Below, in pieces: positions 1-64,000 of a DNA stretch of 64,000 nucleotides (positions are counted from its first letter, which is position 1; each line of letters begins with the position of its first letter). The DNA is taken from positions 1 through 64,000 of the forward strand of contig MENK01000029.1 in NCBI GenBank assembly GCA_001768235.1, given 5' to 3'. The position numbers were made by a program, and so were the translations under genes. This stretch comes from Bacteroidetes bacterium GWB2_32_14 (GTDB lineage: Bacteria > Bacteroidota > Bacteroidia > Bacteroidales > UBA12077). The notes beneath the pieces were generated by a model, which saw only the letters and a program-made list of their open reading frames with translations, did not search any database and was not told where the DNA came from.

Positions 1-111
1 GCTCTCCAGCAGTGCCCAAGTCCTCTTCAGATTTACATCTGTATTTTACAAAAAATAATTCGAAAAATCACCAACTATTTTTGGCACCATTACCAAATTT
101 TTACATATAAA

Positions 112-150
112 ACACAAAAACGGCTCGATTTTATCGGGCCGTTTTTGTGT
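112..150. terminator. Strong bidirectional terminator after gldN
   Basis: An 18-bp stem (112-129 pairing with 133-150, one G-T wobble) with a three-base loop; the outer part is five A's on one side and five T's on the other, so it can stop transcription in either direction. It lies 23 bases past the gldN stop and probably ends the porP-gldKLMN transcript. Bases 1-111 beyond it hold no feature I can assign. Confidence 0.85.
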
Positions 151-172
151 TATGGATTTTGTTCTTATCGGA

Positions 173-1015
173 TTAAAATTCCCATAAATCGTGTTCTATT
201 TCAAATAATTTTTGTTTGATTGCTTCAGCTTCCATCAGGTTATTTACACCTTGCATATACTGAACAATTTCCCTGTTATTGTAAACATTTGATTCTTTAA
301 CTATATAGCTTGTAAATCTCCTTTGCCAGAAAACATCGTCGAAGCTAATGCGTTGAGCATCGTTATTTCTGTTAAATATTTCCTGCTTAGCAAACAAAGG
401 ACGTGCTTCATCAAAATAAACCCAAAAAGTACGAGCTTTTCTTGATTGGCCTGTTTCCGGATCAATCCAAACCCGAATTGGGCAAATTCCTAAAATACGA
501 ACACGCATTACTGAATGTTGCTTATCAAAATACCACTGTTCTTTTAACTCGTATTTGGTTACCTGATCAAACTTAATTTCTCCTTCAATAATTCTAGTTA
601 CCAACTCTCCTGTTTCCGGGTCTGTTACTTGTTGTGTATCTGGAAGAGCATCAAATTTTTCATAAACTTCATCGCGGGTCATTAATTGCTTAAATTCATC
701 ATCACGATATACAGTGAGGCCCTCATTATTAATCCCATATATTAGCAAGCTGATTAAACTCTTTCTATCATCCATGTCTGTAATAGGATAATAAAAATGA
801 TGATTCATTTTTTCCCTGCATTCAATTACCTGCCAAATTTTTGTTGACCACATGATATCTGCTTCCCTTAATACAGGAAAAGGAACAGGTCTTTTACCAG
901 GTATATTTTCCTTAACATAGATATTATCATTTACATTTTGTGCAAAAGTTTGTTTATTGTTAAAGAGGGTTATTATAAACCCGGTAACAAATAAAATAAC
1001 AAAAACCCTTTTCAT
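173..1015 (-). CDS. gldN: Type IX secretion/gliding protein GldN (PorN)
   Basis: 280-residue periplasmic ring component of the type IX secretion system (T9SS), which in this family partners with GldK/PorK under the outer membrane. The protein begins with a typical signal peptide (basic Lys-Arg, hydrophobic run, probable cleavage after Thr-Phe-Ala-Gln near residue 26). The body contains the family pattern of a Trp-rich region (IMWSTKIWQVIE near residue 55) and the RVRILGICPIRVW stretch. It is last in a minus-strand run after gldM with a 15-base gap and is followed by a strong terminator. Length and position match gldN of other Bacteroidota. Identity is from recognised family sequence plus the gldKLMN order. 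Confidence 0.93.
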   Translation of the reverse strand: MKRVFVILFVTGFIITLFNNKQTFAQNVNDNIYVKENIPGKRPVPFPVLREADIMWSTKIWQVIECREKMNHHFYYPITDMDDRKSLISLLIYGINNEGLTVYRDDEFKQLMTRDEVYEKFDALPDTQQVTDPETGELVTRIIEGEIKFDQVTKYELKEQWYFDKQHSVMRVRILGICPIRVWIDPETGQSRKARTFWVYFDEARPLFAKQEIFNRNNDAQRISFDDVFWQRRFTSYIVKESNVYNNREIVQYMQGVNNLMEAEAIKQKLFEIEHDLWEF

Positions 1016-1030
1016 ATTTATTCTTTTTAG

Positions 1031-2662
1031 TTATATAATTTCAAATACAATTGAAGCCAGAGGCCTAACACTTCCATCAGGACCGACGGCCTTTACATCT
1101 TCAATATTTACACGCCGGCCTCGTTGTACATCTTTAAGCAAATTAAACTGGCCTGAAGTAAATTTATTTCCTGTTGCTTTTTGTACAATATAATATCCTC
1201 CTTTGTCGGTTGTAGAAACGCTAAATTCAATGATTTTAAATTCAAGTTCAAAATCAAAATTATCCATTACAGCAAAAACACCTGCCTGAGCATTAAGCAC
1301 GTTTTTTTCAATCTTCCCGCCTTGTTTTCCCGCAACTTTAACAACCGGATCTGGCAACGCTTTAACCCTAAATGATGCTGTCCCCATAGATTTTCTTGTA
1401 CCATCGATATTAGCAACAACAGTAATCAAGCTATTTCCTGGTCGATTTACATTTACAATGTAATCACCATCACCTTGCTTCTGAATTTTACCGTTTGTAA
1501 TCGAAGGTTCAATTTTATCTCCTGCAATACCGGCAATTGAAATACTAACAGGATTATCTACACCAACATAAAAAACATTCATTTTAGTGGGCGAAACAAC
1601 CAGATTGGGTTTAGCAACAGTATAATTGCGTTTAAACGTTTTTGTAATAAAACTGCCATCGGGTTTCTTTAGTTTAATTAAGCCTCCCCAATCTTGTTTT
1701 CCCAAACGACTGGCTAAAGAACTATATTTACCTTTACCATCAACTATTTCTAATGAATCATAGTTCCCGACCATTTCGTAATCATATGAACCATCTTCAA
1801 GCTTTACAGAATCATACCTTCCAACTAAAACAATTGGGAAATTCAGAGTATCAACAGCAGCAAGAAAAACATCTGCTTTATATGGATTTCCCTCTAATAC
1901 ATAATTTGTATTTGGAATAACCGTTGGTTCTAATTTATTAAATGGTAATGACCCGGCATTTATTTGATCGAGTAAATATTGTACTACTTCTGATTCAGAG
2001 TTTCGAACATCAACCTGTAATTTAGTTAACAAAGGCATTACAGCAGCCAAGGGCATTGATTCAAAATATTTCACTTCCCATGATCTTTCTGTTCCATCTT
2101 TAGCCGGAGGAGGGTTTTCTGTTCCCAAGCTGCTTTCAAGTGAATGAAGAATACGTACATCTTCATCTTTTACAAGTGAAACTAAATATTCTTTATAATC
2201 TTTAATCTTTTGTCTTAGTTCATACGCTTTACCATCCCTGTTGCCTCCTAAAAGAACCATAGATGGATTATCAGACTTATCTTTCCCTAGAAGTTTTTCA
2301 TTAATAATTTCCCCATCTTCTGCAATTGCTCCATCTTCTTTACCCTGCCCGTTAGCAACAACTATCTCTTGTTTAAGTAATTGGATATATTCATACAATT
2401 CATCTGAACGTTTTTTAACTTCATCTGCTTTTTCTTTCCATGGTCTTACCTTGTTTTCGTTTTGAGCAAATTGTTCATTGAAATCATTATATAAAACAAT
2501 GTTTTTTTCAGTATAATTTACCGTGGTTTTTTTAAGCCCTTCATCAACAGCACCAAAAGCCTCAAGTACTTCAGCTGACACATTTAATGCTAACATGGCT
2601 GTTAACACTAAATACATCATACCAATCATTTTTTGCCTGGGAGTTTCTTTACCGTGACCCAT
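1031..2662 (-). CDS. gldM: Type IX secretion motor protein GldM (PorM)
   Basis: 543-residue GldM. In the family it is the periplasm-spanning shaft of the proton-driven T9SS motor, anchored in the inner membrane with GldL. The start MGHGKETPRQKMIGMMYLV is the classic GldM N-terminus and the single membrane helix covers about residues 13-31; the rest is periplasmic, a helical region (about 40-230) followed by beta-rich domains. No signal-peptidase site is expected because the helix is retained. It lies 20 bases after gldL and 15 before gldN, so the four genes are almost certainly one operon. Confidence 0.96.
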   Translation of the reverse strand: MGHGKETPRQKMIGMMYLVLTAMLALNVSAEVLEAFGAVDEGLKKTTVNYTEKNIVLYNDFNEQFAQNENKVRPWKEKADEVKKRSDELYEYIQLLKQEIVVANGQGKEDGAIAEDGEIINEKLLGKDKSDNPSMVLLGGNRDGKAYELRQKIKDYKEYLVSLVKDEDVRILHSLESSLGTENPPPAKDGTERSWEVKYFESMPLAAVMPLLTKLQVDVRNSESEVVQYLLDQINAGSLPFNKLEPTVIPNTNYVLEGNPYKADVFLAAVDTLNFPIVLVGRYDSVKLEDGSYDYEMVGNYDSLEIVDGKGKYSSLASRLGKQDWGGLIKLKKPDGSFITKTFKRNYTVAKPNLVVSPTKMNVFYVGVDNPVSISIAGIAGDKIEPSITNGKIQKQGDGDYIVNVNRPGNSLITVVANIDGTRKSMGTASFRVKALPDPVVKVAGKQGGKIEKNVLNAQAGVFAVMDNFDFELEFKIIEFSVSTTDKGGYYIVQKATGNKFTSGQFNLLKDVQRGRRVNIEDVKAVGPDGSVRPLASIVFEII

Positions 2663-2682
2663 AGTTTACTTTATTTTTTACA

Positions 2683-3573
2683 CTAACTATTATTTACGAT
2701 GTTCATTGCAGAAAGCATATTTCCATAAACCGAGTTTAGTGCTGAAAGATTTTTATTTAATCTTGATATTTCTTCTTTATAAACCTTAGTTTCTTCAGCT
2801 GAACCTTTTAAATTATTCATTATCTGATCCATTTCGCCGGTTAATACTTTTGAATTATTAACCTGTTCACTCGTATTTTGGAGTTGAAGTTCGTAAACAG
2901 AGTTTAATGCCGAAAGATTTTTATTTAAAAGTTCTAATTTATCATTGTAAGATTGATTTCCATTAGCAATATTTGAAATGTTTGCCTGGATTTTATCTTC
3001 AATTGTTTTAAAATTTTCAAGAAATCCATTTACAGAACCATTTAATTGCTGAGAAGTAATGTTATATGATTCAGCCATTGATGAAACAGATTCTGATGCT
3101 GTTTGCAAATGTTCAACAAACTGGTTTGTAGCTTTTGCTGCATCAGATACATGTATCAGGTTTTGTGTTGTTTGATTAAGGTTTTTTAAGCCTTTGCCAA
3201 GTTTATCAAATAATTCCGGTGTAATTTCAGCATTTTCGAGCATTTCGTCAAGCTTTCCAAATCCCCCGCCACTACTTCTTCCATGATCTTTTTCTTTTAC
3301 TTTTTCTTGTCCAAAATCTTCATCTTCGCTAATACCTGCCAGCTCCGGGTAAACTAATGTCCAGTCAACATCTTCGTGTATTGGCTCAAATGCTGAGAAA
3401 AAGAAAATTATTGTTTCTGTTGACATACCAATAATTAACATTGTTGATGCCATTGGCCAATGCATAAGTTTAAATAATGCACCTAAGATCACGAGTGAGG
3501 CTCCCCAGCCATAAAGTTTAGCCATAAACTTTTTCCACTGTGAACTCTGGACTAATTCTGACATATTAATCAT
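2683..3573 (-). CDS. gldL: Type IX secretion motor protein GldL (PorL)
   Basis: 296-residue inner-membrane GldL, the proton-channel partner of GldM. Two membrane helices are visible (about residues 20-38 and 43-62); Glu53 inside the second one is in the place of the family's essential membrane glutamate (inference by alignment from memory). The C-terminal 190 residues form a cytoplasmic coiled coil in which the phrase LNKNLSALNSVY occurs twice, from a near-identical 34-base DNA repeat (2727-2760 and 2895-2928). The start could be Met4 (MSELVQ) rather than Met1. Operon gaps are 31 bases from gldK and 20 to gldM. Confidence 0.94.
   Translation of the reverse strand: MINMSELVQSSQWKKFMAKLYGWGASLVILGALFKLMHWPMASTMLIIGMSTETIIFFFSAFEPIHEDVDWTLVYPELAGISEDEDFGQEKVKEKDHGRSSGGGFGKLDEMLENAEITPELFDKLGKGLKNLNQTTQNLIHVSDAAKATNQFVEHLQTASESVSSMAESYNITSQQLNGSVNGFLENFKTIEDKIQANISNIANGNQSYNDKLELLNKNLSALNSVYELQLQNTSEQVNNSKVLTGEMDQIMNNLKGSAEETKVYKEEISRLNKNLSALNSVYGNMLSAMNIVNNS
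2727..2928. repeat. Internal direct repeat in gldL
   Basis: Bases 2727-2760 and 2895-2928 differ at only three of 34 positions and encode the same LNKNLSALNSVY peptide twice within the GldL coiled coil. Similar paired ALN-VY phrases occur in GldL of other Bacteroidota, so the peptide repeat is a family trait; the DNA-level similarity suggests constraint or gene conversion. Confidence 0.8.
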
Positions 3574-3604
3574 AACACAAAGCTTTAAAGTTAAATACTA
3601 TAAA

Positions 3605-4936
3605 CTAGTTATTAGAACCAAGATATGATCTTACACATCTGAATCCTATATATGATTTAGCTGAATCTTGATATTCGTATGCTCTTGTACCGTTTTGTAA
3701 AAAATAACCAATATCCTTCCAGGAACCACCACGAACTACTTTTCGTTTCATCGAGGCCGGATCGTTAGGTAATGCTTCATATCTGTAATCAGGGTTCATA
3801 TCATGCATAAAAGTATATGCTGATTCGTCAAAAGCATTTGCAGTCCATTCAGAAACATTTCCCGACATATCAAATAAGCCATATTCATTTGGGGAATAAC
3901 TTCCCACTGCAACTGTAATTAAACCGCCATCATCAATATAATTGCCTCGTAGTGGTTTAAAGTTTGCCAGAAAACATCCCTGTTTATTCCTGGTGTACAT
4001 TCCTCCCCATGGATACATTGAAAGATCGAGATTACCTCTTGAAGCATATTCCCATTCAGCTTCGCTTGGAAGGCGAAAATCCTGAACAAGGCCTTCTCCT
4101 GAACTCATTAAGAAAGAATTCAAATATTGTGTTCTCCAAACAGTAAACGCTCTTGCCTGTTTCCATGTAACACCTATTACCGGGTAATTATCATATGATG
4201 GATGCCAAAAATACATATTGGTATAAGGCTCATTGAAAGAATATGTAAAATCACTTATCCAGGAAAGTGTATCAGGATATACATTAATAACATCTCTCAG
4301 AACAAATGCTGATCGGTCTTCTACTTCTATTATTTCACCTTGTGCATTAACTGCTGTACCAGAGTATTCTTTTGTATCGAAATTATACCTGTTTGATTTC
4401 TTTGCAGCTTGTTGCATATCAACCCGGTAATATTCGAACATTAATTTTCGGGTATCAATTTCTTTCCTTCTGTAAAAACGTTCGTGTTCGGCAAGATATA
4501 ATTCATTTAAAATTTCTATCTGTTCTTCATCCTGAGGATCGATTTCGGTTTCCCAGTTAATTACAGGAGGATCAATAGGGTTTCCAAACTGATCTTCGGC
4601 AATAAGAAAATCTTCAATAGTTTCGCCTAATTTTCTTCTCATTATTGAATCTCTGACATAGTAAACAAACTGGCGGTATTCATTATTTGTTATTTCTGTT
4701 TCATCCATCCAGAAGGCATCAACAGAAACGGTTTTTGAATAGCTTGTCATGGCCCAAGTAACATCCTGGTCGCTGGGGCCCATATTAAAACTACCCATAG
4801 GTACAAATGCCATACCATATGGTTGAGGTTCGAACCATCCTTTTCTACCTTGAACTCCGGTTAATTCTCCATTGTTGAATTTACTACAACTGAATGAAAC
4901 TACCATCAGAATACCTAGAACAAGTAATTTTTTCAT
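3605..4936 (-). CDS. gldK: Type IX secretion lipoprotein GldK (PorK)
   Basis: 443-residue outer-membrane lipoprotein with a formylglycine-generating-enzyme-like (SUMF1) fold, forming the periplasmic ring with GldN. A lipoprotein signal peptide ends at Cys17 (VSFSCS). The SUMF1-type landmarks are MAFVPMGSFNMG near residue 45, EITNNEYRQFV, LPSEAEWEYA, NVSEWT, VVRGGSWKD and the terminal IGFRCVRS. In GldK this fold is structural, not catalytic. It is first of gldKLMN, 61 bases downstream of the porP-like gene. Confidence 0.95.
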   Translation of the reverse strand: MKKLLVLGILMVVSFSCSKFNNGELTGVQGRKGWFEPQPYGMAFVPMGSFNMGPSDQDVTWAMTSYSKTVSVDAFWMDETEITNNEYRQFVYYVRDSIMRRKLGETIEDFLIAEDQFGNPIDPPVINWETEIDPQDEEQIEILNELYLAEHERFYRRKEIDTRKLMFEYYRVDMQQAAKKSNRYNFDTKEYSGTAVNAQGEIIEVEDRSAFVLRDVINVYPDTLSWISDFTYSFNEPYTNMYFWHPSYDNYPVIGVTWKQARAFTVWRTQYLNSFLMSSGEGLVQDFRLPSEAEWEYASRGNLDLSMYPWGGMYTRNKQGCFLANFKPLRGNYIDDGGLITVAVGSYSPNEYGLFDMSGNVSEWTANAFDESAYTFMHDMNPDYRYEALPNDPASMKRKVVRGGSWKDIGYFLQNGTRAYEYQDSAKSYIGFRCVRSYLGSNN

Positions 4937-4997
4937 AATATCTAAAATATTTATTTTGCAAAATAATAATAATTCTTCAAATTCTATTCATAATCAC

Positions 4998-5933
4998 TTA
5001 TAAAAATCTGATACTTTTATATTTCTCAGGCGACTTTTCTTTCTTAACATCGAAGCTAAAACCCATCATAATCTCATGAGAGCCATCATTATACTCCATG
5101 ATATCTGATGTTACAAAATCATACGAATAACCCACTTTTACCCAATTAAATAATTCTATACCAACTACACCAACAATTGCATAATCAGTTCTTATTGAAA
5201 CGCCTCCCCACAGTTTTTTATTGTATTCGATTAAAGCATTTACGCTTAATTGTGAATACGTTCCATCAGATTGAACCAGAACTGATGGCTTAAACTCCAA
5301 CAAAGGATTTGAAAACGGGAGGTTATATCCTGCTGTAACATAATAATGACGAACCAGTTTTTCTTTGCCTTGTTGTAAATCGTATTTTGCCTGGTTTAAA
5401 TGTGTACTTGATATTCCAAGATACAAATCAGGAGTTTTATAAAATAGTCCGAAACCAAAATCTACCATTGCAAGGCTGTTTTCTTTATCTGCCGGGATTG
5501 CATTGTCTATTTCTGTATCGTTTTCAGGATATACCCACTGGGCACTTATGTTTGTATTTGCAATTCCGCCTTTTACTCCAATACCCAGGGTTCCATTACC
5601 AATATTTAATTTGTAAGCCAATGAGATGTTTAATTCTGTATCGTTGTTAAATCCTGCCTTATCGTTTTTTATTGATATACCTGCTCCAAGTGGAAGTTTA
5701 AATAAAGTAAATGCGGCATCCGCATTAAATTCAATAATTTGAGGAGCTCCTTCGAAACCTGTCCATTGTTGTCTGTTCAAAGCAAACACATTAATTTTAT
5801 CATCACTTCCTGCATAACCCGGATTTATTGATAACTGTGTAAACATGTATTGACTAAACTGAGGATCTTGCTGCGCTTGTAAAAACACAAACACCATTAG
5901 GAAAATGGCGGTAAGAAAAATTCCTTTTTTCAT
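4998..5933 (-). CDS. porP: PorP/SprF-family type IX membrane protein
   Basis: About 311 residues from the chosen start. I use the internal MKKGIFL Met (codon at 5933), giving a clean signal peptide ending in LQAQ; an upstream in-frame ATG at 5954 would add seven residues. QDPQFSQYMFTQLSINPGYAG is split here only in description: the QDPQFSQYMF motif and the INPGYAGS motif follow the cleavage site and define the PorP/SprF family, a 14-strand-type outer-membrane barrel that works with T9SS gliding adhesins or the PorK/N ring. It directly precedes gldK, the usual arrangement. Confidence 0.9.
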   Translation of the reverse strand: MKKGIFLTAIFLMVFVFLQAQQDPQFSQYMFTQLSINPGYAGSDDKINVFALNRQQWTGFEGAPQIIEFNADAAFTLFKLPLGAGISIKNDKAGFNNDTELNISLAYKLNIGNGTLGIGVKGGIANTNISAQWVYPENDTEIDNAIPADKENSLAMVDFGFGLFYKTPDLYLGISSTHLNQAKYDLQQGKEKLVRHYYVTAGYNLPFSNPLLEFKPSVLVQSDGTYSQLSVNALIEYNKKLWGGVSIRTDYAIVGVVGIELFNWVKVGYSYDFVTSDIMEYNDGSHEIMMGFSFDVKKEKSPEKYKSIRFL

Positions 5934-6129
5934 ATAAATTTTCTGATTCCTCAATACTGTTTAGAGTTTTACGATAGTAAAATAACTAAAAATATAATTG
6001 CTATACAAATTTTATTAACACTAAAATGTTAATAAGCCCTGTAAAGATATAACTTTATACTTATTAAAATTAATAAAGTTACTCTGTTTAAAAAAATTTA
6101 CGGACTTTTTTTTGATAGAAAATTTAAAA

Positions 6130-7290
6130 TCAACCCTGGGATGCATTTAATTTTTTAAATGTAAGAATCCATTTCTCGGGGACTTCTCCTTTAACTGCTT
6201 TCTGGTAATCTTCTATAGTGCAAGAAAGAAAATATGATTTACTATTTTCAGAATCTAATACGGGAATTTCCATCCACCAACGATTTGTTTTTTCGCTTTT
6301 ATAAAAAACTAATTCGTAGTCAAAACTATTTAAGTTAACATGAAATTTTTTATACCCGCTATTATTTAACGGGTTTTCAGGTATGCGTTGATAAAATCCA
6401 TCGATAAAATACCAAATCATTTGCGCTATCATTCGTGAAGTCTGGTTATTAAAATCGAATGAAGGGTTATAATCAAAGACTCCAAAAACTGAAATACTAT
6501 TACTTGTACCTGCATATTTTGCAATCTGGCATATTTCTTCGCCATAAAAACCGTTTGGCGACGCACTCGCTTGGGCAGGGGCATCGGATTGTCGAATAGA
6601 TGAAATATTAATACCTATAATATCAGCATCCCTGAGAATTGGTTCAACTTCTTTAATGTTTGATCTTATAATGCCTGTTCTATAAGCAACATGATTATTT
6701 TCTGAAAGAAATTGAAGTGTTTTTGGATTCACAAAATAACTTTGATAACCAATGTTTGTAAATGCAAACAAGGAATCATTTTCTTCTGTAAAAATTTTCC
6801 AAAGGGTTGTTTTTAATCCTGTTTCTTTGTTTTCCAGTGCTGCAATTTTAGAGTCAACAATAGCCAGGTTCACTTTTTTGCCGGTTTTTTTTAAAGCAAG
6901 AAATTGGGCATAAATTATATCTTCTGAATTACCTATAATAATAGGTATAATATTTTTTGATACTAATTCAACAATTACATCTCGTAAACCAATAATTGTA
7001 TCACTTTTTGTTTTTCCACATTTAAAGTTACCCAGGTCAAAAAGTTTGATTTTTTTGTATGCCGATAAACTATAAAGCTCGCCACGTATTTCTGAAAATT
7101 CATCGATAAACTCTTCTTCTTTTTTACTATTAGGCAATCCAATAATTACCAAATCAGTATCTTCAACATTTTCAATTGGCGTTTTTTTTGTATTGACCGA
7201 AATAATTGAAAGTAGCTGTACATTGGATTTAATATAGTTCCTTTGAGTATTTTTAATTTCTATTGGATCAAAATAATCGTTCAGATTCAT
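6130..7290 (-). CDS. Arginase-fold protein with degenerate metal site (annotated elsewhere as formimidoylglutamase)
   Basis: 386 residues of the ureohydrolase (arginase/agmatinase/formimidoylglutamase) fold. The usual manganese ligands are missing: where GG-x-H-S is expected the protein reads IIPIIIGNSEDI; where D-A-H-x-D is expected it reads LAIVDSKIA; where S-x-D-x-D-x-x-D-P is expected it reads IGINISSIRQSDAPAQ. The downstream PNGFYGEEICQIAKYAG and AQMIWYFIDGFYQR stretches are those of a family common in Bacteroidota, usually next to topA as here (nine-base gap). Whether it has any hydrolase activity is doubtful from the sequence; a regulatory or binding role is possible. Function unknown. 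Confidence 0.75.
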   Translation of the reverse strand: MNLNDYFDPIEIKNTQRNYIKSNVQLLSIISVNTKKTPIENVEDTDLVIIGLPNSKKEEEFIDEFSEIRGELYSLSAYKKIKLFDLGNFKCGKTKSDTIIGLRDVIVELVSKNIIPIIIGNSEDIIYAQFLALKKTGKKVNLAIVDSKIAALENKETGLKTTLWKIFTEENDSLFAFTNIGYQSYFVNPKTLQFLSENNHVAYRTGIIRSNIKEVEPILRDADIIGINISSIRQSDAPAQASASPNGFYGEEICQIAKYAGTSNSISVFGVFDYNPSFDFNNQTSRMIAQMIWYFIDGFYQRIPENPLNNSGYKKFHVNLNSFDYELVFYKSEKTNRWWMEIPVLDSENSKSYFLSCTIEDYQKAVKGEVPEKWILTFKKLNASQG

Positions 7291-7299
7291 TATAGTGTT

Positions 7300-9687
7300 C
7301 TACTTTTTTACTTTTTTACTTTTGCCGGATGTAGTTTTTTTCTTTGCCGGAGCTTTTTTCTTAACTACTTTATTATTCTGCCCGGTTTTTTTTATTTTTT
7401 TTGTGCTTGATTGAGTCGTTTCAATTATCGTTTTACAATCATTATATGATAATTCTTCGGGCTTTTTATCTTTTGGGATTTTAAAATTACTGTCATTATA
7501 TGAAATATATGCACCCCATCTGCCATTAAGCACTTGTATTTTAGGGTCCTCGGAAAAGATTTTAATTATTCGTGATTTTTCTTTTAATCTTTTTTCTTCG
7601 ATGAGTTCAATTGCACGATTTAAGTTGATTTTGAGCGGATCGTCGGTTTTTTTAAGAGAATAGAATTTCGAATTATGTTTTATATAAGGTCCGAAACGAC
7701 CAACTGCTACAGAGATTTCATCATTTTCGTATGCACCAATATTTCGAGGCAACTTAAATAATTCAAGAGCATCTTCGAGAGTTATTGATTCTATGTGTTG
7801 GCCTCGTTGGAGTGATGCAAATTTTGGTTTTTCTTCTTCGTCTTTGAGCCCAATCTGAACCATGGGGCCATAAGGGCCAATCTTAACAGTAACTGTTTTA
7901 CCCGTTACCGGATCTGTTCCAATAATTCTTTCGCCCACGCTTCGGGCAGATGTTTCGAGAGTTTTATCTACTTTTTTATGAAACGGTTTATAAAATTTAT
8001 CAATCATTTTAAACCATATCATTTTACCTTCGGCAATTTCATCAAACTCTTCTTCAACTGATGCAGTAAAGTTATAACTTATGATTTCGTCAAAATGATC
8101 AACTAAAAAATCATTAACAACAATACCAATATCGTTTGGAAAAAGTTTGTTTTTCTCAGCTCCTGCAATTTCGGTTTTAGTTTCTTCAGTAATTTTATTT
8201 TTTTGAAGATTAATAACTACATATTTTCTATCAAGTCCTGGCCTGTCTTCTTTTACAACATACCCTCTGTTTTGTATTGTAGAAATTGTAGGAGCATATG
8301 TCGATGGACGCCCTATCCCGAGTTCTTCGAGTTTTTTTACCAAGCTGGCTTCTGTATATCGGGCAGGATAATGTGTAAACCGTTGAGTTGCATTAATTGA
8401 AATATAGCCCAATTCTTCATTAACATTAACCACGGGAAGTAATCCTTTAATATCGTCATCATTTTCATCATCCAGAGATTCGAAATAAACTTTTAAGAAA
8501 CCATCAAATTTCAGAACTTCGCCTGATGCTATAAAATTTTGATTGCAATTCGAAATATCAATTGTTATTGTAGTTTTTTCAAGCAAAGCATCACTCATCT
8601 GAGATGCTATGGTTCGTTTCCAGATAAGCTCGTAAAGTCTTCGTTCCTGATCAGTACCATTGATAGTTGAATGTTCAAAAAAAGTTGGCCTTATGGCTTC
8701 GTGAGCTTCCTGGGCACCTTTAGTTTTTGTTTTAAAGTTCCGGGTTTGCAGGTATTTCTCACCAAATTCATTGAGAATAACTTTTTTTGCTGCACCAATA
8801 GCGAGACCCGACAAATTAACGGAGTCGGTTCTCATATACGTAATTCTACCTGCTTCGTAAAGTCGTTGTGCAACAGCCATTGTTTGGGCTACCGAGAACC
8901 CAAGCTTCCTGCTCGCTTCCTGTTGTAATGTAGAAGTAGTAAAAGGAGGCGCGGGTGATTTTTTCCCTGGTTTTTTGGTAATATCCGTTATCTTAAACGT
9001 TGATGTTTTACATTTTTCAAGAAAATCAAGAGTCTCTTTTTGAAGTTTTATTTTATCTTCAAGCTCAGCTTTTAAATCATCTCCTTTTTTAGTTTTAAAT
9101 ATAGCAGATACTTTAAATGATGATTCCGATTTAAACGACATTATTTCTCGTTCTCTCTCAACAAGTAAACGAACGGCAACAGATTGAACCCTTCCGGCAG
9201 AAAGCGATGGTTTTACTTTTTTCCACAAAATGGGGGAAAGCTCAAAACCTACCAGTCGATCAAGAATCCTTCTTGCCTGTTGGGCATTTACAAGATTTTC
9301 ATCAATATTTCGTGGATTTTGAATTGCATTTTGAATTGCATCTTTTGTTATTTCGTGAAAAACAATCCGTTTTGTTTTTTCAGGTTTTAATTCGAGTACT
9401 TTATATAAATGCCATGCAATAGCTTCTCCTTCACGGTCTTCATCGGAAGCTAGCCAAACACAATTTGCTTTTTTAGCCTGATCTTTTAATTCTTTAACAA
9501 TGTTTTTTTTATCATCGGAAACAATATAATCTGGATTATAATTGTTTTCAATATCAATACCTAAATTTTTTTTACTTAAATCTCTTATGTGCCCAAAGCT
9601 GGATTTTACTATAAAATCTTTACCTAAAAACTTTTCAATAGTTTTTGCTTTGGCAGGTGATTCAACAATAACTAAATTTTCGATCAT
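7300..9687 (-). CDS. topA: DNA topoisomerase I
   Basis: 795-residue type IA topoisomerase that relaxes negative supercoils. The TOPRIM domain starts at residue 1 (LVIVESPAKAKTIEKFLG; DEDREGEAIAWHL near residue 80). The catalytic tyrosine is Tyr284 in ITYMRTDSV. GRPSTYAPTISTIQNRGYV marks the end of the core. The C-terminus carries topo_C-type repeats (IGPYGPMVQIG, VGRFGPYIKH, GRWGAYISY) rather than four-cysteine zinc fingers, then a Lys-rich tail typical of Bacteroidota. Transcribed first in a pair with the arginase-fold gene from a promoter at 9724-9756. Confidence 0.97.
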   Translation of the reverse strand: MIENLVIVESPAKAKTIEKFLGKDFIVKSSFGHIRDLSKKNLGIDIENNYNPDYIVSDDKKNIVKELKDQAKKANCVWLASDEDREGEAIAWHLYKVLELKPEKTKRIVFHEITKDAIQNAIQNPRNIDENLVNAQQARRILDRLVGFELSPILWKKVKPSLSAGRVQSVAVRLLVEREREIMSFKSESSFKVSAIFKTKKGDDLKAELEDKIKLQKETLDFLEKCKTSTFKITDITKKPGKKSPAPPFTTSTLQQEASRKLGFSVAQTMAVAQRLYEAGRITYMRTDSVNLSGLAIGAAKKVILNEFGEKYLQTRNFKTKTKGAQEAHEAIRPTFFEHSTINGTDQERRLYELIWKRTIASQMSDALLEKTTITIDISNCNQNFIASGEVLKFDGFLKVYFESLDDENDDDIKGLLPVVNVNEELGYISINATQRFTHYPARYTEASLVKKLEELGIGRPSTYAPTISTIQNRGYVVKEDRPGLDRKYVVINLQKNKITEETKTEIAGAEKNKLFPNDIGIVVNDFLVDHFDEIISYNFTASVEEEFDEIAEGKMIWFKMIDKFYKPFHKKVDKTLETSARSVGERIIGTDPVTGKTVTVKIGPYGPMVQIGLKDEEEKPKFASLQRGQHIESITLEDALELFKLPRNIGAYENDEISVAVGRFGPYIKHNSKFYSLKKTDDPLKINLNRAIELIEEKRLKEKSRIIKIFSEDPKIQVLNGRWGAYISYNDSNFKIPKDKKPEELSYNDCKTIIETTQSSTKKIKKTGQNNKVVKKKAPAKKKTTSGKSKKVKK

Positions 9688-9723
9688 GAATTATTTGAGT
9701 TTGAAGAATTTCCAAAATTGCGA

Positions 9724-9756
9724 CAAAATTAATATAAATCATATTTTCTGTTCAAA
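9724..9756 (-). promoter_or_regulatory. Bacteroidota-type promoter for topA
   Basis: On the minus strand TTTG (9753-9756) is followed after 21 bases by TAATTTTG (9724-9731), matching the Bacteroidota -33 TTTG / -7 TAnnTTTG pattern. It lies 37 bases upstream of the topA ATG. Confidence 0.6.
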
Positions 9757-9809
9757 ATTTTGATTTAAATATTATTTATTATTTTTACACCAACGAGAAA
9801 ACAAGCAAT

Positions 9810-12164
9810 ATGAGCAAAATAAACTACACTCCCAAATTTTACACCCGGTTGTTTTGGGCAATTATTATTATTCCAATAATAACTGTAATCCTAATTTTTA
9901 TATTGATATCGGGAGGAAAGCTGGGAGAAATGCCATCATTCGAAGATTTAGAAAATCCCGAAAACAATCTTGCATCCGAGATCATTTCGGAAGATGGTGT
10001 GCTTTTAGGAAGTTATTACTACCAGAACAGATCATTTGTAAATTTTGATGAGTTATCACCTGATTTAATAAATGCCTTAATTGCAACCGAAGATATACGG
10101 TTTCACAAACATGCCGGAGTAGATTTAAGAGGTTTAGGCCGGGTTTTTGTTTATTCAATCCTTTTAGGGGACAAAAGCTCAGGCGGGGGAAGTACAATTA
10201 CACAACAACTTGCAAAAAATCTTTTTCCAAGAGATACAACGAATTATCGTTTTGCAGTCCGCAGAAAATTACATCTCGGAGTAAATAAATTTAAAGAGTG
10301 GGTAACATCAGTAAAACTTGAAAAAAACTATACAAAAGAAGAGATACTCTCCATGTATTTTAATACAGTTCCATTTGGTGGCCATTCCTACGGAATAAAA
10401 TCAGCTGCAAAAACCTATTTCAATACATCTCCCGACTCGTTAAAAATAGAGGATGCAGCACTTCTTGTTGGGTTGCTGAAAGCCCCCACGTTTTTCAGCC
10501 CGGTTCGAAATCCTGAAAGATCGTTTCTAAGGCGAAACGTGGTTTTAGGTCAGATGAAAAAATATGGATTTATCAGCACCGCTGAATACGACTCGTTATG
10601 TATTTTGCCTATTGAATTAGATTACCAGGTTCAGGATCATAATGCAGGTTTAGCAACTTATTTCAGGGAATACATTCGTTTATCATTAAATGCATCGATA
10701 CCTAAAAGAAGGAATTACTTTGCTTACGAAGATTATAAAAACGATTCTATTCGTTGGGAAACCGATCCTATTTACGGCTGGTGTACCAAAAACAGGAAAC
10801 CCGATAGCACTACCTATAATTTGTATAAAGACGGTTTAAAGATTTATACAACGATTAATTCTAAAATGCAACAATATGCAGAAGAAGCTATAGCAGAACA
10901 TATCGGTGGAAATTTACAGGATGATTTTGAAAATGAACAAAAATCGAATCCAAACGCCCCCTATTATGAAAAATTAACTCGATCGGAATTAAGAGATATA
11001 TTAGATTTGGCCATGCGCAGGACAGACAGATACCGTTCAATGAGAAGGGCCGGAACCAGCAGCGATTCCATCCAGATGGCATTTAACACCCCTGTTCAGA
11101 TGACAGTATTTACATGGAAAGGAGAACGTGATACAACAATGACTCCTATGGATTCATTAATTTATTACAAATTTTATTTGCGTTGTAGTTTCGTAGCTGT
11201 TGATCCACATAACGGGTATATAAAAGCATATGTCGGGGGGCCGGATTTTAAGCATTTTAAATATGATATGGCTTCAATAGGGAAAAGACAGGTTGGGTCA
11301 ACAATTAAACCCTTTTTATACACCCTTGCAATGCAAGAAGGGTATTCTCCTTGCAATATGGTGCCTAATGTGCCAACAACCTTTATGCTTCCGAATGATT
11401 CAACATGGACTCCCAAAAATTCAGGGCCATCAAGTAAAGACGGACAAATGGTTACCTTAAAATGGGGACTGGCCAACTCGGTAAATTATATTTCGGCATG
11501 GTTAATAAAACAATTTAATCCGGAATCGGTTATTGATGTAATGAAAAAGATGGGTGTAAAAAGCTCTATAGATCCTGTTCCATCGATATTTTTAGGAACT
11601 TCAGATATTACTTTACTCGAAATTGTAAGTGCTTATTCTACTTTTTCGAATAAAGGAGTACATGCAGAACCTCTTTTTGTAACTCGTATTGAAGATAAAA
11701 ACGGGAACGTTCTTGCACGTTTTACTTCAACAAAAAACGAAGCAATTAGTGAACAAACGGCTTATTTAATGACCAATCTTTTACAAGGAGTTGTAAAAGA
11801 AGGTACTGCAGGCAGATTACGCTGGTATTATGAATTAATGAACGAGATTGGTGGTAAAACCGGAACAACACAGAATCAATCCGATGGATGGTTTATTGGA
11901 ATAACCCCGAATCTTGTTTCGGGAGCCTGGGTTGGCGGTGAAGACAGAAGCATTCATTTTAAAGGACTTGGCTTGGGAGCAGGAGGTAATACTTCATTGC
12001 CCATTTTTGGATTGTTTATGCAAAAAGTTTATGCTGATTCGTCCTTGTATGTTACCCGCGATGATATTTTTGAGAAACCATATAACTTTAATATTAATAT
12101 TAGTTGTGACTCAAATAATGAAGATAATCAACAAAATTATGAGGAAAATAATGATTTCTTTTAA
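9810..12164 (+). CDS. mrcA: Class A penicillin-binding protein 1A
   Basis: 784-residue bifunctional peptidoglycan synthase. One N-terminal membrane anchor (about 13-34). Glycosyltransferase GT51 domain with catalytic Glu94 in ATEDIRFHKHAGVD, the GGGSTITQQLAKNLFP motif and YFNTVPFGGHSYGI. Transpeptidase domain with Ser497 in STIK (QVGSTIKPFLY), SVN in GLANSVNYISAW, and KTGTT in IGGKTGTTQNQSDGW. Ends in an Asn/Glu-rich tail. Monocistronic, divergent from topA, convergent with the ABC ATPase gene, whose stop lies two bases away. Confidence 0.96.
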   Translation: MSKINYTPKFYTRLFWAIIIIPIITVILIFILISGGKLGEMPSFEDLENPENNLASEIISEDGVLLGSYYYQNRSFVNFDELSPDLINALIATEDIRFHKHAGVDLRGLGRVFVYSILLGDKSSGGGSTITQQLAKNLFPRDTTNYRFAVRRKLHLGVNKFKEWVTSVKLEKNYTKEEILSMYFNTVPFGGHSYGIKSAAKTYFNTSPDSLKIEDAALLVGLLKAPTFFSPVRNPERSFLRRNVVLGQMKKYGFISTAEYDSLCILPIELDYQVQDHNAGLATYFREYIRLSLNASIPKRRNYFAYEDYKNDSIRWETDPIYGWCTKNRKPDSTTYNLYKDGLKIYTTINSKMQQYAEEAIAEHIGGNLQDDFENEQKSNPNAPYYEKLTRSELRDILDLAMRRTDRYRSMRRAGTSSDSIQMAFNTPVQMTVFTWKGERDTTMTPMDSLIYYKFYLRCSFVAVDPHNGYIKAYVGGPDFKHFKYDMASIGKRQVGSTIKPFLYTLAMQEGYSPCNMVPNVPTTFMLPNDSTWTPKNSGPSSKDGQMVTLKWGLANSVNYISAWLIKQFNPESVIDVMKKMGVKSSIDPVPSIFLGTSDITLLEIVSAYSTFSNKGVHAEPLFVTRIEDKNGNVLARFTSTKNEAISEQTAYLMTNLLQGVVKEGTAGRLRWYYELMNEIGGKTGTTQNQSDGWFIGITPNLVSGAWVGGEDRSIHFKGLGLGAGGNTSLPIFGLFMQKVYADSSLYVTRDDIFEKPYNFNINISCDSNNEDNQQNYEENNDFF

Positions 12165-12165
12165 T

Positions 12166-13836
12166 TCATTTTGATATATCGGGTATTGAGTCGATAAGCT
12201 TTTTAGTATATTCTGATGCAGGTGACTTATAAAGAGTATCTGCATCATTTATTTCAACCAATTTGCCATCTTTTAAAACCATAACCCTGTCTGACATATA
12301 TTTTACAACCGATAAATCATGCGAGATAAAAATATAAGTTAATCCATATTCATCTTTTAAATCATTTAATAAATTTAATATCTCAGCCTGAACTGAAACA
12401 TCAAGCGCAGAGACCGACTCATCGCAAATAATGAATTCCGGTTGTAAGGCAACAGCCCTGGCAATAACTATTCGTTGTCTCTGGCCTCCTGAAAATTCGT
12501 GAGGATATTTATAAAATGAATCCTTTGATAACCTTACCTTATCGAGCAAATCGAACGTTTTTTCTTTTCGTTCAATTTCTGACGAGTATAATCTATGAAC
12601 CTTCATTGGTTCCATAATAGCTTCACCAATTGTTATTTTGGGATTAAGAGAAGAATATGGATCCTGAAAAATTATTTGAACTTTTCCGTGAAATTCCCTG
12701 AGTTGCTTTTTATTTAGCTCATTTAACGATTTGCCCTTAAAATAAATATTTCCTCTATCATTTAATATAAGTTGGCAAATCATACGGCCAAGTGTGGTTT
12801 TTCCGCTACCCGATTCTCCAACCAAACCAAGTGTTTCACCTTCATAAACATTAAAACTTATATTGTTGATTGCAAAAAATTCCTGTCTGGTATTTCCAAG
12901 AAAATTCTTTTTTAAAATATATTTTTTTGAAAGATTTGTAACACTAAGCACAACCTGACGATCGTCTTTTTTAGAAATTTCAGGATTTACAGCTACGTTA
13001 TTATTAAAATTGCTTAAAGTTGGCAATCTATAAGGCTTTAATTGAAGTGTTGGCCTGCATTTTAATAATCCTTTAGTATAATCCTGTTTTGGATTATTAA
13101 GAATTTCAGAGGCAGCTCCATATTCAATAACTTCTCCATTTCTCATTACAAGAATATGATCGGCTATTTGAGATATTATTCCTAAATCATGCGAAATAAA
13201 AATAATACTCATCTTGTATTTTTGTTGAATTTGTTTTAGCAGTTCAATAATTGATTTCTGAACAGTAACATCAAGTGCAGTTGTAGGTTCGTCGGCAATT
13301 AAAATTGATGGTTTTAATGCAATAGCCATTGCAATCATTACCCGTTGTCTTTGTCCTCCAGACAGTTGATGTGGATAACTGTTAAAAATCCTTACGGGAT
13401 CGGGGAGTTTAACTTCATCGAATAGTTCCTGCACCTTTAATTTTGCATTATTTTTATTTACTTTCAGATGTTTTATGATTACTTCTGCAACCTGATTCCC
13501 ACATTTCATTGATGGATTTAAAGATGTCATTGGTTCCTGAAAAATCATTGAAATGTTTTTACCTCTAAAATTCAACATCTCTTTTTCAGGCAATATTAAC
13601 AAATCTGTTAATCCATCGTTTTCAGAAAAAAGGACTTTCCCATCATGTAAAGAAGCATTTTGAGGAATTAACCGAATAATTGACAATGCCGTCAGCGACT
13701 TCCCGGAGCCCGATTCACCAACAATTCCAAGTGTTTGAGAATGATTTAAAGAAAAGGAAATGTTTTTTAGAATATCAATAGTGCATTTATCCTGAATAAA
13801 TGACAAGGAAAGATTATTTACTTCAAGGATTTTCAC
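12166..13836 (-). CDS. Dual-domain ABC transporter ATPase (peptide/nickel type)
   Basis: 556 residues with two complete ABC ATPase domains fused, as in YejF or fused DppD-DppF. Each half has Walker A (GESGSGKS at residues 40-47 and again near 340), signature (QLSGGQRQRV; EFSGGQRQRI), and Walker B (ILIADEPTTALD; FIICDESVSALD), followed by the oligopeptide-type C-terminal extension (YTKGLLKCRPTL, YTKKLIDSIP). It would power import of peptides or a related solute, but no permease or binding protein is nearby. Its ATGA start overlaps the radA stop, so it is the last gene of the panC-to-ABC operon. Confidence 0.9.
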   Translation of the reverse strand: MKILEVNNLSLSFIQDKCTIDILKNISFSLNHSQTLGIVGESGSGKSLTALSIIRLIPQNASLHDGKVLFSENDGLTDLLILPEKEMLNFRGKNISMIFQEPMTSLNPSMKCGNQVAEVIIKHLKVNKNNAKLKVQELFDEVKLPDPVRIFNSYPHQLSGGQRQRVMIAMAIALKPSILIADEPTTALDVTVQKSIIELLKQIQQKYKMSIIFISHDLGIISQIADHILVMRNGEVIEYGAASEILNNPKQDYTKGLLKCRPTLQLKPYRLPTLSNFNNNVAVNPEISKKDDRQVVLSVTNLSKKYILKKNFLGNTRQEFFAINNISFNVYEGETLGLVGESGSGKTTLGRMICQLILNDRGNIYFKGKSLNELNKKQLREFHGKVQIIFQDPYSSLNPKITIGEAIMEPMKVHRLYSSEIERKEKTFDLLDKVRLSKDSFYKYPHEFSGGQRQRIVIARAVALQPEFIICDESVSALDVSVQAEILNLLNDLKDEYGLTYIFISHDLSVVKYMSDRVMVLKDGKLVEINDADTLYKSPASEYTKKLIDSIPDISK

Positions 13837-15206
13837 TCTGCCGATTTTTTAAACAATGCTCTGAAAAGCTCATCCACCTTACCAACTTTTATAATCTCAA
13901 TTTTAAACTTACCTAAATCAAGTCCTTTTGAATTATAGCGGGAAATAAACATTTTAGTAAACCCTAGTTTTTCTGCTTCGCTAATTCGTTGTTCAATTCT
14001 GTTAACAGGCCGTATTTCGCCTGTTAAACCAACTTCTGCAGCAAAGCACATATTTTTCCCGATCGAAATATCGAGATTAGAAGAAAGTACAGAAGCAATT
14101 ACAGCCAGATCAATAGCAGGATCATCAACTTTTATTCCTCCAGCCACATTAATAAACACGTCTTTTTGGCTTAACCTGAAACCGGCTCTTTTTTCAAGCA
14201 CCGCAAGCAACATACCTAAACGTCTGTTATCGAATCCCGTGGATGAACGCTGAGGTGTTCCGTACGCGGCAGAGCTAACAAGGGCTTGTATTTCGATAAG
14301 TAAAGGGCGTACACCATTAATAGTCGATGCTATTGATGTTCCACTCAGAGATTCTTCGGTTTGTGTTATTAAAATTTCTGATGGATTTGTAACTTCACGT
14401 AATCCTTCGTTATTCATTTCAAAAATTCCTAATTCATCTGTAGATCCAAACCTGTTTTTCGTTGTACGTAAAATACGATACATGTTATTATGGTCGCCCT
14501 CGAACTGCAAAACAGTATCAACGATATGTTCTAAAACTTTGGGCCCGGCAAGAGTTCCTTCTTTTGTAATATGCCCGATTAAAAAGACAGGAGTATGAGT
14601 AGTTTTTGCAAACTTTAAAAGTATAGCAGCCGTTTCCCTTATTTGAGAAACTGTTCCGGCCGATGACTCCAACTTGTCGGAATATAAAGTCTGTATAGAA
14701 TCAATAATTAAAATATCAGGTTTAACATTTTGGGTATGAACAAGAATATTTTCAAGCAACGTTTCGCCAAGAATAAAACAATTTTCATTTTTAATTTTTA
14801 TTCTTTCGGCTCTCATTTTTATTTGCTGAGGGCTTTCTTCACCGGAAATATATAATGTTTTTATATGATTTAATTTTAAAGCTACCTGCAATGCCAAAGT
14901 CGATTTTCCAATTCCGGGTTCGCCACCAATAAGAATCATTGAACCGGGAACTATTCCCCCGCCAAGAATACGGTCGAGTTCATTAATATTTGTTGAAATC
15001 CGGCTATCTTTTTGGGATGTTATTTCAGTTATTTTTTGTGGAAATTGTTTTTCGTATTCAATTGAAAGGCCTGAACTTTTTGATTCTTTGCCAATAACCT
15101 GCTCAACATATGAATTCCATTCGCCGCAAGAATAACATTTTCCAATCCATTTTGCAGATTCAGCACCGCAATTCTGACAAACAAATACCGATTTTGTTTT
15201 GGCCAT
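13833..15206 (-). CDS. radA: DNA repair protein RadA
   Basis: 457-residue RadA/Sms, a RecA-like helicase that promotes branch migration in recombination. Four-cysteine zinc finger at Cys10, Cys13, Cys24, Cys27; Walker A GGEPGIGKST near residue 92; the RadA-specific KNRFG motif (TTKNRFGSTDELG); and a C-terminal Lon-like domain with the GGIKVDDPAIDLA and GEVGLTGEIR-type sequences (here AAEVGLTGEIRPV). Eight bases after rfaE2, four-base overlap with the ABC ATPase. Confidence 0.97.
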   Translation of the reverse strand: MAKTKSVFVCQNCGAESAKWIGKCYSCGEWNSYVEQVIGKESKSSGLSIEYEKQFPQKITEITSQKDSRISTNINELDRILGGGIVPGSMILIGGEPGIGKSTLALQVALKLNHIKTLYISGEESPQQIKMRAERIKIKNENCFILGETLLENILVHTQNVKPDILIIDSIQTLYSDKLESSAGTVSQIRETAAILLKFAKTTHTPVFLIGHITKEGTLAGPKVLEHIVDTVLQFEGDHNNMYRILRTTKNRFGSTDELGIFEMNNEGLREVTNPSEILITQTEESLSGTSIASTINGVRPLLIEIQALVSSAAYGTPQRSSTGFDNRRLGMLLAVLEKRAGFRLSQKDVFINVAGGIKVDDPAIDLAVIASVLSSNLDISIGKNMCFAAEVGLTGEIRPVNRIEQRISEAEKLGFTKMFISRYNSKGLDLGKFKIEIIKVGKVDELFRALFKKSAE

Positions 15207-15214
15207 TTAAAATT

Positions 15215-15703
15215 TTACTTTTTTAGTTTATTGATAATTGATGTAGTTGAATATCCATCAATAAAATCAATTGTAATAACTTTTCCTCCTTTTGTTTTTA
15301 CAATATCGTAGCCAACAATATCCTCTGCATTATAATCGCTGCCTTTAATAAGTACATCGGGTTGTACTTTTTTAATCAGGTTGTACGGAGTATCTTCATC
15401 GAATAAAACAACGGCATGTATAAAATGCATAGCAGCAAGGGTAATTGCGCGGGCATTTTCATCCTGAACCGGCCTGCTTTTTCCTTTTATTCTTTGAACT
15501 GATTTATCTGTATTTAACCCAATAATTAACACATCGCCATAATTTGCTGCCTGTGCCAAATATTCAATGTGCCCGCGATGAATGATATCGAAGCATCCAT
15601 TTGTAAAAACAATTTTTTGATTTTTAAATCTTAAATAAGCAAGAAAAGCTTCAAGCTTATCGGAATTAATAATCTTAGATTTTAATACATCCAGCTTATC
15701 CAT
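15215..15703 (-). CDS. rfaE2: D-glycero-beta-D-manno-heptose 1-phosphate adenylyltransferase
   Basis: 162-residue nucleotidyltransferase corresponding to the C-terminal half of HldE, making ADP-heptose for the LPS core. FTNGCFDIIHRGHIEYL contains the nucleotidyl-transfer HxGH (His42-Arg-Gly-His45); IGLNTDKSVQRIKG and RPVQDENARA are further family motifs, and the end has VKTKGGKVITIDF. The kinase half (RfaE1) is not in the window, so the enzyme is of the split type. Substrate assignment follows the family; a related cytidylyltransferase role cannot be fully excluded. Confidence 0.88.
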   Translation of the reverse strand: MDKLDVLKSKIINSDKLEAFLAYLRFKNQKIVFTNGCFDIIHRGHIEYLAQAANYGDVLIIGLNTDKSVQRIKGKSRPVQDENARAITLAAMHFIHAVVLFDEDTPYNLIKKVQPDVLIKGSDYNAEDIVGYDIVKTKGGKVITIDFIDGYSTTSIINKLKK

Positions 15704-15735
15704 TCAGATAATTATTAAAAAAATGATGAGTAAAT

Positions 15736-16752
15736 TTAATTAATATTTTTTCTTTTTCGGTGAGAATTAATAAATAACAAAATAATTGAAAGAGTACCGA
15801 GGAATAACACGAGAATCACCTGTGATTCGTGCTGAATTGTAGCAAAAACTAGTCCGTCGGTTTTAGAAATTCCATATAAAGTAAGGCCGGATGAAATAAT
15901 CCAATGGAATGCTCCAATTCCTCCCTGCACGGGAGCTGCCATACCTAATCCCCCGATAACTAAAAGGAATAATCCATCTATCGGCGTAAGATCTTTAGTT
16001 GCCGGTATTGAAAATACAACAACATAGGTCATTAAAAAATACATTACCCAGATAATAACCGTTTGAAAGAAAAACGCCCAACGGTTTTGCATTTTTGTTA
16101 CTGTTTTCACACCAGATATTACTCCTCGTAATAGTTTTCTCATTTTATGGATTACTACAACCCTTTTTAATCTTTTACGAAAGAAATAAAATAAACCTAT
16201 GAAACCAGCTATAAAAACAATTATCATTATCCAGTAATAAAATGGAAAATCAACTGCCTGAATAAATTTCTGGTAAAGAGGGATAAAAATATTTTCGTAA
16301 ATAAAACTTCCAAAGTATTCGATTTTTGCAATAAATATGATGAACAAAAAAATCAGTAAAACAATTAAGTCAACTGCACGTTCAATAATTACAGTACCAA
16401 TAAGAGAATCTACAGGAATTTTATCTGTTTTGGTAAGCGATCCACAACGGGTAATTTCTCCTAACCGGGGAAATGCCAAATTTGAAATATAGCCAATCAT
16501 TAATGCATAAAAAACATTTTTTAATGAAGGATTATAGTTTAAAGGCTTTATTAATAATTTCCAGCGATAAGCACGGCTTAAATATGCAAAAAAAGCAAAC
16601 ACCAATGATAATGCTACCCACGAATAATTTGCATTTTTAAGGTCAATAACCATTTTCTCGAAGTTTATCCCCCTAAAAGCAAAATAAAGGAGTAAAAGTC
16701 CGATAGTTAAAAAGATAAAGAAATTAACCGTTTTTAAAACTGTTCTATTCAA
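15736..16752 (-). CDS. Flippase-like membrane protein (UPF0104 / lysylphosphatidylglycerol synthase TM family)
   Basis: 338-residue integral membrane protein with about eight hydrophobic segments, starting with a helix near residues 10-26. It carries family marks: SRAYRWKLLIKPL, YISNLAFPRLGEITRC, IERAVDLIVLL, and GGLGMAAPVQGGIGAFHW. This fold is the membrane half of MprF and is also found alone in many bacteria; substrate unknown, probably lipid or polyprenyl-linked. Six bases after panD and 32 before rfaE2. No catalytic GNAT-like domain is attached. Confidence 0.8.
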   Translation of the reverse strand: MNRTVLKTVNFFIFLTIGLLLLYFAFRGINFEKMVIDLKNANYSWVALSLVFAFFAYLSRAYRWKLLIKPLNYNPSLKNVFYALMIGYISNLAFPRLGEITRCGSLTKTDKIPVDSLIGTVIIERAVDLIVLLIFLFIIFIAKIEYFGSFIYENIFIPLYQKFIQAVDFPFYYWIMIIVFIAGFIGLFYFFRKRLKRVVVIHKMRKLLRGVISGVKTVTKMQNRWAFFFQTVIIWVMYFLMTYVVVFSIPATKDLTPIDGLFLLVIGGLGMAAPVQGGIGAFHWIISSGLTLYGISKTDGLVFATIQHESQVILVLFLGTLSIILLFINSHRKRKNIN

Positions 16753-16758
16753 AGGAAA

Positions 16759-17109
16759 TTATATTAATTTATTTGTGGCAGTATCAGGGAAAATTAATCT
16801 TGGCTTAAAATTTTTAGCTTCTTCAAAATCCATAGAAGCATAAGAAATAATTATAATAACATCGCCAACAGTGGCTTTACGGGCGGCAGGGCCATTTAAA
16901 CATATTTCGCCTGTACCTCTTTTCCCTTTTATAACATATGTTTCAAGTCGCTCGCCATTATTCAGGTTGACTATTTGAACTTTCTCATTTTCAATAATAT
17001 TGGATGCATCCATTAAATCCTGATCGATTGTAATGCTTCCAACATATTGTAAATTTGCTTCTGTAACTGTTACCTTATGTATTTTTGATTTAACTACTTC
17101 GATGTTCAT
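16759..17109 (-). CDS. panD: Aspartate 1-decarboxylase proenzyme
   Basis: 116 residues. Makes beta-alanine from aspartate for pantothenate. It self-cleaves at Gly24-Ser25 (QYVGSITID), producing the pyruvoyl cofactor; Tyr22 and the [10 protein letters not shown] and [17 protein letters not shown] stretches are all present. Follows panC by 28 bases, so both enzymes of the beta-alanine branch are co-transcribed. Confidence 0.97.
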
Positions 17110-17137
17110 AACAAATATGAATTTATTCTCTACAAAT

Positions 17138-17983
17138 TTATAAATAAAATCTTACATTATCTATGAGCCTTATATTGCCAACATGAACAGCAATACAACC
17201 CACTTTTTCGCCCTTTTGCGACCAGTTGTTTATTGATTCTAAACTTGTATCATTAACAATTTCAAAATATTCTGCTTTTAAAAAAGGATCTGCATTAATG
17301 GTTTGAATAACCCAGTTTTTGGTTTCTTCAACATTCATTTTTTGTGCAATATTACGAGCTTTAAATAATGTTTTTGAAATTAAAGGAACATGTTCTCTTT
17401 CTTCTTTATTTAAAAGCATATTTCTTGAACTCATCGCTAATCCATCACTCTCTCTTATTATAGGGCAGGAAACTATTTCTACAGGATAACACATTAACTT
17501 AGTTAAATGTTTAATAATTGCAACCTGCTGGAAATCTTTTTCTCCAAAATAGGCCCTGTCAGGAGTCACTATTTCGAACAACTTACTTACAATTAATGCC
17601 ACTCCTCTGAAATGACCCGGCCTGAATTTACCTTCCATCACTTTATCAATGTTTCCAAAATCAAACTGACGGTTATCTTCTTCAGGATACATTTCTTCTT
17701 CAGTTGGAATAAATAAAATATCACATTTTGCTTCCTCGAGTTTCTTAACATCATCGTTTAAAATCCGGGGGTATCTCTGGTAATCTTTTTTATCATTAAA
17801 CTGTGTAGGATTAACAAAGATACTTGCTATAGTAATATCATTATCATTTTTTGAACTTGTTATTAATGAAATATGTCCCTCGTGTAATGCTCCCATTGTC
17901 GGAACAAAACCAATGGTTTTTGAAAAATTTCTTAATTTATTTATTTCGATTTTTAAATCGGCCTTCTTCTCAATTATTTTCAT
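17138..17983 (-). CDS. panC: Pantothenate synthetase
   Basis: 281 residues. Joins pantoate and beta-alanine using ATP. HEGH nucleotide-binding motif at residues 34-37 ([14 protein letters not shown]), [18 protein letters not shown], the FGEKDFQQ motif and the KMSKS-like [10 protein letters not shown] are visible. First gene of the minus-strand operon panC-panD-flippase-rfaE2-radA-ABC, divergent from the glycogen-synthase-like operon. Confidence 0.97.
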
Positions 17984-17999
17984 AATTAAAATATTTGTG

Positions 18000-18007
18000 C
18001 AAATATA
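18000..18007 (-). promoter_or_regulatory. -7 element for the panC operon
   Basis: Minus-strand TATATTTG (TAnnTTTG type) ending 17 bases upstream of the panC ATG. No clear -33 TTG at 19-21 bases. Confidence 0.5.
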
Positions 18008-18092
18008 AAATATAAAGGTAATACGTATGGTTATTTTAAAAAAGAATAAAAATAAAAATATATTGCAGTTTAACTTTTCAAGCTATTGGTAA

Positions 18093-18127
18093 TTTGTTGA
18101 TGATTAACATAAATTTTACTAATTTTG
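18093..18127 (+). promoter_or_regulatory. Promoter for the glgA-like/DUF4270/glmS operon
   Basis: TTTGTTG (18093-18099) followed by TAATTTTG (18120-18127), 20 bases after the second TTG. The ATG is at 18157, giving a leader of roughly 20-25 bases. Confidence 0.55.
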
Positions 18128-18156
18128 CAAAGATTTAAATTAATTCAACATTCCAG

Positions 18157-18960
18157 ATGGAAAATACAAAAGTTTTGTTTATCTCACAAGAAATCACCCC
18201 TTATTTACCAGAAACAGAGATGTCCCTAATAGGACGGAATCTGCCACAAGGAATACAGGAAAGCGGGAAAGAGATAAGAACTTTCATGCCCAAATTCGGA
18301 TGTATTAATGAAAGACGCAACCAATTGCATGAGGTTATACGTCTTTCAGGGATGAATTTAATAATTGATGACACCGATCATCCATTAATTATAAAAGTTG
18401 CATCAATTCAGGCCGCCCGAATGCAAGTTTATTTTATTGATAATGAAGATTATTTTCAAAGGAAATTCACTTTTAAAGATGAAAACGGGAACGATTTTGA
18501 AGATAATGATGAACGATTAATCTTTTTTGCCCGGGGGGTTCTTGAAACTGTTCGCAAATTAAGATGGGCGCCAGATATTATTCATTGTCATGGTTGGTTT
18601 ACAAGTTTAGTTCCTCTTTATATTAAGAAAGCTTATAATGAAGACCCCATATTTGCTAATTCAAAAATTATTTTTTCTGTATATAAAAATGAGTTTAAAA
18701 ACCCTTTAAATAAAGATTTTAGAGATAAGTTATTGTTTGAAAACATTACCAAGTCGGATGTAAAAATATTAAAAGAACCCTCGTTTGTAAATTTAAGCAA
18801 ACTGGCAATAGACATGTCTGATGCAACAATAATTGGAAGCAAAAAAATAAATTCAGATGTACATGAATATATTAAATCTTCAAATAAACCGTTCTTAGAA
18901 TATCAAAACAAAGAAGAATATATTGAAGCATACTCACAACTTTACGATAAAATTCTATAA
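18157..18960 (+). CDS. Half-length glycogen/starch synthase-like protein
   Basis: 267 residues resembling only the N-terminal Rossmann domain of GT5 glycogen synthase: VLFISQEITPYLPETEMS at the start, RTFMPKFGCINERR, and APDIIHCHGWFTSLVPLYIKK near residue 150. The ADP-glucose-binding K-T/V-G-G-L motif is replaced by LPETEMSLIG, and the whole C-terminal GT-B domain that binds the nucleotide is absent although the reading frame ends normally. A glycosyltransferase reaction is therefore unlikely. The same short gene sits beside panC in other Bacteroidota (from memory), so it looks conserved, not broken. First of an operon; five bases before the DUF4270 gene. Confidence 0.8.
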   Translation: MENTKVLFISQEITPYLPETEMSLIGRNLPQGIQESGKEIRTFMPKFGCINERRNQLHEVIRLSGMNLIIDDTDHPLIIKVASIQAARMQVYFIDNEDYFQRKFTFKDENGNDFEDNDERLIFFARGVLETVRKLRWAPDIIHCHGWFTSLVPLYIKKAYNEDPIFANSKIIFSVYKNEFKNPLNKDFRDKLLFENITKSDVKILKEPSFVNLSKLAIDMSDATIIGSKKINSDVHEYIKSSNKPFLEYQNKEEYIEAYSQLYDKIL

Positions 18961-18965
18961 AAAAT

Positions 18966-20234
18966 ATGAACACACAATTTCTTACTTATGCCAAAAAGAA
19001 TATAAATCTGTATTTGGCTTTTATTTCTGTATTAATACTATTCTTCACGTATTCATGTAAAGATGAAGCAAGCATGTTAGGAGCAGATTTACTTCCGGAT
19101 GATGACAGAATGATATTACAATTTGATACAACAATAACTTTCATTAGTTACTTAAACGACGAGGAAGATTTTAGTACAAAAAATTATACTACAGCATATG
19201 TTGGAAATATTAACGACCCATATTTTGGTAGCTTAAATGGTTCTCTTGCTATTCAATATTACCCAAAAGTAATTGGAAATAAAATTGACACCATTGAACC
19301 CGATTCTGCAATTTTATATTTTAGAATTGACAACACTTATGGTGATTTTATAAAAAATGAGAATTTTAATATATATATTTTATCTACATCATTATCGTCT
19401 GACAGTACTTATTTGAATACGACAAGTATTCAGGATTTTTATTATGATGAAGCATTTCCAATAAATACATCTGTTTTTTATTCAGGAGATACATTAATTG
19501 GATTTCCTCTTAGTTCAAATTTTATAAATTATCTTTTACCAAATAATGATTACGTTTATGATACTCTTTCTTTATTTTTAGATTACTATAAAGGAATTTG
19601 TGTAATACCAGAAGAGAATACAGGTTTAGGTTCAATGATTAAGTTATCATTAGAATCAGACGACTCAAAAATTTCATTATTTTATAATGATTCATTAACA
19701 TTTGATTATACATTTAGCCTAGGTGTCAGTTTCTCAAATTATACACATGACAAAACAGGTGCAATTATAAATAATTATTTGGAGAATGATTCAACTGAAG
19801 CAGATACTCTAATGTTTATGCAAGGATTCGGAGGGATGACTTCTAAAATAATTCTATCAGATATAAGCAGATTTAAGAATGCTAAATATTCAATTCTAAC
19901 TGCAGATTTATTCATCCCGGTTTTTAAAGACAATAATTTTGAATTTTTAACACCTCCCGATGAATTATACTTTCTTTATCCTACATCTGATACAACATAT
20001 TACTATATACCGGATGATGATCCTACCTATAGTGATTTTTTTGATGGTTCATATTATGAAGACAATGATTATTATAAATTTAATATTTCAAAGTATTTAA
20101 CAGCTTTATTAGCTGGAGATATTTCAGATTCTCTTTTGAAAGTAAGAATAAGAGAAAATTATTCATATCCAAACCGTGTAATTCTGAAAACCGGCGAAAA
20201 CATTAAATTAAAAGTTACATATACAAAGCATTAA
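18966..20234 (+). CDS. DUF4270 lipoprotein
   Basis: 422 residues. Lipoprotein signal with lipobox Cys31 (FFTYSCKDE), then the DUF4270 start SMLGADLLPDD. The body is rich in Ser, Thr, Tyr and Asp and predicted beta-stranded; no catalytic motif. The domain is of unknown function and found in Bacteroidota, usually between the glycogen-synthase-like gene and glmS or panC. It lies five bases after one and three bases before the other, so it is co-translated with them. Confidence 0.85.
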   Translation: MNTQFLTYAKKNINLYLAFISVLILFFTYSCKDEASMLGADLLPDDDRMILQFDTTITFISYLNDEEDFSTKNYTTAYVGNINDPYFGSLNGSLAIQYYPKVIGNKIDTIEPDSAILYFRIDNTYGDFIKNENFNIYILSTSLSSDSTYLNTTSIQDFYYDEAFPINTSVFYSGDTLIGFPLSSNFINYLLPNNDYVYDTLSLFLDYYKGICVIPEENTGLGSMIKLSLESDDSKISLFYNDSLTFDYTFSLGVSFSNYTHDKTGAIINNYLENDSTEADTLMFMQGFGGMTSKIILSDISRFKNAKYSILTADLFIPVFKDNNFEFLTPPDELYFLYPTSDTTYYYIPDDDPTYSDFFDGSYYEDNDYYKFNISKYLTALLAGDISDSLLKVRIRENYSYPNRVILKTGENIKLKVTYTKH

Positions 20235-20237
20235 TAT

Positions 20238-22073
20238 ATGTGTGGAATAGTTGGATATATTGGAAATAAACAGGCTTATCCCATCTTAATAAATGGGTTA
20301 AAAAGACTTGAATATCGCGGATACGATTCTGCCGGAGTTGCAATATTAAATAAAGAAATAAAAATTTTCAAGAAAAAAGGTAAAGTTTCTGATTTAGATG
20401 ATTTTGTATCTAGCAAGGATGTTAGCGGAACAGTTGGAATCGGTCATACAAGATGGGCAACTCATGGTGAACCCAATGATTTAAATGCTCATCCACATTC
20501 ATCAATGAATAATCATTTTGTATTAATTCATAATGGTATTATTGAGAACTACAGCCGATTAAAAGAAAAACTCGAAGACCGAGGATATATATTTTATTCA
20601 GATACCGATACCGAAGTACTGGCAAATTTAATTGAATACATATATTTAAAAGGGAAAGTTAGTGCTGAAATTGCAGTTCGCCTGGCACTGTCGAAAGTTG
20701 TCGGAGCCTATGGTCTGGCAATTATTTGTAAAGGTGAACCCGATAAACTAATTGCTGCCAGAAAAGGAAGTCCTTTAGTTATTGGTGTTGGAGAAGGCGA
20801 ATATTATATTGCTTCTGATGCAACACCAATAGTTGAACACACAAAAAGTGTGATTTATTTAAATGATGACGATGTTGCCATATTAAGCAAAGATGGTTTA
20901 TCTCTAAAAACAATAAAAAACGATAAGCTTACTCCAAAAATTCATAAGATTAACCTGGATATTGGTGAACTGGAAAAAAATGGTTTCGACCATTTTATGA
21001 TGAAAGAAATTTTTGAACAACCCAGATCAATTTTAGATACTTTCAGAGGACGTGTTTCTTTAGATAAAAAAGAGATTCATCTTGGCGGATTATATTCAGT
21101 AATGCCTAAGCTCATCGAAGCAAAAAGAATAATTATTATTGGATGTGGGACATCGTGGCATGCAGGACTTGTAGGTGAATATTTATTTGAAGAACTTGCC
21201 CGAATTCCTGTAGAAGTTGAGTATGCTTCTGAGTTCAGATACAGAAATCCAATCATTAACGAGGATGATATTGTTATTGCAATAAGCCAGAGTGGTGAAA
21301 CAGCAGATACATTAGCAGCAATAAAGCTTGCAAAACAAGCTGGTGCTACCGTTTTGGGTATTTGCAATGTTGTAGGCTCAAGTATTCCACGCGAAACTCA
21401 TGCCGGTGTTTATACACATGCCGGGCCTGAAATTGGCGTTGCTTCAACAAAAGCATTTACTGCCCAGGTTACTGTTTTAACAATGATGGCAATTGCATTA
21501 GGCTATGAACGGGAAATTATTGATAAACAAAATTTTGACTCCCTGATTAACGAACTCTATAATATTCCTTCTAAAATTGAAAAAATACTTAAAAACAATT
21601 CTCAGTATTTAAAAATTAGCAAACTATTTAAAGACTCTACTAATTTTCTTTACCTGGGAAGAGGATATTTATTCCCCGTAGCTTTAGAAGGAGCATTAAA
21701 GTTAAAAGAGATTTCGTATATACATGCCGAAGGTTATCCTGCAGCAGAAATGAAACATGGGCCTATTGCGCTTATCGATGAAAAAATGCCTGTTGTTGTT
21801 CTTGCAACAAAAGACAAATCGTATGAAAAAATCGTTTCAAATATACAAGAAGTAAAAGCCCGAAAAGGTATTGTTATCGCTATTGTAAGTGAAGGTGATA
21901 CTATAATTAAAAAAATGGCAAACCATGTACTCGAGATTCCTGAAACAAGAGATGAGTTGGCTGCATTATTAACAGTTATTCCATTACAGCTACTTTCATA
22001 TCACATCGCTGTTTTACGAAACTGCAATGTTGATCAACCGAGAAACCTGGCAAAATCAGTAACCGTTGAATAA
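20238..22073 (+). CDS. glmS: Glucosamine-6-phosphate synthase (isomerizing)
   Basis: 611 residues, full length. Converts fructose 6-phosphate and glutamine to glucosamine 6-phosphate for peptidoglycan and lipid A. N-terminal glutaminase with Cys2 nucleophile (MCGIVGYIGN), RWATHGEPN, HNGIIENY; two SIS isomerase domains (IIGCGTSWHAGL, ISQSGETADTLAA, LGRGYLFPVALEGALKLKE) and C-terminal NLAKSVTVE. No glmS ribozyme is visible: the gap to the preceding gene is three bases. Confidence 0.97.
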   Translation: MCGIVGYIGNKQAYPILINGLKRLEYRGYDSAGVAILNKEIKIFKKKGKVSDLDDFVSSKDVSGTVGIGHTRWATHGEPNDLNAHPHSSMNNHFVLIHNGIIENYSRLKEKLEDRGYIFYSDTDTEVLANLIEYIYLKGKVSAEIAVRLALSKVVGAYGLAIICKGEPDKLIAARKGSPLVIGVGEGEYYIASDATPIVEHTKSVIYLNDDDVAILSKDGLSLKTIKNDKLTPKIHKINLDIGELEKNGFDHFMMKEIFEQPRSILDTFRGRVSLDKKEIHLGGLYSVMPKLIEAKRIIIIGCGTSWHAGLVGEYLFEELARIPVEVEYASEFRYRNPIINEDDIVIAISQSGETADTLAAIKLAKQAGATVLGICNVVGSSIPRETHAGVYTHAGPEIGVASTKAFTAQVTVLTMMAIALGYEREIIDKQNFDSLINELYNIPSKIEKILKNNSQYLKISKLFKDSTNFLYLGRGYLFPVALEGALKLKEISYIHAEGYPAAEMKHGPIALIDEKMPVVVLATKDKSYEKIVSNIQEVKARKGIVIAIVSEGDTIIKKMANHVLEIPETRDELAALLTVIPLQLLSYHIAVLRNCNVDQPRNLAKSVTVE

Positions 22074-22078
22074 TCAAC

Positions 22079-22105
22079 AAAAAAGCAGCTTTAAGCTGCT
22101 TTTTT
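22079..22105. terminator. Shared terminator between glmS and rfbB
   Basis: AGCAGCT (22084-22090) pairs with AGCTGCT (22094-22100) over a three-base loop, flanked by A-run and T-run so it works both ways. The rfbB stop codon (22105-22107) begins at its last base. Confidence 0.85.
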
Positions 22106-23163
22106 CATCTTTTATGATATTGTTTATCGTAGTATTTTTCATAATCTCCGTCCATAACGTGGGTTAGCCAATCCTCATTATTTAAATACCAATCAACAGT
22201 TTTCTCGAGACCTTCTTTAAATTGAAGTGATGGTTTCCAATTTAATTCCTGTTGAATTTTTGATGAATCAATAGCATAACGAAGATCGTGTCCGGCACGA
22301 TCCTTAACAAAAGTAATCCGTTTTGCAGATTCTCCATTTACACGATTCAATCTCCGATCCATGATTTCACATAAGGTGTTTATTAAATCGATATTTTTCC
22401 ATTCATTGTTGCCTCCAATATTGTATGTTTCGCCAATTTTACCATTATGGAAAACCATATCTATTGCCCGTGCATGGTCAATAACGTATAACCAATCTCT
22501 TACATTTTCGCCTTTACCATAAACAGGTATGGCTTTATTATTTTTTATATTATGAATAACCAGCGGGATTAACTTTTCCGGAAACTGGTTAGGCCCGTAA
22601 TTATTCGAACAATTTGAAATTACCGTAGGCAATTTATAGGTATGATTATATGCCCGAACCAGGTGATCTGAACTGGCTTTTGATGCAGAATAAGGGCTTC
22701 GTGGATCGTAAGCAGTTTCTTCGGTAAATATTCCTTCATCTCCTAATGAACCATATACTTCGTCGGTAGAAATGTGATAAAACTTTTTATCATCAAAATC
22801 AGGGCTCCAGTGTTTTCGGGCTGCATTTAAGAGGTTAACCGTACCAAAAATATTTGTTTTAATAAACTGGTTAGGATCAGCAATTGATCGATCAACATGC
22901 GATTCTGCCGCGAGATGAATTATCCCATTGAATTGATATTTCGCAAACAATTCGTCAATGAGTTTTTCATCAGTTATATCTCCACGTTCAAAAATATAAT
23001 TCGATGAATCTTCGATATCTTTTAAGTTTTCAAGATTGCCCGCGTAAGTTAAAACATCCAGATTTACGATTTTATAATCTGGATATTTGTTTACAAATAA
23101 CCGAACAACATGAGAGCCAATAAATCCGGCTCCTCCTGTAATTAATATTGTTTTCTTTATCAT
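22105..23163 (-). CDS. rfbB: dTDP-glucose 4,6-dehydratase
   Basis: 352-residue SDR enzyme of dTDP-sugar (for example rhamnose) synthesis. NAD-binding TGGAGFIGSH at residues 8-17, HLAAESHVDRSI, catalytic STDEVYGSLG and YSASKASSDH (Tyr-x3-Lys), and the family NNYGPNQFPEKLIP. No rfbA, rfbC or rfbD genes are in the window. Three bases after galE, so the two are co-transcribed. Confidence 0.95.
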   Translation of the reverse strand: MIKKTILITGGAGFIGSHVVRLFVNKYPDYKIVNLDVLTYAGNLENLKDIEDSSNYIFERGDITDEKLIDELFAKYQFNGIIHLAAESHVDRSIADPNQFIKTNIFGTVNLLNAARKHWSPDFDDKKFYHISTDEVYGSLGDEGIFTEETAYDPRSPYSASKASSDHLVRAYNHTYKLPTVISNCSNNYGPNQFPEKLIPLVIHNIKNNKAIPVYGKGENVRDWLYVIDHARAIDMVFHNGKIGETYNIGGNNEWKNIDLINTLCEIMDRRLNRVNGESAKRITFVKDRAGHDLRYAIDSSKIQQELNWKPSLQFKEGLEKTVDWYLNNEDWLTHVMDGDYEKYYDKQYHKR

Positions 23164-23166
23164 TTT

Positions 23167-24195
23167 TTATGAATTATTTTGATACTGTTTTTCCCATTCC
23201 CAGGCAGATTGTAGTGTTTCGTTTAGTCCTATTCCGGCTTTCCAGCCCAACTCCTTTTCAGACAAATCGGTATTTGCATAAATTGCTTCTGTATCTCCGG
23301 CCCTGCGTCCGACAATTTTGTAATTTAGTTTTACACCCGTTACTTTTTGAAACGAATCAATAACTTCCATAACGGACGAACCTTTTCCGGTACCCAGGTT
23401 AAACACTTCAAAATTCGTTTTGTTTTTCTTTTCAAGCAACCGTTTTATTGATATTACGTGGGCTTTAGCTAAATCTACCACATTTATATAATCGCGGATT
23501 GCAAATCCGTCGGGAGTATTATAATCATCACCAAAAACTTTAAGTTGATCTCTTATTCCATAAGCAGTTTGGGTAATAAACGGAACAAGATTATTAGGAA
23601 CTCCTCGAGGCAATTCACCAATGAGCGCTGAATGATGAGCGCCTATCGGGTTAAAATATCTCAGAGAAATGGCATTTAGTTCATAACCCGATTTTATTGT
23701 GTCAGAAATTATTTCTTCCGAAATCTGTTTCGTGTTTCCATAAGGAGATGTAGCTTTTTTGACCGGGGAGTTTTCTGTAACCGGCAGTTCATCAGGCTCA
23801 CCATAAACCGTACCTGACGAAGAAAATACCAGTTGATGTACCTTAAAATCTTCCATTGCCTGCAATAGATTCAATAACGAAATTAAATTGTTTTGGTAAT
23901 ACATTAACGGTTTTTCTACAGATTCACCAACAGCTTTATATGCTGCAAAATGTATAACTGCGCTAACTTTCCTGTAAATTTTAAAGAAATTGTGGACTCT
24001 TTCTTTATCGCATAAATCAAATTGTTCAAAATAAGGACGACGGCCTGTTATTTCCGAAATCCCATCGAGTACTGATTTTTCTGAATTCGACAGATTGTCG
24101 ATGATAACAATGTCGAACCCTTCATTCATTAGCTCAACTACTGTATGAGAGCCAATATAACCTGTACCACCTGTAACTAAAACCAATTTGTTCAT
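23167..24195 (-). CDS. galE: UDP-glucose 4-epimerase
   Basis: 342-residue SDR enzyme interconverting UDP-glucose and UDP-galactose. TGGTGYIGSHT at residues 8-18, HFAAYKAVGESV, catalytic SSSGTVYG and SPYGNTKQ (Tyr-x3-Lys), LRYFNPIGAH, and GDDYNTPDGFAIRDYI. First of the galE-rfbB pair on the minus strand. Confidence 0.95.
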   Translation of the reverse strand: MNKLVLVTGGTGYIGSHTVVELMNEGFDIVIIDNLSNSEKSVLDGISEITGRRPYFEQFDLCDKERVHNFFKIYRKVSAVIHFAAYKAVGESVEKPLMYYQNNLISLLNLLQAMEDFKVHQLVFSSSGTVYGEPDELPVTENSPVKKATSPYGNTKQISEEIISDTIKSGYELNAISLRYFNPIGAHHSALIGELPRGVPNNLVPFITQTAYGIRDQLKVFGDDYNTPDGFAIRDYINVVDLAKAHVISIKRLLEKKNKTNFEVFNLGTGKGSSVMEVIDSFQKVTGVKLNYKIVGRRAGDTEAIYANTDLSEKELGWKAGIGLNETLQSAWEWEKQYQNNS

Positions 24196-24292
24196 GATTC
24201 ATATAATTAGAATGTAAATTTAATTATATTAATCGTATTTAAATGTTAAAGATTTTTAAAAAGCATGTTAATAACTGCCTTAAAACTCAATC

Positions 24293-24322
24293 TTGACGAA
24301 CAAATTATTTTACATATATTTG
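24293..24322 (+). promoter_or_regulatory. Promoter for the HU/SPOR gene
   Basis: TTG (24293-24295), 19 bases, then TATATTTG (24315-24322): a near-ideal Bacteroidota promoter, 17 bases upstream of the ATG at 24339. Confidence 0.65.
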
Positions 24323-24338
24323 TTTCAACAAAATAAAA

Positions 24339-25328
24339 ATGGATATTTCAGGATACATTAAAGAATTGATTTTAAAAAATCAGGATGTAATAATTCCCGG
24401 GTTTGGGGGGTTTATTTCAGAATACGAACCGGCAACTTTTGATGTAAAAGAAAACATCTTTCTTCCCCCGGCAAAAAAAATCCAATTTAAACCAGACTAT
24501 TCTTTCCCTGATGATACCCTGGTAAATTATATTTCAGGAAAGGAAATTATAAGTAAAGATAAAGCTGCAAAAAGACTCGAAGAATTTATATCTTTCATTA
24601 AAAAAGAAAACCAAATTAATATCTCGGATATAGGCATTTTAAGAAAAAATGACAAAGGAAACCTTGAATTTATTCAGAATGAGGGCGCACTTTTATTACC
24701 AGAAGCTTACGGTTTAAAATCAGTTAAAACAAATCCTATAACAATAAAAACCGGGGACAAATCAGCATCACAAAAACAACCACTAAAAAAGAAATCACAA
24801 TCCAGAATAATTGTATTATCTGTTTCGGGAATATTGTTTTTTACATTCATTGGCTTATGCTGGTACATGAGCAACGGATTTACAAATTTCGATTTTCTTT
24901 CATTTTCAAAATCAGGAAATACTGTTCAATTGGCAACAGATACAGATGCATTAAAATCGGAAGCTTATCTTGACAGTATTTCAAAAGCAGATAGTATTAA
25001 AGCCTGCATAAATTCATCGATTGATGTAGCTACAAATAAAAAAGAAGCACTCTTTTACACCGAACAAAGAAGCAAGACAGAAGAACCAAAAACAGCCTAT
25101 TCCAAATTTTATATTATCGCCGGAAGTTTTAAAAGCTCGAAAAATGCTCAGAATTTTTGTGATGAATTAGTAAAAAATGGATACTCTCCTGAAATCATTG
25201 AGTCAGAGAATACAATCTACAGGGTGGCATTAAATTCATATACAAATGAATCTTCAGCATTAAAAGAATTATACCTGTTACGCTCAAATTCAGATATTAA
25301 GCAGGTTTGGATTTTAAAATCCAACTAA
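24339..25328 (+). CDS. HU-CCDC81 and SPOR domain membrane protein
   Basis: 329 residues. The N-terminal 115 or so form the HU-CCDC81 domain (HU fold; VIIPGFGGFISEYEPA). Then a basic linker, one membrane helix (about 152-172) and a C-terminal SPOR domain (about 250-329, FYIIAGSFKSSKNAQNF) that in this family binds denuded septal peptidoglycan. Such fusions are Bacteroidota-specific and probably link division-site cell wall with a cytoplasmic partner; the partner is unknown. Monocistronic with its own promoter and a shared downstream terminator. Confidence 0.85.
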   Translation: MDISGYIKELILKNQDVIIPGFGGFISEYEPATFDVKENIFLPPAKKIQFKPDYSFPDDTLVNYISGKEIISKDKAAKRLEEFISFIKKENQINISDIGILRKNDKGNLEFIQNEGALLLPEAYGLKSVKTNPITIKTGDKSASQKQPLKKKSQSRIIVLSVSGILFFTFIGLCWYMSNGFTNFDFLSFSKSGNTVQLATDTDALKSEAYLDSISKADSIKACINSSIDVATNKKEALFYTEQRSKTEEPKTAYSKFYIIAGSFKSSKNAQNFCDELVKNGYSPEIIESENTIYRVALNSYTNESSALKELYLLRSNSDIKQVWILKSN

Positions 25329-25349
25329 TTTTTCAAAAAGACAGCCACA

Positions 25350-25388
25350 AAAAAACGATTGATCCTTCTTTAGAACCAATCGTTTTAG
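25350..25388. terminator. Terminator between HU/SPOR and malic enzyme genes
   Basis: AAAACGATTG (25352-25361) pairs with CAATCGTTTT (25377-25386), loop 15 bases. Serves both convergent genes. Confidence 0.8.
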
Positions 25389-25405
25389 TATGTATCCGGA
25401 TCGAA

Positions 25406-26860
25406 TTACTTTACTGAATCAACCGCTTTCTTTAATGCATCTTCAAGTATTTTAACATCCGGGCGATGAATAAAGCTGTTAGCCATCATCATATCAATGG
25501 TATCGCGCGTACGTTTTATATCATCAAGAGTTTGTTTCACAACAGTTTCTTTATCGAGTTTTATTCGGGCAACTCCATTTTTAATAGCTTCCATAGCTAC
25601 ATCAGCTGCTTCGTAAGCAAACATTTCTGTTTCGTCCATTTTAGGCATAATGTAATCGGGATTTATTCCTTTCTTTTGGGCATAGTTGGCCATGGAATAA
25701 GCTGCCGTAATAGCCATTTCATCAGTAATTTTTCTTGCTCTTACCAGTAATGCTCCTTTCAATATTCCCGGAAATCCCAATGAATTATTAACCTGATTGG
25801 GAAAATCACCGCGCCCGGTTGCAACAATATATGCACCTGCTTCTTTTGCTGCATAAGGATAAATTTCAGGAACTGGATTTGCACACGCAAAGACAATTGG
25901 CTTTGAACCCATAGCACGAATCCATCGAGGTTTTACCACATCAGGCCCGGGTTGACTTACGGCTATAAGTACATCAGCACCTTTACATGCTTCTTCAACG
26001 TCATTAATTCTTTTTGGATTTGTTTTTTCGCACAATTCCCATTTTCTGTAAAAACGAGTATCTGCTTTAATATCATCACGACCTTTGTGTAGCCCTCCTG
26101 TAGAATCGAATATTACCATTTTCTCGGGATCACCACCAGCCTGAAGAATTAATCGTGCAATTGTAGCATTAGCTGCTCCGGCACCATACATTACTATTTT
26201 TACATCATTAATCTCTTTATTTACAATACGGAGGGCATTAATGAGTCCGGCAACAGTAACAGAACCTGTTCCCTGGGCATCATCGTGCCAAACGGGAATA
26301 TCACATTCTTCACGTAAAGTATCAAGCACTTTATAGCAATTTGGTTGCGAAATATCTTCCAGATTTACTGCTCCAACACTTGGTTCGAGCATTTTTACAA
26401 AATCAATAATTTTATCAGGATCGTGTTTCCCTTGTTTATTGTAACTGTTAACACACAATGCTATTCCATCGACTCCGGCAAGGTATTTCATTAAGTATGC
26501 TTTACCTTCCATTACACCTAAACCACCCGGAGGTGTACAATCACCATCGCCCAAAACTCTTGTTGAATCCGAAACTACTGCAACAAGATTTCCCCTGTTT
26601 GAAAGTTCAAAAGAAGAATCGTTATTATCGCGGATTGTAGTTGATATTTTTGAAACACCCGGTGTATAATACACATTAAACCAGTTAAACCCATACAAAC
26701 CGGCTTTAGGCAAAGTTTGTATTTTACCTCCATAAAATTGATGACTTAACAACGATAGCTCTTTTAAGAAGATAGTTTTTGCTTTTGCAATTTGCTCCTG
26801 CGAAAAATCTTTTGGAAAAAGTTCTTCTAAATTCTTTAAAGACAAATCTATTTTTGACAT
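25406..26860 (-). CDS. NAD(P)-dependent malic enzyme, single-domain
   Basis: 484 residues. Oxidative decarboxylation of malate to pyruvate. Malic domain YYTPGVSKI (Tyr in the family's catalytic position), GDGDCTPPGGLGVMEGKAYLMK, and WHDDAQGTGSVT; Rossmann half with VMYGAGAANATIARLI and FACANPVPEIYP. It lacks the C-terminal phosphotransacetylase-like domain found in many Bacteroidota malic enzymes of about 760 residues, so it belongs to the short, bacterial/archaeal form. Cofactor preference cannot be read. It has a perfect Shine-Dalgarno site, unusual in this genome. Confidence 0.9.
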   Translation of the reverse strand: MSKIDLSLKNLEELFPKDFSQEQIAKAKTIFLKELSLLSHQFYGGKIQTLPKAGLYGFNWFNVYYTPGVSKISTTIRDNNDSSFELSNRGNLVAVVSDSTRVLGDGDCTPPGGLGVMEGKAYLMKYLAGVDGIALCVNSYNKQGKHDPDKIIDFVKMLEPSVGAVNLEDISQPNCYKVLDTLREECDIPVWHDDAQGTGSVTVAGLINALRIVNKEINDVKIVMYGAGAANATIARLILQAGGDPEKMVIFDSTGGLHKGRDDIKADTRFYRKWELCEKTNPKRINDVEEACKGADVLIAVSQPGPDVVKPRWIRAMGSKPIVFACANPVPEIYPYAAKEAGAYIVATGRGDFPNQVNNSLGFPGILKGALLVRARKITDEMAITAAYSMANYAQKKGINPDYIMPKMDETEMFAYEAADVAMEAIKNGVARIKLDKETVVKQTLDDIKRTRDTIDMMMANSFIHRPDVKILEDALKKAVDSVK

Positions 26861-26865
26861 AAAGG

Positions 26866-26872
26866 CCTCCTT
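26866..26872 (-). promoter_or_regulatory. Perfect Shine-Dalgarno site of the malic enzyme gene
   Basis: AAGGAGG on the minus strand, five bases before the ATG at 26860. Other genes in the window lack such sites, as is usual in Bacteroidota. Confidence 0.75.
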
Positions 26873-26921
26873 AATTAATTCGAGTGGTTATTTTAAAAAG
26901 TTTACTAAACTGGATACTAAA

Positions 26922-26929
26922 CAAATTTA
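26922..26929 (-). promoter_or_regulatory. -7 element for the malic enzyme gene
   Basis: Minus-strand TAAATTTG, 61 bases upstream of the ATG. No clear -33. Confidence 0.45.
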
Positions 26930-26996
26930 AGAAATATTTTGCCTTGTTAACAGTTATATTTTGTTTGTTTTTAAAATTTCATGATTAAAAATACGA

Positions 26997-27022
26997 ATGG
27001 GTTGATAAAACTACCAACCCAT
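26997..27022 (-). terminator. Terminator after pdxA
   Basis: ATGGGTTG (26997-27004) pairs with CAACCCAT (27015-27022); on the minus strand it is followed by a T-rich run. It lies 24 bases past the pdxA stop. Confidence 0.7.
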
Positions 27023-27045
27023 CTATTTTCTTTAAATGTTACTAA

Positions 27046-28101
27046 TTATTCCGTATCCGAGATTTCGAAATGTTGAAGTGGATTTTTTGATAATTCAATA
27101 TATTCAGTACGATTTCTGTAGATATCGCAAGCCAGGTAAATCGCGTTTCTGAACGAATCTGCTGATGCCTCATTCAGCCCGGCAATCTCAAAAGCTGTAC
27201 CATGCCCGGGAGATGTTCTTATAGCACTTAAACCTGCAGTAAAATTAACACCCGTTCCAAAAGCCAGTGCTTTAAAGGGTACAAGGCCCTGATCGTGATA
27301 CATTGCCAATATAGCATCAAACTTTTTAAAACTATCGCTTCCAAAAAATCCATCGGCTGGATAAGGCCCCAGGGCTAAAATGTTTTCCTGTTTCGCTTTT
27401 TCTATGGCAGGAATAATTATTTCTATTTCTTCTCTTCCTAACAACCCATTATCTCCGGCATGAGGGTTTAATCCAAGAACAGCGATTTTTGGTTTACGAA
27501 TTCTAAAGTCCTGAATAAGACTTTTATTCATTATCCTCAGTTTTTTTAGGATAGCATCAGTTGTAATTGCCTGGGGTACTTTGCTAATAGGTAAATGGCC
27601 GGTTACAACTCCTACTTTCAAGTTTTCGCTGACCATTAGCATTAATGCTTCTTCTTCCCCGAACTCTTTTGTTAAATACTCGGTATGCCCCGGGAATTTA
27701 AAATTTTCGGATTGAATATTATCTTTATTTATTGGAGCTGTAACTAAAACATCAATTTTTTTATCTTTCAAATCCCTAACAGCAGCTTGCAAAGCCAGGT
27801 ACGAAGCTTCTCCGGCTATTGTTGTCGATTTTCCTAATTCAACACGAATATTATCGTCGAGGCAATTTACAATATTTGCCCGTTTCAGATTGGCCTCATC
27901 GGCATTTCTAACATTATTAAAACTAAAATTTACAATATTTAACGCTTTACGATGGTAGGCTGCAACTTTTGCTGAACCATATACTACGGGTACACAAAAA
28001 TCGTAAACACGAGGATCCATCAATGCTTTTATTATTACTTCATAGCTTATCCCGTTAATGTCTCCCTGTGATATTCCAACAACTATATTATTTTGAATCA
28101 T
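27046..28101 (-). CDS. pdxA: 4-Hydroxythreonine-4-phosphate dehydrogenase
   Basis: 351 residues. Pyridoxal phosphate synthesis (DXP-dependent route, consistent with dxr in this window). Family marks: GISQGDINGISYEV at the start, TAPINKDNIQ, GHTEYL, LGLNPHAGDNGLLG (metal-binding His), and GTGVNFTAGLSAIRTSPGHGTAFEIAG are each seen in part, with MYHDQGLVPFKAL carrying another metal His. Monocistronic, or with the tiny upstream ORF at 28167-28238. Confidence 0.95.
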   Translation of the reverse strand: MIQNNIVVGISQGDINGISYEVIIKALMDPRVYDFCVPVVYGSAKVAAYHRKALNIVNFSFNNVRNADEANLKRANIVNCLDDNIRVELGKSTTIAGEASYLALQAAVRDLKDKKIDVLVTAPINKDNIQSENFKFPGHTEYLTKEFGEEEALMLMVSENLKVGVVTGHLPISKVPQAITTDAILKKLRIMNKSLIQDFRIRKPKIAVLGLNPHAGDNGLLGREEIEIIIPAIEKAKQENILALGPYPADGFFGSDSFKKFDAILAMYHDQGLVPFKALAFGTGVNFTAGLSAIRTSPGHGTAFEIAGLNEASADSFRNAIYLACDIYRNRTEYIELSKNPLQHFEISDTE

Positions 28102-28166
28102 ATCATTTTTATCAATAGATTTTTATTGTAACAAAAGTAGCTAAAAATTTAATTTCTTTTGTATGG

Positions 28167-28238
28167 TCAAATAGATTTGATGATATACAAAATTAAAAAA
28201 AGCCAGACACCAGCAATTATCAAAAAAATCTTAATCAT
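28167..28238 (-). CDS. Possible 23-residue membrane peptide
   Basis: A short reading frame between pdxA and mqnC. It starts with ATG at 28238, encodes MIKIFLIIAGVWLFLI plus YIIKSI-type residues, and stops at 28167-28169. Nearly the whole peptide is hydrophobic with Lys at both ends, fitting a single membrane helix. AT-rich DNA makes chance hydrophobic frames common, and no ribosome site is seen, so this is tentative. It would be upstream of and co-oriented with pdxA. Confidence 0.3.
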   Translation of the reverse strand: MIKIFLIIAGVWLFLILYIIKSI

Positions 28239-28279
28239 GATGTATTTTTATTTAATTAACAAATCCCGTTCTTTATTGT

Positions 28280-28287
28280 TATTTTTG
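28280..28287 (+). promoter_or_regulatory. -7 element for mqnC
   Basis: TATTTTTG, 19 bases upstream of the ATG at 28307. No clear -33 TTG. Confidence 0.45.
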
Positions 28288-28306
28288 TGAATCAATTTTC
28301 AAAGAG

Positions 28307-29407
28307 ATGAAAATAAAAACCTTAATAAATAAAGCTCTGGCTCTTGAATTCCTTTCTGCTGAAGAGGGATTGTTCTTATATGAAAATGCCCCGCTCGAAG
28401 AACTAATTTATACAGGGAATGCTTTAAGGCAAATTCATAATCCCGGAAATATTGTTACCTGGCAAATCGACAGGAATGTTAATATTACCAATGCCTGCAT
28501 TTCACAATGTAAGTTTTGCAATTTTTACAAAAACCCGAAAGATTACGAAGTTTATATAACAGGAATTGAAGAATACAAACAAAAGATTGATGAACTGTTT
28601 AAACTTGGTGGTAATCAACTACTTCTGCAAGGGGGGTTGCATCCTAAATTGGGATTGAGTTTTTACACCGATTTATTTAAAGAGTTAAAATCATATTATC
28701 CAAACTTAAAACTGCATGCTTTAGGCCCCCCGGAAATTGTACATATTGCCCGGCTCGAAAAGAAATCGCACAGAGAAATTCTTGAGTCACTTATATTTGC
28801 AGGTCTGGACAGCCTGCCGGGTGCAGGAGCCGAAATTCTTTGCGACAGAGTTCGAAAAAGTATTTCGCCTGCGAAAGCAAATACGAAACAATGGCTCGAT
28901 GTTATGCGCGAGGCACACAAACTAAACCTGGTAACATCGGCAACCATGATGTTTGGGCATATTGAAACCCGAAAAGAACGATTAGAACACCTTGTAGTTA
29001 TAAGAGAAGTGCAATCTGAAAAACCTTCTGGTTCGCATGGGTTTTTAGCATTTATTCCCTGGCCATTTCAGGATAAAAACACGGAATTACAACTCAAATC
29101 AGGTATTTTAAACTCTGTTAGTTCGCGGGAATATATACGAACAATCGCAATGAGCAGAATAATGCTGCCCAATATTAAAAATATACAGGCATCGTGGTTA
29201 ACTGTAGGTAAAGATATTGCACAGGTTTGTTTGCACTCCGGGGCAAACGATTTTGGGTCTATTATGATAGAAGAAAATGTTGTTTCGGCCGCGGGAGCAG
29301 ATTTTAGATTTGACGCCGAAGGAATTCAGTTTGCTATTAGGGAAGCCGGATTTGTGCCACAATTTAGAAATCAGAAATATGAATTTATAGAGTATAACCC
29401 TTCTTAA
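28307..29407 (+). CDS. mqnC: Cyclic dehypoxanthine futalosine synthase (MqnC)
   Basis: 366-residue radical SAM enzyme of the futalosine menaquinone pathway. The 4Fe-4S ligands are Cys64, Cys68 and Cys71 (NACISQCKFCNFY). GGNQLLLQGGLHPKLGL, GLDSLPGAGAEIL, TSATMMFGHIET and FLAFIPWPFQDKNTEL match MqnC better than its paralogue MqnE. No other mqn gene is in the window. The stop overlaps that of the convergent mntA by three bases (29404-29407). Confidence 0.9.
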   Translation: MKIKTLINKALALEFLSAEEGLFLYENAPLEELIYTGNALRQIHNPGNIVTWQIDRNVNITNACISQCKFCNFYKNPKDYEVYITGIEEYKQKIDELFKLGGNQLLLQGGLHPKLGLSFYTDLFKELKSYYPNLKLHALGPPEIVHIARLEKKSHREILESLIFAGLDSLPGAGAEILCDRVRKSISPAKANTKQWLDVMREAHKLNLVTSATMMFGHIETRKERLEHLVVIREVQSEKPSGSHGFLAFIPWPFQDKNTELQLKSGILNSVSSREYIRTIAMSRIMLPNIKNIQASWLTVGKDIAQVCLHSGANDFGSIMIEENVVSAAGADFRFDAEGIQFAIREAGFVPQFRNQKYEFIEYNPS

Positions 29408-29712
29408 TTTTGCTTTTTATAAAAAACCTTTCCAACCCTCTCAATATGGCTAACTAAATCGGGATTACTTATTTGCTTGAATACAGACAAATCAAAAGTA
29501 TAAGGAAGGAGTAAATCGTCAAGTTCCAAGTCAATCGTGTTAAGAATGATTAAATTAAGATTCTCTCCTTTGATGGTGAGATCGATATCAGAACCATTCT
29601 TATAATTTCCTTTGGCCCGAGAACCATAGATTATAACTTCCGAAACCAATGGATAATGCGAAAAAACTTCATTTATTTTATTTATTGTATCCTCTTTTAA
29701 TCCAAAGCGCAT
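29404..29712 (-). CDS. mntA: MntA-type nucleotidyltransferase (antitoxin)
   Basis: 102-residue minimal nucleotidyltransferase. The active-site signature GSx10DxD is complete: Gly30-Ser31 and Asp42-x-Asp44 (YGSRAKGNYKNGSDIDL). In characterised HepT/MntA (type VII) systems this protein AMPylates the HEPN toxin and inactivates it. Located one base after hepT, the usual pairing. Without that neighbour it would be an orphan MNT protein. Confidence 0.85.
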   Translation of the reverse strand: MRFGLKEDTINKINEVFSHYPLVSEVIIYGSRAKGNYKNGSDIDLTIKGENLNLIILNTIDLELDDLLLPYTFDLSVFKQISNPDLVSHIERVGKVFYKKQN

Positions 29713-29713
29713 T

Positions 29714-30118
29714 TTACAATAAGTTATTAAATTTGATTTCCATTTCTTTAAACAACTCGAAATAGCCAGTCACAATTTCTTGAGAAACTTCATTTGCAGT
29801 ATCCTCATTGTAAGTATGTGTTGTTTTTACACGGCTTTTGAGCATATTCATCCACCCATCTCCATTCTCAATTAATCCTAATTTAAAAGCCAGCCTAATT
29901 GTATCCCGGGAGCCATAAATATTTTCTTGTCCATTATTTTCAAGAAAATCTTTTAATACATTCCATCCTAATTCAAATACATATTCGAACGACTGAATTA
30001 ATCCCTGCTGCTCCATTTCAGAAAGGTCTTTTTTATTAACAAATCGTTCTAATTGTGATAGTGCTTTTTTATAATTACTAAATCTTTGTTTCCAACGAAT
30101 ATCCTGATTTTGTTCCAT
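29714..30118 (-). CDS. hepT: HepT-type HEPN protein (HI0074 family)
   Basis: 134 residues, all-helical HEPN fold of the nucleotidyltransferase substrate-binding family. It carries R-x4-H-x-Y (Arg96, His101, Tyr103 in RVKTTHTY): the RNase motif of HEPN toxins and the tyrosine that MntA AMPylates in characterised systems. FEYVFELGWNVLKDFL and YGSRDTIRLAFKLGLI are typical of the family. Followed after one base by mntA. Together they form a complete toxin-antitoxin pair; activity here is inferred. Confidence 0.87.
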   Translation of the reverse strand: MEQNQDIRWKQRFSNYKKALSQLERFVNKKDLSEMEQQGLIQSFEYVFELGWNVLKDFLENNGQENIYGSRDTIRLAFKLGLIENGDGWMNMLKSRVKTTHTYNEDTANEVSQEIVTGYFELFKEMEIKFNNLL

Positions 30119-30161
30119 GTTTATCCTTATTTGATTTAGCTAAATTAGTAAAAAAGGAGCA

Positions 30162-30533
30162 TCATTGCCCCTTTTCTTTAAAATATGTTCGGATTAAAAC
30201 TTTCTTTAGTTCTCTCTCCAGTATTTTATGTGTAATTAATTCCGAAATGCTTGAAAAGTGCATTTCCCGATCGGTTTTAGTCAGTTCTTTTTCGTTTAAA
30301 TCAATCTGGTAAAGCAATGACTTCAGTTTCTCATAGTTGGAATTTAATAAATCGTCGATATGGATTTTTAGCTGATCAAATAACTCGTTATAAGCAAAAT
30401 TTACATTTCCTGAAAAGTTGACCTGCATGCCAAACATGGCAAAATCTTTTTTAACCTGCTGTGCAGTGAGCAAGACAAATTTTTCTTCACGTTTTGATCG
30501 TTCCAGTTCGCCTTTACTAATAAGCTGGCTCAT
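30162..30533 (-). CDS. Unknown conserved-looking small protein
   Basis: 123 residues I do not recognise. Hydrophilic, mostly predicted helical (VLLTAQQVKKDFAMFGM; ELFDQLKIHIDDLL; KELTKTDREMHFSSI), no signal peptide or membrane segment, no cysteine. Its start overlaps the stop of the DUF4837 gene by one base (TAATG), so it is translationally coupled to it, which supports a real gene. A cytoplasmic partner of the lipoprotein operon is possible but not shown. Confidence 0.7.
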   Translation of the reverse strand: MSQLISKGELERSKREEKFVLLTAQQVKKDFAMFGMQVNFSGNVNFAYNELFDQLKIHIDDLLNSNYEKLKSLLYQIDLNEKELTKTDREMHFSSISELITHKILERELKKVLIRTYFKEKGQ

Positions 30534-31513
30534 TATTTCAACTTAACAGAATTTAAAATTGCTTCAAGCTGCCTGATATAATCTCGTTTATCGAATTGAG
30601 GAGCATAAACAAAGCCATCAGCATGGATCACTTTATTCTTCTTATCATCGACAAAGGTAAAACTAACAAATGGGCCACCCATAAAATCACCTTCGACACG
30701 CCACAAACTCCTGAGTTCAGTAACTTTTAATTTATTAATTACAATTTCACGACGGAAAGGTTCAACTTCCTGTTCAACAATCATAAACGAATTTGGGTTT
30801 TCTCCTTTTACAAATTGGCTGGTAAATTGGTTTCGTTTTGCAATGATATAAGGAGTTGTAAGTTCAACATCAGGTTTGTCATACGAAAAGATTAACAGGC
30901 CTTGAGACATTGCCGGAGAGTCGTTTGCAACCCAGACAAAATCTGTTGTATCCATATCTATTTTAAATCCTTTGGGAATGGTTATATTTATTCCAAATTT
31001 CTTTTCTAATCTTTCGCCAACAGTTTTATCTTCGTATTTTGTATAATTTGAAGCGTACCTGCTCATTTCCTTTTTTAATAGCCGGTCAACAATTAAGTCT
31101 CCTTTGTCGCGGATAAGTGCTTCCATGGAAGAATCGTCGGGGGCCAAGATATTAATAACTATTTGAGGTTTGGCATATAAATTTTTCTGAATAATCATTT
31201 TCGGTTCATCATATTCGTTGCTAACTTTTACCAGAAGTATATTGCGATGGGTTTTAAAGATGTTTGAGAATGCGCTGTACGGAATATGAACCAAATCGAA
31301 CAGAGGTTCTGCCTGGGGCAATCCCGGGTAATCCTGTGCCAGTTTTCTTCTGAATTCAACGCCAATATTTGAATTCCACATACCAGGCTCAATAACAATC
31401 ACTACTTCGCCTGCTTTTCCTGTTACATTGGTCATTAAGCGTGATGAATCTTTGTTTTTGCAAGAAACCAAAATGAAGGTTGCAATCATTAGTATCCATG
31501 TAATTTTTTTCAT
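30533..31513 (-). CDS. DUF4837 lipoprotein
   Basis: 326 residues. Lipoprotein signal with Cys18 (FILVSCKNK). The DUF4837 pattern is seen in TGKAGEVVIVIEPGMW, QAEPLFDLVHIPYSAFSN, and FMGGPFVSFTFVDD. Function unknown; Bacteroidota-restricted. It lies 16 bases downstream of the lytic transglycosylase gene, suggesting an envelope role. Confidence 0.87.
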   Translation of the reverse strand: MKKITWILMIATFILVSCKNKDSSRLMTNVTGKAGEVVIVIEPGMWNSNIGVEFRRKLAQDYPGLPQAEPLFDLVHIPYSAFSNIFKTHRNILLVKVSNEYDEPKMIIQKNLYAKPQIVINILAPDDSSMEALIRDKGDLIVDRLLKKEMSRYASNYTKYEDKTVGERLEKKFGINITIPKGFKIDMDTTDFVWVANDSPAMSQGLLIFSYDKPDVELTTPYIIAKRNQFTSQFVKGENPNSFMIVEQEVEPFRREIVINKLKVTELRSLWRVEGDFMGGPFVSFTFVDDKKNKVIHADGFVYAPQFDKRDYIRQLEAILNSVKLK

Positions 31514-31529
31514 ACGCTGATTTATTTAG

Positions 31530-32933
31530 TTAATTATTCAGAAAGATTTTTAATTTTAATCCCGGTTTTAAATCCGTTTCATCAACAATGTTATTTTCTT
31601 CTTTCAATTCCGAAATCGACCTGCAATTGAATTTACTGGCTATACTCCACACCGTATCTCCTTTTTGAACAGTATAGTAAATATAACGGTCTGTTGAATC
31701 TCTTTGTTGCTTAGGTTGTAGCTTTTCTTCTTCTATCCTGTTTGCCATTGCAGGTGTTACCCAAATATCTAATAATTGGCCAACATTTAAATCATTTGAT
31801 GGTAAACTGTTCCATGTTCTGATATCATCAATGGTACAATTGTATTTTATGGCTATCTTATGAAAATATTCGCCTTTAGCTACTTCATGAACAATTTTTA
31901 CCTTACCGTTTTTTTCACCTGCATCGGCAACCTGATCGTGAAAATCCTTTACTTCAATTTTATCATCAAAAATAACTTTCTCGTTTTTAATAAAGGGTTT
32001 AATTTTTTCTTTAGGCAAAACAATAACAGCACCATCTTTCATTTTGGGAATATAGTCTTGTTTGTACGACGGATTCAGGAACTGAAGTGTTTCTAACGGA
32101 ACATGAATAACGTCTGAGATTCGTTGAAAAGATACTGCCTTTGTAGTTTTCACGGTATCTACATCGATAAAAATATAATCGGGGCGAACAGGTTCAATGT
32201 TATGGTCCTTGTAATGACTCATAACATAGTTTACAGCTATAAACGCGGGTACATACCCTTTTGTTTGTTCGGGTAAAAAGGGTTGTATTTCCCAAAAGCT
32301 TGTTTTTCCTCCTGAACGTTCGATTGCATTTCTTACAACACCGGGGCCACCATTATACGCTGCAAGTGCTAATTGCCAGTTATTATAAATACGATATAAA
32401 TATTGCAAATAGCTGCACGCTGCTTCAGTAGATTTCAAGGGATCGCATCGTTCGTCGATATATGAGTTTACTTCCAAATCGAACATTTTGCTGGTGTTGA
32501 TTTTAAATTGCCATAACCCTACTGCTGCCGTTGAAGATATCGCTCTCGGATCCAAAGCTGATTCAACAATAGCGAGGTATTTTAACTCTAAAGGGAGGTT
32601 ATATTTATCTAGTGCTTCTTCGAAAATGGGGAAATAATATTCGGCCAAACCAATTATTTTTGCAAGATGTTCACGGCGTTCAATCGTGTAAACATCAATG
32701 TATCTTCGAACTTTGTCGTTGTACTCAAGTTCGATGGGAGTAAGATTATTTAATTCGGCAATTTTATATTCGTAAACCAAATCCGGGAAAATGGGAATAG
32801 AATCTGATTTTTTCAGGCTTTCATATTCTGTATTTTTAATTTGACAAACTATTTCAGATGCCTGAATGGATAATAACGAACCGGCTATAATGCTAAAAAT
32901 AAATCCTGTTTCGAGCAAATACTTTTTAATCAT
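31530..32933 (-). CDS. mltD: LysM lytic transglycosylase (MltD-like)
   Basis: 467 residues, secreted (signal peptide about 1-25). SLT domain with catalytic Glu124 in LAIVESALDPRAISSTAAVG, GLWQF, and AAYNGGPGVVRNAI. Two LysM repeats at the C-terminus (about 345-390, HEVAKGEYFHKIAIKYNC; about 420-465, YTVQKGDTVWSIASKFNC) bind glycan. Cleaves peptidoglycan between MurNAc and GlcNAc. Head of a run with DUF4837 and the 123-residue protein. Confidence 0.93.
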   Translation of the reverse strand: MIKKYLLETGFIFSIIAGSLLSIQASEIVCQIKNTEYESLKKSDSIPIFPDLVYEYKIAELNNLTPIELEYNDKVRRYIDVYTIERREHLAKIIGLAEYYFPIFEEALDKYNLPLELKYLAIVESALDPRAISSTAAVGLWQFKINTSKMFDLEVNSYIDERCDPLKSTEAACSYLQYLYRIYNNWQLALAAYNGGPGVVRNAIERSGGKTSFWEIQPFLPEQTKGYVPAFIAVNYVMSHYKDHNIEPVRPDYIFIDVDTVKTTKAVSFQRISDVIHVPLETLQFLNPSYKQDYIPKMKDGAVIVLPKEKIKPFIKNEKVIFDDKIEVKDFHDQVADAGEKNGKVKIVHEVAKGEYFHKIAIKYNCTIDDIRTWNSLPSNDLNVGQLLDIWVTPAMANRIEEEKLQPKQQRDSTDRYIYYTVQKGDTVWSIASKFNCRSISELKEENNIVDETDLKPGLKLKIFLNN

Positions 32934-33012
32934 AAATCAAATTTTCTTTCATTTTCTATTTTGTAAAAATAATATTTATCAATTACCATTTTGAGTATTG
33001 TGAATAAAAAAC

Positions 33013-33056
33013 AAAAAACCTGCCGGATGAATTTATACATCCTGACAGGTATTTTT
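33013..33056 (-). terminator. Terminator after tatA
   Basis: ACCTG (33018-33022) and GGATG (33025-33029) pair with CATCC (33038-33042) and CAGGT (33046-33050), with a small internal loop. Minus-strand T-run follows. Confidence 0.75.
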
Positions 33057-33071
33057 TATATAACAAAACGT

Positions 33072-33263
33072 TTATTTTTCTCCTTTCGGTTCTCCGCTCT
33101 CGGGCTCATCTTTAGTTGCTTTCTTGAACTCTTTAATTCCCTGTCCAAGGCCTTTCATAAGTTCAGGTATTTTCCTGCCTCCAAAAATAAGAAGTACAAC
33201 CAATACTATAAGTATAATTTCCCAAGCTCCTAACATTCCTAAAATAACAGATGATAATTGCAT
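33072..33263 (-). CDS. tatA: Twin-arginine translocase subunit TatA
   Basis: 63 residues. One N-terminal membrane helix (about 10-27) followed by the amphipathic helix [20 protein letters not shown] and a charged tail ending in Glu-Lys. This is the diagnostic TatA/E layout. TatC is not in this window. Separate transcription unit with its own terminator. Confidence 0.93.
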
Positions 33264-33306
33264 AGTATGTAATTTTTAATATAATCCAAATTTAATAAAA
33301 ATTTCT

Positions 33307-34629
33307 TTACTTACTAAAAAGCCTTACAATATCATTCCCGTTTGCAAAAAGCAATAAAGCTAAAAGAATAACCATTCCTGTTATTTGTGCGTATTCCAGG
33401 AATTTATCACTGGGTTTATGTCCTGTAATCATTTCGTAGAGCAGGAACATCACGTGGCCACCATCGAGTGCAGGTATAGGAAGCACATTCATTATTGCCA
33501 GGATTATCGACAGGAAGGCGGTTAAATTCCAAAAGGCCCTCCAAATCCATTCGCCAGGGAATATATTCCCAATAGTAATAAATCCACCAAGCGATTTGTA
33601 TGCTTCTGTTTTTGGCGAAAAAATAAGTTTTAACTGTTTTAAATAACTTACGAATGTTTCCATTCCTTTGTTTATACCTGCTGGTATTGATGCCAGGAAT
33701 GTATATTCGATACTTTCGAGTTCAAAAAATTTAGTAAGTGTTCCATCGGGGGCTATTCCAAACAATCCACTTTCCGGAACCATAGTAGAAATATCGAGTG
33801 TATCGTTGTCGCGAATTAAAGTAACAACAATCTCTTCGTTTTTGTGTTTTGCCAAAGAGTCTTTAAACTCATCGAAAAATTGCACAGGCTGATGATTTAT
33901 CCCTATAAGCTGGTCGCCTTTTAACATACCGGCTTTTTTACCCTGAGAATCTTCAGAAAATCCGGCAATAATAAAAGGTATTCTCACTTCAATAAACCCT
34001 TTGCTCTTTAAAAGTTGGGGGATAATTTCTTCAGAAACAGGTATTTCGCGTTGTTCGCCATCGCGTTCAACCTGAAGTGTTTTACCATCATTTAAAACAA
34101 TATAAGGAACAATCTGATAAAAATCTTTAACATCTTTATTATCAACAGACAAAATCTTATCGCCATTTCTTAAACCCATATTATAAGCTAAAGAATCGAC
34201 CATTACTCCATGTGTAACATTTTTTGTAGGTAAGTATTGGTCACCCCAGGTATAAAGAATTGCAGAATAAATAACCAGGGCAAGAATAAAATTTACCAAA
34301 ACCCCGCCAAGCATGATTAACAATCGTTGCCACGATGGTTTCGATCTGAACTCGTAAGGTTGCGGGGGCAATTTCATTTGTTCTTTATCCATCGACTCGT
34401 CGATCATTCCTGATATTTTCACATATCCGCCCAGTGGAAGCCAACCCAGTCCATATTCTGTTTCACCCTTTTTAAATTTAAAAAGTGAAAACCAGGGATC
34501 AAAGAAGAGATAGAACTTTTCGACCCTTGTTTTAAATATCTTGGCAAAAATAAAATGTCCTAATTCGTGCAAAATCACCAGTATTGATATTGCAAGCAAA
34601 AACTGTAAAATCTTAATTAAAATTTCCAT
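33307..34629 (-). CDS. rseP: Site-2 protease RseP
   Basis: 440-residue intramembrane zinc metalloprotease. Zinc-binding HELGH at residues 21-25 (VILHELGHFIF) and the second ligand motif in NVLPIPALDGGHVMF near residue 388. Two PDZ-like regions lie between (GLRNGDKILSVD; GMLKGDQLIGIN). About four membrane segments. Cleaves anti-sigma factors or signal peptides in other bacteria; the substrate here is unknown. 14 bases after dxr, as in many Bacteroidota. Confidence 0.95.
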   Translation of the reverse strand: MEILIKILQFLLAISILVILHELGHFIFAKIFKTRVEKFYLFFDPWFSLFKFKKGETEYGLGWLPLGGYVKISGMIDESMDKEQMKLPPQPYEFRSKPSWQRLLIMLGGVLVNFILALVIYSAILYTWGDQYLPTKNVTHGVMVDSLAYNMGLRNGDKILSVDNKDVKDFYQIVPYIVLNDGKTLQVERDGEQREIPVSEEIIPQLLKSKGFIEVRIPFIIAGFSEDSQGKKAGMLKGDQLIGINHQPVQFFDEFKDSLAKHKNEEIVVTLIRDNDTLDISTMVPESGLFGIAPDGTLTKFFELESIEYTFLASIPAGINKGMETFVSYLKQLKLIFSPKTEAYKSLGGFITIGNIFPGEWIWRAFWNLTAFLSIILAIMNVLPIPALDGGHVMFLLYEMITGHKPSDKFLEYAQITGMVILLALLLFANGNDIVRLFSK

Positions 34630-34643
34630 TAATTTATCCTCAT

Positions 34644-35807
34644 TTAAATAATTATTCTGTTTATTAACGTTTCACAATACATTCTTGTTTCATTATCGGT
34701 TTGAATAAGTTCATCCAGGCCGGGATGTTTTATATGATTTACCTTGTGCATAGCCTGCATGATGATATCTGTAATATCTAAAAAACCTATTTTTTTACAT
34801 AAAAACGCATACACTGCTGCTTCGTTTGCCGCATTTAAAATACAAGGCATGTTTCCTGCTTTATCCATGGCAAAATAAGCCAATGCAAGATTTTTGAAGT
34901 TCTTTAAATCCGGTTTTTCAAAATGCAATTCCGGGTAATCGATAAAGCTGAACCGGGGAAAATTGGTTTTAAGCCGTTCAGGATAAGCCAGTGCATACAA
35001 GATAGGCAGTTTCATGTCGGGTAAGCCCATTTGTGCTTTCAGGGAACCATCGGCAAACTGAACCAGCGAATGAATAATGGATTGAGGGTGAACAACAATA
35101 TCAATCTGTTCGGGTTTTAAATCGAATAACCATTTTGCTTCAATGGCTTCGAACCCTTTATTCATTAATGTTGCCGAATCAATGGTAATTTTAGCACCCA
35201 TGTCCCAGTTGGGATGTTTCAGAGCCTGCTCAAGAGTTACCTGTTTCAGAAAATCAACGTTTTTACCACGAAAAGGGCCACCCGAAGCTGTAAGAATAAT
35301 TTTTTCTATTTCATTATATCCTTCGCCAGCCAGACACTGAAAAATAGCCGAATGTTCCGAATCGACAGGAAGAATTTTAACGTTGTTTTCCAGTACTGAT
35401 TTTTTGATCAATTCACCTGCAACAACCAATGTTTCTTTATTTGCCAGGGCAATTGTTTTTTTTGCTTTTATGGCGTTCAGTGTAGGCAGCAATCCCGAAA
35501 ATCCAACCATTGCAGTTAAAACAATGTCTATGGAATCCATTTCAACAACCTGCGATATGGCATCGGAACCGGCAAATATTTTTACAGGCAACCCGGATAA
35601 AGCATCGGTAAGCTCCTTGTATTTTAATTCGTTTCCTATTACAATGGTGTTTGGAACAAACTCGATGGCTTGCTGAATAAGCAGATCGATATTATTGTAA
35701 GCCGTAAGAACTTCAACTTCAAATTTATCGGGAAATTGCCTGATAACATCCAGGGTTTGTGTGCCTATAGAGCCTGTTGATCCTAATAATGCAATCCGCT
35801 TTTTCAT
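34644..35807 (-). CDS. dxr: 1-Deoxy-D-xylulose 5-phosphate reductoisomerase
   Basis: 387 residues. First committed step of the MEP isoprenoid pathway. NADPH-binding LGSTGSIGTQTLDVI at residues 7-21; catalytic/metal region KILPVDSEHSAIFQCL (Asp, Glu, Ser), TASGGPFRG, NWDMGAKITIDSATLMNK in two pieces, and VVHPQSIIHSLVQF. Upstream of rseP. Confidence 0.97.
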   Translation of the reverse strand: MKKRIALLGSTGSIGTQTLDVIRQFPDKFEVEVLTAYNNIDLLIQQAIEFVPNTIVIGNELKYKELTDALSGLPVKIFAGSDAISQVVEMDSIDIVLTAMVGFSGLLPTLNAIKAKKTIALANKETLVVAGELIKKSVLENNVKILPVDSEHSAIFQCLAGEGYNEIEKIILTASGGPFRGKNVDFLKQVTLEQALKHPNWDMGAKITIDSATLMNKGFEAIEAKWLFDLKPEQIDIVVHPQSIIHSLVQFADGSLKAQMGLPDMKLPILYALAYPERLKTNFPRFSFIDYPELHFEKPDLKNFKNLALAYFAMDKAGNMPCILNAANEAAVYAFLCKKIGFLDITDIIMQAMHKVNHIKHPGLDELIQTDNETRMYCETLINRIII

Positions 35808-35839
35808 TTAACTTGTTCCCGGGTTTTTAATCAATAGAA

Positions 35840-36703
35840 TTAAAAAGCAATATAATCTTCGGGATTTATGGGTGCACCATTATGCCACAGTTCAAAATGA
35901 AGATGTGGGCCACTGGTTAATTCACCCGAATTTCCTATAATGGCAATTGCCTCGCCCGCAGAAACATGATCGCCTACTTTTTTAAGCAATTCGGAATTGT
36001 GTTTATAAATCGAAAGCAAGTTGTTGTCGTGTTGAATCTGGACAATATAACCTGTTTCCAGGGTCCAGTTTGCCATAACTACCGTTCCGTTTAGAGTTGC
36101 AACCACCACTTTATTTGATGCAGCAACAATGTCGGTTCCGAAATGATTTTCGCTTGGATTAAACGAGTAGGTTATAATTCCTTTCACGGGAGGATAAAAA
36201 TGAATACTCGAAAAATCTGTTCGTTTCCCGGGATCTGTAAGAACAGTGAGGTTAAACAATTCTTCTTCTTCAATCTGCTGACGAAGGATGGAATCGTGTT
36301 CCGACTTGGTAAACGAAATATCCTGGTAACGTACCGTTGTATCCTGAGAATTCTCGTAACTAACAGGTACTTCGCCACGAATAATACGGTTTATGCTTGC
36401 AAAATAACGATCGCGAACTTCGAGAGCATGTTCAAGCGAATCGAGCTTATGTACATTGTTTATGATGTTTCGGCGCATGATTCCATCGGGATAGCCGGGA
36501 ATAAACTCGCGGATGGGAGTAAACGCGATTAAAATAGTAACCAGAACAATTAACGTGAATATTCCTGTACCCACGAAAGTAAAAACATTCAGGCGCGACA
36601 ATCGCATATACCAGACTTCTTCGAAGGTATTGTCGTTGTAAATGATAAGCCTGTATTTATGTTTTAGCTTGTTAACTATCTGTTTGTTTTTATCTTTAGC
36701 CAT
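35840..36703 (-). CDS. M23-family peptidoglycan endopeptidase, membrane anchored
   Basis: About 287 residues from Met at 36703 (MAKDKNKQ); an upstream in-frame ATG at 36730 adds nine. Cytoplasmic basic N-terminus, one membrane helix (about residues 42-64), a helical linker, then the M23 domain with H-x3-D (NHFGTDIVA) and H-x-H (GPHLHFELW) zinc ligands. All ligands are present, so it may be an active cross-link hydrolase. The family is common next to dxr/rseP in Bacteroidota. 32 bases upstream of dxr. Confidence 0.88.
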   Translation of the reverse strand: MAKDKNKQIVNKLKHKYRLIIYNDNTFEEVWYMRLSRLNVFTFVGTGIFTLIVLVTILIAFTPIREFIPGYPDGIMRRNIINNVHKLDSLEHALEVRDRYFASINRIIRGEVPVSYENSQDTTVRYQDISFTKSEHDSILRQQIEEEELFNLTVLTDPGKRTDFSSIHFYPPVKGIITYSFNPSENHFGTDIVAASNKVVVATLNGTVVMANWTLETGYIVQIQHDNNLLSIYKHNSELLKKVGDHVSAGEAIAIIGNSGELTSGPHLHFELWHNGAPINPEDYIAF

Positions 36704-36927
36704 CGTTCTTTCAATTAAAAACTTTTGCAAAGATAAGAGTTTTGCATTAAAAAACAGGTTCTAATCAGCGACTTTATAAATTTAGCATTATTTAACATTT
36801 CAGGAGAAGACACCGGGCAGTTTATCAATCAACGGGGTAAAATTGAAAGAATAAAATCATTAATACGGGCAAATCGTTTCAAGTAACAATCCACTTAAAA
36901 TGGCAGCATTACAACTTTTCTCATGAG

Positions 36928-37206
36928 TGTTAGCGGTTGACAAGTATGTTTTTTCACTCCAATTTATTATATTGAGTTTCTATCGCTTCTTTATTTTCAG
37001 TATTTATAAATCCCAATCGGGATATTTTTTTGAATCACTCCGTGCTTGTGAGCCATATAAGTATATCTCCAAATAAGGATATTTTGAATTTACAATCCCA
37101 ACAATTTTATTTACTATCTTAGTATGTTTTGTCATAACATAGATATAATCAATAATCTGATTTTTTAAAAATTACGGGGATTTATCCTTTTTGCCTGGCG
37201 CTAACA
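36928..37206. repeat. Inverted repeat flanking the MNT remnant
   Basis: TGTTAGCG (36928-36935) and CGCTAACA (37199-37206) are exact inverted copies. Eight bases is short; chance is possible. Confidence 0.3.
36954..37135 (-). pseudogene. Truncated, frameshifted MNT nucleotidyltransferase
   Basis: From ATG at 37135 the minus strand encodes 43 residues ending IYLYGSQARSDSKKYPDWDL before a TAA at 37004-37006. The GSx10DxD active-site signature is intact (Gly28-Ser29, Asp40, Asp42). In the next frame a further stretch (FINTENKEAIETQYNKLE) continues to a TGA at 36954-36956, which suggests a one-base frameshift right after the signature. The usual third Asp and C-terminal part are missing. No HEPN partner lies beside it. 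Identity from the motif alone. Confidence 0.6.
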
Positions 37207-37328
37207 GCATTCTGTCTAAAAACTAAATTTAACCTACTAAGAATTTAATAATTGATTCATTCTATTTATATCTATGCGTATTTTTTTACTCCAAAATCAC
37301 TTATTTGACGGTTGGCGTTTCGTTGCTT

Positions 37329-37946
37329 TTAATCTTGTTCAATTCCTAAAATCAAAAGAGGAACTGGAGGATTATTTCTTCCGTGTCTAAGAATATTATA
37401 AACTTCGCCTTCATAGTATGCAACTCCACTACTCATTTGTGATTGCATTTTCTTTGTTGGTAAAACTTCTATTCCAAGATTTATTACACCACCCGAATAG
37501 AAAAGCAGATGCTTAACAAATAAGTCAAATGCAACAAAAGCATACTTGCCAAACTGAACTTCAACAGCAATCTGGTCTTTCACGAAATCCGTTTGCTTAA
37601 AAGATGAAATAGGTTCCTTAATACCTTTTGAAATTAGGAATTCTTTTTGTTGGTCGTAAGGTAAAGTGATTAATTCAGTTAAAACCTTTTGATCTGTTGT
37701 AATATAATATCGGTAACGACTTTCTTTCCAACCAAGTCTATTAAATTTCTCATTGAATGTTTTATTTAATTCTATCGGACTATAAAGCATTTTACCAGTC
37801 ATCGTTTTTTCCTTACTTTCCTTAGTCATAAACATTGAGGAATCTATGCTTTGAATAGTATCAATGATTTCTTTGTAAAGTTTTTTATGATGAACAATGA
37901 GATATTCTTCTCCGTTCAAATGCGAGTATTTTTGTGCTATTTTCAT
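37329..37946 (-). CDS. Type II restriction endonuclease, BglII/BstYI-like
   Basis: 205 residues. The region TDFVKDQIAVEVQFGKY has Asp120, Glu129 and Gln131: the same spacing as the Asp84/Glu93/Gln95 active site of BglII (D-x8-E-x-Q variant of PD-(D/E)xK). The sequence after it (DLFVKHLLFYSGGVINLGIEVLP) also resembles the BglII/BstYI fold, where a Phe/Leu-rich helix and a strand follow. Stop-start overlap ATGA with the methyltransferase gene upstream makes a classic restriction-modification pair. The recognition site cannot be read; AGATCT or RGATCY are guesses from the family. Confidence 0.75.
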   Translation of the reverse strand: MKIAQKYSHLNGEEYLIVHHKKLYKEIIDTIQSIDSSMFMTKESKEKTMTGKMLYSPIELNKTFNEKFNRLGWKESRYRYYITTDQKVLTELITLPYDQQKEFLISKGIKEPISSFKQTDFVKDQIAVEVQFGKYAFVAFDLFVKHLLFYSGGVINLGIEVLPTKKMQSQMSSGVAYYEGEVYNILRHGRNNPPVPLLILGIEQD

Positions 37947-38947
37947 TTTTGATGACTAATGCCGTTATATTTTCCGTTTATATTCTCTGATTCAAGTTGT
38001 AACCATTCCTTTGGAACTTGGGAAACTTTTTCTTTTCCAGACGGTTTATGAATTGGTTTATTTATTGGTCTGATTTTTAATTTGCCTTCGTTAAGGTCCT
38101 TTATTCTCTGGTTGGCAATTTTACAATATTCATTCTCTTTTTCAATTCCAATTGCACTTCGATTGTTTTTAATTGCTGCAATTACTGTCGAACCTACGCC
38201 AGCAAAAGGGTCAAGCACCCAACTCTTTTCATCTGTCAATGCAAGAACACATCGTTCAACTAATTCAATCGGAAATTGACAGGGATGTTCTGTTTTTTCT
38301 GGATGATTTGATTTAACATTTGGGATATCCCACATCGCCGTTTCCCAATCATTAGCAATAATCTCCCAAAAATCACTCGGATTTTTACCAAGAGGATTTC
38401 CAGAAGGCAATCCCTTTTTTTCTCCTTTAAAATGAAGTTTTCCAGGATATTTTGATGGAATTCTGACATTGTCCAGATTGAATATATAATCATCAGTTTT
38501 GCTGAACCACAAAATTGTCTCATATCTTCCACTAAACCTGTTTGAAGCGTGAAGTCCGTGTCCAAAATGCCAAATAATTCTATTTCTAAGTTTCAGTCCA
38601 AGTTTTTTGAAAATCTGATAATAATAAATATCTAATGGAAAAACTTCACCTTTATCAACGTAGTTTCCCACTTGCCAACAAAGATTGCCTTTATCTGATA
38701 GAGTTCTTACAAGTTCGTTTATAATTTCTTCTTGTGTCTCCAAGTATTTTTCAATGCTGGTCTTTGTTTCATATGATTTCCCAACATTGTAAGGAGGCGA
38801 AGTTATTATTAAGTCAAATTTTCCATCTTCTATTTTTTTTAGAGCTGAAAGGCTATCCCCATTGACAATTTGATGAGAGTTGTCAGGGCTAATATATTCA
38901 AAAAGAGGTTCTTTAACTTTCATCATATTCAATTTTTCTTTCTGCAA
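37943..38947 (-). CDS. DNA methyltransferase of the restriction-modification pair
   Basis: 334 residues. Amino-methyltransferase with motif IV TSPPYN (Thr49-Tyr53) ahead of motif I DPFAGVGST (246-254), the beta-class order. SPPY is common in N4-cytosine enzymes, and M.BglII makes N4-methylcytosine, but SPPY also occurs in N6-adenine enzymes, so the base is undecided. Possible second start at Met8 or Met9. Overlaps the endonuclease start by four bases. No controller (C) protein gene is seen. Sits in an island between core genes without an obvious mobile element. Confidence 0.9.
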   Translation of the reverse strand: MQKEKLNMMKVKEPLFEYISPDNSHQIVNGDSLSALKKIEDGKFDLIITSPPYNVGKSYETKTSIEKYLETQEEIINELVRTLSDKGNLCWQVGNYVDKGEVFPLDIYYYQIFKKLGLKLRNRIIWHFGHGLHASNRFSGRYETILWFSKTDDYIFNLDNVRIPSKYPGKLHFKGEKKGLPSGNPLGKNPSDFWEIIANDWETAMWDIPNVKSNHPEKTEHPCQFPIELVERCVLALTDEKSWVLDPFAGVGSTVIAAIKNNRSAIGIEKENEYCKIANQRIKDLNEGKLKIRPINKPIHKPSGKEKVSQVPKEWLQLESENINGKYNGISHQK

Positions 38948-39148
38948 ATTTAATTTTTATCCACCAGTTTTCTGTCGTATTTTTCACGAAGTTATCAACG
39001 GAGATCTTTTTACAATGAACACCAACTTATTTACAGATATCAATAACCACACCTAATACATTGAATAAGATTGTATAAGTACCGTTTTATTTAAATTAAA
39101 GTTTCATGGGATTTTAACATGTTGTTTCTTAGGTGCTTTATAAAAATT

Positions 39149-39173
39149 CCTTTCACCCCCAAAGGGTGAAAGG
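39149..39173 (-). terminator. Terminator after the muconolactone-isomerase-like gene
   Basis: CCTTTCACCC (39149-39158) pairs with GGGTGAAAGG (39164-39173), five-base loop, followed by a T-rich stretch on the minus strand. Confidence 0.75.
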
Positions 39174-39193
39174 ATAATCATTCACTATTTAAA

Positions 39194-39499
39194 CTATTCG
39201 TTGACAGGATGTTTCTTTACTAAAATTCTTTCGTAACCCGTATATGGATTCAGTTGCATGAGTTCAAACTTAATCATGTTTTTTATAACTAACGGGAGCG
39301 AACTCAACAATTCATTTGCCTTATCTATTGATTCGCATTCCAATATGAGTACGGCACAATGTTGTTCGTTAAAATAGATTTCTCTTAAATAGCCTGAAAG
39401 GTACAATTGATAAACCTGTAATGCTTCATTCTCCAACATGTCATTCTCTGTACTCCAGGTTATTCCTTCGATTTCTTTTTCTATTGCAAGTACTTTCAT
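39194..39499 (-). CDS. Muconolactone delta-isomerase-like small protein
   Basis: 101 residues with the dimeric alpha/beta-barrel look: MKVLAIEKEIEG at the start, EIYFNEQHCAVLILECESID in the middle, and the family signature SLPLVIKNMIKFELMQLNPY near the end, with GYERIL after it. Real substrate unknown; homologues are often annotated as muconolactone isomerase-like without that activity. One base after the PhzF-like gene, so co-transcribed. Confidence 0.7.
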   Translation of the reverse strand: MKVLAIEKEIEGITWSTENDMLENEALQVYQLYLSGYLREIYFNEQHCAVLILECESIDKANELLSSLPLVIKNMIKFELMQLNPYTGYERILVKKHPVNE

Positions 39500-39500
39500 A

Positions 39501-40292
39501 TTAGCCTGTATATATTTCTCCGGTCATATATAATTTCGCATTGCCACCAATCAAGCATCTCTCGCCTTTGTTCACACAAACCAATTTTCCCCCGCGTTTC
39601 GATAATTGCTTTGCAATCATTTCCATCTTTCCGAGTTTCTTCGACCATAATGGAATCAGCGATGTATGAGCCGAACCTGTAACAGGGTCTTCATCTATAC
39701 CTGATTGCGGAGCAAAAAAACGTGAAACAAAATCAACTTGTTCGCCTTTTGCAGTTACAATTAGTCCTCTTGCCTGTAATTTTGATATTTCCTTAAAATC
39801 AGGACTAAGATCCTGTACATCATTCTCGTTATTAACAACAGCAATATAATCTGTTTTGCCTTTATAAACTTCTGCCGGCTGAACACCTATACATTCTCTG
39901 ATTTGCAAAATGTTATTGTCTGATTTTATTGTATCTGCGGGAAAATCCAAAAACAAAATCCCGTTTTGCTGAAATACTTTCAGCTCCCCGCTTCTGGGTG
40001 AATAAAATATAAGCTCCTGTTTTTTATTCCCCAAACAATTAAACAAAACATAAGCCGTAGCCAATGTTGCATGTCCACACAAATCGACTTCGACCGCGGG
40101 AGTAAACCACCTTATTTCATATTGTTTATCTCGTTGAACAACAAACGCGGTTTCTGCCAAATTGTTTTCTGCAGCAACAGACTGCATTAACTCATTGCTA
40201 ATCCAATCTTCCAATATGCATACTGCAGCGGGATTCCCTGAAAAAAGCCTGTCTGCAAAAGCATCAACCTGGTAAATCTTAATTTTGCCCAT
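39501..40292 (-). CDS. PhzF-family isomerase
   Basis: 263 residues from MGKIKIYQVDAF; an upstream ATG (40349) adds 19 residues without family similarity. PhzF/diaminopimelate-epimerase fold with FSGNPAAVCIL, catalytic Glu47 (NNLAETAFV), CGHATLATAYVLF (Cys replaced by Gly-His context as usual), and EDPVTGSAHTSLIPLW. Substrate unknown; the family includes PhzF and many uncharacterised isomerases. Confidence 0.88.
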   Translation of the reverse strand: MGKIKIYQVDAFADRLFSGNPAAVCILEDWISNELMQSVAAENNLAETAFVVQRDKQYEIRWFTPAVEVDLCGHATLATAYVLFNCLGNKKQELIFYSPRSGELKVFQQNGILFLDFPADTIKSDNNILQIRECIGVQPAEVYKGKTDYIAVVNNENDVQDLSPDFKEISKLQARGLIVTAKGEQVDFVSRFFAPQSGIDEDPVTGSAHTSLIPLWSKKLGKMEMIAKQLSKRGGKLVCVNKGERCLIGGNAKLYMTGEIYTG

Positions 40293-40387
40293 TTTCACTA
40301 CTTTCGTATTTTGTATTATACCGTAAAAATAGCAAACAAATATCTCCAAACTGATGTTTTGGAATATTGGTATAATACCTGAAATCT

Positions 40388-41005
40388 TTAATATTTATAA
40401 AAATTTTCATCTCCTATACCAATATCAAACCTTCCATTTGAAACAGAAATTGGTTCTTCATTTAATAAAAACTGATAATCAAATAGTCCTGACATGATAA
40501 TTTCTACAGGTTCATTATCTACAGTTAGATTTTGTACTTTTTTGAACTCAAATTCGCCACTAATAATTACCGTTTCAAAAATATCATTATCTATAGTAAT
40601 AACAATACTACAATCAGGATGTGATAAATCAATAGTTGTATCGTTGAATAATAAAAGATCGTTATAGGTTTCCAGTTTAAAATTTTCAATTGATAATTTC
40701 ATTGACATTTCTTCATTATAATAACTATTATATGAATTATCGGCTGGGTTATTTATTTCCCCTTTAAAAATAAAAGTAGTTGAATTATCATAAGAAATTA
40801 CCTTTAGTGGTATTTCATAATTATTTGAAATAAACACTTTTCTATCATAATAGGCACCAAAAGTATTGTAGCCCCATTCAGAATATGCAGGAAGATCATT
40901 GTAATCCTTATCATAAATTAGTACTGATTTTTCTAAATCATATTCTTCTTCACAACTCAAGCTGAAAATTGTTATAATAATTAATACGTGGAATATCTTT
41001 TTCAT
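40388..41005 (-). CDS. Unknown lipoprotein
   Basis: 205 residues. Lipoprotein signal with Cys18 (FSLSCEEE). The rest is beta-rich with many Asn, Asp and Tyr and no motif I recognise. Eleven bases after the outer-membrane-like gene, so the two may act together in the envelope. Confidence 0.65.
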   Translation of the reverse strand: MKKIFHVLIIITIFSLSCEEEYDLEKSVLIYDKDYNDLPAYSEWGYNTFGAYYDRKVFISNNYEIPLKVISYDNSTTFIFKGEINNPADNSYNSYYNEEMSMKLSIENFKLETYNDLLLFNDTTIDLSHPDCSIVITIDNDIFETVIISGEFEFKKVQNLTVDNEPVEIIMSGLFDYQFLLNEEPISVSNGRFDIGIGDENFYKY

Positions 41006-41016
41006 GATAATAATAA

Positions 41017-41790
41017 TTAAAAAGGTATTTGAACATTTAATTGTAACCCGATTCCGTCAATAGAATTAATAAGACCTGTTGAATAATCTGAAATAAAAGC
41101 CGATGGTATTATTGCTTCAAGATTGATTACAGGTTTATATTTCCAATTTAAATTCCACCCTATTGCAAAATAAACAGAAGTATATGTAGTACTTGGCTCA
41201 GTAAATTTATTTATCACATCATCCTGATAAATTTCCATTGCTTCATTATAAAAATCCACATTAATATCTGAATTTATCAAATAGCTAAACTCTGCACCAA
41301 TCTCAACATATAACCTGAAAAGCCTTGGCCTGAATGGCATGTATCTTATTTCTACAGGAATACCAATATAATCAGAATACTGATCAATTAATTTGATTCT
41401 AAGAAATTCTGTTGCTTGTGCATCTTGAGTATTAAGTAAATAGAAATAATCAGAATCTGCACTTTTGCTTAAATAACTATTTGATCGGGTATATCTAAAA
41501 CCGGTTAATAGCCCGAATTTATCATTTTTCGTACGTATCTCTGTTTTGAGTCCAACATACCATTCTCTGTTTAAGCAATCCAAATAATCGGTAGCCGAGC
41601 CTGAACCAAAATAATCAATATCTCCTCTTATGAAGGTATAATCAGGAACATCACTGGTCATAAATTCAAACCCAGATTCAAACCCAATAAATTTTTTACG
41701 TTTTTTTTCTGCTTTTTCCTGTCCATATATACCAATTCCCCACAAACTAAAACAAAGGAAAATAGTTATAAACTTTAATGTTTTGAACAT
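41017..41790 (-). CDS. Unknown outer-membrane beta-barrel protein
   Basis: 257 residues from MFKTLKFITIF; an upstream ATG at 41817 adds nine. Signal peptide ending GIYGQ, then alternating aromatic/polar strands (YVGLKTEIRTKN, RLYVEIGAEFSYLI, VYFAIGWNLNWKY) and a C-terminal strand ending in Phe (LQLNVQIPF), the outer-membrane barrel signature. Family not recognised. Co-directional with the lipoprotein gene. Confidence 0.65.
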   Translation of the reverse strand: MFKTLKFITIFLCFSLWGIGIYGQEKAEKKRKKFIGFESGFEFMTSDVPDYTFIRGDIDYFGSGSATDYLDCLNREWYVGLKTEIRTKNDKFGLLTGFRYTRSNSYLSKSADSDYFYLLNTQDAQATEFLRIKLIDQYSDYIGIPVEIRYMPFRPRLFRLYVEIGAEFSYLINSDINVDFYNEAMEIYQDDVINKFTEPSTTYTSVYFAIGWNLNWKYKPVINLEAIIPSAFISDYSTGLINSIDGIGLQLNVQIPF

Positions 41791-42019
41791 TTTTAAAATT
41801 TTAGGTGAATAAATCAAGATAATTTAAGTTTTAAAATCAAGATGAATTTACAATCAAAAGGGTTGCTTGTTTACAATAAATACTTAAAATGAGCCTTCCT
41901 TATTATATAAACAGTCAGGAACTCCCTTTTTACTTAATATTTACATACCTGTGAATTCTAAACCGGGATACAGCATTAAATTAAATATTAAAAATTTAAT
42001 TTTTGAAAAGAAAAAATAA

Positions 42020-42511
42020 CTGAAAAAATCATACCTTCTATTCGCCCTATTGTAATTGCTGCCTGCATTTTCAGGCAAAACACAAACAGGTGTAAAATGG
42101 GACGAAAGCTACAGCATTGACAAGTGTAATAACTTTAAAATAGATTTTTATGCTAAAAAAACCGAACTCATGCGTACCAACCAATGCAAGACATTTTACC
42201 AGGCCAGCGGCGAGAATTTTTTGGTGAGAGCTACCACCCAACGTAGAAATTGTAACGAAACGCTTATTGATAGAAACAATGTGATTGGAATCCAGATGTA
42301 CAGTGTAGGAGCTGCTTACAATGCCGGGGGTTATAAGATGCTTTCGGATGAAGATTTAAAAAAGCTCGATTTAGAACCAACCACTGAAACCAAACAAATT
42401 GCCGGATATACCTGCAAAAAATACACCTATACATTTAAAAAGATTTTTGGAGAAGTCAGGATTACCAACGAGGTACAACTCTCTATTATTTATTCCCCTG
42501 ATTTTTTCTGA
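42020..42511 (+). pseudogene. Decayed secreted DUF4412-like protein
   Basis: From 42020 the frame reads L-KKSYLLFALL, then a TAA at 42053-42055, then LLPAFSGKTQTG and a further 140 open codons to 42511. That is a signal peptide split by a stop and lacking an ATG (CTG at 42020). The body has QASGENFLVRAT, a cysteine pair and TKQIAGYTCKKYTYTFKK, like DUF4412-type secreted proteins, and then ends early. A TTG at 42056 could start a version without a signal. Decay is more likely. Confidence 0.5.
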
Positions 42512-42518
42512 ACCCATT

Positions 42519-42553
42519 AAAAAAGCCTGACATAAAAATGTCAGGCTTTTCTT
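42519..42553. terminator. Bidirectional terminator between pseudogene and tRNA
   Basis: AAAAGCCTGACA (42521-42532) pairs with TGTCAGGCTTTT (42539-42550), six-base loop. Confidence 0.85.
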
Positions 42554-42556
42554 TAG

Positions 42557-42629
<73 letters not shown>

Positions 42630-42751
42630 ATATATCTTTATATGTAATATTTCAAATGATAGCGGTTGCAAATTTAATGGTTGATTTATTAAAAACAAAA
42701 TAAATCAACATTATTATTTAAAAATCTTCATTATTTTTAATACTTCTTCTC

Positions 42752-43534
42752 TTACTCCCCATTATATCCCCTGATTATTCCTCTTTCGGAAGTTTTTATA
42801 AACTCAAGGACATATTCTTTTTCATTCGAAGCAGGTATTTGCTCCTCAATGAATTTTAGTGCCTGGGCCACGTTTTGATCTTTCACGAATATCTCGCGGT
42901 ACATATCCTGAATCTGGGTGATAATTTCGTTTGAAAAACCTCGTCGTCGTAATCCAACGGAATTAATTCCGGCATACGAAAGGGGTTCTCGGGCAACAGT
43001 AATGTATGGAGGGACATCTTTGCGAACCAGCGATCCGCCTGAAATCATAACATGGCCGCCAATATGTACAAACTGATGTATCTGCACGTCGCCGCTTATT
43101 ACAGCAAAGTCGTCAATGACAATTTCCCCGGCAACATTCGTGCTGTTAGAAATTATGATGTTGTTACCTAATTTGCAATCGTGTCCTATGTGAACATAAG
43201 CCATTAAAAGGCAGTTATTCCCTACAACTGTTTTGCCCTTTGAAGCTGTGCCACGGTTTACCGTAACACATTCACGTAAAGTAGTGTTATCGCCAATTTC
43301 GGCCGTTGTTTCTTCTCCTTTAAATTTTAAATCCTGTGGTATGGCCGACACAACTGCCCCTGGGAATATGCGGCAGTTTTTACCAATCCGTGCACCTTCC
43401 ATGATGGTTGCATTTGGACCAATCCATGTGCCATCACCAATAACAACATTTTTGTCAATCCAGGCAAATGCATCAATTTTTACATTCTCGCCAATTTTTG
43501 CTTCAGGATGAATATAAGCAAGTGGTTGATTCAT
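42752..43534 (-). CDS. lpxA: UDP-N-acetylglucosamine acyltransferase
   Basis: 260 residues from MNQPLAYIHPEA; the open frame extends upstream to 43606 but that part overlaps lpxC-fabZ. First step of lipid A synthesis. Left-handed beta-helix hexapeptide repeats (IGENVKIDAFAWI, IGDGTWIGPNATI), catalytic His in YVHIGHDCKLGN, and HVMISGGSLVRKDVPPYITV. Four bases after lpxC-fabZ. Confidence 0.95.
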   Translation of the reverse strand: MNQPLAYIHPEAKIGENVKIDAFAWIDKNVVIGDGTWIGPNATIMEGARIGKNCRIFPGAVVSAIPQDLKFKGEETTAEIGDNTTLRECVTVNRGTASKGKTVVGNNCLLMAYVHIGHDCKLGNNIIISNSTNVAGEIVIDDFAVISGDVQIHQFVHIGGHVMISGGSLVRKDVPPYITVAREPLSYAGINSVGLRRRGFSNEIITQIQDMYREIFVKDQNVAQALKFIEEQIPASNEKEYVLEFIKTSERGIIRGYNGE

Positions 43535-43538
43535 AATT

Positions 43539-44942
43539 TTATTCTTCTTTAACTTTTGAAATTTGCGCCATGAGTTCACCTTCCATAACCAGGGTATCAC
43601 CAACAAAAGCTTCGCCCCACATTAAAGCAATACCCCTGCGTATGGGTTGTATTAAAGTCATTCTGAAAAGTACAGCATCACCCGGAACAACTTTTCGTTT
43701 AAACCGTACCTTATCGATACGTAAAAAATAAGTGAGGTAATTTTCAGGATCTTCAACGGTATTGAGTACCAATATACCGCCTACCTGGGCCATCGCTTCG
43801 ATCAATAAAACTCCAGGCATAACCGGCTCATCAGGAAAATGGCCTACAAAAAAACCCTCGTTCATAGTAACATTTTTCATACCTACTATGGACGTACTAT
43901 CCATTGAAATTATTTTATCAATCAATAAGAATGGAGGCCTGTGAGGTAATATTTTTTTTATTTGGTTGATATCGTACAAAGGATTCGTGTTTGGATCATA
44001 TTGAGGAACATTTATTTTTTGTGAATCCTTTTTGATTTGATCTTTAATAATTTTGGCAATCTGTGTGTTTGAATAATGCCCGGGACGCGAAGCAACAATT
44101 TTACCTTTTATTCTCTTCCCGATTAATGTAAAATCACCAAGCATATCAAGCAACTTATGACGCGCTGGCTCGTTGCTAAAATGCAATTCCAAGTTACTTA
44201 AAATACCATTGGGCTTAACCCGAATGTGAGGTTTGTTAAATAAATCTGCAATCCTGTCAAGTTCAGTTTGAGGAACTTCGTGTTCCATAATAACGATGGC
44301 ATTTTCGAGATCACCTCCTTTTATCAGGTTGTTTTTAAGTAAAAACTCCAGCTCGTGGAAAAAAACAAATGTGCGGCAAGGAGCAATTTCTTTTGCAAAA
44401 TCAGTGGATCTTTCATCAAACGAGGCATACTGGTGTCCCAAAACTTTCGAATTGTAATCTATTAATACATTGATTGAAAAGTGATCGTCGGGATATGCAG
44501 TAATTTCGATATTATTTTTCTCGTCGCGATAAACTGTTTTTTCTTTAATAACATAGTACTCTTTTTCGGCATCCTGTTCTTCCAGTCCGGTTGCAAGTAA
44601 CGCATTTACATACAAAGTAGAACTTCCATCAAGAATCGGTGCTTCCGGCCCGCTCATATCAATTAACACGTTATCTATTCCCAGTCCGGTTAATGCAGCA
44701 AGCGCATGTTCAATGGTATGTATTTTCACGCCTTTATCTTCGATTGTAGTACCACGTGATGTTTCAACAACATTATCAACATCGGCATTAATTATTGGCG
44801 ATCCGGCTAAATCAACTCTTCTGAACTTAATACCATGTCCTATCGGAGCCGGGTTATACGTTAATGATACTTCGTATCCGGTGTGCAAACCTTTACCTTT
44901 CAGGGTCACGGGATTACTTATAGTTATTTGTTTATCGGTCAT
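43539..44942 (-). CDS. lpxC: Bifunctional LpxC deacetylase / FabZ dehydratase
   Basis: 467 residues, a fusion known in Bacteroidota. Residues 1-310: LpxC with zinc ligand His79 (IHTIEHALAAL), GPEAPILDGSS, and the HKLLDMLGDFTLIG motif. Residues about 325-467: FabZ hot-dog domain with IKKILPHRPPFLLIDKI (His) and GHFPDEPVMPGVLLIEAM (Glu). Couples lipid A deacetylation to fatty-acid dehydration in one gene between lpxD and lpxA. Confidence 0.97.
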   Translation of the reverse strand: MTDKQITISNPVTLKGKGLHTGYEVSLTYNPAPIGHGIKFRRVDLAGSPIINADVDNVVETSRGTTIEDKGVKIHTIEHALAALTGLGIDNVLIDMSGPEAPILDGSSTLYVNALLATGLEEQDAEKEYYVIKEKTVYRDEKNNIEITAYPDDHFSINVLIDYNSKVLGHQYASFDERSTDFAKEIAPCRTFVFFHELEFLLKNNLIKGGDLENAIVIMEHEVPQTELDRIADLFNKPHIRVKPNGILSNLELHFSNEPARHKLLDMLGDFTLIGKRIKGKIVASRPGHYSNTQIAKIIKDQIKKDSQKINVPQYDPNTNPLYDINQIKKILPHRPPFLLIDKIISMDSTSIVGMKNVTMNEGFFVGHFPDEPVMPGVLLIEAMAQVGGILVLNTVEDPENYLTYFLRIDKVRFKRKVVPGDAVLFRMTLIQPIRRGIALMWGEAFVGDTLVMEGELMAQISKVKEE

Positions 44943-45044
44943 TTGATTAAAATTATCGTATTTAAAAATTTTCGCAATTTACAAAATTCTTATTTAGTGG
45001 GCTGTCTTTTATAAAAAAATCTGTTTGAATTACCGGGTTATCAG

Positions 45045-46088
45045 TTACTTTTGATTACTCTTCAACTCTTTTATTTCCTTTTCAAGGGCATAGATCTGTT
45101 TTATCATATCGGGTAATCTTTTAAACCCAATATATGCTTTTTGGTAATCTGAGATTTTATATGCAGGAGCACCCATCACGATCAGGTTTTCCTCTTTAAT
45201 ACTACTTGCAATACCTGATTGAGCGGCTGCTTTAACACCATCGGCAATGGTAATATGTGATGCAAATCCGACTTGTCCGCCAAACATACAATTCTTACCA
45301 ATTTTTGTAGAGCCTGCTATTCCACTTTGAGCTGCCATTACTGTATTTTCGCCTACTTCAACATTATGTGCTACATGGGTTAAATTATCAAGCTTTACTC
45401 CTTTTCTAATAATTGTTGATCCCATGGTTGCCCTGTCAATAGTAGCATTAGCACCAATCTCCACGAAATCTTCCAAAACCACGTTCCCTATTTGAGGTAT
45501 TTTCTTATAGTTGTTGTCCGATTGAGGTGCAAATCCAAAGCCATCGGCCCCAATAACAGATCCCGCATGTATAGTACATTCATTACCTAAAATACAATCT
45601 TCATATATTTTTACTCCGGGAAAAATTATTGAGTTATCACCAATCGTGACATTATTTCCAATAAAAACCTGGGGATAAATACGGACATTTTTGCCAATTT
45701 TAACATGATCACCAATATATGCAAATGCACCAATATATACATTTTCACCTATCTGTGCTGTTTCAGAAACAGAAACAGGGTTTTCTATCCCGGTTTTAAC
45801 CGTTTTTCCTTGCTGGGCCAATTGAAGCAATGAAGCAAAAGCCTCATACGCATTCGGAACCTTAATTAGCGTTGGCTTTACCTCTTTTTCTATTACAAAA
45901 TCTTTATTTATTAAAACAATTGATGCCTGGGTAGTATATAAATAATTATTGTATTTCGGATTTGATAAAAAAGCCAGTGTACCTGGTTGCGCTTCTTCAA
46001 TTTTTGCTACATTATTTACTTTAACATCCGGATCGCCTTCAATTTCCCCGTGTAAAAAGCTGGCAATCATTTGGGCCGTAAATTCCAT
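45045..46088 (-). CDS. lpxD: UDP-3-O-acylglucosamine N-acyltransferase
   Basis: 347 residues. Third acyl step of lipid A. N-terminal uridine-binding domain (about 1-100) then hexapeptide beta-helix ([28 protein letters not shown]) with catalytic His in [14 protein letters not shown] and [14 protein letters not shown]-terminal coiled helix ([10 protein letters not shown]). 53 bases after the HD-hydrolase gene and 102 before lpxC-fabZ. Confidence 0.95.
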
Positions 46089-46141
46089 ACTCTTAGTGGT
46101 TTAAAAATTTTAGCTCAAAATTAACATTATAAATTGAAATA

Positions 46142-47371
46142 TTAAATTTCTTTAGGGTAACACAAGAAATATTTATGTACTATTTTCGACAATACAGACA
46201 TATTTAACATATCTGAAGCATCGGCAACATCAACTACTTTGCCATCTTTATATACTATTTGTATTTTATCGTCGAAAGCACTGTACGCATTTTTGCTTAT
46301 GTGGTTTGTAAAAACAAAATACCCCGTTTCATTTTCTGAAAAGTTCATTTTCTTTGATGTTGCAAGCAAGAGATTTTCGATACGGGATGCTTCAAAAGGA
46401 GTATTTTGAATTTCAATCTTATATAAATTCCTGTGCAAGATATTCAAAGATAATGTAGATAGCACTTTGTCCTTTTCGTTACTCCATTTTTTCAGGGATA
46501 CAATAATATCTGTATCATCAATACACGAGAAATTTTCAAGAATTTCTTTTTCTGTATATTTTTTTGTTGATGGTTTTAAGAAGAAAGCGAGTTCGTCAGG
46601 TAAATACATATTTTCGTTATTCCGAATCAATTCTCTTACCCGCTTAAAAATATTAAGTAATAATTGTTCGGCAGAAACAACCGTTTTATGCAAATAAACC
46701 TGCCAATACATTAACCATCGGGCAATAAGGAATTTTTCAATCGAGTAAATTCCCTTTGCTTCAACAACAAGCTGATCGTTACTAATGTTGAGCATTTTAA
46801 TAATCCTGTCGGAACTCACAACACCTTCCGAAACACCCGTGTAAAAGCTGTCACGGCTAAGGTAATCGAGCCTGTCCATATCCAGTTGACTAGAAATAAG
46901 CTGATGAAGGAATTTTTTAGGATATTCATTTTTAAATATGGAAATAGCCAGTGTAAGTTTTCCATTATATTGCTCATTGAGTTCATTCATAAAAAGCAAT
47001 GAAAGCTGTTCGTGGCTATAATCTTCGAGAATCACTTTTTCAAGGGTATGCGAAAATGGCCCATGGCCTATATCGTGAAGAAGGAGTGCTAATGTAACAG
47101 CTTCTTCTTCAACTTCTGTTATTTCATGTCCTTTTGCTTTTAGCCCGTTTATAGCAGAATTCAAAAGATGAATGGCACCCAAAGTATGCTGAAACCTGGT
47201 ATGCACTGCCCCGGGATATACAAATTCAGTTAACCCCAGTTGTTTTATGCGGCGTAAACGCTGAAAATACTTATGTTCAATTATATCGAAAACAATTTCT
47301 GACGGGATATTGATAAACCCATAAACTGGGTCGTTAACTATCTTTTTTTTATTTTGCCAGTTTTCTTTCAC
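46142..47371 (-). CDS. HD-domain phosphohydrolase (SAMHD1/dGTPase-like)
   Basis: 409 residues, GTG start at 47371. Metal-binding HD residues: His62 (RFQHTLGAIHL), His99-Asp100 (LLLHDIGHGPFSHTLE) and an Asp in DMDRLDYLSRDS. This layout is the SAMHD1-like deoxynucleotide/phosphate hydrolase subset. Exact substrate unknown. Often precedes lpxD in Bacteroidota, as here. Confidence 0.88.
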   Translation of the reverse strand: MKENWQNKKKIVNDPVYGFINIPSEIVFDIIEHKYFQRLRRIKQLGLTEFVYPGAVHTRFQHTLGAIHLLNSAINGLKAKGHEITEVEEEAVTLALLLHDIGHGPFSHTLEKVILEDYSHEQLSLLFMNELNEQYNGKLTLAISIFKNEYPKKFLHQLISSQLDMDRLDYLSRDSFYTGVSEGVVSSDRIIKMLNISNDQLVVEAKGIYSIEKFLIARWLMYWQVYLHKTVVSAEQLLLNIFKRVRELIRNNENMYLPDELAFFLKPSTKKYTEKEILENFSCIDDTDIIVSLKKWSNEKDKVLSTLSLNILHRNLYKIEIQNTPFEASRIENLLLATSKKMNFSENETGYFVFTNHISKNAYSAFDDKIQIVYKDGKVVDVADASDMLNMSVLSKIVHKYFLCYPKEI

Positions 47372-47394
47372 GATCGAATGTCTTAATGAATAAA

Positions 47395-47402
47395 CAAAAA
47401 TA
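47395..47402 (-). promoter_or_regulatory. -7 element for the HD/lpx operon
   Basis: Minus-strand TATTTTTG, 23 bases upstream of the GTG start at 47371. Confidence 0.45.
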
Positions 47403-47514
47403 CAGGTTTTTAAAAAATATTTATAGAAATAATCTGTATTGTACCATTTAAATAATCAAATATTTAAAATTCAGGATCAAATTTTTTATAATGTACAAAT
47501 TTTCAGGCAAATAA

Positions 47515-47546
47515 TTTTGTTTTTTTGAGTATTATTTATATTTTTG
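47515..47546 (+). promoter_or_regulatory. Promoter for rimP-nusA-infB
   Basis: TTTTG (47515-47519), 19 bases, TATTTTTG (47539-47546): near-consensus. The leader runs about 60 bases to the rimP ATG at 47612. Confidence 0.65.
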
Positions 47547-47573
47547 CGCCTGTAAAAGCGAAAGAATTGTGTA

Positions 47574-47590
47574 AGGGGACATTGTCCCCT
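47574..47590 (+). ncRNA. Hairpin in the rimP leader
   Basis: AGGGGAC (47574-47580) pairs with GTCCCCT (47584-47590) over the loop ATT, followed by TATTTTATT. It lies between promoter and start codon and could be an attenuator or an mRNA structure. No Rfam class recognised. Confidence 0.45.
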
Positions 47591-47611
47591 ATTTTATTAC
47601 AGGTATTGAAA

Positions 47612-48079
47612 ATGATAAAAAAAGAAGACATAATGCTTACGATACAGCCGCTTGTTGAGCAAAAAAATGCTTTTATAGTTGATGTTATCGTAAAATCTTC
47701 GAATAAGATAATTGTTGAGCTTGATAGTTTCGATAAAGTTACTATTGATGATTGTGTTGATATCAGCAGGTTAATTGAGTCAAATTTCAACCGCGATACC
47801 GAAGATTATGAATTAGAGGTTTCATCGGCAGGATTATCTTCCCCGTTTAAGGTTATTGAGCAATATCAAAAAAACCTTGGCAAAGAAATAGAAACAGTTA
47901 CGAAAGAAGGGAAAAAACTCACGGGTATTTTAAGCCACATTTCAGAAAAATCATTCAAAATAGATATAAAAAAAACAGAAAAAGTTGAAGGGAAAAAGAA
48001 AAGACAAGAAATTATTGAAACAATTGAAATCCCATTCGACAAAGCAAAATTTACAAAAGTTGTATTTAATTTTAAATAA
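47612..48079 (+). CDS. rimP: Ribosome maturation factor RimP
   Basis: 155 residues from MIKKEDIMLT; an upstream ATG at 47525 would overlap the promoter. Assembles the 30S subunit. The start, EQKNAFIVDVIV, DDCVDISRLIES and YELEVSSAGLSSPFK are the family marks, followed by the SH3-like C-terminal domain. 17 bases before nusA, the conserved rimP-nusA-infB order. Confidence 0.95.
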   Translation: MIKKEDIMLTIQPLVEQKNAFIVDVIVKSSNKIIVELDSFDKVTIDDCVDISRLIESNFNRDTEDYELEVSSAGLSSPFKVIEQYQKNLGKEIETVTKEGKKLTGILSHISEKSFKIDIKKTEKVEGKKKRQEIIETIEIPFDKAKFTKVVFNFK

Positions 48080-48096
48080 TAGAAAAAAGATATAAA

Positions 48097-49335
48097 ATGG
48101 AAAATTTGAATTTGATCGACACATTTTCTGAATTTAAGGAGTTGAAAAATATCGATCGTCCAACAATGATGACGGTTTTAGAGGATGTATTTCGTAATTT
48201 ATTGTTAAAAAAATACGGAACAGATGAGAACTTCGATGTGATTATTAACATCGATAAAGGAGACTTTGAAATTTGGAGAAACCGCGAAGTAGTCGAAGAT
48301 AGCGATTTTAATGATGCGAACTTGCAAATCCCTTTATCTGCGGCAAAAAAGATTGATAAGGATTACGAAGTAGGAGAAGAAGTTACCGACGAAGTTAAAC
48401 TGCTCGATTTTGGAAGAAGAGCAATACTTGCTTTACGCCAGAATTTAACAAACAGGATTCTTGATTTAGAAAAGAACAATATTTACATCAAGTACAAAGA
48501 CAAAATTGGGGATATTGTTACAGGCGAAATTTACCAGGTTTGGAAAAAAGAAATATTAGTTCTCGACGATGAAAATAACGAGTTAATCCTTCCAAAAACA
48601 GAACAAATACCATCTGATTTTTTCAGAAAAGGCGACTCTATTCGTGCCGTTGTTGTTCGTGTTGAAATGAAAAACAATAACCCCTTAATTATATTATCAC
48701 GTACATCACCTGTATTTTTAGAACGGTTATTCGAACTTGAAGTACCCGAGATTTTCGACGGGTTAATTACAATTAAAAAAATTGTACGAATACCCGGTGA
48801 ACGTGCTAAAGTTGCCGTTGAATCGTACGACGAGCGCATCGATCCTGTTGGAGCCTGTGTCGGTATGAAAGGTTCAAGAATACATGGTATCGTTCGTGAG
48901 TTGAAAAACGAAAATATTGATGTTATTAACTTTACAAATAATACACAGTTATTTATTCAACGTTCGTTAAGTCCTGCAAAAATCATTTCGATAAAATTAA
49001 ACCAGGAAGAAAAACGTGCAGATGTGTATTTATTGCCCGAAGAAGTATCGTTGGCAATTGGTAAAGGAGGTTTAAATATTAAACTCGCTAGCCAGCTCAC
49101 CGGTTACGAAATTGATGTTTACAGGGAAACTATCGAAGAAGACGATGAAGACGTAAATATCGATGAATTTACAGACGAAATTGAAAGCTGGGTTATTGAT
49201 GCATTAAAAGCAATTGGTTGCGATACTGCAAAGAGTGTTCTTGAACTAACTCGGGAAGACTTAATTAAACGCACCGATCTTGAAGAAGAAACAATTGATG
49301 AAGTAATTCGAATATTTAAAGCTGAATTTGAATAA
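48097..49335 (+). CDS. nusA: Transcription termination/antitermination factor NusA
   Basis: 412 residues. N-terminal domain (about 1-125, LNLIDTFSEFKELK), S1 domain (GEIYQVWKKEILVLD), two KH domains (VGACVGMKGSRIHGIVREL; LLPEEVSLAIGKGGLNIKLA), and a short C-terminal helical tail (WVIDALKAIGCDTAKSVLEL). It lacks the two full acidic AR2 repeats of E. coli NusA, as usual in Bacteroidota. Confidence 0.97.
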   Translation: MENLNLIDTFSEFKELKNIDRPTMMTVLEDVFRNLLLKKYGTDENFDVIINIDKGDFEIWRNREVVEDSDFNDANLQIPLSAAKKIDKDYEVGEEVTDEVKLLDFGRRAILALRQNLTNRILDLEKNNIYIKYKDKIGDIVTGEIYQVWKKEILVLDDENNELILPKTEQIPSDFFRKGDSIRAVVVRVEMKNNNPLIILSRTSPVFLERLFELEVPEIFDGLITIKKIVRIPGERAKVAVESYDERIDPVGACVGMKGSRIHGIVRELKNENIDVINFTNNTQLFIQRSLSPAKIISIKLNQEEKRADVYLLPEEVSLAIGKGGLNIKLASQLTGYEIDVYRETIEEDDEDVNIDEFTDEIESWVIDALKAIGCDTAKSVLELTREDLIKRTDLEEETIDEVIRIFKAEFE

Positions 49336-49398
49336 CAGAATATTGTATATTTGGCAAATCTTCAGTTTTTTGATTTTTTAATGGTTTAGTTACAAAAT

Positions 49399-52338
49399 AT
49401 GGGACAAGACAAGACAACAAGACTTAGTAAAGTAGCAAGAGAATTTAATGTGGGAATCTCAACGATTATTGAGTTCCTGCATAAAAAGGGTCATGAATTA
49501 GATTCAAACCCGAATACAAAAGTTCCTGAAGAGCTTTACAATATTCTTGTTAAAGAATACAGTTCAGATTTTAATGCAAAAAAAGAATCAGAAAAATTGA
49601 TTCTTGCAAAATTGCGTGAAAAAAAGGAAACAATTTCTATTAATGATATCCCTCATCATCCTGCTAATGATGAAGAAACAGACGATGATTCTTCAAACCG
49701 GGACGAAGAGATTATGATTAAAGATTTTAGTAGCAGAAATTCCGGTACTTTACCAGAAACAAAGCCTGTTCAGGATTCAATAAAAATCGTTGGTAAAATT
49801 GATCTTGATAAAAAACAAAAAAAGGAAGAACCAGAAAAGGAGCAAGAACCTAAAGTTGTTCAGGAAACCATTAAAAAAGAAAAAAACCCGGAAGAAGTAA
49901 AACCAACAGAAGAAGATAAAAAAACAGAACAGGGAAAAGATACTGTTAAAGTAGTTGGAAGAATTGACCTTGACTCTTTAAATCAAAAAACACGCCCCGA
50001 CAAGAAAACAAAAAAACAAAGAGAACAGGAACAGGAAGATTTAAAACAAAAAAATACTATCACAAAGCATCATCCAAAAACAGAAGAAAAGACAGAAGAT
50101 TCAAAACCCGAAGAAAAAGTAGAAGAAAAAATTATAAAACAAGATTTAGAACCACCCCGGGTAGTATTTAAATCTGAAGTACAAAAACTTACAGGGCCTA
50201 CTGTTGTTGGAAAAATAGATTTGCCTGTTGCTTCAAAAGATAAAGATAAAAAACCGGTTGCTTCATCAAACGATTTAAGAAGCAAGAAGAAAAAACGCAA
50301 GAGAATTCACAAGGATTTTAAAGATAAAGTTGAAGTTGTTTTGAAAAAACCAGCTGAAGTAGAAGCTGACAAGAAAAAAGAACACGAATCCTTTAACAAA
50401 TTAAAAAAGAAAAAGAAACGACAACTACGCCCCGAAATCAGCGAAGTAGATGTTCAAAAACAAATTAAAGACACATTAGCCCGGTTAACCACAAAAGGAA
50501 AATCAAAAGGCTCAAAGCACAGGCGCGATAAACGCGATGCATTTAGTTTAAAACAACAGGAAGATTCTATTAAATTAGAAGCAGACAAACAAATTTTAAA
50601 AGTTACTGAATTTGTTTCTGTAAACGAATTGGCTTCTATGATGAGTGTTCCTGTAAATGAAGTCATTTCGGTTTGCATGAACCTGGGGCTGCTTGTTTCA
50701 ATCAATCAACGGCTGAATGCAGAAACCATGGCTCTTGTTGCCGATGAATTCAACTTTAAAGTACAATTTATCAGTGTTGAAGTTCAGGAAGCAATAAAAG
50801 AAGAAGAGGACACAGAAGAAGAATTAGTTTACAGGCCTCCTATTGTAACCGTAATGGGACATGTTGACCATGGTAAAACATCTTTGCTTGACTTTATCCG
50901 TAAAGCAAATGTTATTGCTGGTGAAGCAGGGGGTATTACCCAGCATATTGGAGCTTACAGCGTTATTCTTGATAATGGAAAAACAATAACCTTTTTAGAT
51001 ACTCCCGGTCACGAAGCATTTACAGCTATGCGTGCACGTGGAGCCCAGGTTACTGATGTGGTAATTATTGTTGTTTCGGCAGATGATAATGTGATGCCCC
51101 AAACTGTTGAAGCAATTAACCATGCCAGTGCCGCTGGTGTACCCATAATATTTGCAATAAATAAAATTGACAAAACAGGCGCAAATCCCGAAAAAATTAA
51201 AGAGGAACTGGCTAACATGAACTACCTTGTCGAAGAGTGGGGTGGTAAATACCAGTCACAGGATATTTCTGCAAAACAAGGTACAAACGTTGATTTGCTG
51301 CTCGAAAAAGTACTTCTCGAAGCCGAACTGCTCGATCTTAAAGCAAACCCCGATAAAAAAGCTCATGGAACAGTAATTGAATCTGAGCTTGATAAAGGAC
51401 GTGGATATATATCGACTATCCTTGTAGAATCAGGAACTTTAAAAATTGGAGATGTAATTTTAGCAGGCAGTTATTTTGGACATGCTAAAGCTATGTACAA
51501 CGAACGTGGTAAACGTATTGATACTGCCGGCCCATCAACTCCTGTGCAAATACTGGGATTAAATGGTGCTCCGCAAGCCGGTGACAAGTTTAATGTAATG
51601 GAAAGCGATAAGGAAGCCCGCGAGATCGCGAACAAAAGGGAACAGTTACAACGCGAACAAAGTTTACGTACCCAAAAACATATTACTCTCGACGAGATCG
51701 GACGACGAATTGCTATTGGAAACTTTCAGGAAATCAATATCGTTGTTAAGGGTGACGTGGATGGTTCAATTGAAGCTCTATCAGACTCATTAATAAAATT
51801 AGGTACTGATGAAATTCAGGTAAATATTATCCACAAAGGTGTTGGACAAATATCTGAATCGGATGTTTTATTAGCAGCTGCATCTAACGCTATTATTATA
51901 GGATTCCAGGTTAGGCCCTCAATGAACGCCCGTAAATTAGCAGAAAAAGAAGAAATCGACATTCGTTTGTACTCCATTATTTACGATGCAATAAACGAAG
52001 TACACGATGCCATGGAAGGCATGCTTTCGCCAGAAATTAAAGAAGAGATTGTTGCCACCGTTGAAGTACGCGAGGTATTTAAAATCAAGAAGGTGGGTTC
52101 TGTTGCCGGTTGCATGGTTAAAGAAGGTAAAATTAATAGAAATACAAGCATCCGTGTTATTCGTGATGGTATCGTGATTTATTCAGGCCAGCTGGGTTCG
52201 TTGAAACGATTTAAAGACGATGTAAAAGAAGTGGTTTCCGGGTACGAATGCGGATTAAATGTCGATAACTATAACGACATTAAAGTAGGCGATATTATTG
52301 AAGGTTACCAACAAGTTGAAGTTAAAAAGAAACTGTAA
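49399..52338 (+). CDS. infB: Translation initiation factor IF-2
   Basis: 979 residues. IF2N near the start ([20 protein letters not shown]), a long Lys/Glu-rich low-complexity region (about 75-400) with three IVGKIDL-type repeats, a second IF2N-like part, then the GTPase domain: G1 GHVDHGKTS at 487-495, G2/G3 [16 protein letters not shown]4 NKID. C-terminal domains follow ([14 protein letters not shown]). Delivers initiator tRNA, whose gene is at 42557. 63 bases after nusA. Confidence 0.97.
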
Positions 52339-52347
52339 CAGCTAAAT

Positions 52348-52378
52348 AAAATCCGAAGAATTACTCTTCGGATTTTTT
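52348..52378. terminator. Shared terminator of infB and thiL
   Basis: ATCCGAAGA (52351-52359) pairs with TCTTCGGAT (52365-52373), flanked by AAA and TTT runs. The thiL stop codon (52361-52363) lies in its loop. Confidence 0.85.
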
Positions 52379-53413
52379 ATTTCTTAACGGATTCCATCCC
52401 TGAGCTTGTAATTCAATTGTATGACCGCTTTCTGAAATTAACACGGCACCATGTTCTTTTGTGGTTATATGTCCAACAGGATGTATTAGTGGTTGATTTT
52501 TGATTTTATCAAAATCGGCAACATCTATTGTAAAAAGTAATTCATAATCTTCACCACCATTTAAAGCAGCAATTATAGGCTCAAAATTAAATTCTTTGGC
52601 CATTTTTTGCGTGTTTAAATCAATTGGAATCTTATCCTGGAATATTTTACACCCAACTCCAGATTTATTGCAAATATGCAATATTTCAGATGATAAACCA
52701 TCAGAAATATCAATCATTGCTGTTGGCACAATTTGCAACTCTTTAAAAAGCTCAATTACATCTTTTCTGGCTTCAGGTTTTAACTGGCGCTGCAAAATAT
52801 ACTCGTAACCTTCTAAGTTCGGTTGCATATCATTAATTGATGTAAATACATTTTTTTCCCGTTCCAGCAATTGTAATCCCATGTATGCAGCACCCAGGTT
52901 TCCGGTAACACAAACAATATCATTTTTTTTGGCATTACAACGATAAGTAATATTTTCCTTGTTTGCTTCACCAATTGCTGTTATGCTAATTACCAAGCCT
53001 GTTAATGAAGTTGAAGTATCTCCGCCAACAAGGTCAACATTGTATTTTTCACATGCCAGTTTTATTCCTTCATATAATTCTTCAAGGTGATTGACCGAGA
53101 ATTTACTTGAAACGCCAATAGAAACGGTTATTTGTTTTGGAATAGCATTCATAGCATAAACATCAGAAAGATTTACAACCACAGCTTTGTAGCCCAGGTG
53201 CTTTAATGGAGTATAAATAAGGTTAAAATGAATACCTTCAAGCAGTAAATCCGTTGTTAAAACAATTGATGTATTTCCATAATTTAAAACTGCAGCATCG
53301 TCACCAATACCTTTAATGGTACTTTTTTGTTTAAGGTTTAAATCATGGGTTAAATGCTCTATCAATCCAAACTCTCCCAATTCGGCTATTTCACGTGTTT
53401 TTTTATCTGTCAT
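52361..53413 (-). CDS. thiL: Thiamine-monophosphate kinase
   Basis: 350 residues. Makes thiamine diphosphate. GIGDDAAVLNYG near residue 36 (magnesium/ATP binding), VNLSDVYAMNAIPKQ, VGGDTSTSLTGL, and MIDISDGLSSEIL, GEDYELLFTI are the ThiL/PurM-like marks. Monocistronic, divergent from sufB. Its 3' end is folded into the infB terminator. Confidence 0.96.
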   Translation of the reverse strand: MTDKKTREIAELGEFGLIEHLTHDLNLKQKSTIKGIGDDAAVLNYGNTSIVLTTDLLLEGIHFNLIYTPLKHLGYKAVVVNLSDVYAMNAIPKQITVSIGVSSKFSVNHLEELYEGIKLACEKYNVDLVGGDTSTSLTGLVISITAIGEANKENITYRCNAKKNDIVCVTGNLGAAYMGLQLLEREKNVFTSINDMQPNLEGYEYILQRQLKPEARKDVIELFKELQIVPTAMIDISDGLSSEILHICNKSGVGCKIFQDKIPIDLNTQKMAKEFNFEPIIAALNGGEDYELLFTIDVADFDKIKNQPLIHPVGHITTKEHGAVLISESGHTIELQAQGWNPLRNKKSEE

Positions 53414-53465
53414 TTTTGTATGAAATTGATATATATCATATAAAAAAAAGATTAAACAATCTTAT

Positions 53466-53496
53466 TATATTTGTTGTTAAAATTTAGATATATTTG
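53466..53496 (+). promoter_or_regulatory. Promoter region of the suf operon (two -7 elements)
   Basis: Two TATATTTG boxes, 53466-53473 and 53489-53496, upstream of the sufB ATG at 53563. -33 TTG spacing is not ideal for either. No Fur- or IscR-like site is recognised. Confidence 0.5.
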
Positions 53497-53562
53497 CATA
53501 CTATTTAGAATTAATCTTAATTAAAATATGCTTTCTTTTCAAAATTGCAACTGTGCAAAGTT

Positions 53563-55014
53563 ATGGAAAAAGATCAAGATAAAATATTAAACGAAGTCAC
53601 TCGGAGCGAATATAAATATGGTTTTGTAACGAATATAGAAAATGAATCCTTTGCAAAAGGATTAAGCGAAGATGTAGTTCGTTTAATATCGCAAAAAAAG
53701 AACGAACCTGAATTTATGCTTGAATTTCGTTTAAAAGCATTTAGATATTGGCAAAAGATGAAAATGCCAAAATGGGCTCATCTTCAGATACCTGAAATAA
53801 ACTACCAGGATATAATATATTATTCAGCTCCTAAACAAAAAGCATCGGGGCCAAAAAGTATTGATGATATTGATCCGGAATTAAAAGCAACTTTTGATAA
53901 ATTAGGTATTTCATTAGATGAGCAAAAAAGATTATCCGGAGTTGCAGTTGATGCTGTAATAGATAGTATTTCAGTAAAAACTACTTTTAAAGAAACACTT
54001 GCTGAATTAGGAATTATTTTTTGTTCATTTAGCGAAGCTGTACAAGAACATCCCGATTTAGTTAAAAAATATATGGGTTCTGTAGTTCCTTATACCGATA
54101 ATTTTTTTGCCGCATTAAATTCTGCCGTATTTAGTGATGGTTCGTTTTGTTATATTCCAAAAGGGGTTCGATGCCCGATGGAACTATCCACCTATTTCAG
54201 AATAAATGCAGCGAATACTGGTCAGTTCGAACGAACATTAATTGTTGCAGAAGATGATGCTTCTGTAAGCTATCTCGAAGGTTGTACTGCCCCCATGCGC
54301 GATGAAAACCAGTTACATGCAGCAATTGTAGAGATAATAGCAAATAACAATGCCTATGTAAAATATTCTACTGTTCAAAACTGGTATCCCGGCGATAAAA
54401 ATGGAAAAGGGGGTATTTATAATTTTGTAACAAAACGGGGAAAATGTGCAGGTGAAAATTCCAAAATATCATGGACTCAGGTAGAAACTGGTTCTGCGGT
54501 TACCTGGAAGTATCCAAGTTGCATTCTTTTAGGTGATAATTCTGTTGGTGAGTTTTATTCGGTTGCTGTTACCAATAATTATCAACAAGCCGACACAGGT
54601 ACAAAAATGATACATATTGGCAAAAATACGAAAAGCACAATCGTATCCAAAGGTATTTCGGCAGGATTTAGCAATAATAGCTACAGGGGATTGGTTAAAG
54701 TAACTAAAAACGCTATAAATTCCCGAAACTTTTCACAATGCGACAGCTTACTCCTGGGCGATAAATGTGGTGCGCATACATTCCCATATATTGAAGTGGA
54801 TAATAAAGACTCAATTGTTGAACACGAAGCAACAACTTCCAAAATTGGTGAAGACCAGATTTTTTATTGCAATCAACGCGGAATAAAAACAGAAGATGCT
54901 ATAGGTTTAATTGTAAATGGGTATGCAAAAGAAGTTTTAAATAAACTCCCGATGGAATTTGCTGTTGAAGCTCAAAAGTTACTTCAAATTAGCCTTGAAG
55001 GGAGTGTTGGATAA
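53563..55014 (+). CDS. sufB: Fe-S cluster assembly protein SufB
   Basis: 483 residues from ATG at 53563 (MEKDQDKI); an ATG at 53545 adds six. Scaffold of the SufBCD complex. [34 protein letters not shown], and the C-terminal [19 protein letters not shown] (conserved Cys region), [15 protein letters not shown] with His. Starts the SUF operon; 52 bases before sufC. Confidence 0.97.
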
Positions 55015-55066
55015 AGATAAATTATAAATCTTGAAAAGATAATTAGAAATAAATACATATAGAATC

Positions 55067-55819
55067 ATGTTAAGTATAAAAAATTTACATGCAAATATAG
55101 AAAGTAAAGAGATTTTAAAAGGAATAAACCTTGAAGTAAAGGCTGGCGAAGTACATGCTATTATGGGGCCAAATGGTTCCGGAAAAAGTACGTTGGCTTC
55201 TGTTCTTGCCGGGAGAGAATTATTTACAGTTACCGAAGGAAAAGTTACTTATCAGGGCAAAGATCTTTTTGAACTTTCTCCAGAAGAACGGGCCAGCGAA
55301 GGGATATTTTTAGGATTCCAATACCCTATTGAAATACCGGGTGTTAGTATGGTTAATTTTATGAAAACGGCTGTTAACGAACAGCGTAAGCATAGAGGTC
55401 TTGAACCTTTATCTTCGTCAGACTTTTTAAAACTCATGCGCGAAAAGAAAGAACTGGTTGAGTTAGATTCAAACCTTACCAATAGGTCTGTTAACGAGGG
55501 GTTTTCAGGAGGCGAGAAAAAAAGAAACGAAATATTTCAAATGGCAATGCTGGAACCTAAATTAGCAATTCTCGACGAAACAGATTCCGGACTCGATATT
55601 GATGCTTTACGAATAGTTGCTAATGGCGTAAATAAGTTAAAATCACCTTACAACGCCAGTATTGTAATTACTCATTACCAAAGATTACTCGATTATATTG
55701 TTCCTGATTTTGTCCATGTACTTTATGATGGTAAGATTATTCGTTCCGGAGGTAAAGAATTGGCATTTGAGCTCGAAGAAAAAGGATACGACTGGTTAAA
55801 AAAAGGTATTGTTGTTTAA
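55067..55819 (+). CDS. sufC: SufC ATPase
   Basis: 250-residue ABC-type ATPase. Walker A GPNGSGKS at 34-41, signature FSGGEKKRNEIFQMA, Walker B LAILDETDSGLDIDAL with the SufC-specific ETDSGLD, and H-motif ITHYQRLL. Drives SufBD conformational change. 39 bases before sufD. Confidence 0.97.
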   Translation: MLSIKNLHANIESKEILKGINLEVKAGEVHAIMGPNGSGKSTLASVLAGRELFTVTEGKVTYQGKDLFELSPEERASEGIFLGFQYPIEIPGVSMVNFMKTAVNEQRKHRGLEPLSSSDFLKLMREKKELVELDSNLTNRSVNEGFSGGEKKRNEIFQMAMLEPKLAILDETDSGLDIDALRIVANGVNKLKSPYNASIVITHYQRLLDYIVPDFVHVLYDGKIIRSGGKELAFELEEKGYDWLKKGIVV

Positions 55820-55858
55820 CAGCTTAAACATTGTTCCCGGAATTTAAAAAACAAATTC

Positions 55859-57232
55859 ATGAGTTCAGAAATTATACATAGTGAAATCAAAAATAAACTT
55901 CTCGATTTGTATCAGAATAACCACGAAGTTCTAAAAAATGGTTCCCCTGATTACATAAATAAAATTAGAGAAAAAGCAATTGAAAGGTTTAGAGAATTGG
56001 GATTGCCCGATAAAAAGAATGAAAATTATAAATATACCGACCTGAAAAAGGAATTTGATAATGGGTATAAAACCTATTTATCACCTAAAAATATCAAGTT
56101 CGATATGAAAGAAATTTTCAGTTGCGATGTTCCTGATTTGAATACTAAAGTTATTTTATTGCTCAACGGATGGTACTATGATCGTGAAAATCTTCTGACT
56201 GAGCTCCCGGGTGGAGCCATAATAGGGAGTTTTCAAAAAGCATCAGAAATTTATCCCGAATTGGTAAAAAAACACTTTGCTCAATATGCTGATATTGAAA
56301 ATGAAGGTTCTGTCGCATTAAATACAGCTTTTGTTAAAGATGGTATTTTTTTATTTGTACCAAAAGGTGTAATAATTGAAAAACCGATTCAAATTATTAA
56401 TGTTTTAATGGATGAAGAAGAAGGTTTTACTCAACACCGGAATCTTTATATTCTTGAAGAAAACAGCCAGGCTTCCATTGTGGTTTGCGATCATACATTA
56501 TCTGCATCTAATTTTTTAACGAACTCTGTTGCAGAATTTTATGTTGGACAAAATGCACACCTTGATTACTCGAGAATACAGAATGAACACAATGGCTCGA
56601 AACAAATATCTCATTTATTTTTTCATCAGGAGAGAGATAGCAACGTAACAGCAAATACCATATCGCTTCATGGAGGACTAATCCGAAATAATATTTCTGT
56701 TCATTTAGATGGGGAAGGTTGCGAAAACAATACCTATGGCTTATATTTAACAGATAAGGGTCAGCACATTGATAACCATGTTTTTATTGATCATGCAAAA
56801 CCACATTGTATAAGCAACCAGCTTTTTAAAGGAGTGCTTGACGACTTTGCAACAGGGGCTTTTAATGGGAAAATATTGGTACGCAGAGATGCACAAAAAA
56901 CTCAGGCCTACCAGGCTAATAATAATATTTTACTGACTGATGATGCGGATATTAAAACCCGTCCCCAGCTTGAAATATATGCTGATGATGTAAAATGCAG
57001 CCATGGCGCTACGGTTGGCCAGCTCGACGAAAATGCCCTATTTTATATGCGTGCCCGCGGAATCAATAAAAAAGAAGCAAAACTATTGCTCATGTATGCT
57101 TTTGCTCACGAAATAATTCAAAAAATTAAAGTCCCTGCTTTAAAAGATCGTATTACTGATTTAGTCGAGAAACGACTTCGTGGTGAATTATCGCGATGTA
57201 ATTTCTGCCAGATGCATTGTTGTAACTCTTAA
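55859..57232 (+). CDS. sufD: SufD
   Basis: 457 residues. Partner of SufB and C; beta-helix with an N-terminal helical part (INKIREKAIERFRELGLP, NYKYTDLKKEF). Contains HNLYILEEN-like RNLYILEENSQASIVV, LHGGLIRNNISVHLDGEGCEN and the DDVKCSHGATVGQLDENAL motif with His/Cys. Ends CNFCQMHCCNS, a cysteine-rich tail. 12 bases before sufS. Confidence 0.95.
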   Translation: MSSEIIHSEIKNKLLDLYQNNHEVLKNGSPDYINKIREKAIERFRELGLPDKKNENYKYTDLKKEFDNGYKTYLSPKNIKFDMKEIFSCDVPDLNTKVILLLNGWYYDRENLLTELPGGAIIGSFQKASEIYPELVKKHFAQYADIENEGSVALNTAFVKDGIFLFVPKGVIIEKPIQIINVLMDEEEGFTQHRNLYILEENSQASIVVCDHTLSASNFLTNSVAEFYVGQNAHLDYSRIQNEHNGSKQISHLFFHQERDSNVTANTISLHGGLIRNNISVHLDGEGCENNTYGLYLTDKGQHIDNHVFIDHAKPHCISNQLFKGVLDDFATGAFNGKILVRRDAQKTQAYQANNNILLTDDADIKTRPQLEIYADDVKCSHGATVGQLDENALFYMRARGINKKEAKLLLMYAFAHEIIQKIKVPALKDRITDLVEKRLRGELSRCNFCQMHCCNS

Positions 57233-57244
57233 AATAATAATCAA

Positions 57245-58465
57245 TTGAGCTTAAATATTCATAAAATAAGAAATGATTTTCCAATATTAAATCAAGAGAT
57301 TTATGGCAAACCTCTTGTATATTTTGATAATGGAGCAACAACCCAAAAACCCCGGATAGTAATTGACGAAGAATTAAAAATTTATTTACACGAGAATAGT
57401 AATATTCATCGGGGAGTACATTATCTGAGTGAACAACTTACACAACGATTTGAAGATGCCCGCAAAGTTGTTCAGAATTTTATTCAGGCAAAAAGTGAAC
57501 ACGAGATACTATTTACAAGCGGAACAACTCAATCGATAAATACTGTTGCTTATTCGTTTGGTGAACGTTTTGTTTTTGAAGACGATGAAATCATTATATC
57601 AAGCCTTGAACATCATTCAAATATTGTTCCCTGGCAGCTGCTTTGTGAACGAAAGAAAGCAAAACTCAAAATTATTCCGGTTAACGATGAAGGTGAATTG
57701 TTAATTGATGAATTGCAAAAATTAATCTCTCCAAAAACAAAGATTATTTCAGTTACACAGGTTTCTAACGCATTGGGTTCCGTGATTGATGTAAAAAAAA
57801 TTATTGAAATAGCACATAATCACAACATCCCTGTATTAATTGATGGCGCACAAAGTATTCAGCATGGCAGGGTTGATGTTCAGGATTTAGATTGTGATTT
57901 TTTTGTTTTCTCAGGGCACAAACTCTACGGGCCAACAGGTATAGGTGTTCTTTATGGCAAAGAAAAATGGCTGAATAAAATGCCTCCTTTTTTATCGGGG
58001 GGAGAGATGATTAAAAAAGTTACTTTTGATAAAACAACCTTTAATGAGTTGCCTTTTAAATTCGAAGCAGGAACACCAAATTATGTTGGTGCAATTGGTT
58101 TGGCAAAAGCAATTGAATATATTCAATCTACAGGTATTGAAGAGATATCTGCTTACGAAAAAGAACTATTAACTTATGCAACTGAAAAACTTAACTCGAT
58201 TAAAGGGTTAAAGATTATAGGAACATCAGGAAAAAAGGTTAGTTTAATATCGTTTATACTTGAAAATATTCATCATTACGATGCGGGAATGATAATTGAC
58301 AAAATGGGAATAGCAGTACGAACCGGTCACCACTGTGCCGAACCCGTTATGCAGCGATTTGGTATTGAAGGAACAATTAGAGCATCATTTTCGTTTTACA
58401 ATACAAAAGAAGAAATTGATAAATTGTACTATGCTTTATTGACTGTAAAACAAATGTTTGGGTAA
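57245..58465 (+). CDS. sufS: Cysteine desulfurase SufS
   Basis: 406 residues, TTG start at 57245 (no ATG is available in frame: a TAA lies at 57230-57232). PLP enzyme releasing sulfur from cysteine. YFDNGATTQKP, PLP Lys226 in FSGHKLYGP, catalytic Cys364 in RTGHHCAEP. SufE (58630) is its usual sulfur acceptor. Confidence 0.96.
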   Translation: MSLNIHKIRNDFPILNQEIYGKPLVYFDNGATTQKPRIVIDEELKIYLHENSNIHRGVHYLSEQLTQRFEDARKVVQNFIQAKSEHEILFTSGTTQSINTVAYSFGERFVFEDDEIIISSLEHHSNIVPWQLLCERKKAKLKIIPVNDEGELLIDELQKLISPKTKIISVTQVSNALGSVIDVKKIIEIAHNHNIPVLIDGAQSIQHGRVDVQDLDCDFFVFSGHKLYGPTGIGVLYGKEKWLNKMPPFLSGGEMIKKVTFDKTTFNELPFKFEAGTPNYVGAIGLAKAIEYIQSTGIEEISAYEKELLTYATEKLNSIKGLKIIGTSGKKVSLISFILENIHHYDAGMIIDKMGIAVRTGHHCAEPVMQRFGIEGTIRASFSFYNTKEEIDKLYYALLTVKQMFG

Positions 58466-58466
58466 A

Positions 58467-58614
58467 AAATGCCTAAAGTGAACTAACTTGTATGCTGCAA
58501 AAAGGAAAGAGCTTAAATTTAGACACTACAGCTAATACTTTTTTTAGACAATTAAAATAATTATAACATTTGATGCATTTTTATTTTTAGGCATTTGTAA
58601 GTATTTTAGGCACT
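58467..58614. repeat. TGCCTAAA-type repeats between sufS and sufE
   Basis: AAATGCCTAAAGTG on the plus strand (58467-58480), and on the minus strand copies at 58582-58596 (AAATGCCTAAAAATA) and 58601-58614 (AAGTGCCTAAAATAC). Three copies of RTGCCTAAA in one 164-base spacer. Function unknown. Confidence 0.5.
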
Positions 58615-58629
58615 TAAAATTTATTTTCT

Positions 58630-59052
58630 ATGGATATCAATGCAAAACAAAACGAAATAATTGAAGAGTTTTCGATTTTTGACGATTGGATGGATAAGTA
58701 CAATTACCTGATCGAGTTAAGCAGGGAATTGCCACCCATAGATCCAAAATTTAAAACCAATCAATACCTGATTGAAGGGTGCCAGTCGAAAGTGTGGCTG
58801 AATGCCGAGTATGAAAATGGGATTATTAAATTTTCTGCCGATAGCGATGCAATTATTACAAAGGGAATTATTGCACTATTAATTCGGGTTTTAAATAATC
58901 AGAAACCTGAAGATGTAATGAATACCAACTTGTTTTTTATTGATAAAATAGGATTGCAGCAAAATCTTTCACCTACACGTTCAAATGGTTTATTGGCTAT
59001 GGTTAAGCAAATGAAATTGTTTGCCATGGCTTTTCATGCAAAAAATAAATAA
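58630..59052 (+). CDS. sufE: Sulfur acceptor SufE
   Basis: 140 residues. Acceptor Cys51 in YLIEGCQSKVWL, at the same number as E. coli SufE. LSRELPPIDPKFKT and GIIALLIRVLNNQKPEDV are family motifs. It takes persulfide from SufS and passes it to SufB. Separated from sufS by 164 bases that hold the TGCCTAAA repeats. Confidence 0.95.
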   Translation: MDINAKQNEIIEEFSIFDDWMDKYNYLIELSRELPPIDPKFKTNQYLIEGCQSKVWLNAEYENGIIKFSADSDAIITKGIIALLIRVLNNQKPEDVMNTNLFFIDKIGLQQNLSPTRSNGLLAMVKQMKLFAMAFHAKNK

Positions 59053-59069
59053 TATAATTATTTCGAACA

Positions 59070-59390
59070 ATGGAACAGGAAAATTTTTTAGAACTCGAAG
59101 CCGAAATAGTCAGGGTTATTAAAACGATTCACGATCCCGAAATACCTGTAAATATTTATGATTTGGGATTGATATATGCTATAGATGTTGATGACGAAAA
59201 GAATGTGGAAATAAAAATGACACTTACAGCTCCCAATTGCCCAATGGCCGATGACTTATTAAACGAAGTTTATCAAAAGACAAATGCAATTCAAGGGGTA
59301 AAATCAGCAAAAATAAATCTTGTTTTTGATCCTCCCTGGGATCGCAGTATGATGAGCGAAGAGGCTATGCTCGATTTGGGATTACTATAA
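59070..59390 (+). CDS. sufT: SufT-like (MIP18/DUF59) protein
   Basis: 106 residues. DUF59 fold with IHDPEIPVNIYDLGLIY, the conserved Cys57 in LTAPNCPMADDLLNEV, and LVFDPPWDRSMMSEEA near the end. Fe-S cluster delivery/maturation factor; usually last of the suf operon. 17 bases after sufE. Confidence 0.9.
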   Translation: MEQENFLELEAEIVRVIKTIHDPEIPVNIYDLGLIYAIDVDDEKNVEIKMTLTAPNCPMADDLLNEVYQKTNAIQGVKSAKINLVFDPPWDRSMMSEEAMLDLGLL

Positions 59391-59545
59391 AAGATTTTGA
59401 AATCACGTGAATTTTTCGCCCCTGATTAACATTTTTTAGAGCTGCTTTTAAGAATATACATTCATTTTATTTTTATATTGCACAATATTTGATGTTAATC
59501 TTTCCCGGAAAACATCAACGAATTAACCGCAACGAAAATCTGAAT

Positions 59546-62500
59546 ATGAAACGATTTCTTTTGATTTGCACAATCATTCTTATAAGCGGGCAATTTGTAC
59601 GAGCCCAGTTTGGCCAGAATAAAGTAATGTACGACCGTTTTGACTTTGATATTTACAAAACACCTCATTTCGAGATTTATAATTATTTAGAAGGTGATAC
59701 AGCAATTTATAACCTTGGGCAATTATCGGAACGGTGGTATTTAAGGCACAAAGCGATTTATGGTGATACTTTAGATAAAAGCCCGATAATACTGTATAAT
59801 AATACAACTGATTTTAAGCAAACAACAGTAATTTCAGGACTAATTGGTGTTGGAACCGGGGGTGTTACCGAAGGTTTAAGAAGCAGGGTGGTAATCCCCG
59901 TGATGGCATCAAACAAAGAAACCGATCACGTTTTAGGCCACGAGATGGTGCATGTTTTTCAGTACAATACAGTTCGCAATAACGACAGCCTTTCCTTTCA
60001 ATCACTCAACAATACACCTCTTTGGTTTATTGAAGGTACAGCTGAATTTTTATCTATTGGACCAAAGGATAATAGAACGGCAATGTGGATGCGTGACGCT
60101 GTTATTCATAACGATGTACCTACATTAAAAGATATGACAAGAAATATGTACAAATATTTCCCCTATCGTTATGGGCACGCTTTTATGTCTTATATTTCAG
60201 GTGTTTGGGGCGACGATATTATTCAACCCTACTTTTTTTCTACTCTCAAATATGGAATGGAGTTTTCCACAAAAATGTTTTTTCATATCGATACGGATAG
60301 CCTTTCAACACTTTGGCAGAATGCTGTTAAATCACAATATTCAGGTTTTTTTTCTGATACTATAGCTCCCGTTGGAGAACTTATGTATAATGATAAAAAT
60401 GCAGGCGAAATAAACCTTTCACCTGTTTTAAGTCCCGATGGGAAAAATGTAATTTTCCTGTCAAATAAAGATGTTATTAATATTGATATTTTATTAGCAG
60501 AAACTCAAACTAAAAAGATTATAACCAAATTAACTTCAACAGTTAAAAAAACCCATATCGATGATTTTAATTATATTGAAGATGCCGGGTCGTGGTCGCC
60601 CGATGGGAAAAAATACGTGTTTGCAACATTTGTTGAGGGAACAAACGAACTTCTGATAGTAAATATTGACAATAAAAGAATAAATACCGAAAAAGAAATC
60701 AGGATAAAGGGGATTGATTATATAAGTAACCCGGAATGGTCGCCCGATGGAAAATCAATACTTTTCAACGGGTTGGTAAATGGTAAAAGTGATTTGTATT
60801 TGTATAATCTTGAAAACGATAAAACAAAAAGGCTTACCAACGATTATTATTCCGATTTACAACCGTCGTGGTCGTCTGATGGTACAGAAATAGCTTTTAT
60901 CTCTGATCGTGGCAATGATACAGATTTAAAGAAACAGGTATATGGAACATACCACCTGTGTATTTATAAAATGAATTCAGGGCAGGTTATCGTTTACGAT
61001 TTTTTGCCTGGTGCAGACATATACAGCCCGCAGTATTCGCCAAGTGATTCATCACTGTATTTTCTCTCTAATGCCGATGGTTTTCGAAATTTATACAGGT
61101 ATCATTTACATACAGGAGAGATTTTTAAATTAACAAAATTTGCAACAGGAATAACAGGAATAACAGATTTAGCCCCCGCTTATAGTGTTTCCCGCGAGTC
61201 CGGACAAGTTGTTTATACATTATATTCAGATGATAAATACCTGATTTACAAAGCAAATCCATCCGATTTTTTAAATATTCCGGTTAATCCGAATCGAACT
61301 AATTTTGATGCAGAGTATTTACCCCCCGGCAAAAACAGGATTGCAAATATTGTTGAAAATAATTTAAATGTTCATCCGTCTCAACCAAAAGATTCATTTG
61401 AAACAAATGCATATAATTCCAAATTTGAACTCGAATATATTGGTTCGTCGGGTGTTGGAGTAGGTTATAGTTCTTACGGTACTATAGCATCGGGTGGTGT
61501 TAGTGCTCTGTTTAGCGATATGATGAAATACCATCAGATTTATGCCATGTTGCAGATTAATGGCGAAGTTTACGATTTTGGAGGACAACTGGCCTATTTA
61601 AATATGAAAAACAGGTTGTTCTGGGGCGCATCTTTTTATCATTATCCTTACCGATATATGTATTGGGAAACCAGCAAAACGATTGATGAAAACTATTGGG
61701 CACAGGTTTATAAGCTGGTTCGTGTTTTTGAAGAAAATCTTTCTGTTTTTTCACAATACCCTATATCCACAAAACTTCGATTAGAGGGTGGTATCAACTG
61801 GAGCCATTATAGTTTCAGGATTGATAGTGTTAATTATTATTACCAGGGCTATTATCCATTTGCATCAAATAAAACAAATGTTGATGCTCCCGATGGATAT
61901 AATATTAGTAGTGCGTATGTAGCGTTTGTTGGTGATGATTCAAACTTTGGACTAACATCTCCGATGGATGGTTACCGTTTCAGGTTTCAGATTGGGCAAA
62001 TGATGGATGCTTTAACTCTTACAAATTTGTCATTAGATTTTAGAAAGTATTATTATTTAAAACCTTTTGGTTTTGCATTTAAGGCAATGCATTATGGAAG
62101 ATACGGCCAGACAGGAAATAGCAACTTGTTATACCCGATATTTTTAGGTAACGATTATCTTGTACGCGGGTATAATTTTGATGCTTTTTATAAATCATAC
62201 GAATCAGAAATTGATGATATCCTGGATATTAATACCCTGACAGGGAGTAAAATAGCAGTTATGAATGCAGAGATAAGATACCCGTTTACAGGGCCAAAAC
62301 GTTTTGCATTAATAAAATCAGGAATATTCTTTACCGATATCGTCTTATTTTTAGATGGAGGCGTTTCGTGGGATAAAGACAGGCTCCCCTGGCTCGAAAG
62401 TAGCGATGTTCGTTATTTCTGGAATCCGAATCCAAACTATCATACTCCTGTTTATAGTGCCGGGGCATCGTTGCGAATAAACCTTTTTGGGTACATGGTT

Positions 62501-62584
62501 TTAGAACCATATATTGCCAAACCATTTCAACTTGAAAATGTTCCATTTACAACAGGCTTTATTATTAGTGGTGGAGGGTTTTAA
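59546..62584 (+). CDS. Metalloprotease / PD40 propeller / barrel fusion protein
   Basis: 1012 residues from the Met at 59546 (MKRFLLICT); an upstream ATG (59489) adds 19. Signal peptide ending VRAQ. Residues about 35-270: gluzincin-like domain with H132-E133-x-x-H136 (LGHEMVHVFQYN) and Glu163 in PLWFIEGTAEF. Residues about 290-620: PD40-type beta-propeller repeats (NLSPVLSPDGKNVIFLS, NPEWSPDGKSILFNG, QPSWSSDGTEIAFIS). From about 640: barrel-like strands with NDYLVRGYNFDAFY and MNAEIRYPF, resembling BamA/Omp85-type barrels, ending GGGF. Function unknown. Family known in Bacteroidota. Confidence 0.75.
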   Translation: MKRFLLICTIILISGQFVRAQFGQNKVMYDRFDFDIYKTPHFEIYNYLEGDTAIYNLGQLSERWYLRHKAIYGDTLDKSPIILYNNTTDFKQTTVISGLIGVGTGGVTEGLRSRVVIPVMASNKETDHVLGHEMVHVFQYNTVRNNDSLSFQSLNNTPLWFIEGTAEFLSIGPKDNRTAMWMRDAVIHNDVPTLKDMTRNMYKYFPYRYGHAFMSYISGVWGDDIIQPYFFSTLKYGMEFSTKMFFHIDTDSLSTLWQNAVKSQYSGFFSDTIAPVGELMYNDKNAGEINLSPVLSPDGKNVIFLSNKDVINIDILLAETQTKKIITKLTSTVKKTHIDDFNYIEDAGSWSPDGKKYVFATFVEGTNELLIVNIDNKRINTEKEIRIKGIDYISNPEWSPDGKSILFNGLVNGKSDLYLYNLENDKTKRLTNDYYSDLQPSWSSDGTEIAFISDRGNDTDLKKQVYGTYHLCIYKMNSGQVIVYDFLPGADIYSPQYSPSDSSLYFLSNADGFRNLYRYHLHTGEIFKLTKFATGITGITDLAPAYSVSRESGQVVYTLYSDDKYLIYKANPSDFLNIPVNPNRTNFDAEYLPPGKNRIANIVENNLNVHPSQPKDSFETNAYNSKFELEYIGSSGVGVGYSSYGTIASGGVSALFSDMMKYHQIYAMLQINGEVYDFGGQLAYLNMKNRLFWGASFYHYPYRYMYWETSKTIDENYWAQVYKLVRVFEENLSVFSQYPISTKLRLEGGINWSHYSFRIDSVNYYYQGYYPFASNKTNVDAPDGYNISSAYVAFVGDDSNFGLTSPMDGYRFRFQIGQMMDALTLTNLSLDFRKYYYLKPFGFAFKAMHYGRYGQTGNSNLLYPIFLGNDYLVRGYNFDAFYKSYESEIDDILDINTLTGSKIAVMNAEIRYPFTGPKRFALIKSGIFFTDIVLFLDGGVSWDKDRLPWLESSDVRYFWNPNPNYHTPVYSAGASLRINLFGYMVLEPYIAKPFQLENVPFTTGFIISGGGF

Positions 62585-62618
62585 TAAAAAAAAATAAAAA
62601 AGAGTAAAATTATTGAAT

Positions 62619-63371
62619 ATGAATTATGTAGGTATTATTCCGGCACGTTATGCATCAACCCGTTTCCCGGGTAAACCACTAGCCGATATTAACGGGAAAA
62701 CAATGATTCAGCGTGTGTATGAGCAGGCAAGAAAAGCACTCGATCATGTTTATGTTGCTACTGATGATTCCCGTATTTATGAGCATGTAAAAGCATTTGG
62801 AGGGAATGCTGTTTTAACATCAGGCAAACACCAGAGCGGAACCGATAGATTAGCTGAAGCCATCGATCTTATTCATAAAAATAATTCTGAACGGTTCGAT
62901 GTTGTTATTAATATTCAGGGAGATGAACCATTTATTAAACCAGAACAAATCCATGAAATAAAATCATGTTTTGAAAATCCTTTGACTAAAATTGCCAGCC
63001 TGGTTAAAAAAATTGAGAATAACGAAGATGTTTTTGATATAAACAAACCCAAAGTTATTTTCAATAAAAAAATGCAGGCGATATACTTCAGCCGTTCACC
63101 AATTCCTTTTGTCAGAAATTCGGAAAAAGAAAGCTGGCATTTAAAACACAGTTTTTACAAACATGTTGGCATGTATGCATATAAGGTTAAAACATTGCAG
63201 GAATTAACCGAATTGGAGCAATCGCCGTTGGAGTTAGCCGAATCATTAGAACAAAACCGATGGATTGAAAACGGGTATGCAATATATTTGGCTATTACAA
63301 AATTCGAAAGTTTCGGTATTGATACTCCCGAAGATTTAAAAAATGCAATAAAAAAGAGTTCAGTAAAATAA
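62619..63371 (+). CDS. kdsB: 3-Deoxy-manno-octulosonate cytidylyltransferase
   Basis: 250 residues from ATG at 62619 (MNYVGIIPARYAST); an in-frame TTG lies two codons upstream. Activates KDO as CMP-KDO for lipid A core. IIPARYASTRFPGKPLADI is split as IIPARYASTRFPGKPL, ATDDSRI, VINIQGDEPFIKPE, and SRSPIPFVR, YKHVGMYAYK. Supplies the step between KDO and the lpx genes. Confidence 0.95.
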   Translation: MNYVGIIPARYASTRFPGKPLADINGKTMIQRVYEQARKALDHVYVATDDSRIYEHVKAFGGNAVLTSGKHQSGTDRLAEAIDLIHKNNSERFDVVINIQGDEPFIKPEQIHEIKSCFENPLTKIASLVKKIENNEDVFDINKPKVIFNKKMQAIYFSRSPIPFVRNSEKESWHLKHSFYKHVGMYAYKVKTLQELTELEQSPLELAESLEQNRWIENGYAIYLAITKFESFGIDTPEDLKNAIKKSSVK

Positions 63372-63372
63372 T

Positions 63373-64000
63373 TTAAAAAGGTTTAAACCCAATAATTTCT
63401 CTTACTTCTTTAATTGTTTTTGAAGCACTTTCACGGGCTTTTTCGGCTCCTGATTTAGCAACTTTACGAAGGGAATCATTATCTGCAAGGTAACCTTCAA
63501 TTTTTTCCCGAACAGGAGTTGTAACCTTAATGATGTCCTCGGCAAGTTGTTTCTTCATATCACCATAACGAACCTGGCAGGTATTGTACTTATCTTCAAA
63601 AAATGCAAGAGTATCGGGGGTAGATACAACCTTCATCAAAGTAAACAGATTCTCAATTGCTTCTGTTTTAGGCTGATTTGGAATAGTTGGCCCGCTATCG
63701 GTAACGGCTTTCATAACTTTTTTACGAATAATATCAGGATTGTCAGAAAGAAAAATACCATTTCCTTCCGATTTTCCCATTTTCCCAGAACCATCTAAAC
63801 CCGGAATTTTAACTAATTTCTCACCAAAATTATACGCGACAGGTTCAGGGAAAAAATCAACATTATACATTCTGTTAAAACGATTTGCAAATGTGCGGGT
63901 CATCTCCAAGTGTTGCTCCTGATCCTTTCCAACAGGGACCTTATGTGAACGGTGAATAAGAATATCAGCAGCCATAAGGGTAGGATAGGTAAGCAGCCCC
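63373..64000 (-). CDS. trpS: Tryptophanyl-tRNA synthetase, 3' part
   Basis: C-terminal part; the frame is open through base 64000, with GLLTYPTLMAADIL across the last bases, so the 5' end is outside the window. Class I synthetase with KMSKS in the form SGKMGKSEGN, VPVGKDQEQHLEMTR, and the C-terminal helical ITTPVREKIEGYL-type region (VTTPVREKIEGYL). Convergent with kdsB, with a one-base gap between the stops. Confidence 0.93.
   Translation of the reverse strand, partial: GLLTYPTLMAADILIHRSHKVPVGKDQEQHLEMTRTFANRFNRMYNVDFFPEPVAYNFGEKLVKIPGLDGSGKMGKSEGNGIFLSDNPDIIRKKVMKAVTDSGPTIPNQPKTEAIENLFTLMKVVSTPDTLAFFEDKYNTCQVRYGDMKKQLAEDIIKVTTPVREKIEGYLADNDSLRKVAKSGAEKARESASKTIKEVREIIGFKPF

Follow-up and report, generated by a model that had tools for sequence, protein, structure and literature searches.

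The analysed window is a stretch of 64,000 nucleotides at the start of contig MENK01000029.1 of Bacteroidetes bacterium GWB2_32_14. An open reading frame on the plus strand (18157..18960) starts with ATG and encodes 267 amino acids without interruption. Its product, termed the half in the following, consists of the N-terminal domain of a GT-B glycosyltransferase of family GT5 and a C-terminal return helix. It is predicted to be catalytically dead and also cytosolic, the latter inferred from seven N-termini judged by eye and a hydropathy sum. Downstream on the same strand are a gene for a DUF4270 surface lipoprotein (bamH, 18966..20234), the sole match found in this genome, and glmS (20238..22073), the third gene of a presumed operon. 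Only 5 bp separate the stop codon of the half from the DUF4270 frame, and 3 bp separate the DUF4270 stop codon from glmS, in keeping with the operon-like row proposed in the preliminary description. The divergent neighbours panC (17138..17983) and panD (16759..17109) are located on the minus strand. A weak promoter-like site upstream of the half (18097..18127, plus strand) has the form TTG-N20-TAnnTTTG of the Bacteroidota-type promoter consensus. The plus strand of the window has ten such matches, two of them being this site, against about seven expected; it is hardly above the chance count and was rejected as a promoter.

The half carries a single Pfam domain, the GT5 N-terminal catalytic domain Glyco_transf_5 (PF08323, residues 5-235, E 1.9e-50, 172.2 bits against a cut-off of 22.7). 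This bears out the preliminary description of an intact gene with only the N-terminal GT-B domain. The nearest NCBIfam models are full-length synthases, covered only in their first half and at scores far under their cut-offs. The best is a 489-aa starch synthase model, matched over 4-233, whose cut-off of 754 bits is far above the 170.8 bits reached; among the GT5 glycogen and starch synthases (GlgA), the Chlorobi-type model NF010698 is nearest. A role of the half as the glycogen synthase of this genome was rejected: another GT5 frame of 511 aa with the motifs KKGGL and SLFEPCG (L002) exists elsewhere in it.

The AlphaFold model of the half has a mean pLDDT of 95.4. Compared with solved structures, it matches 12 GT5 glycogen and starch synthase entries at Z 22.8-28.0, with phosphorylases next. 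It aligns from end to end with complete enzymes: residues 2-267 match 23-513 of the starch synthase 6gne_A (Z 28.0, 250 residues aligned) and residues 4-267 match 1-476 of the 477 residues of 1rzu_A (Z 25.7). The C-terminal helix (codons 255-266, 18919..18954, plus strand) corresponds to the return helix of full-length GT5 proteins. A profile built from the tails of the halves was run against the end sections of 32 full-length sequences. The best match was at most 5 residues from the C-terminus in 27 of them and elsewhere in three, and two gave none. Scores were low, with 11 of the 32 targets above the best of 1600 shuffles; the position of the match was the test. Since the end of the half aligns with the end of the full enzyme and the tail helices match, alignment and predicted fold together show an internal deletion, in which the donor domain was excised from inside the gene and the GT-B return helix was spared.

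Active-site positions were compared in an alignment that covered 38 halves together with 21 full-length relatives and 11 canonical GlgA. The halves were hand-picked to span families and comprise 20 from Bacteroidia and 18 others. Numbering and residue roles follow E. coli GlgA as given in the accessible parts of PMC6210743 and PMC7137382. The half resembles GlgA in the N-terminal GT-B domain, the fold, the return helix and the acceptor position Glu9, which is E in 38/38 halves. Unlike GlgA, it lacks the donor domain and the K-x-G-G-L loop, and the His161 position is mostly lost. The loop, to which Lys15 and Gly18 belong, is placed at codons 18-22 (18208..18222, plus strand) by alignment and reads PETEM in the window protein, so that the altered ADP-glucose loop noticed earlier is real. 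K-x-G-G-L was found in none of the 38 halves, 15 of the 21 full-length relatives and all 11 canonical GlgA. Arg300, Lys305 and Glu377 are part of the C-terminal nucleotide-sugar domain, which is absent from all 38 halves. The window protein has no histidine at position 161; this residue is present in 0/20 Bacteroidia halves and in 5/18 others. Asp137 is kept in 3/20 and 5/18, respectively. This acceptor residue is replaced by glycine in 17/20 Bacteroidia halves, which makes the old glucan binding doubtful. At the acceptor position Tyr165, 17/20 Bacteroidia halves have F. At the acceptor position Tyr95, all 38 halves have F or Y, in a column that is uncertain because 8/11 canonical GlgA have F.

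Compared with canonical GlgA, the halves have extra residues in common with the full-length, mostly bamH-linked relatives. In window numbering, R41 and Q90 are present in 59/59 halves and full-length relatives and in 0/11 canonical GlgA. H58, R62 and W137 are equally constant (59/59), with 3/11, 2/11 and 3/11 in canonical GlgA, respectively. R53 also belongs to this common set, which is absent from most or all canonical GlgA. Because proteins that still have a donor domain share it, the conserved set is probably older than the domain loss.

Altered motifs are not confined to the halves. Glycogen synthase motifs are intact in 14 of the 21 full-length relatives, five sequences of family f26 lack K-x-G-G-L, Arg300 and Lys305, and two others are partly altered. 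Catalytic decay among the GT5 relatives apparently happened more than once. The five f26 proteins are those of L089, L103, L104, L105 and L110, and the family is taken as Chlorobi. L089 scores as a starch synthase despite the lost motif positions (NF010698, 904.5 bits), and nothing else in that genome (G108) scores above the GlgA cut-off.

The half is near-universal in its class and under purifying selection. Among 247 genomes of the phylum that are at least 90% complete, 245 have a match, a count that includes full-length relatives; both misses belong to the Chlorobi-like family f26. All 60 same-class or same-order genomes of this set have a match, and the open frame around the best one measures 258-397 aa; in one of them (G228) the match runs across a stop. 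A second sample of the class, taken at any completeness, gave matches in 58/60 genomes, the two misses being 69% and 72% complete. The half was present in 57/57 near-complete genomes of the class sample, including the genome of the window, seven from the 247-genome sample and the AT-rich 490-kb genome G286. In another set of relatives, 17/19 have it; the two without it are 79% (G005) and 78% (G009) complete, and another genome (G008) has it as a piece at a contig end. Thirteen same-genus pairs (8 same-genus copies) were printed in the dN/dS comparison. The 11 with finite dS gave ratios of 0.045-0.097 at a dS near saturation, and dS was saturated in the other two. A chance frame or a pseudogene is rejected by these ratios and by the conservation, and an assembly truncation because relatives have the same length. 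The accessible part of PMC10394638 lists a 'glycogen synthase' orthogroup of P. gingivalis as under positive selection, which may or may not be the half gene. The preliminary description of a conserved, non-catalytic protein is well supported by this selection and by the lack of both K-x-G-G-L and the donor domain in all 38 halves.

The origin of the half was analysed in a careful tree with canonical GlgA as the root; it comprised 69 sequences and was calculated without the long-branch GlgA L002. L099 was reassigned from full-length to half, its 438-aa frame being due to an N-terminal extension. All 38 halves fall into a single clade (bootstrap/aLRT 100/100), nested together with 12 full-length proteins (100/94), and a quick tree agrees with a single clade of halves. 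The join of the halves and all full-length relatives against canonical GlgA is weakly supported (48/36). The topology shows that the domain was lost once, inside a full-length GT5 lineage. The preliminary description had considered active full-length enzymes at this locus in related genomes as evidence against its reading. Full-length relatives are indeed located upstream of bamH in other families, but these are outside the class and look ancestral; none was seen within the class.

The lipoprotein encoded downstream is a protein different from the half, and it alone is identified by sequence and predicted fold as BamH, which belongs to the core of the machine that assembles the outer membrane in Bacteroidota (BAM). 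It matches DUF4270 (PF14092, E 2e-20) and P. gingivalis BamH (9hjm_G, E 4e-8), and its sequence includes C31-KDEASM. The DUF4270 family profile reached 1e-42 to 7e-45 against BamH from three species. The predicted fold of the window DUF4270 protein (pLDDT 79) aligns with three solved BamH structures at Z 26.6, 26.2 and 21.4; the next entry reached 10.5. Pfam DUF4270 was detected in 29/34 lipoproteins adjoining halves and in 0/3 tested lipoproteins beside full-length relatives. These three do align over the length of the DUF4270 family by hhalign (99.4%, E 9e-22). In outer families, the outer-membrane protein adjoining BamH matches BamG chains at 1e-57 to 1e-68. Both subunits are described in the accessible parts of PMC12578637 and PMC12611786, where bamH is BT_4306, Fjoh_0823 and PGN_1735. 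Judged from locus number and annotation, BT_4307 and fjoh_0824 are presumed orthologues of the half.

The gene neighbourhood changed together with the protein. At 21 full-length loci, a gene for a HAD phosphatase follows directly in 21/21, BamH is encoded within 3 kb downstream in 16/21 and BamG within 5 kb in 9/21; five of these 21 loci had also supplied the sequences for the HAD profile used in the count. At 19 half loci outside the class, the corresponding numbers are 0/19, 17/19 and 17/19, and at 20 Bacteroidia half loci 0/20, 19/20 and 0/20. The latter have glmS in 14/20 and a divergent panC in 16/20. The donor domain and the phosphatase gene are thus missing together from the half loci, and the tie to BamH is kept. 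According to these counts, which compare gene order across families, the pairing with bamH is older than the domain loss. A second set, the named loci, was taken from the best-scoring 80 of 579 confirmed relatives, hence near ones. Where enough DNA was available, BamH is directly downstream in 65/77, panC is divergent in 49/77 and glmS is present within 3.5 kb in 31/61. The possible link to sugar or cell-wall control in the preliminary description is conjectural. BamH is an older and more regular neighbour than glmS. At 10 outer loci, eno is located 2.8-4.3 kb downstream of the half.

An ancestral link to heptose metabolism was considered and rejected as more than a lead. GmhB is the closest model for the HAD phosphatase beside full-length relatives, but the five proteins scanned reached 111.5-145.6 bits, below the model cut-off of 178. 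The panD/panC cluster of the window includes an RfaE domain II at 15215-15703 (heptose-1-phosphate adenylyltransferase, TIGR02199 above cut-off). This domain and the GmhB-like phosphatase of the full-length loci possibly reflect an old ADP-heptose theme.

The persistent pairing raises the question of a dedicated outer-membrane assembly factor: a cytosolic half that controls the synthesis or the pre-export handling of BamH, and of BamG, with glmS as a passenger. The frequency of BamH at full-length and half loci, the proximity of BamG at outer half loci and the direct BamH succession in most named loci are in line with such a role. So is the report that deletion of BamG and BamH was not possible in F. 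johnsoniae (PMC12611786, accessible part). However, the half is retained where BamH is not detected beside it, at 12/77 named loci (from the best 80 of 579 relatives) and at L062, L084 and L099. The half is followed directly by glmS in L112, L134 and L174. Five Chlorobi-like loci have a full-length GT5 and no BamH nearby. Genome G280 encodes the half and BamG and gave no match to BamH. A further case is G286, a single contig of 489,825 bp that is 93% complete and has 21% GC (16 kb read). It retains the half (228 bits), whose frame is open and carries the same motif; the gene follows eno at a distance of 16 bp (L228 6925-9064), and the genome gave no match to BamH or BamG. BamH evolves fast, so the misses in G280 and G286 may be due to divergence. 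Retention in G286 indicates that neither neighbour fixes the function. In addition, bamH can be deleted in B. thetaiotaomicron according to the accessible part of PMC12578637, whose main text does not contain '4307'. A strict BAM factor is weakened by these cases; we consider the role unlikely, at perhaps one chance in a handful.

A catalytically dead GT-B half that is retained for binding or as an adaptor is moderately favoured over these and the following alternatives. What remains of the GT5 enzyme is its acceptor-side (N) domain, the nucleotide-sugar domain having been deleted internally once with the return helix spared. The product would be a cytosolic protein and not an enzyme. Binding would occur through the former cleft side, placed by strand order, with R41, R53, H58, R62, Q90 and W137. 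Judging by the charge of this set, the ligand may be anionic, or the partner may be a protein. The half may then act as a housekeeping sensor or adaptor that is made together with BamH and often GlmS. Such co-production would tie its amount to envelope building, even if its job were independent of BamH. A non-enzymatic housekeeping job is probable. In a more specific version, the half would sense an anionic sugar, nucleotide or cofactor ligand in the cytosol, set envelope building via GlmS and BamH in normal genomes and be needed even where these links are gone. This version is rather doubtful. If true, the half should be essential in most members of the class, and a stripped glycosyltransferase would be a core regulator across a large part of the phylum.

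The basic residues could alternatively serve a newly gained catalysis on a sugar phosphate or nucleotide, and the dense invariant set of R, H, K, E and D would speak for this. Many of these residues are, however, common to full-length relatives, most of them with intact glycogen synthase motifs as described above, and need not serve a new reaction. All 50 entries shown in the fold search were glycogen or starch synthases and phosphorylases. A new enzyme is improbable.

Alg14 pairs with Alg13 to form a split GT-B enzyme, with each half as its own protein. The half is similar in being a GT-B half encoded separately, and it might become active when joined by a C-domain protein that binds the donor: since its acceptor-side domain and return helix are kept, a GT-B partner could dock. 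Unlike in the Alg13/Alg14 case, a stand-alone donor half was not found with PF00534, the one family model used. In six genomes, none of the 76 PF00534 matches is located in an open frame shorter than 341 aa; the single match in G286 has 378 aa. Donor-contact residues of the N domain are gone as well, and a split glycosyltransferase is still less probable than a new enzyme.

A relic that is kept only for its place before bamH, for example coupling transcription or translation, would agree with the tight gaps and with the use of the fjoh_0824 promoter, its number adjoining bamH fjoh_0823, as a tool in the F. johnsoniae BAM study (PMC12611786, accessible part), but is highly improbable given the selection at the protein level, 22 columns invariant over 46 sequences, the retention where bamH is undetected and the fact that BT_4307 was detected at the protein level in B. 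thetaiotaomicron (PMC8941943, accessible part).

The presence of a conserved GlgA-GT5 fragment in Bacteroidetes is already known from a 2024 review in Chem Rev (PMC11046441) and is evidently the same gene. The accessible part of this review gives no anatomy, operon, origin or function of the fragment. For the domain excision, the bamH operon, the co-loss of the phosphatase and the survival in a reduced genome, no account was found in the open-access literature searched. Locus-tag searches of main texts, covering part of the papers, revealed no mutant data for the half. The word 'glycogen' is absent from the main texts of PMC12578637 and PMC12611786. BT_4307 is called a potential or putative glycogen synthase (PMC10797578, PMC8941943) and, in the accessible part of PMC10797578, is read as possible glycogen storage. 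A near-universal protein of the class is thus labelled a glycogen synthase and cited as a sign of glycogen storage, although, as annotated, it lacks the domain for this reaction. The tie to bamH, the single origin by domain loss together with the phosphatase gene and the survival in a half-megabase genome make the putative adaptor a good candidate for an unrecognised core function in a major gut phylum. With a vitamin B12 photoprobe, 16 proteins were captured in both screens; BT_4307 was one of them, with average log2 values of 2.61 and 1.05 (PMC8941943, accessible part). This is a hint only, because the list also holds proteins without a known B12 link. Depletion tools exist for bamH (PMC12611786, accessible part).

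Further observations concern bamG. The only BamG match of this genome is located on contig C20 (L223 5991-8026) and overlaps by 4 nt with the end of a coaX-like gene (type III pantothenate kinase), which was assigned by eye. With bamH beside panC/panD and bamG beside the coaX-like gene, each of the two BAM genes has pantothenate/CoA genes as neighbours. In L071, L072, L074, L076, L079, L081, L083, L088 and L090, bamG is followed by the gene for a TPR protein of some 440 aa, which frequently ends in TTTVR and is possibly an unrecognised envelope factor. Its best match in the genome of the window is a 137-aa frame corresponding to its C-terminal part (C4:59435-59836).
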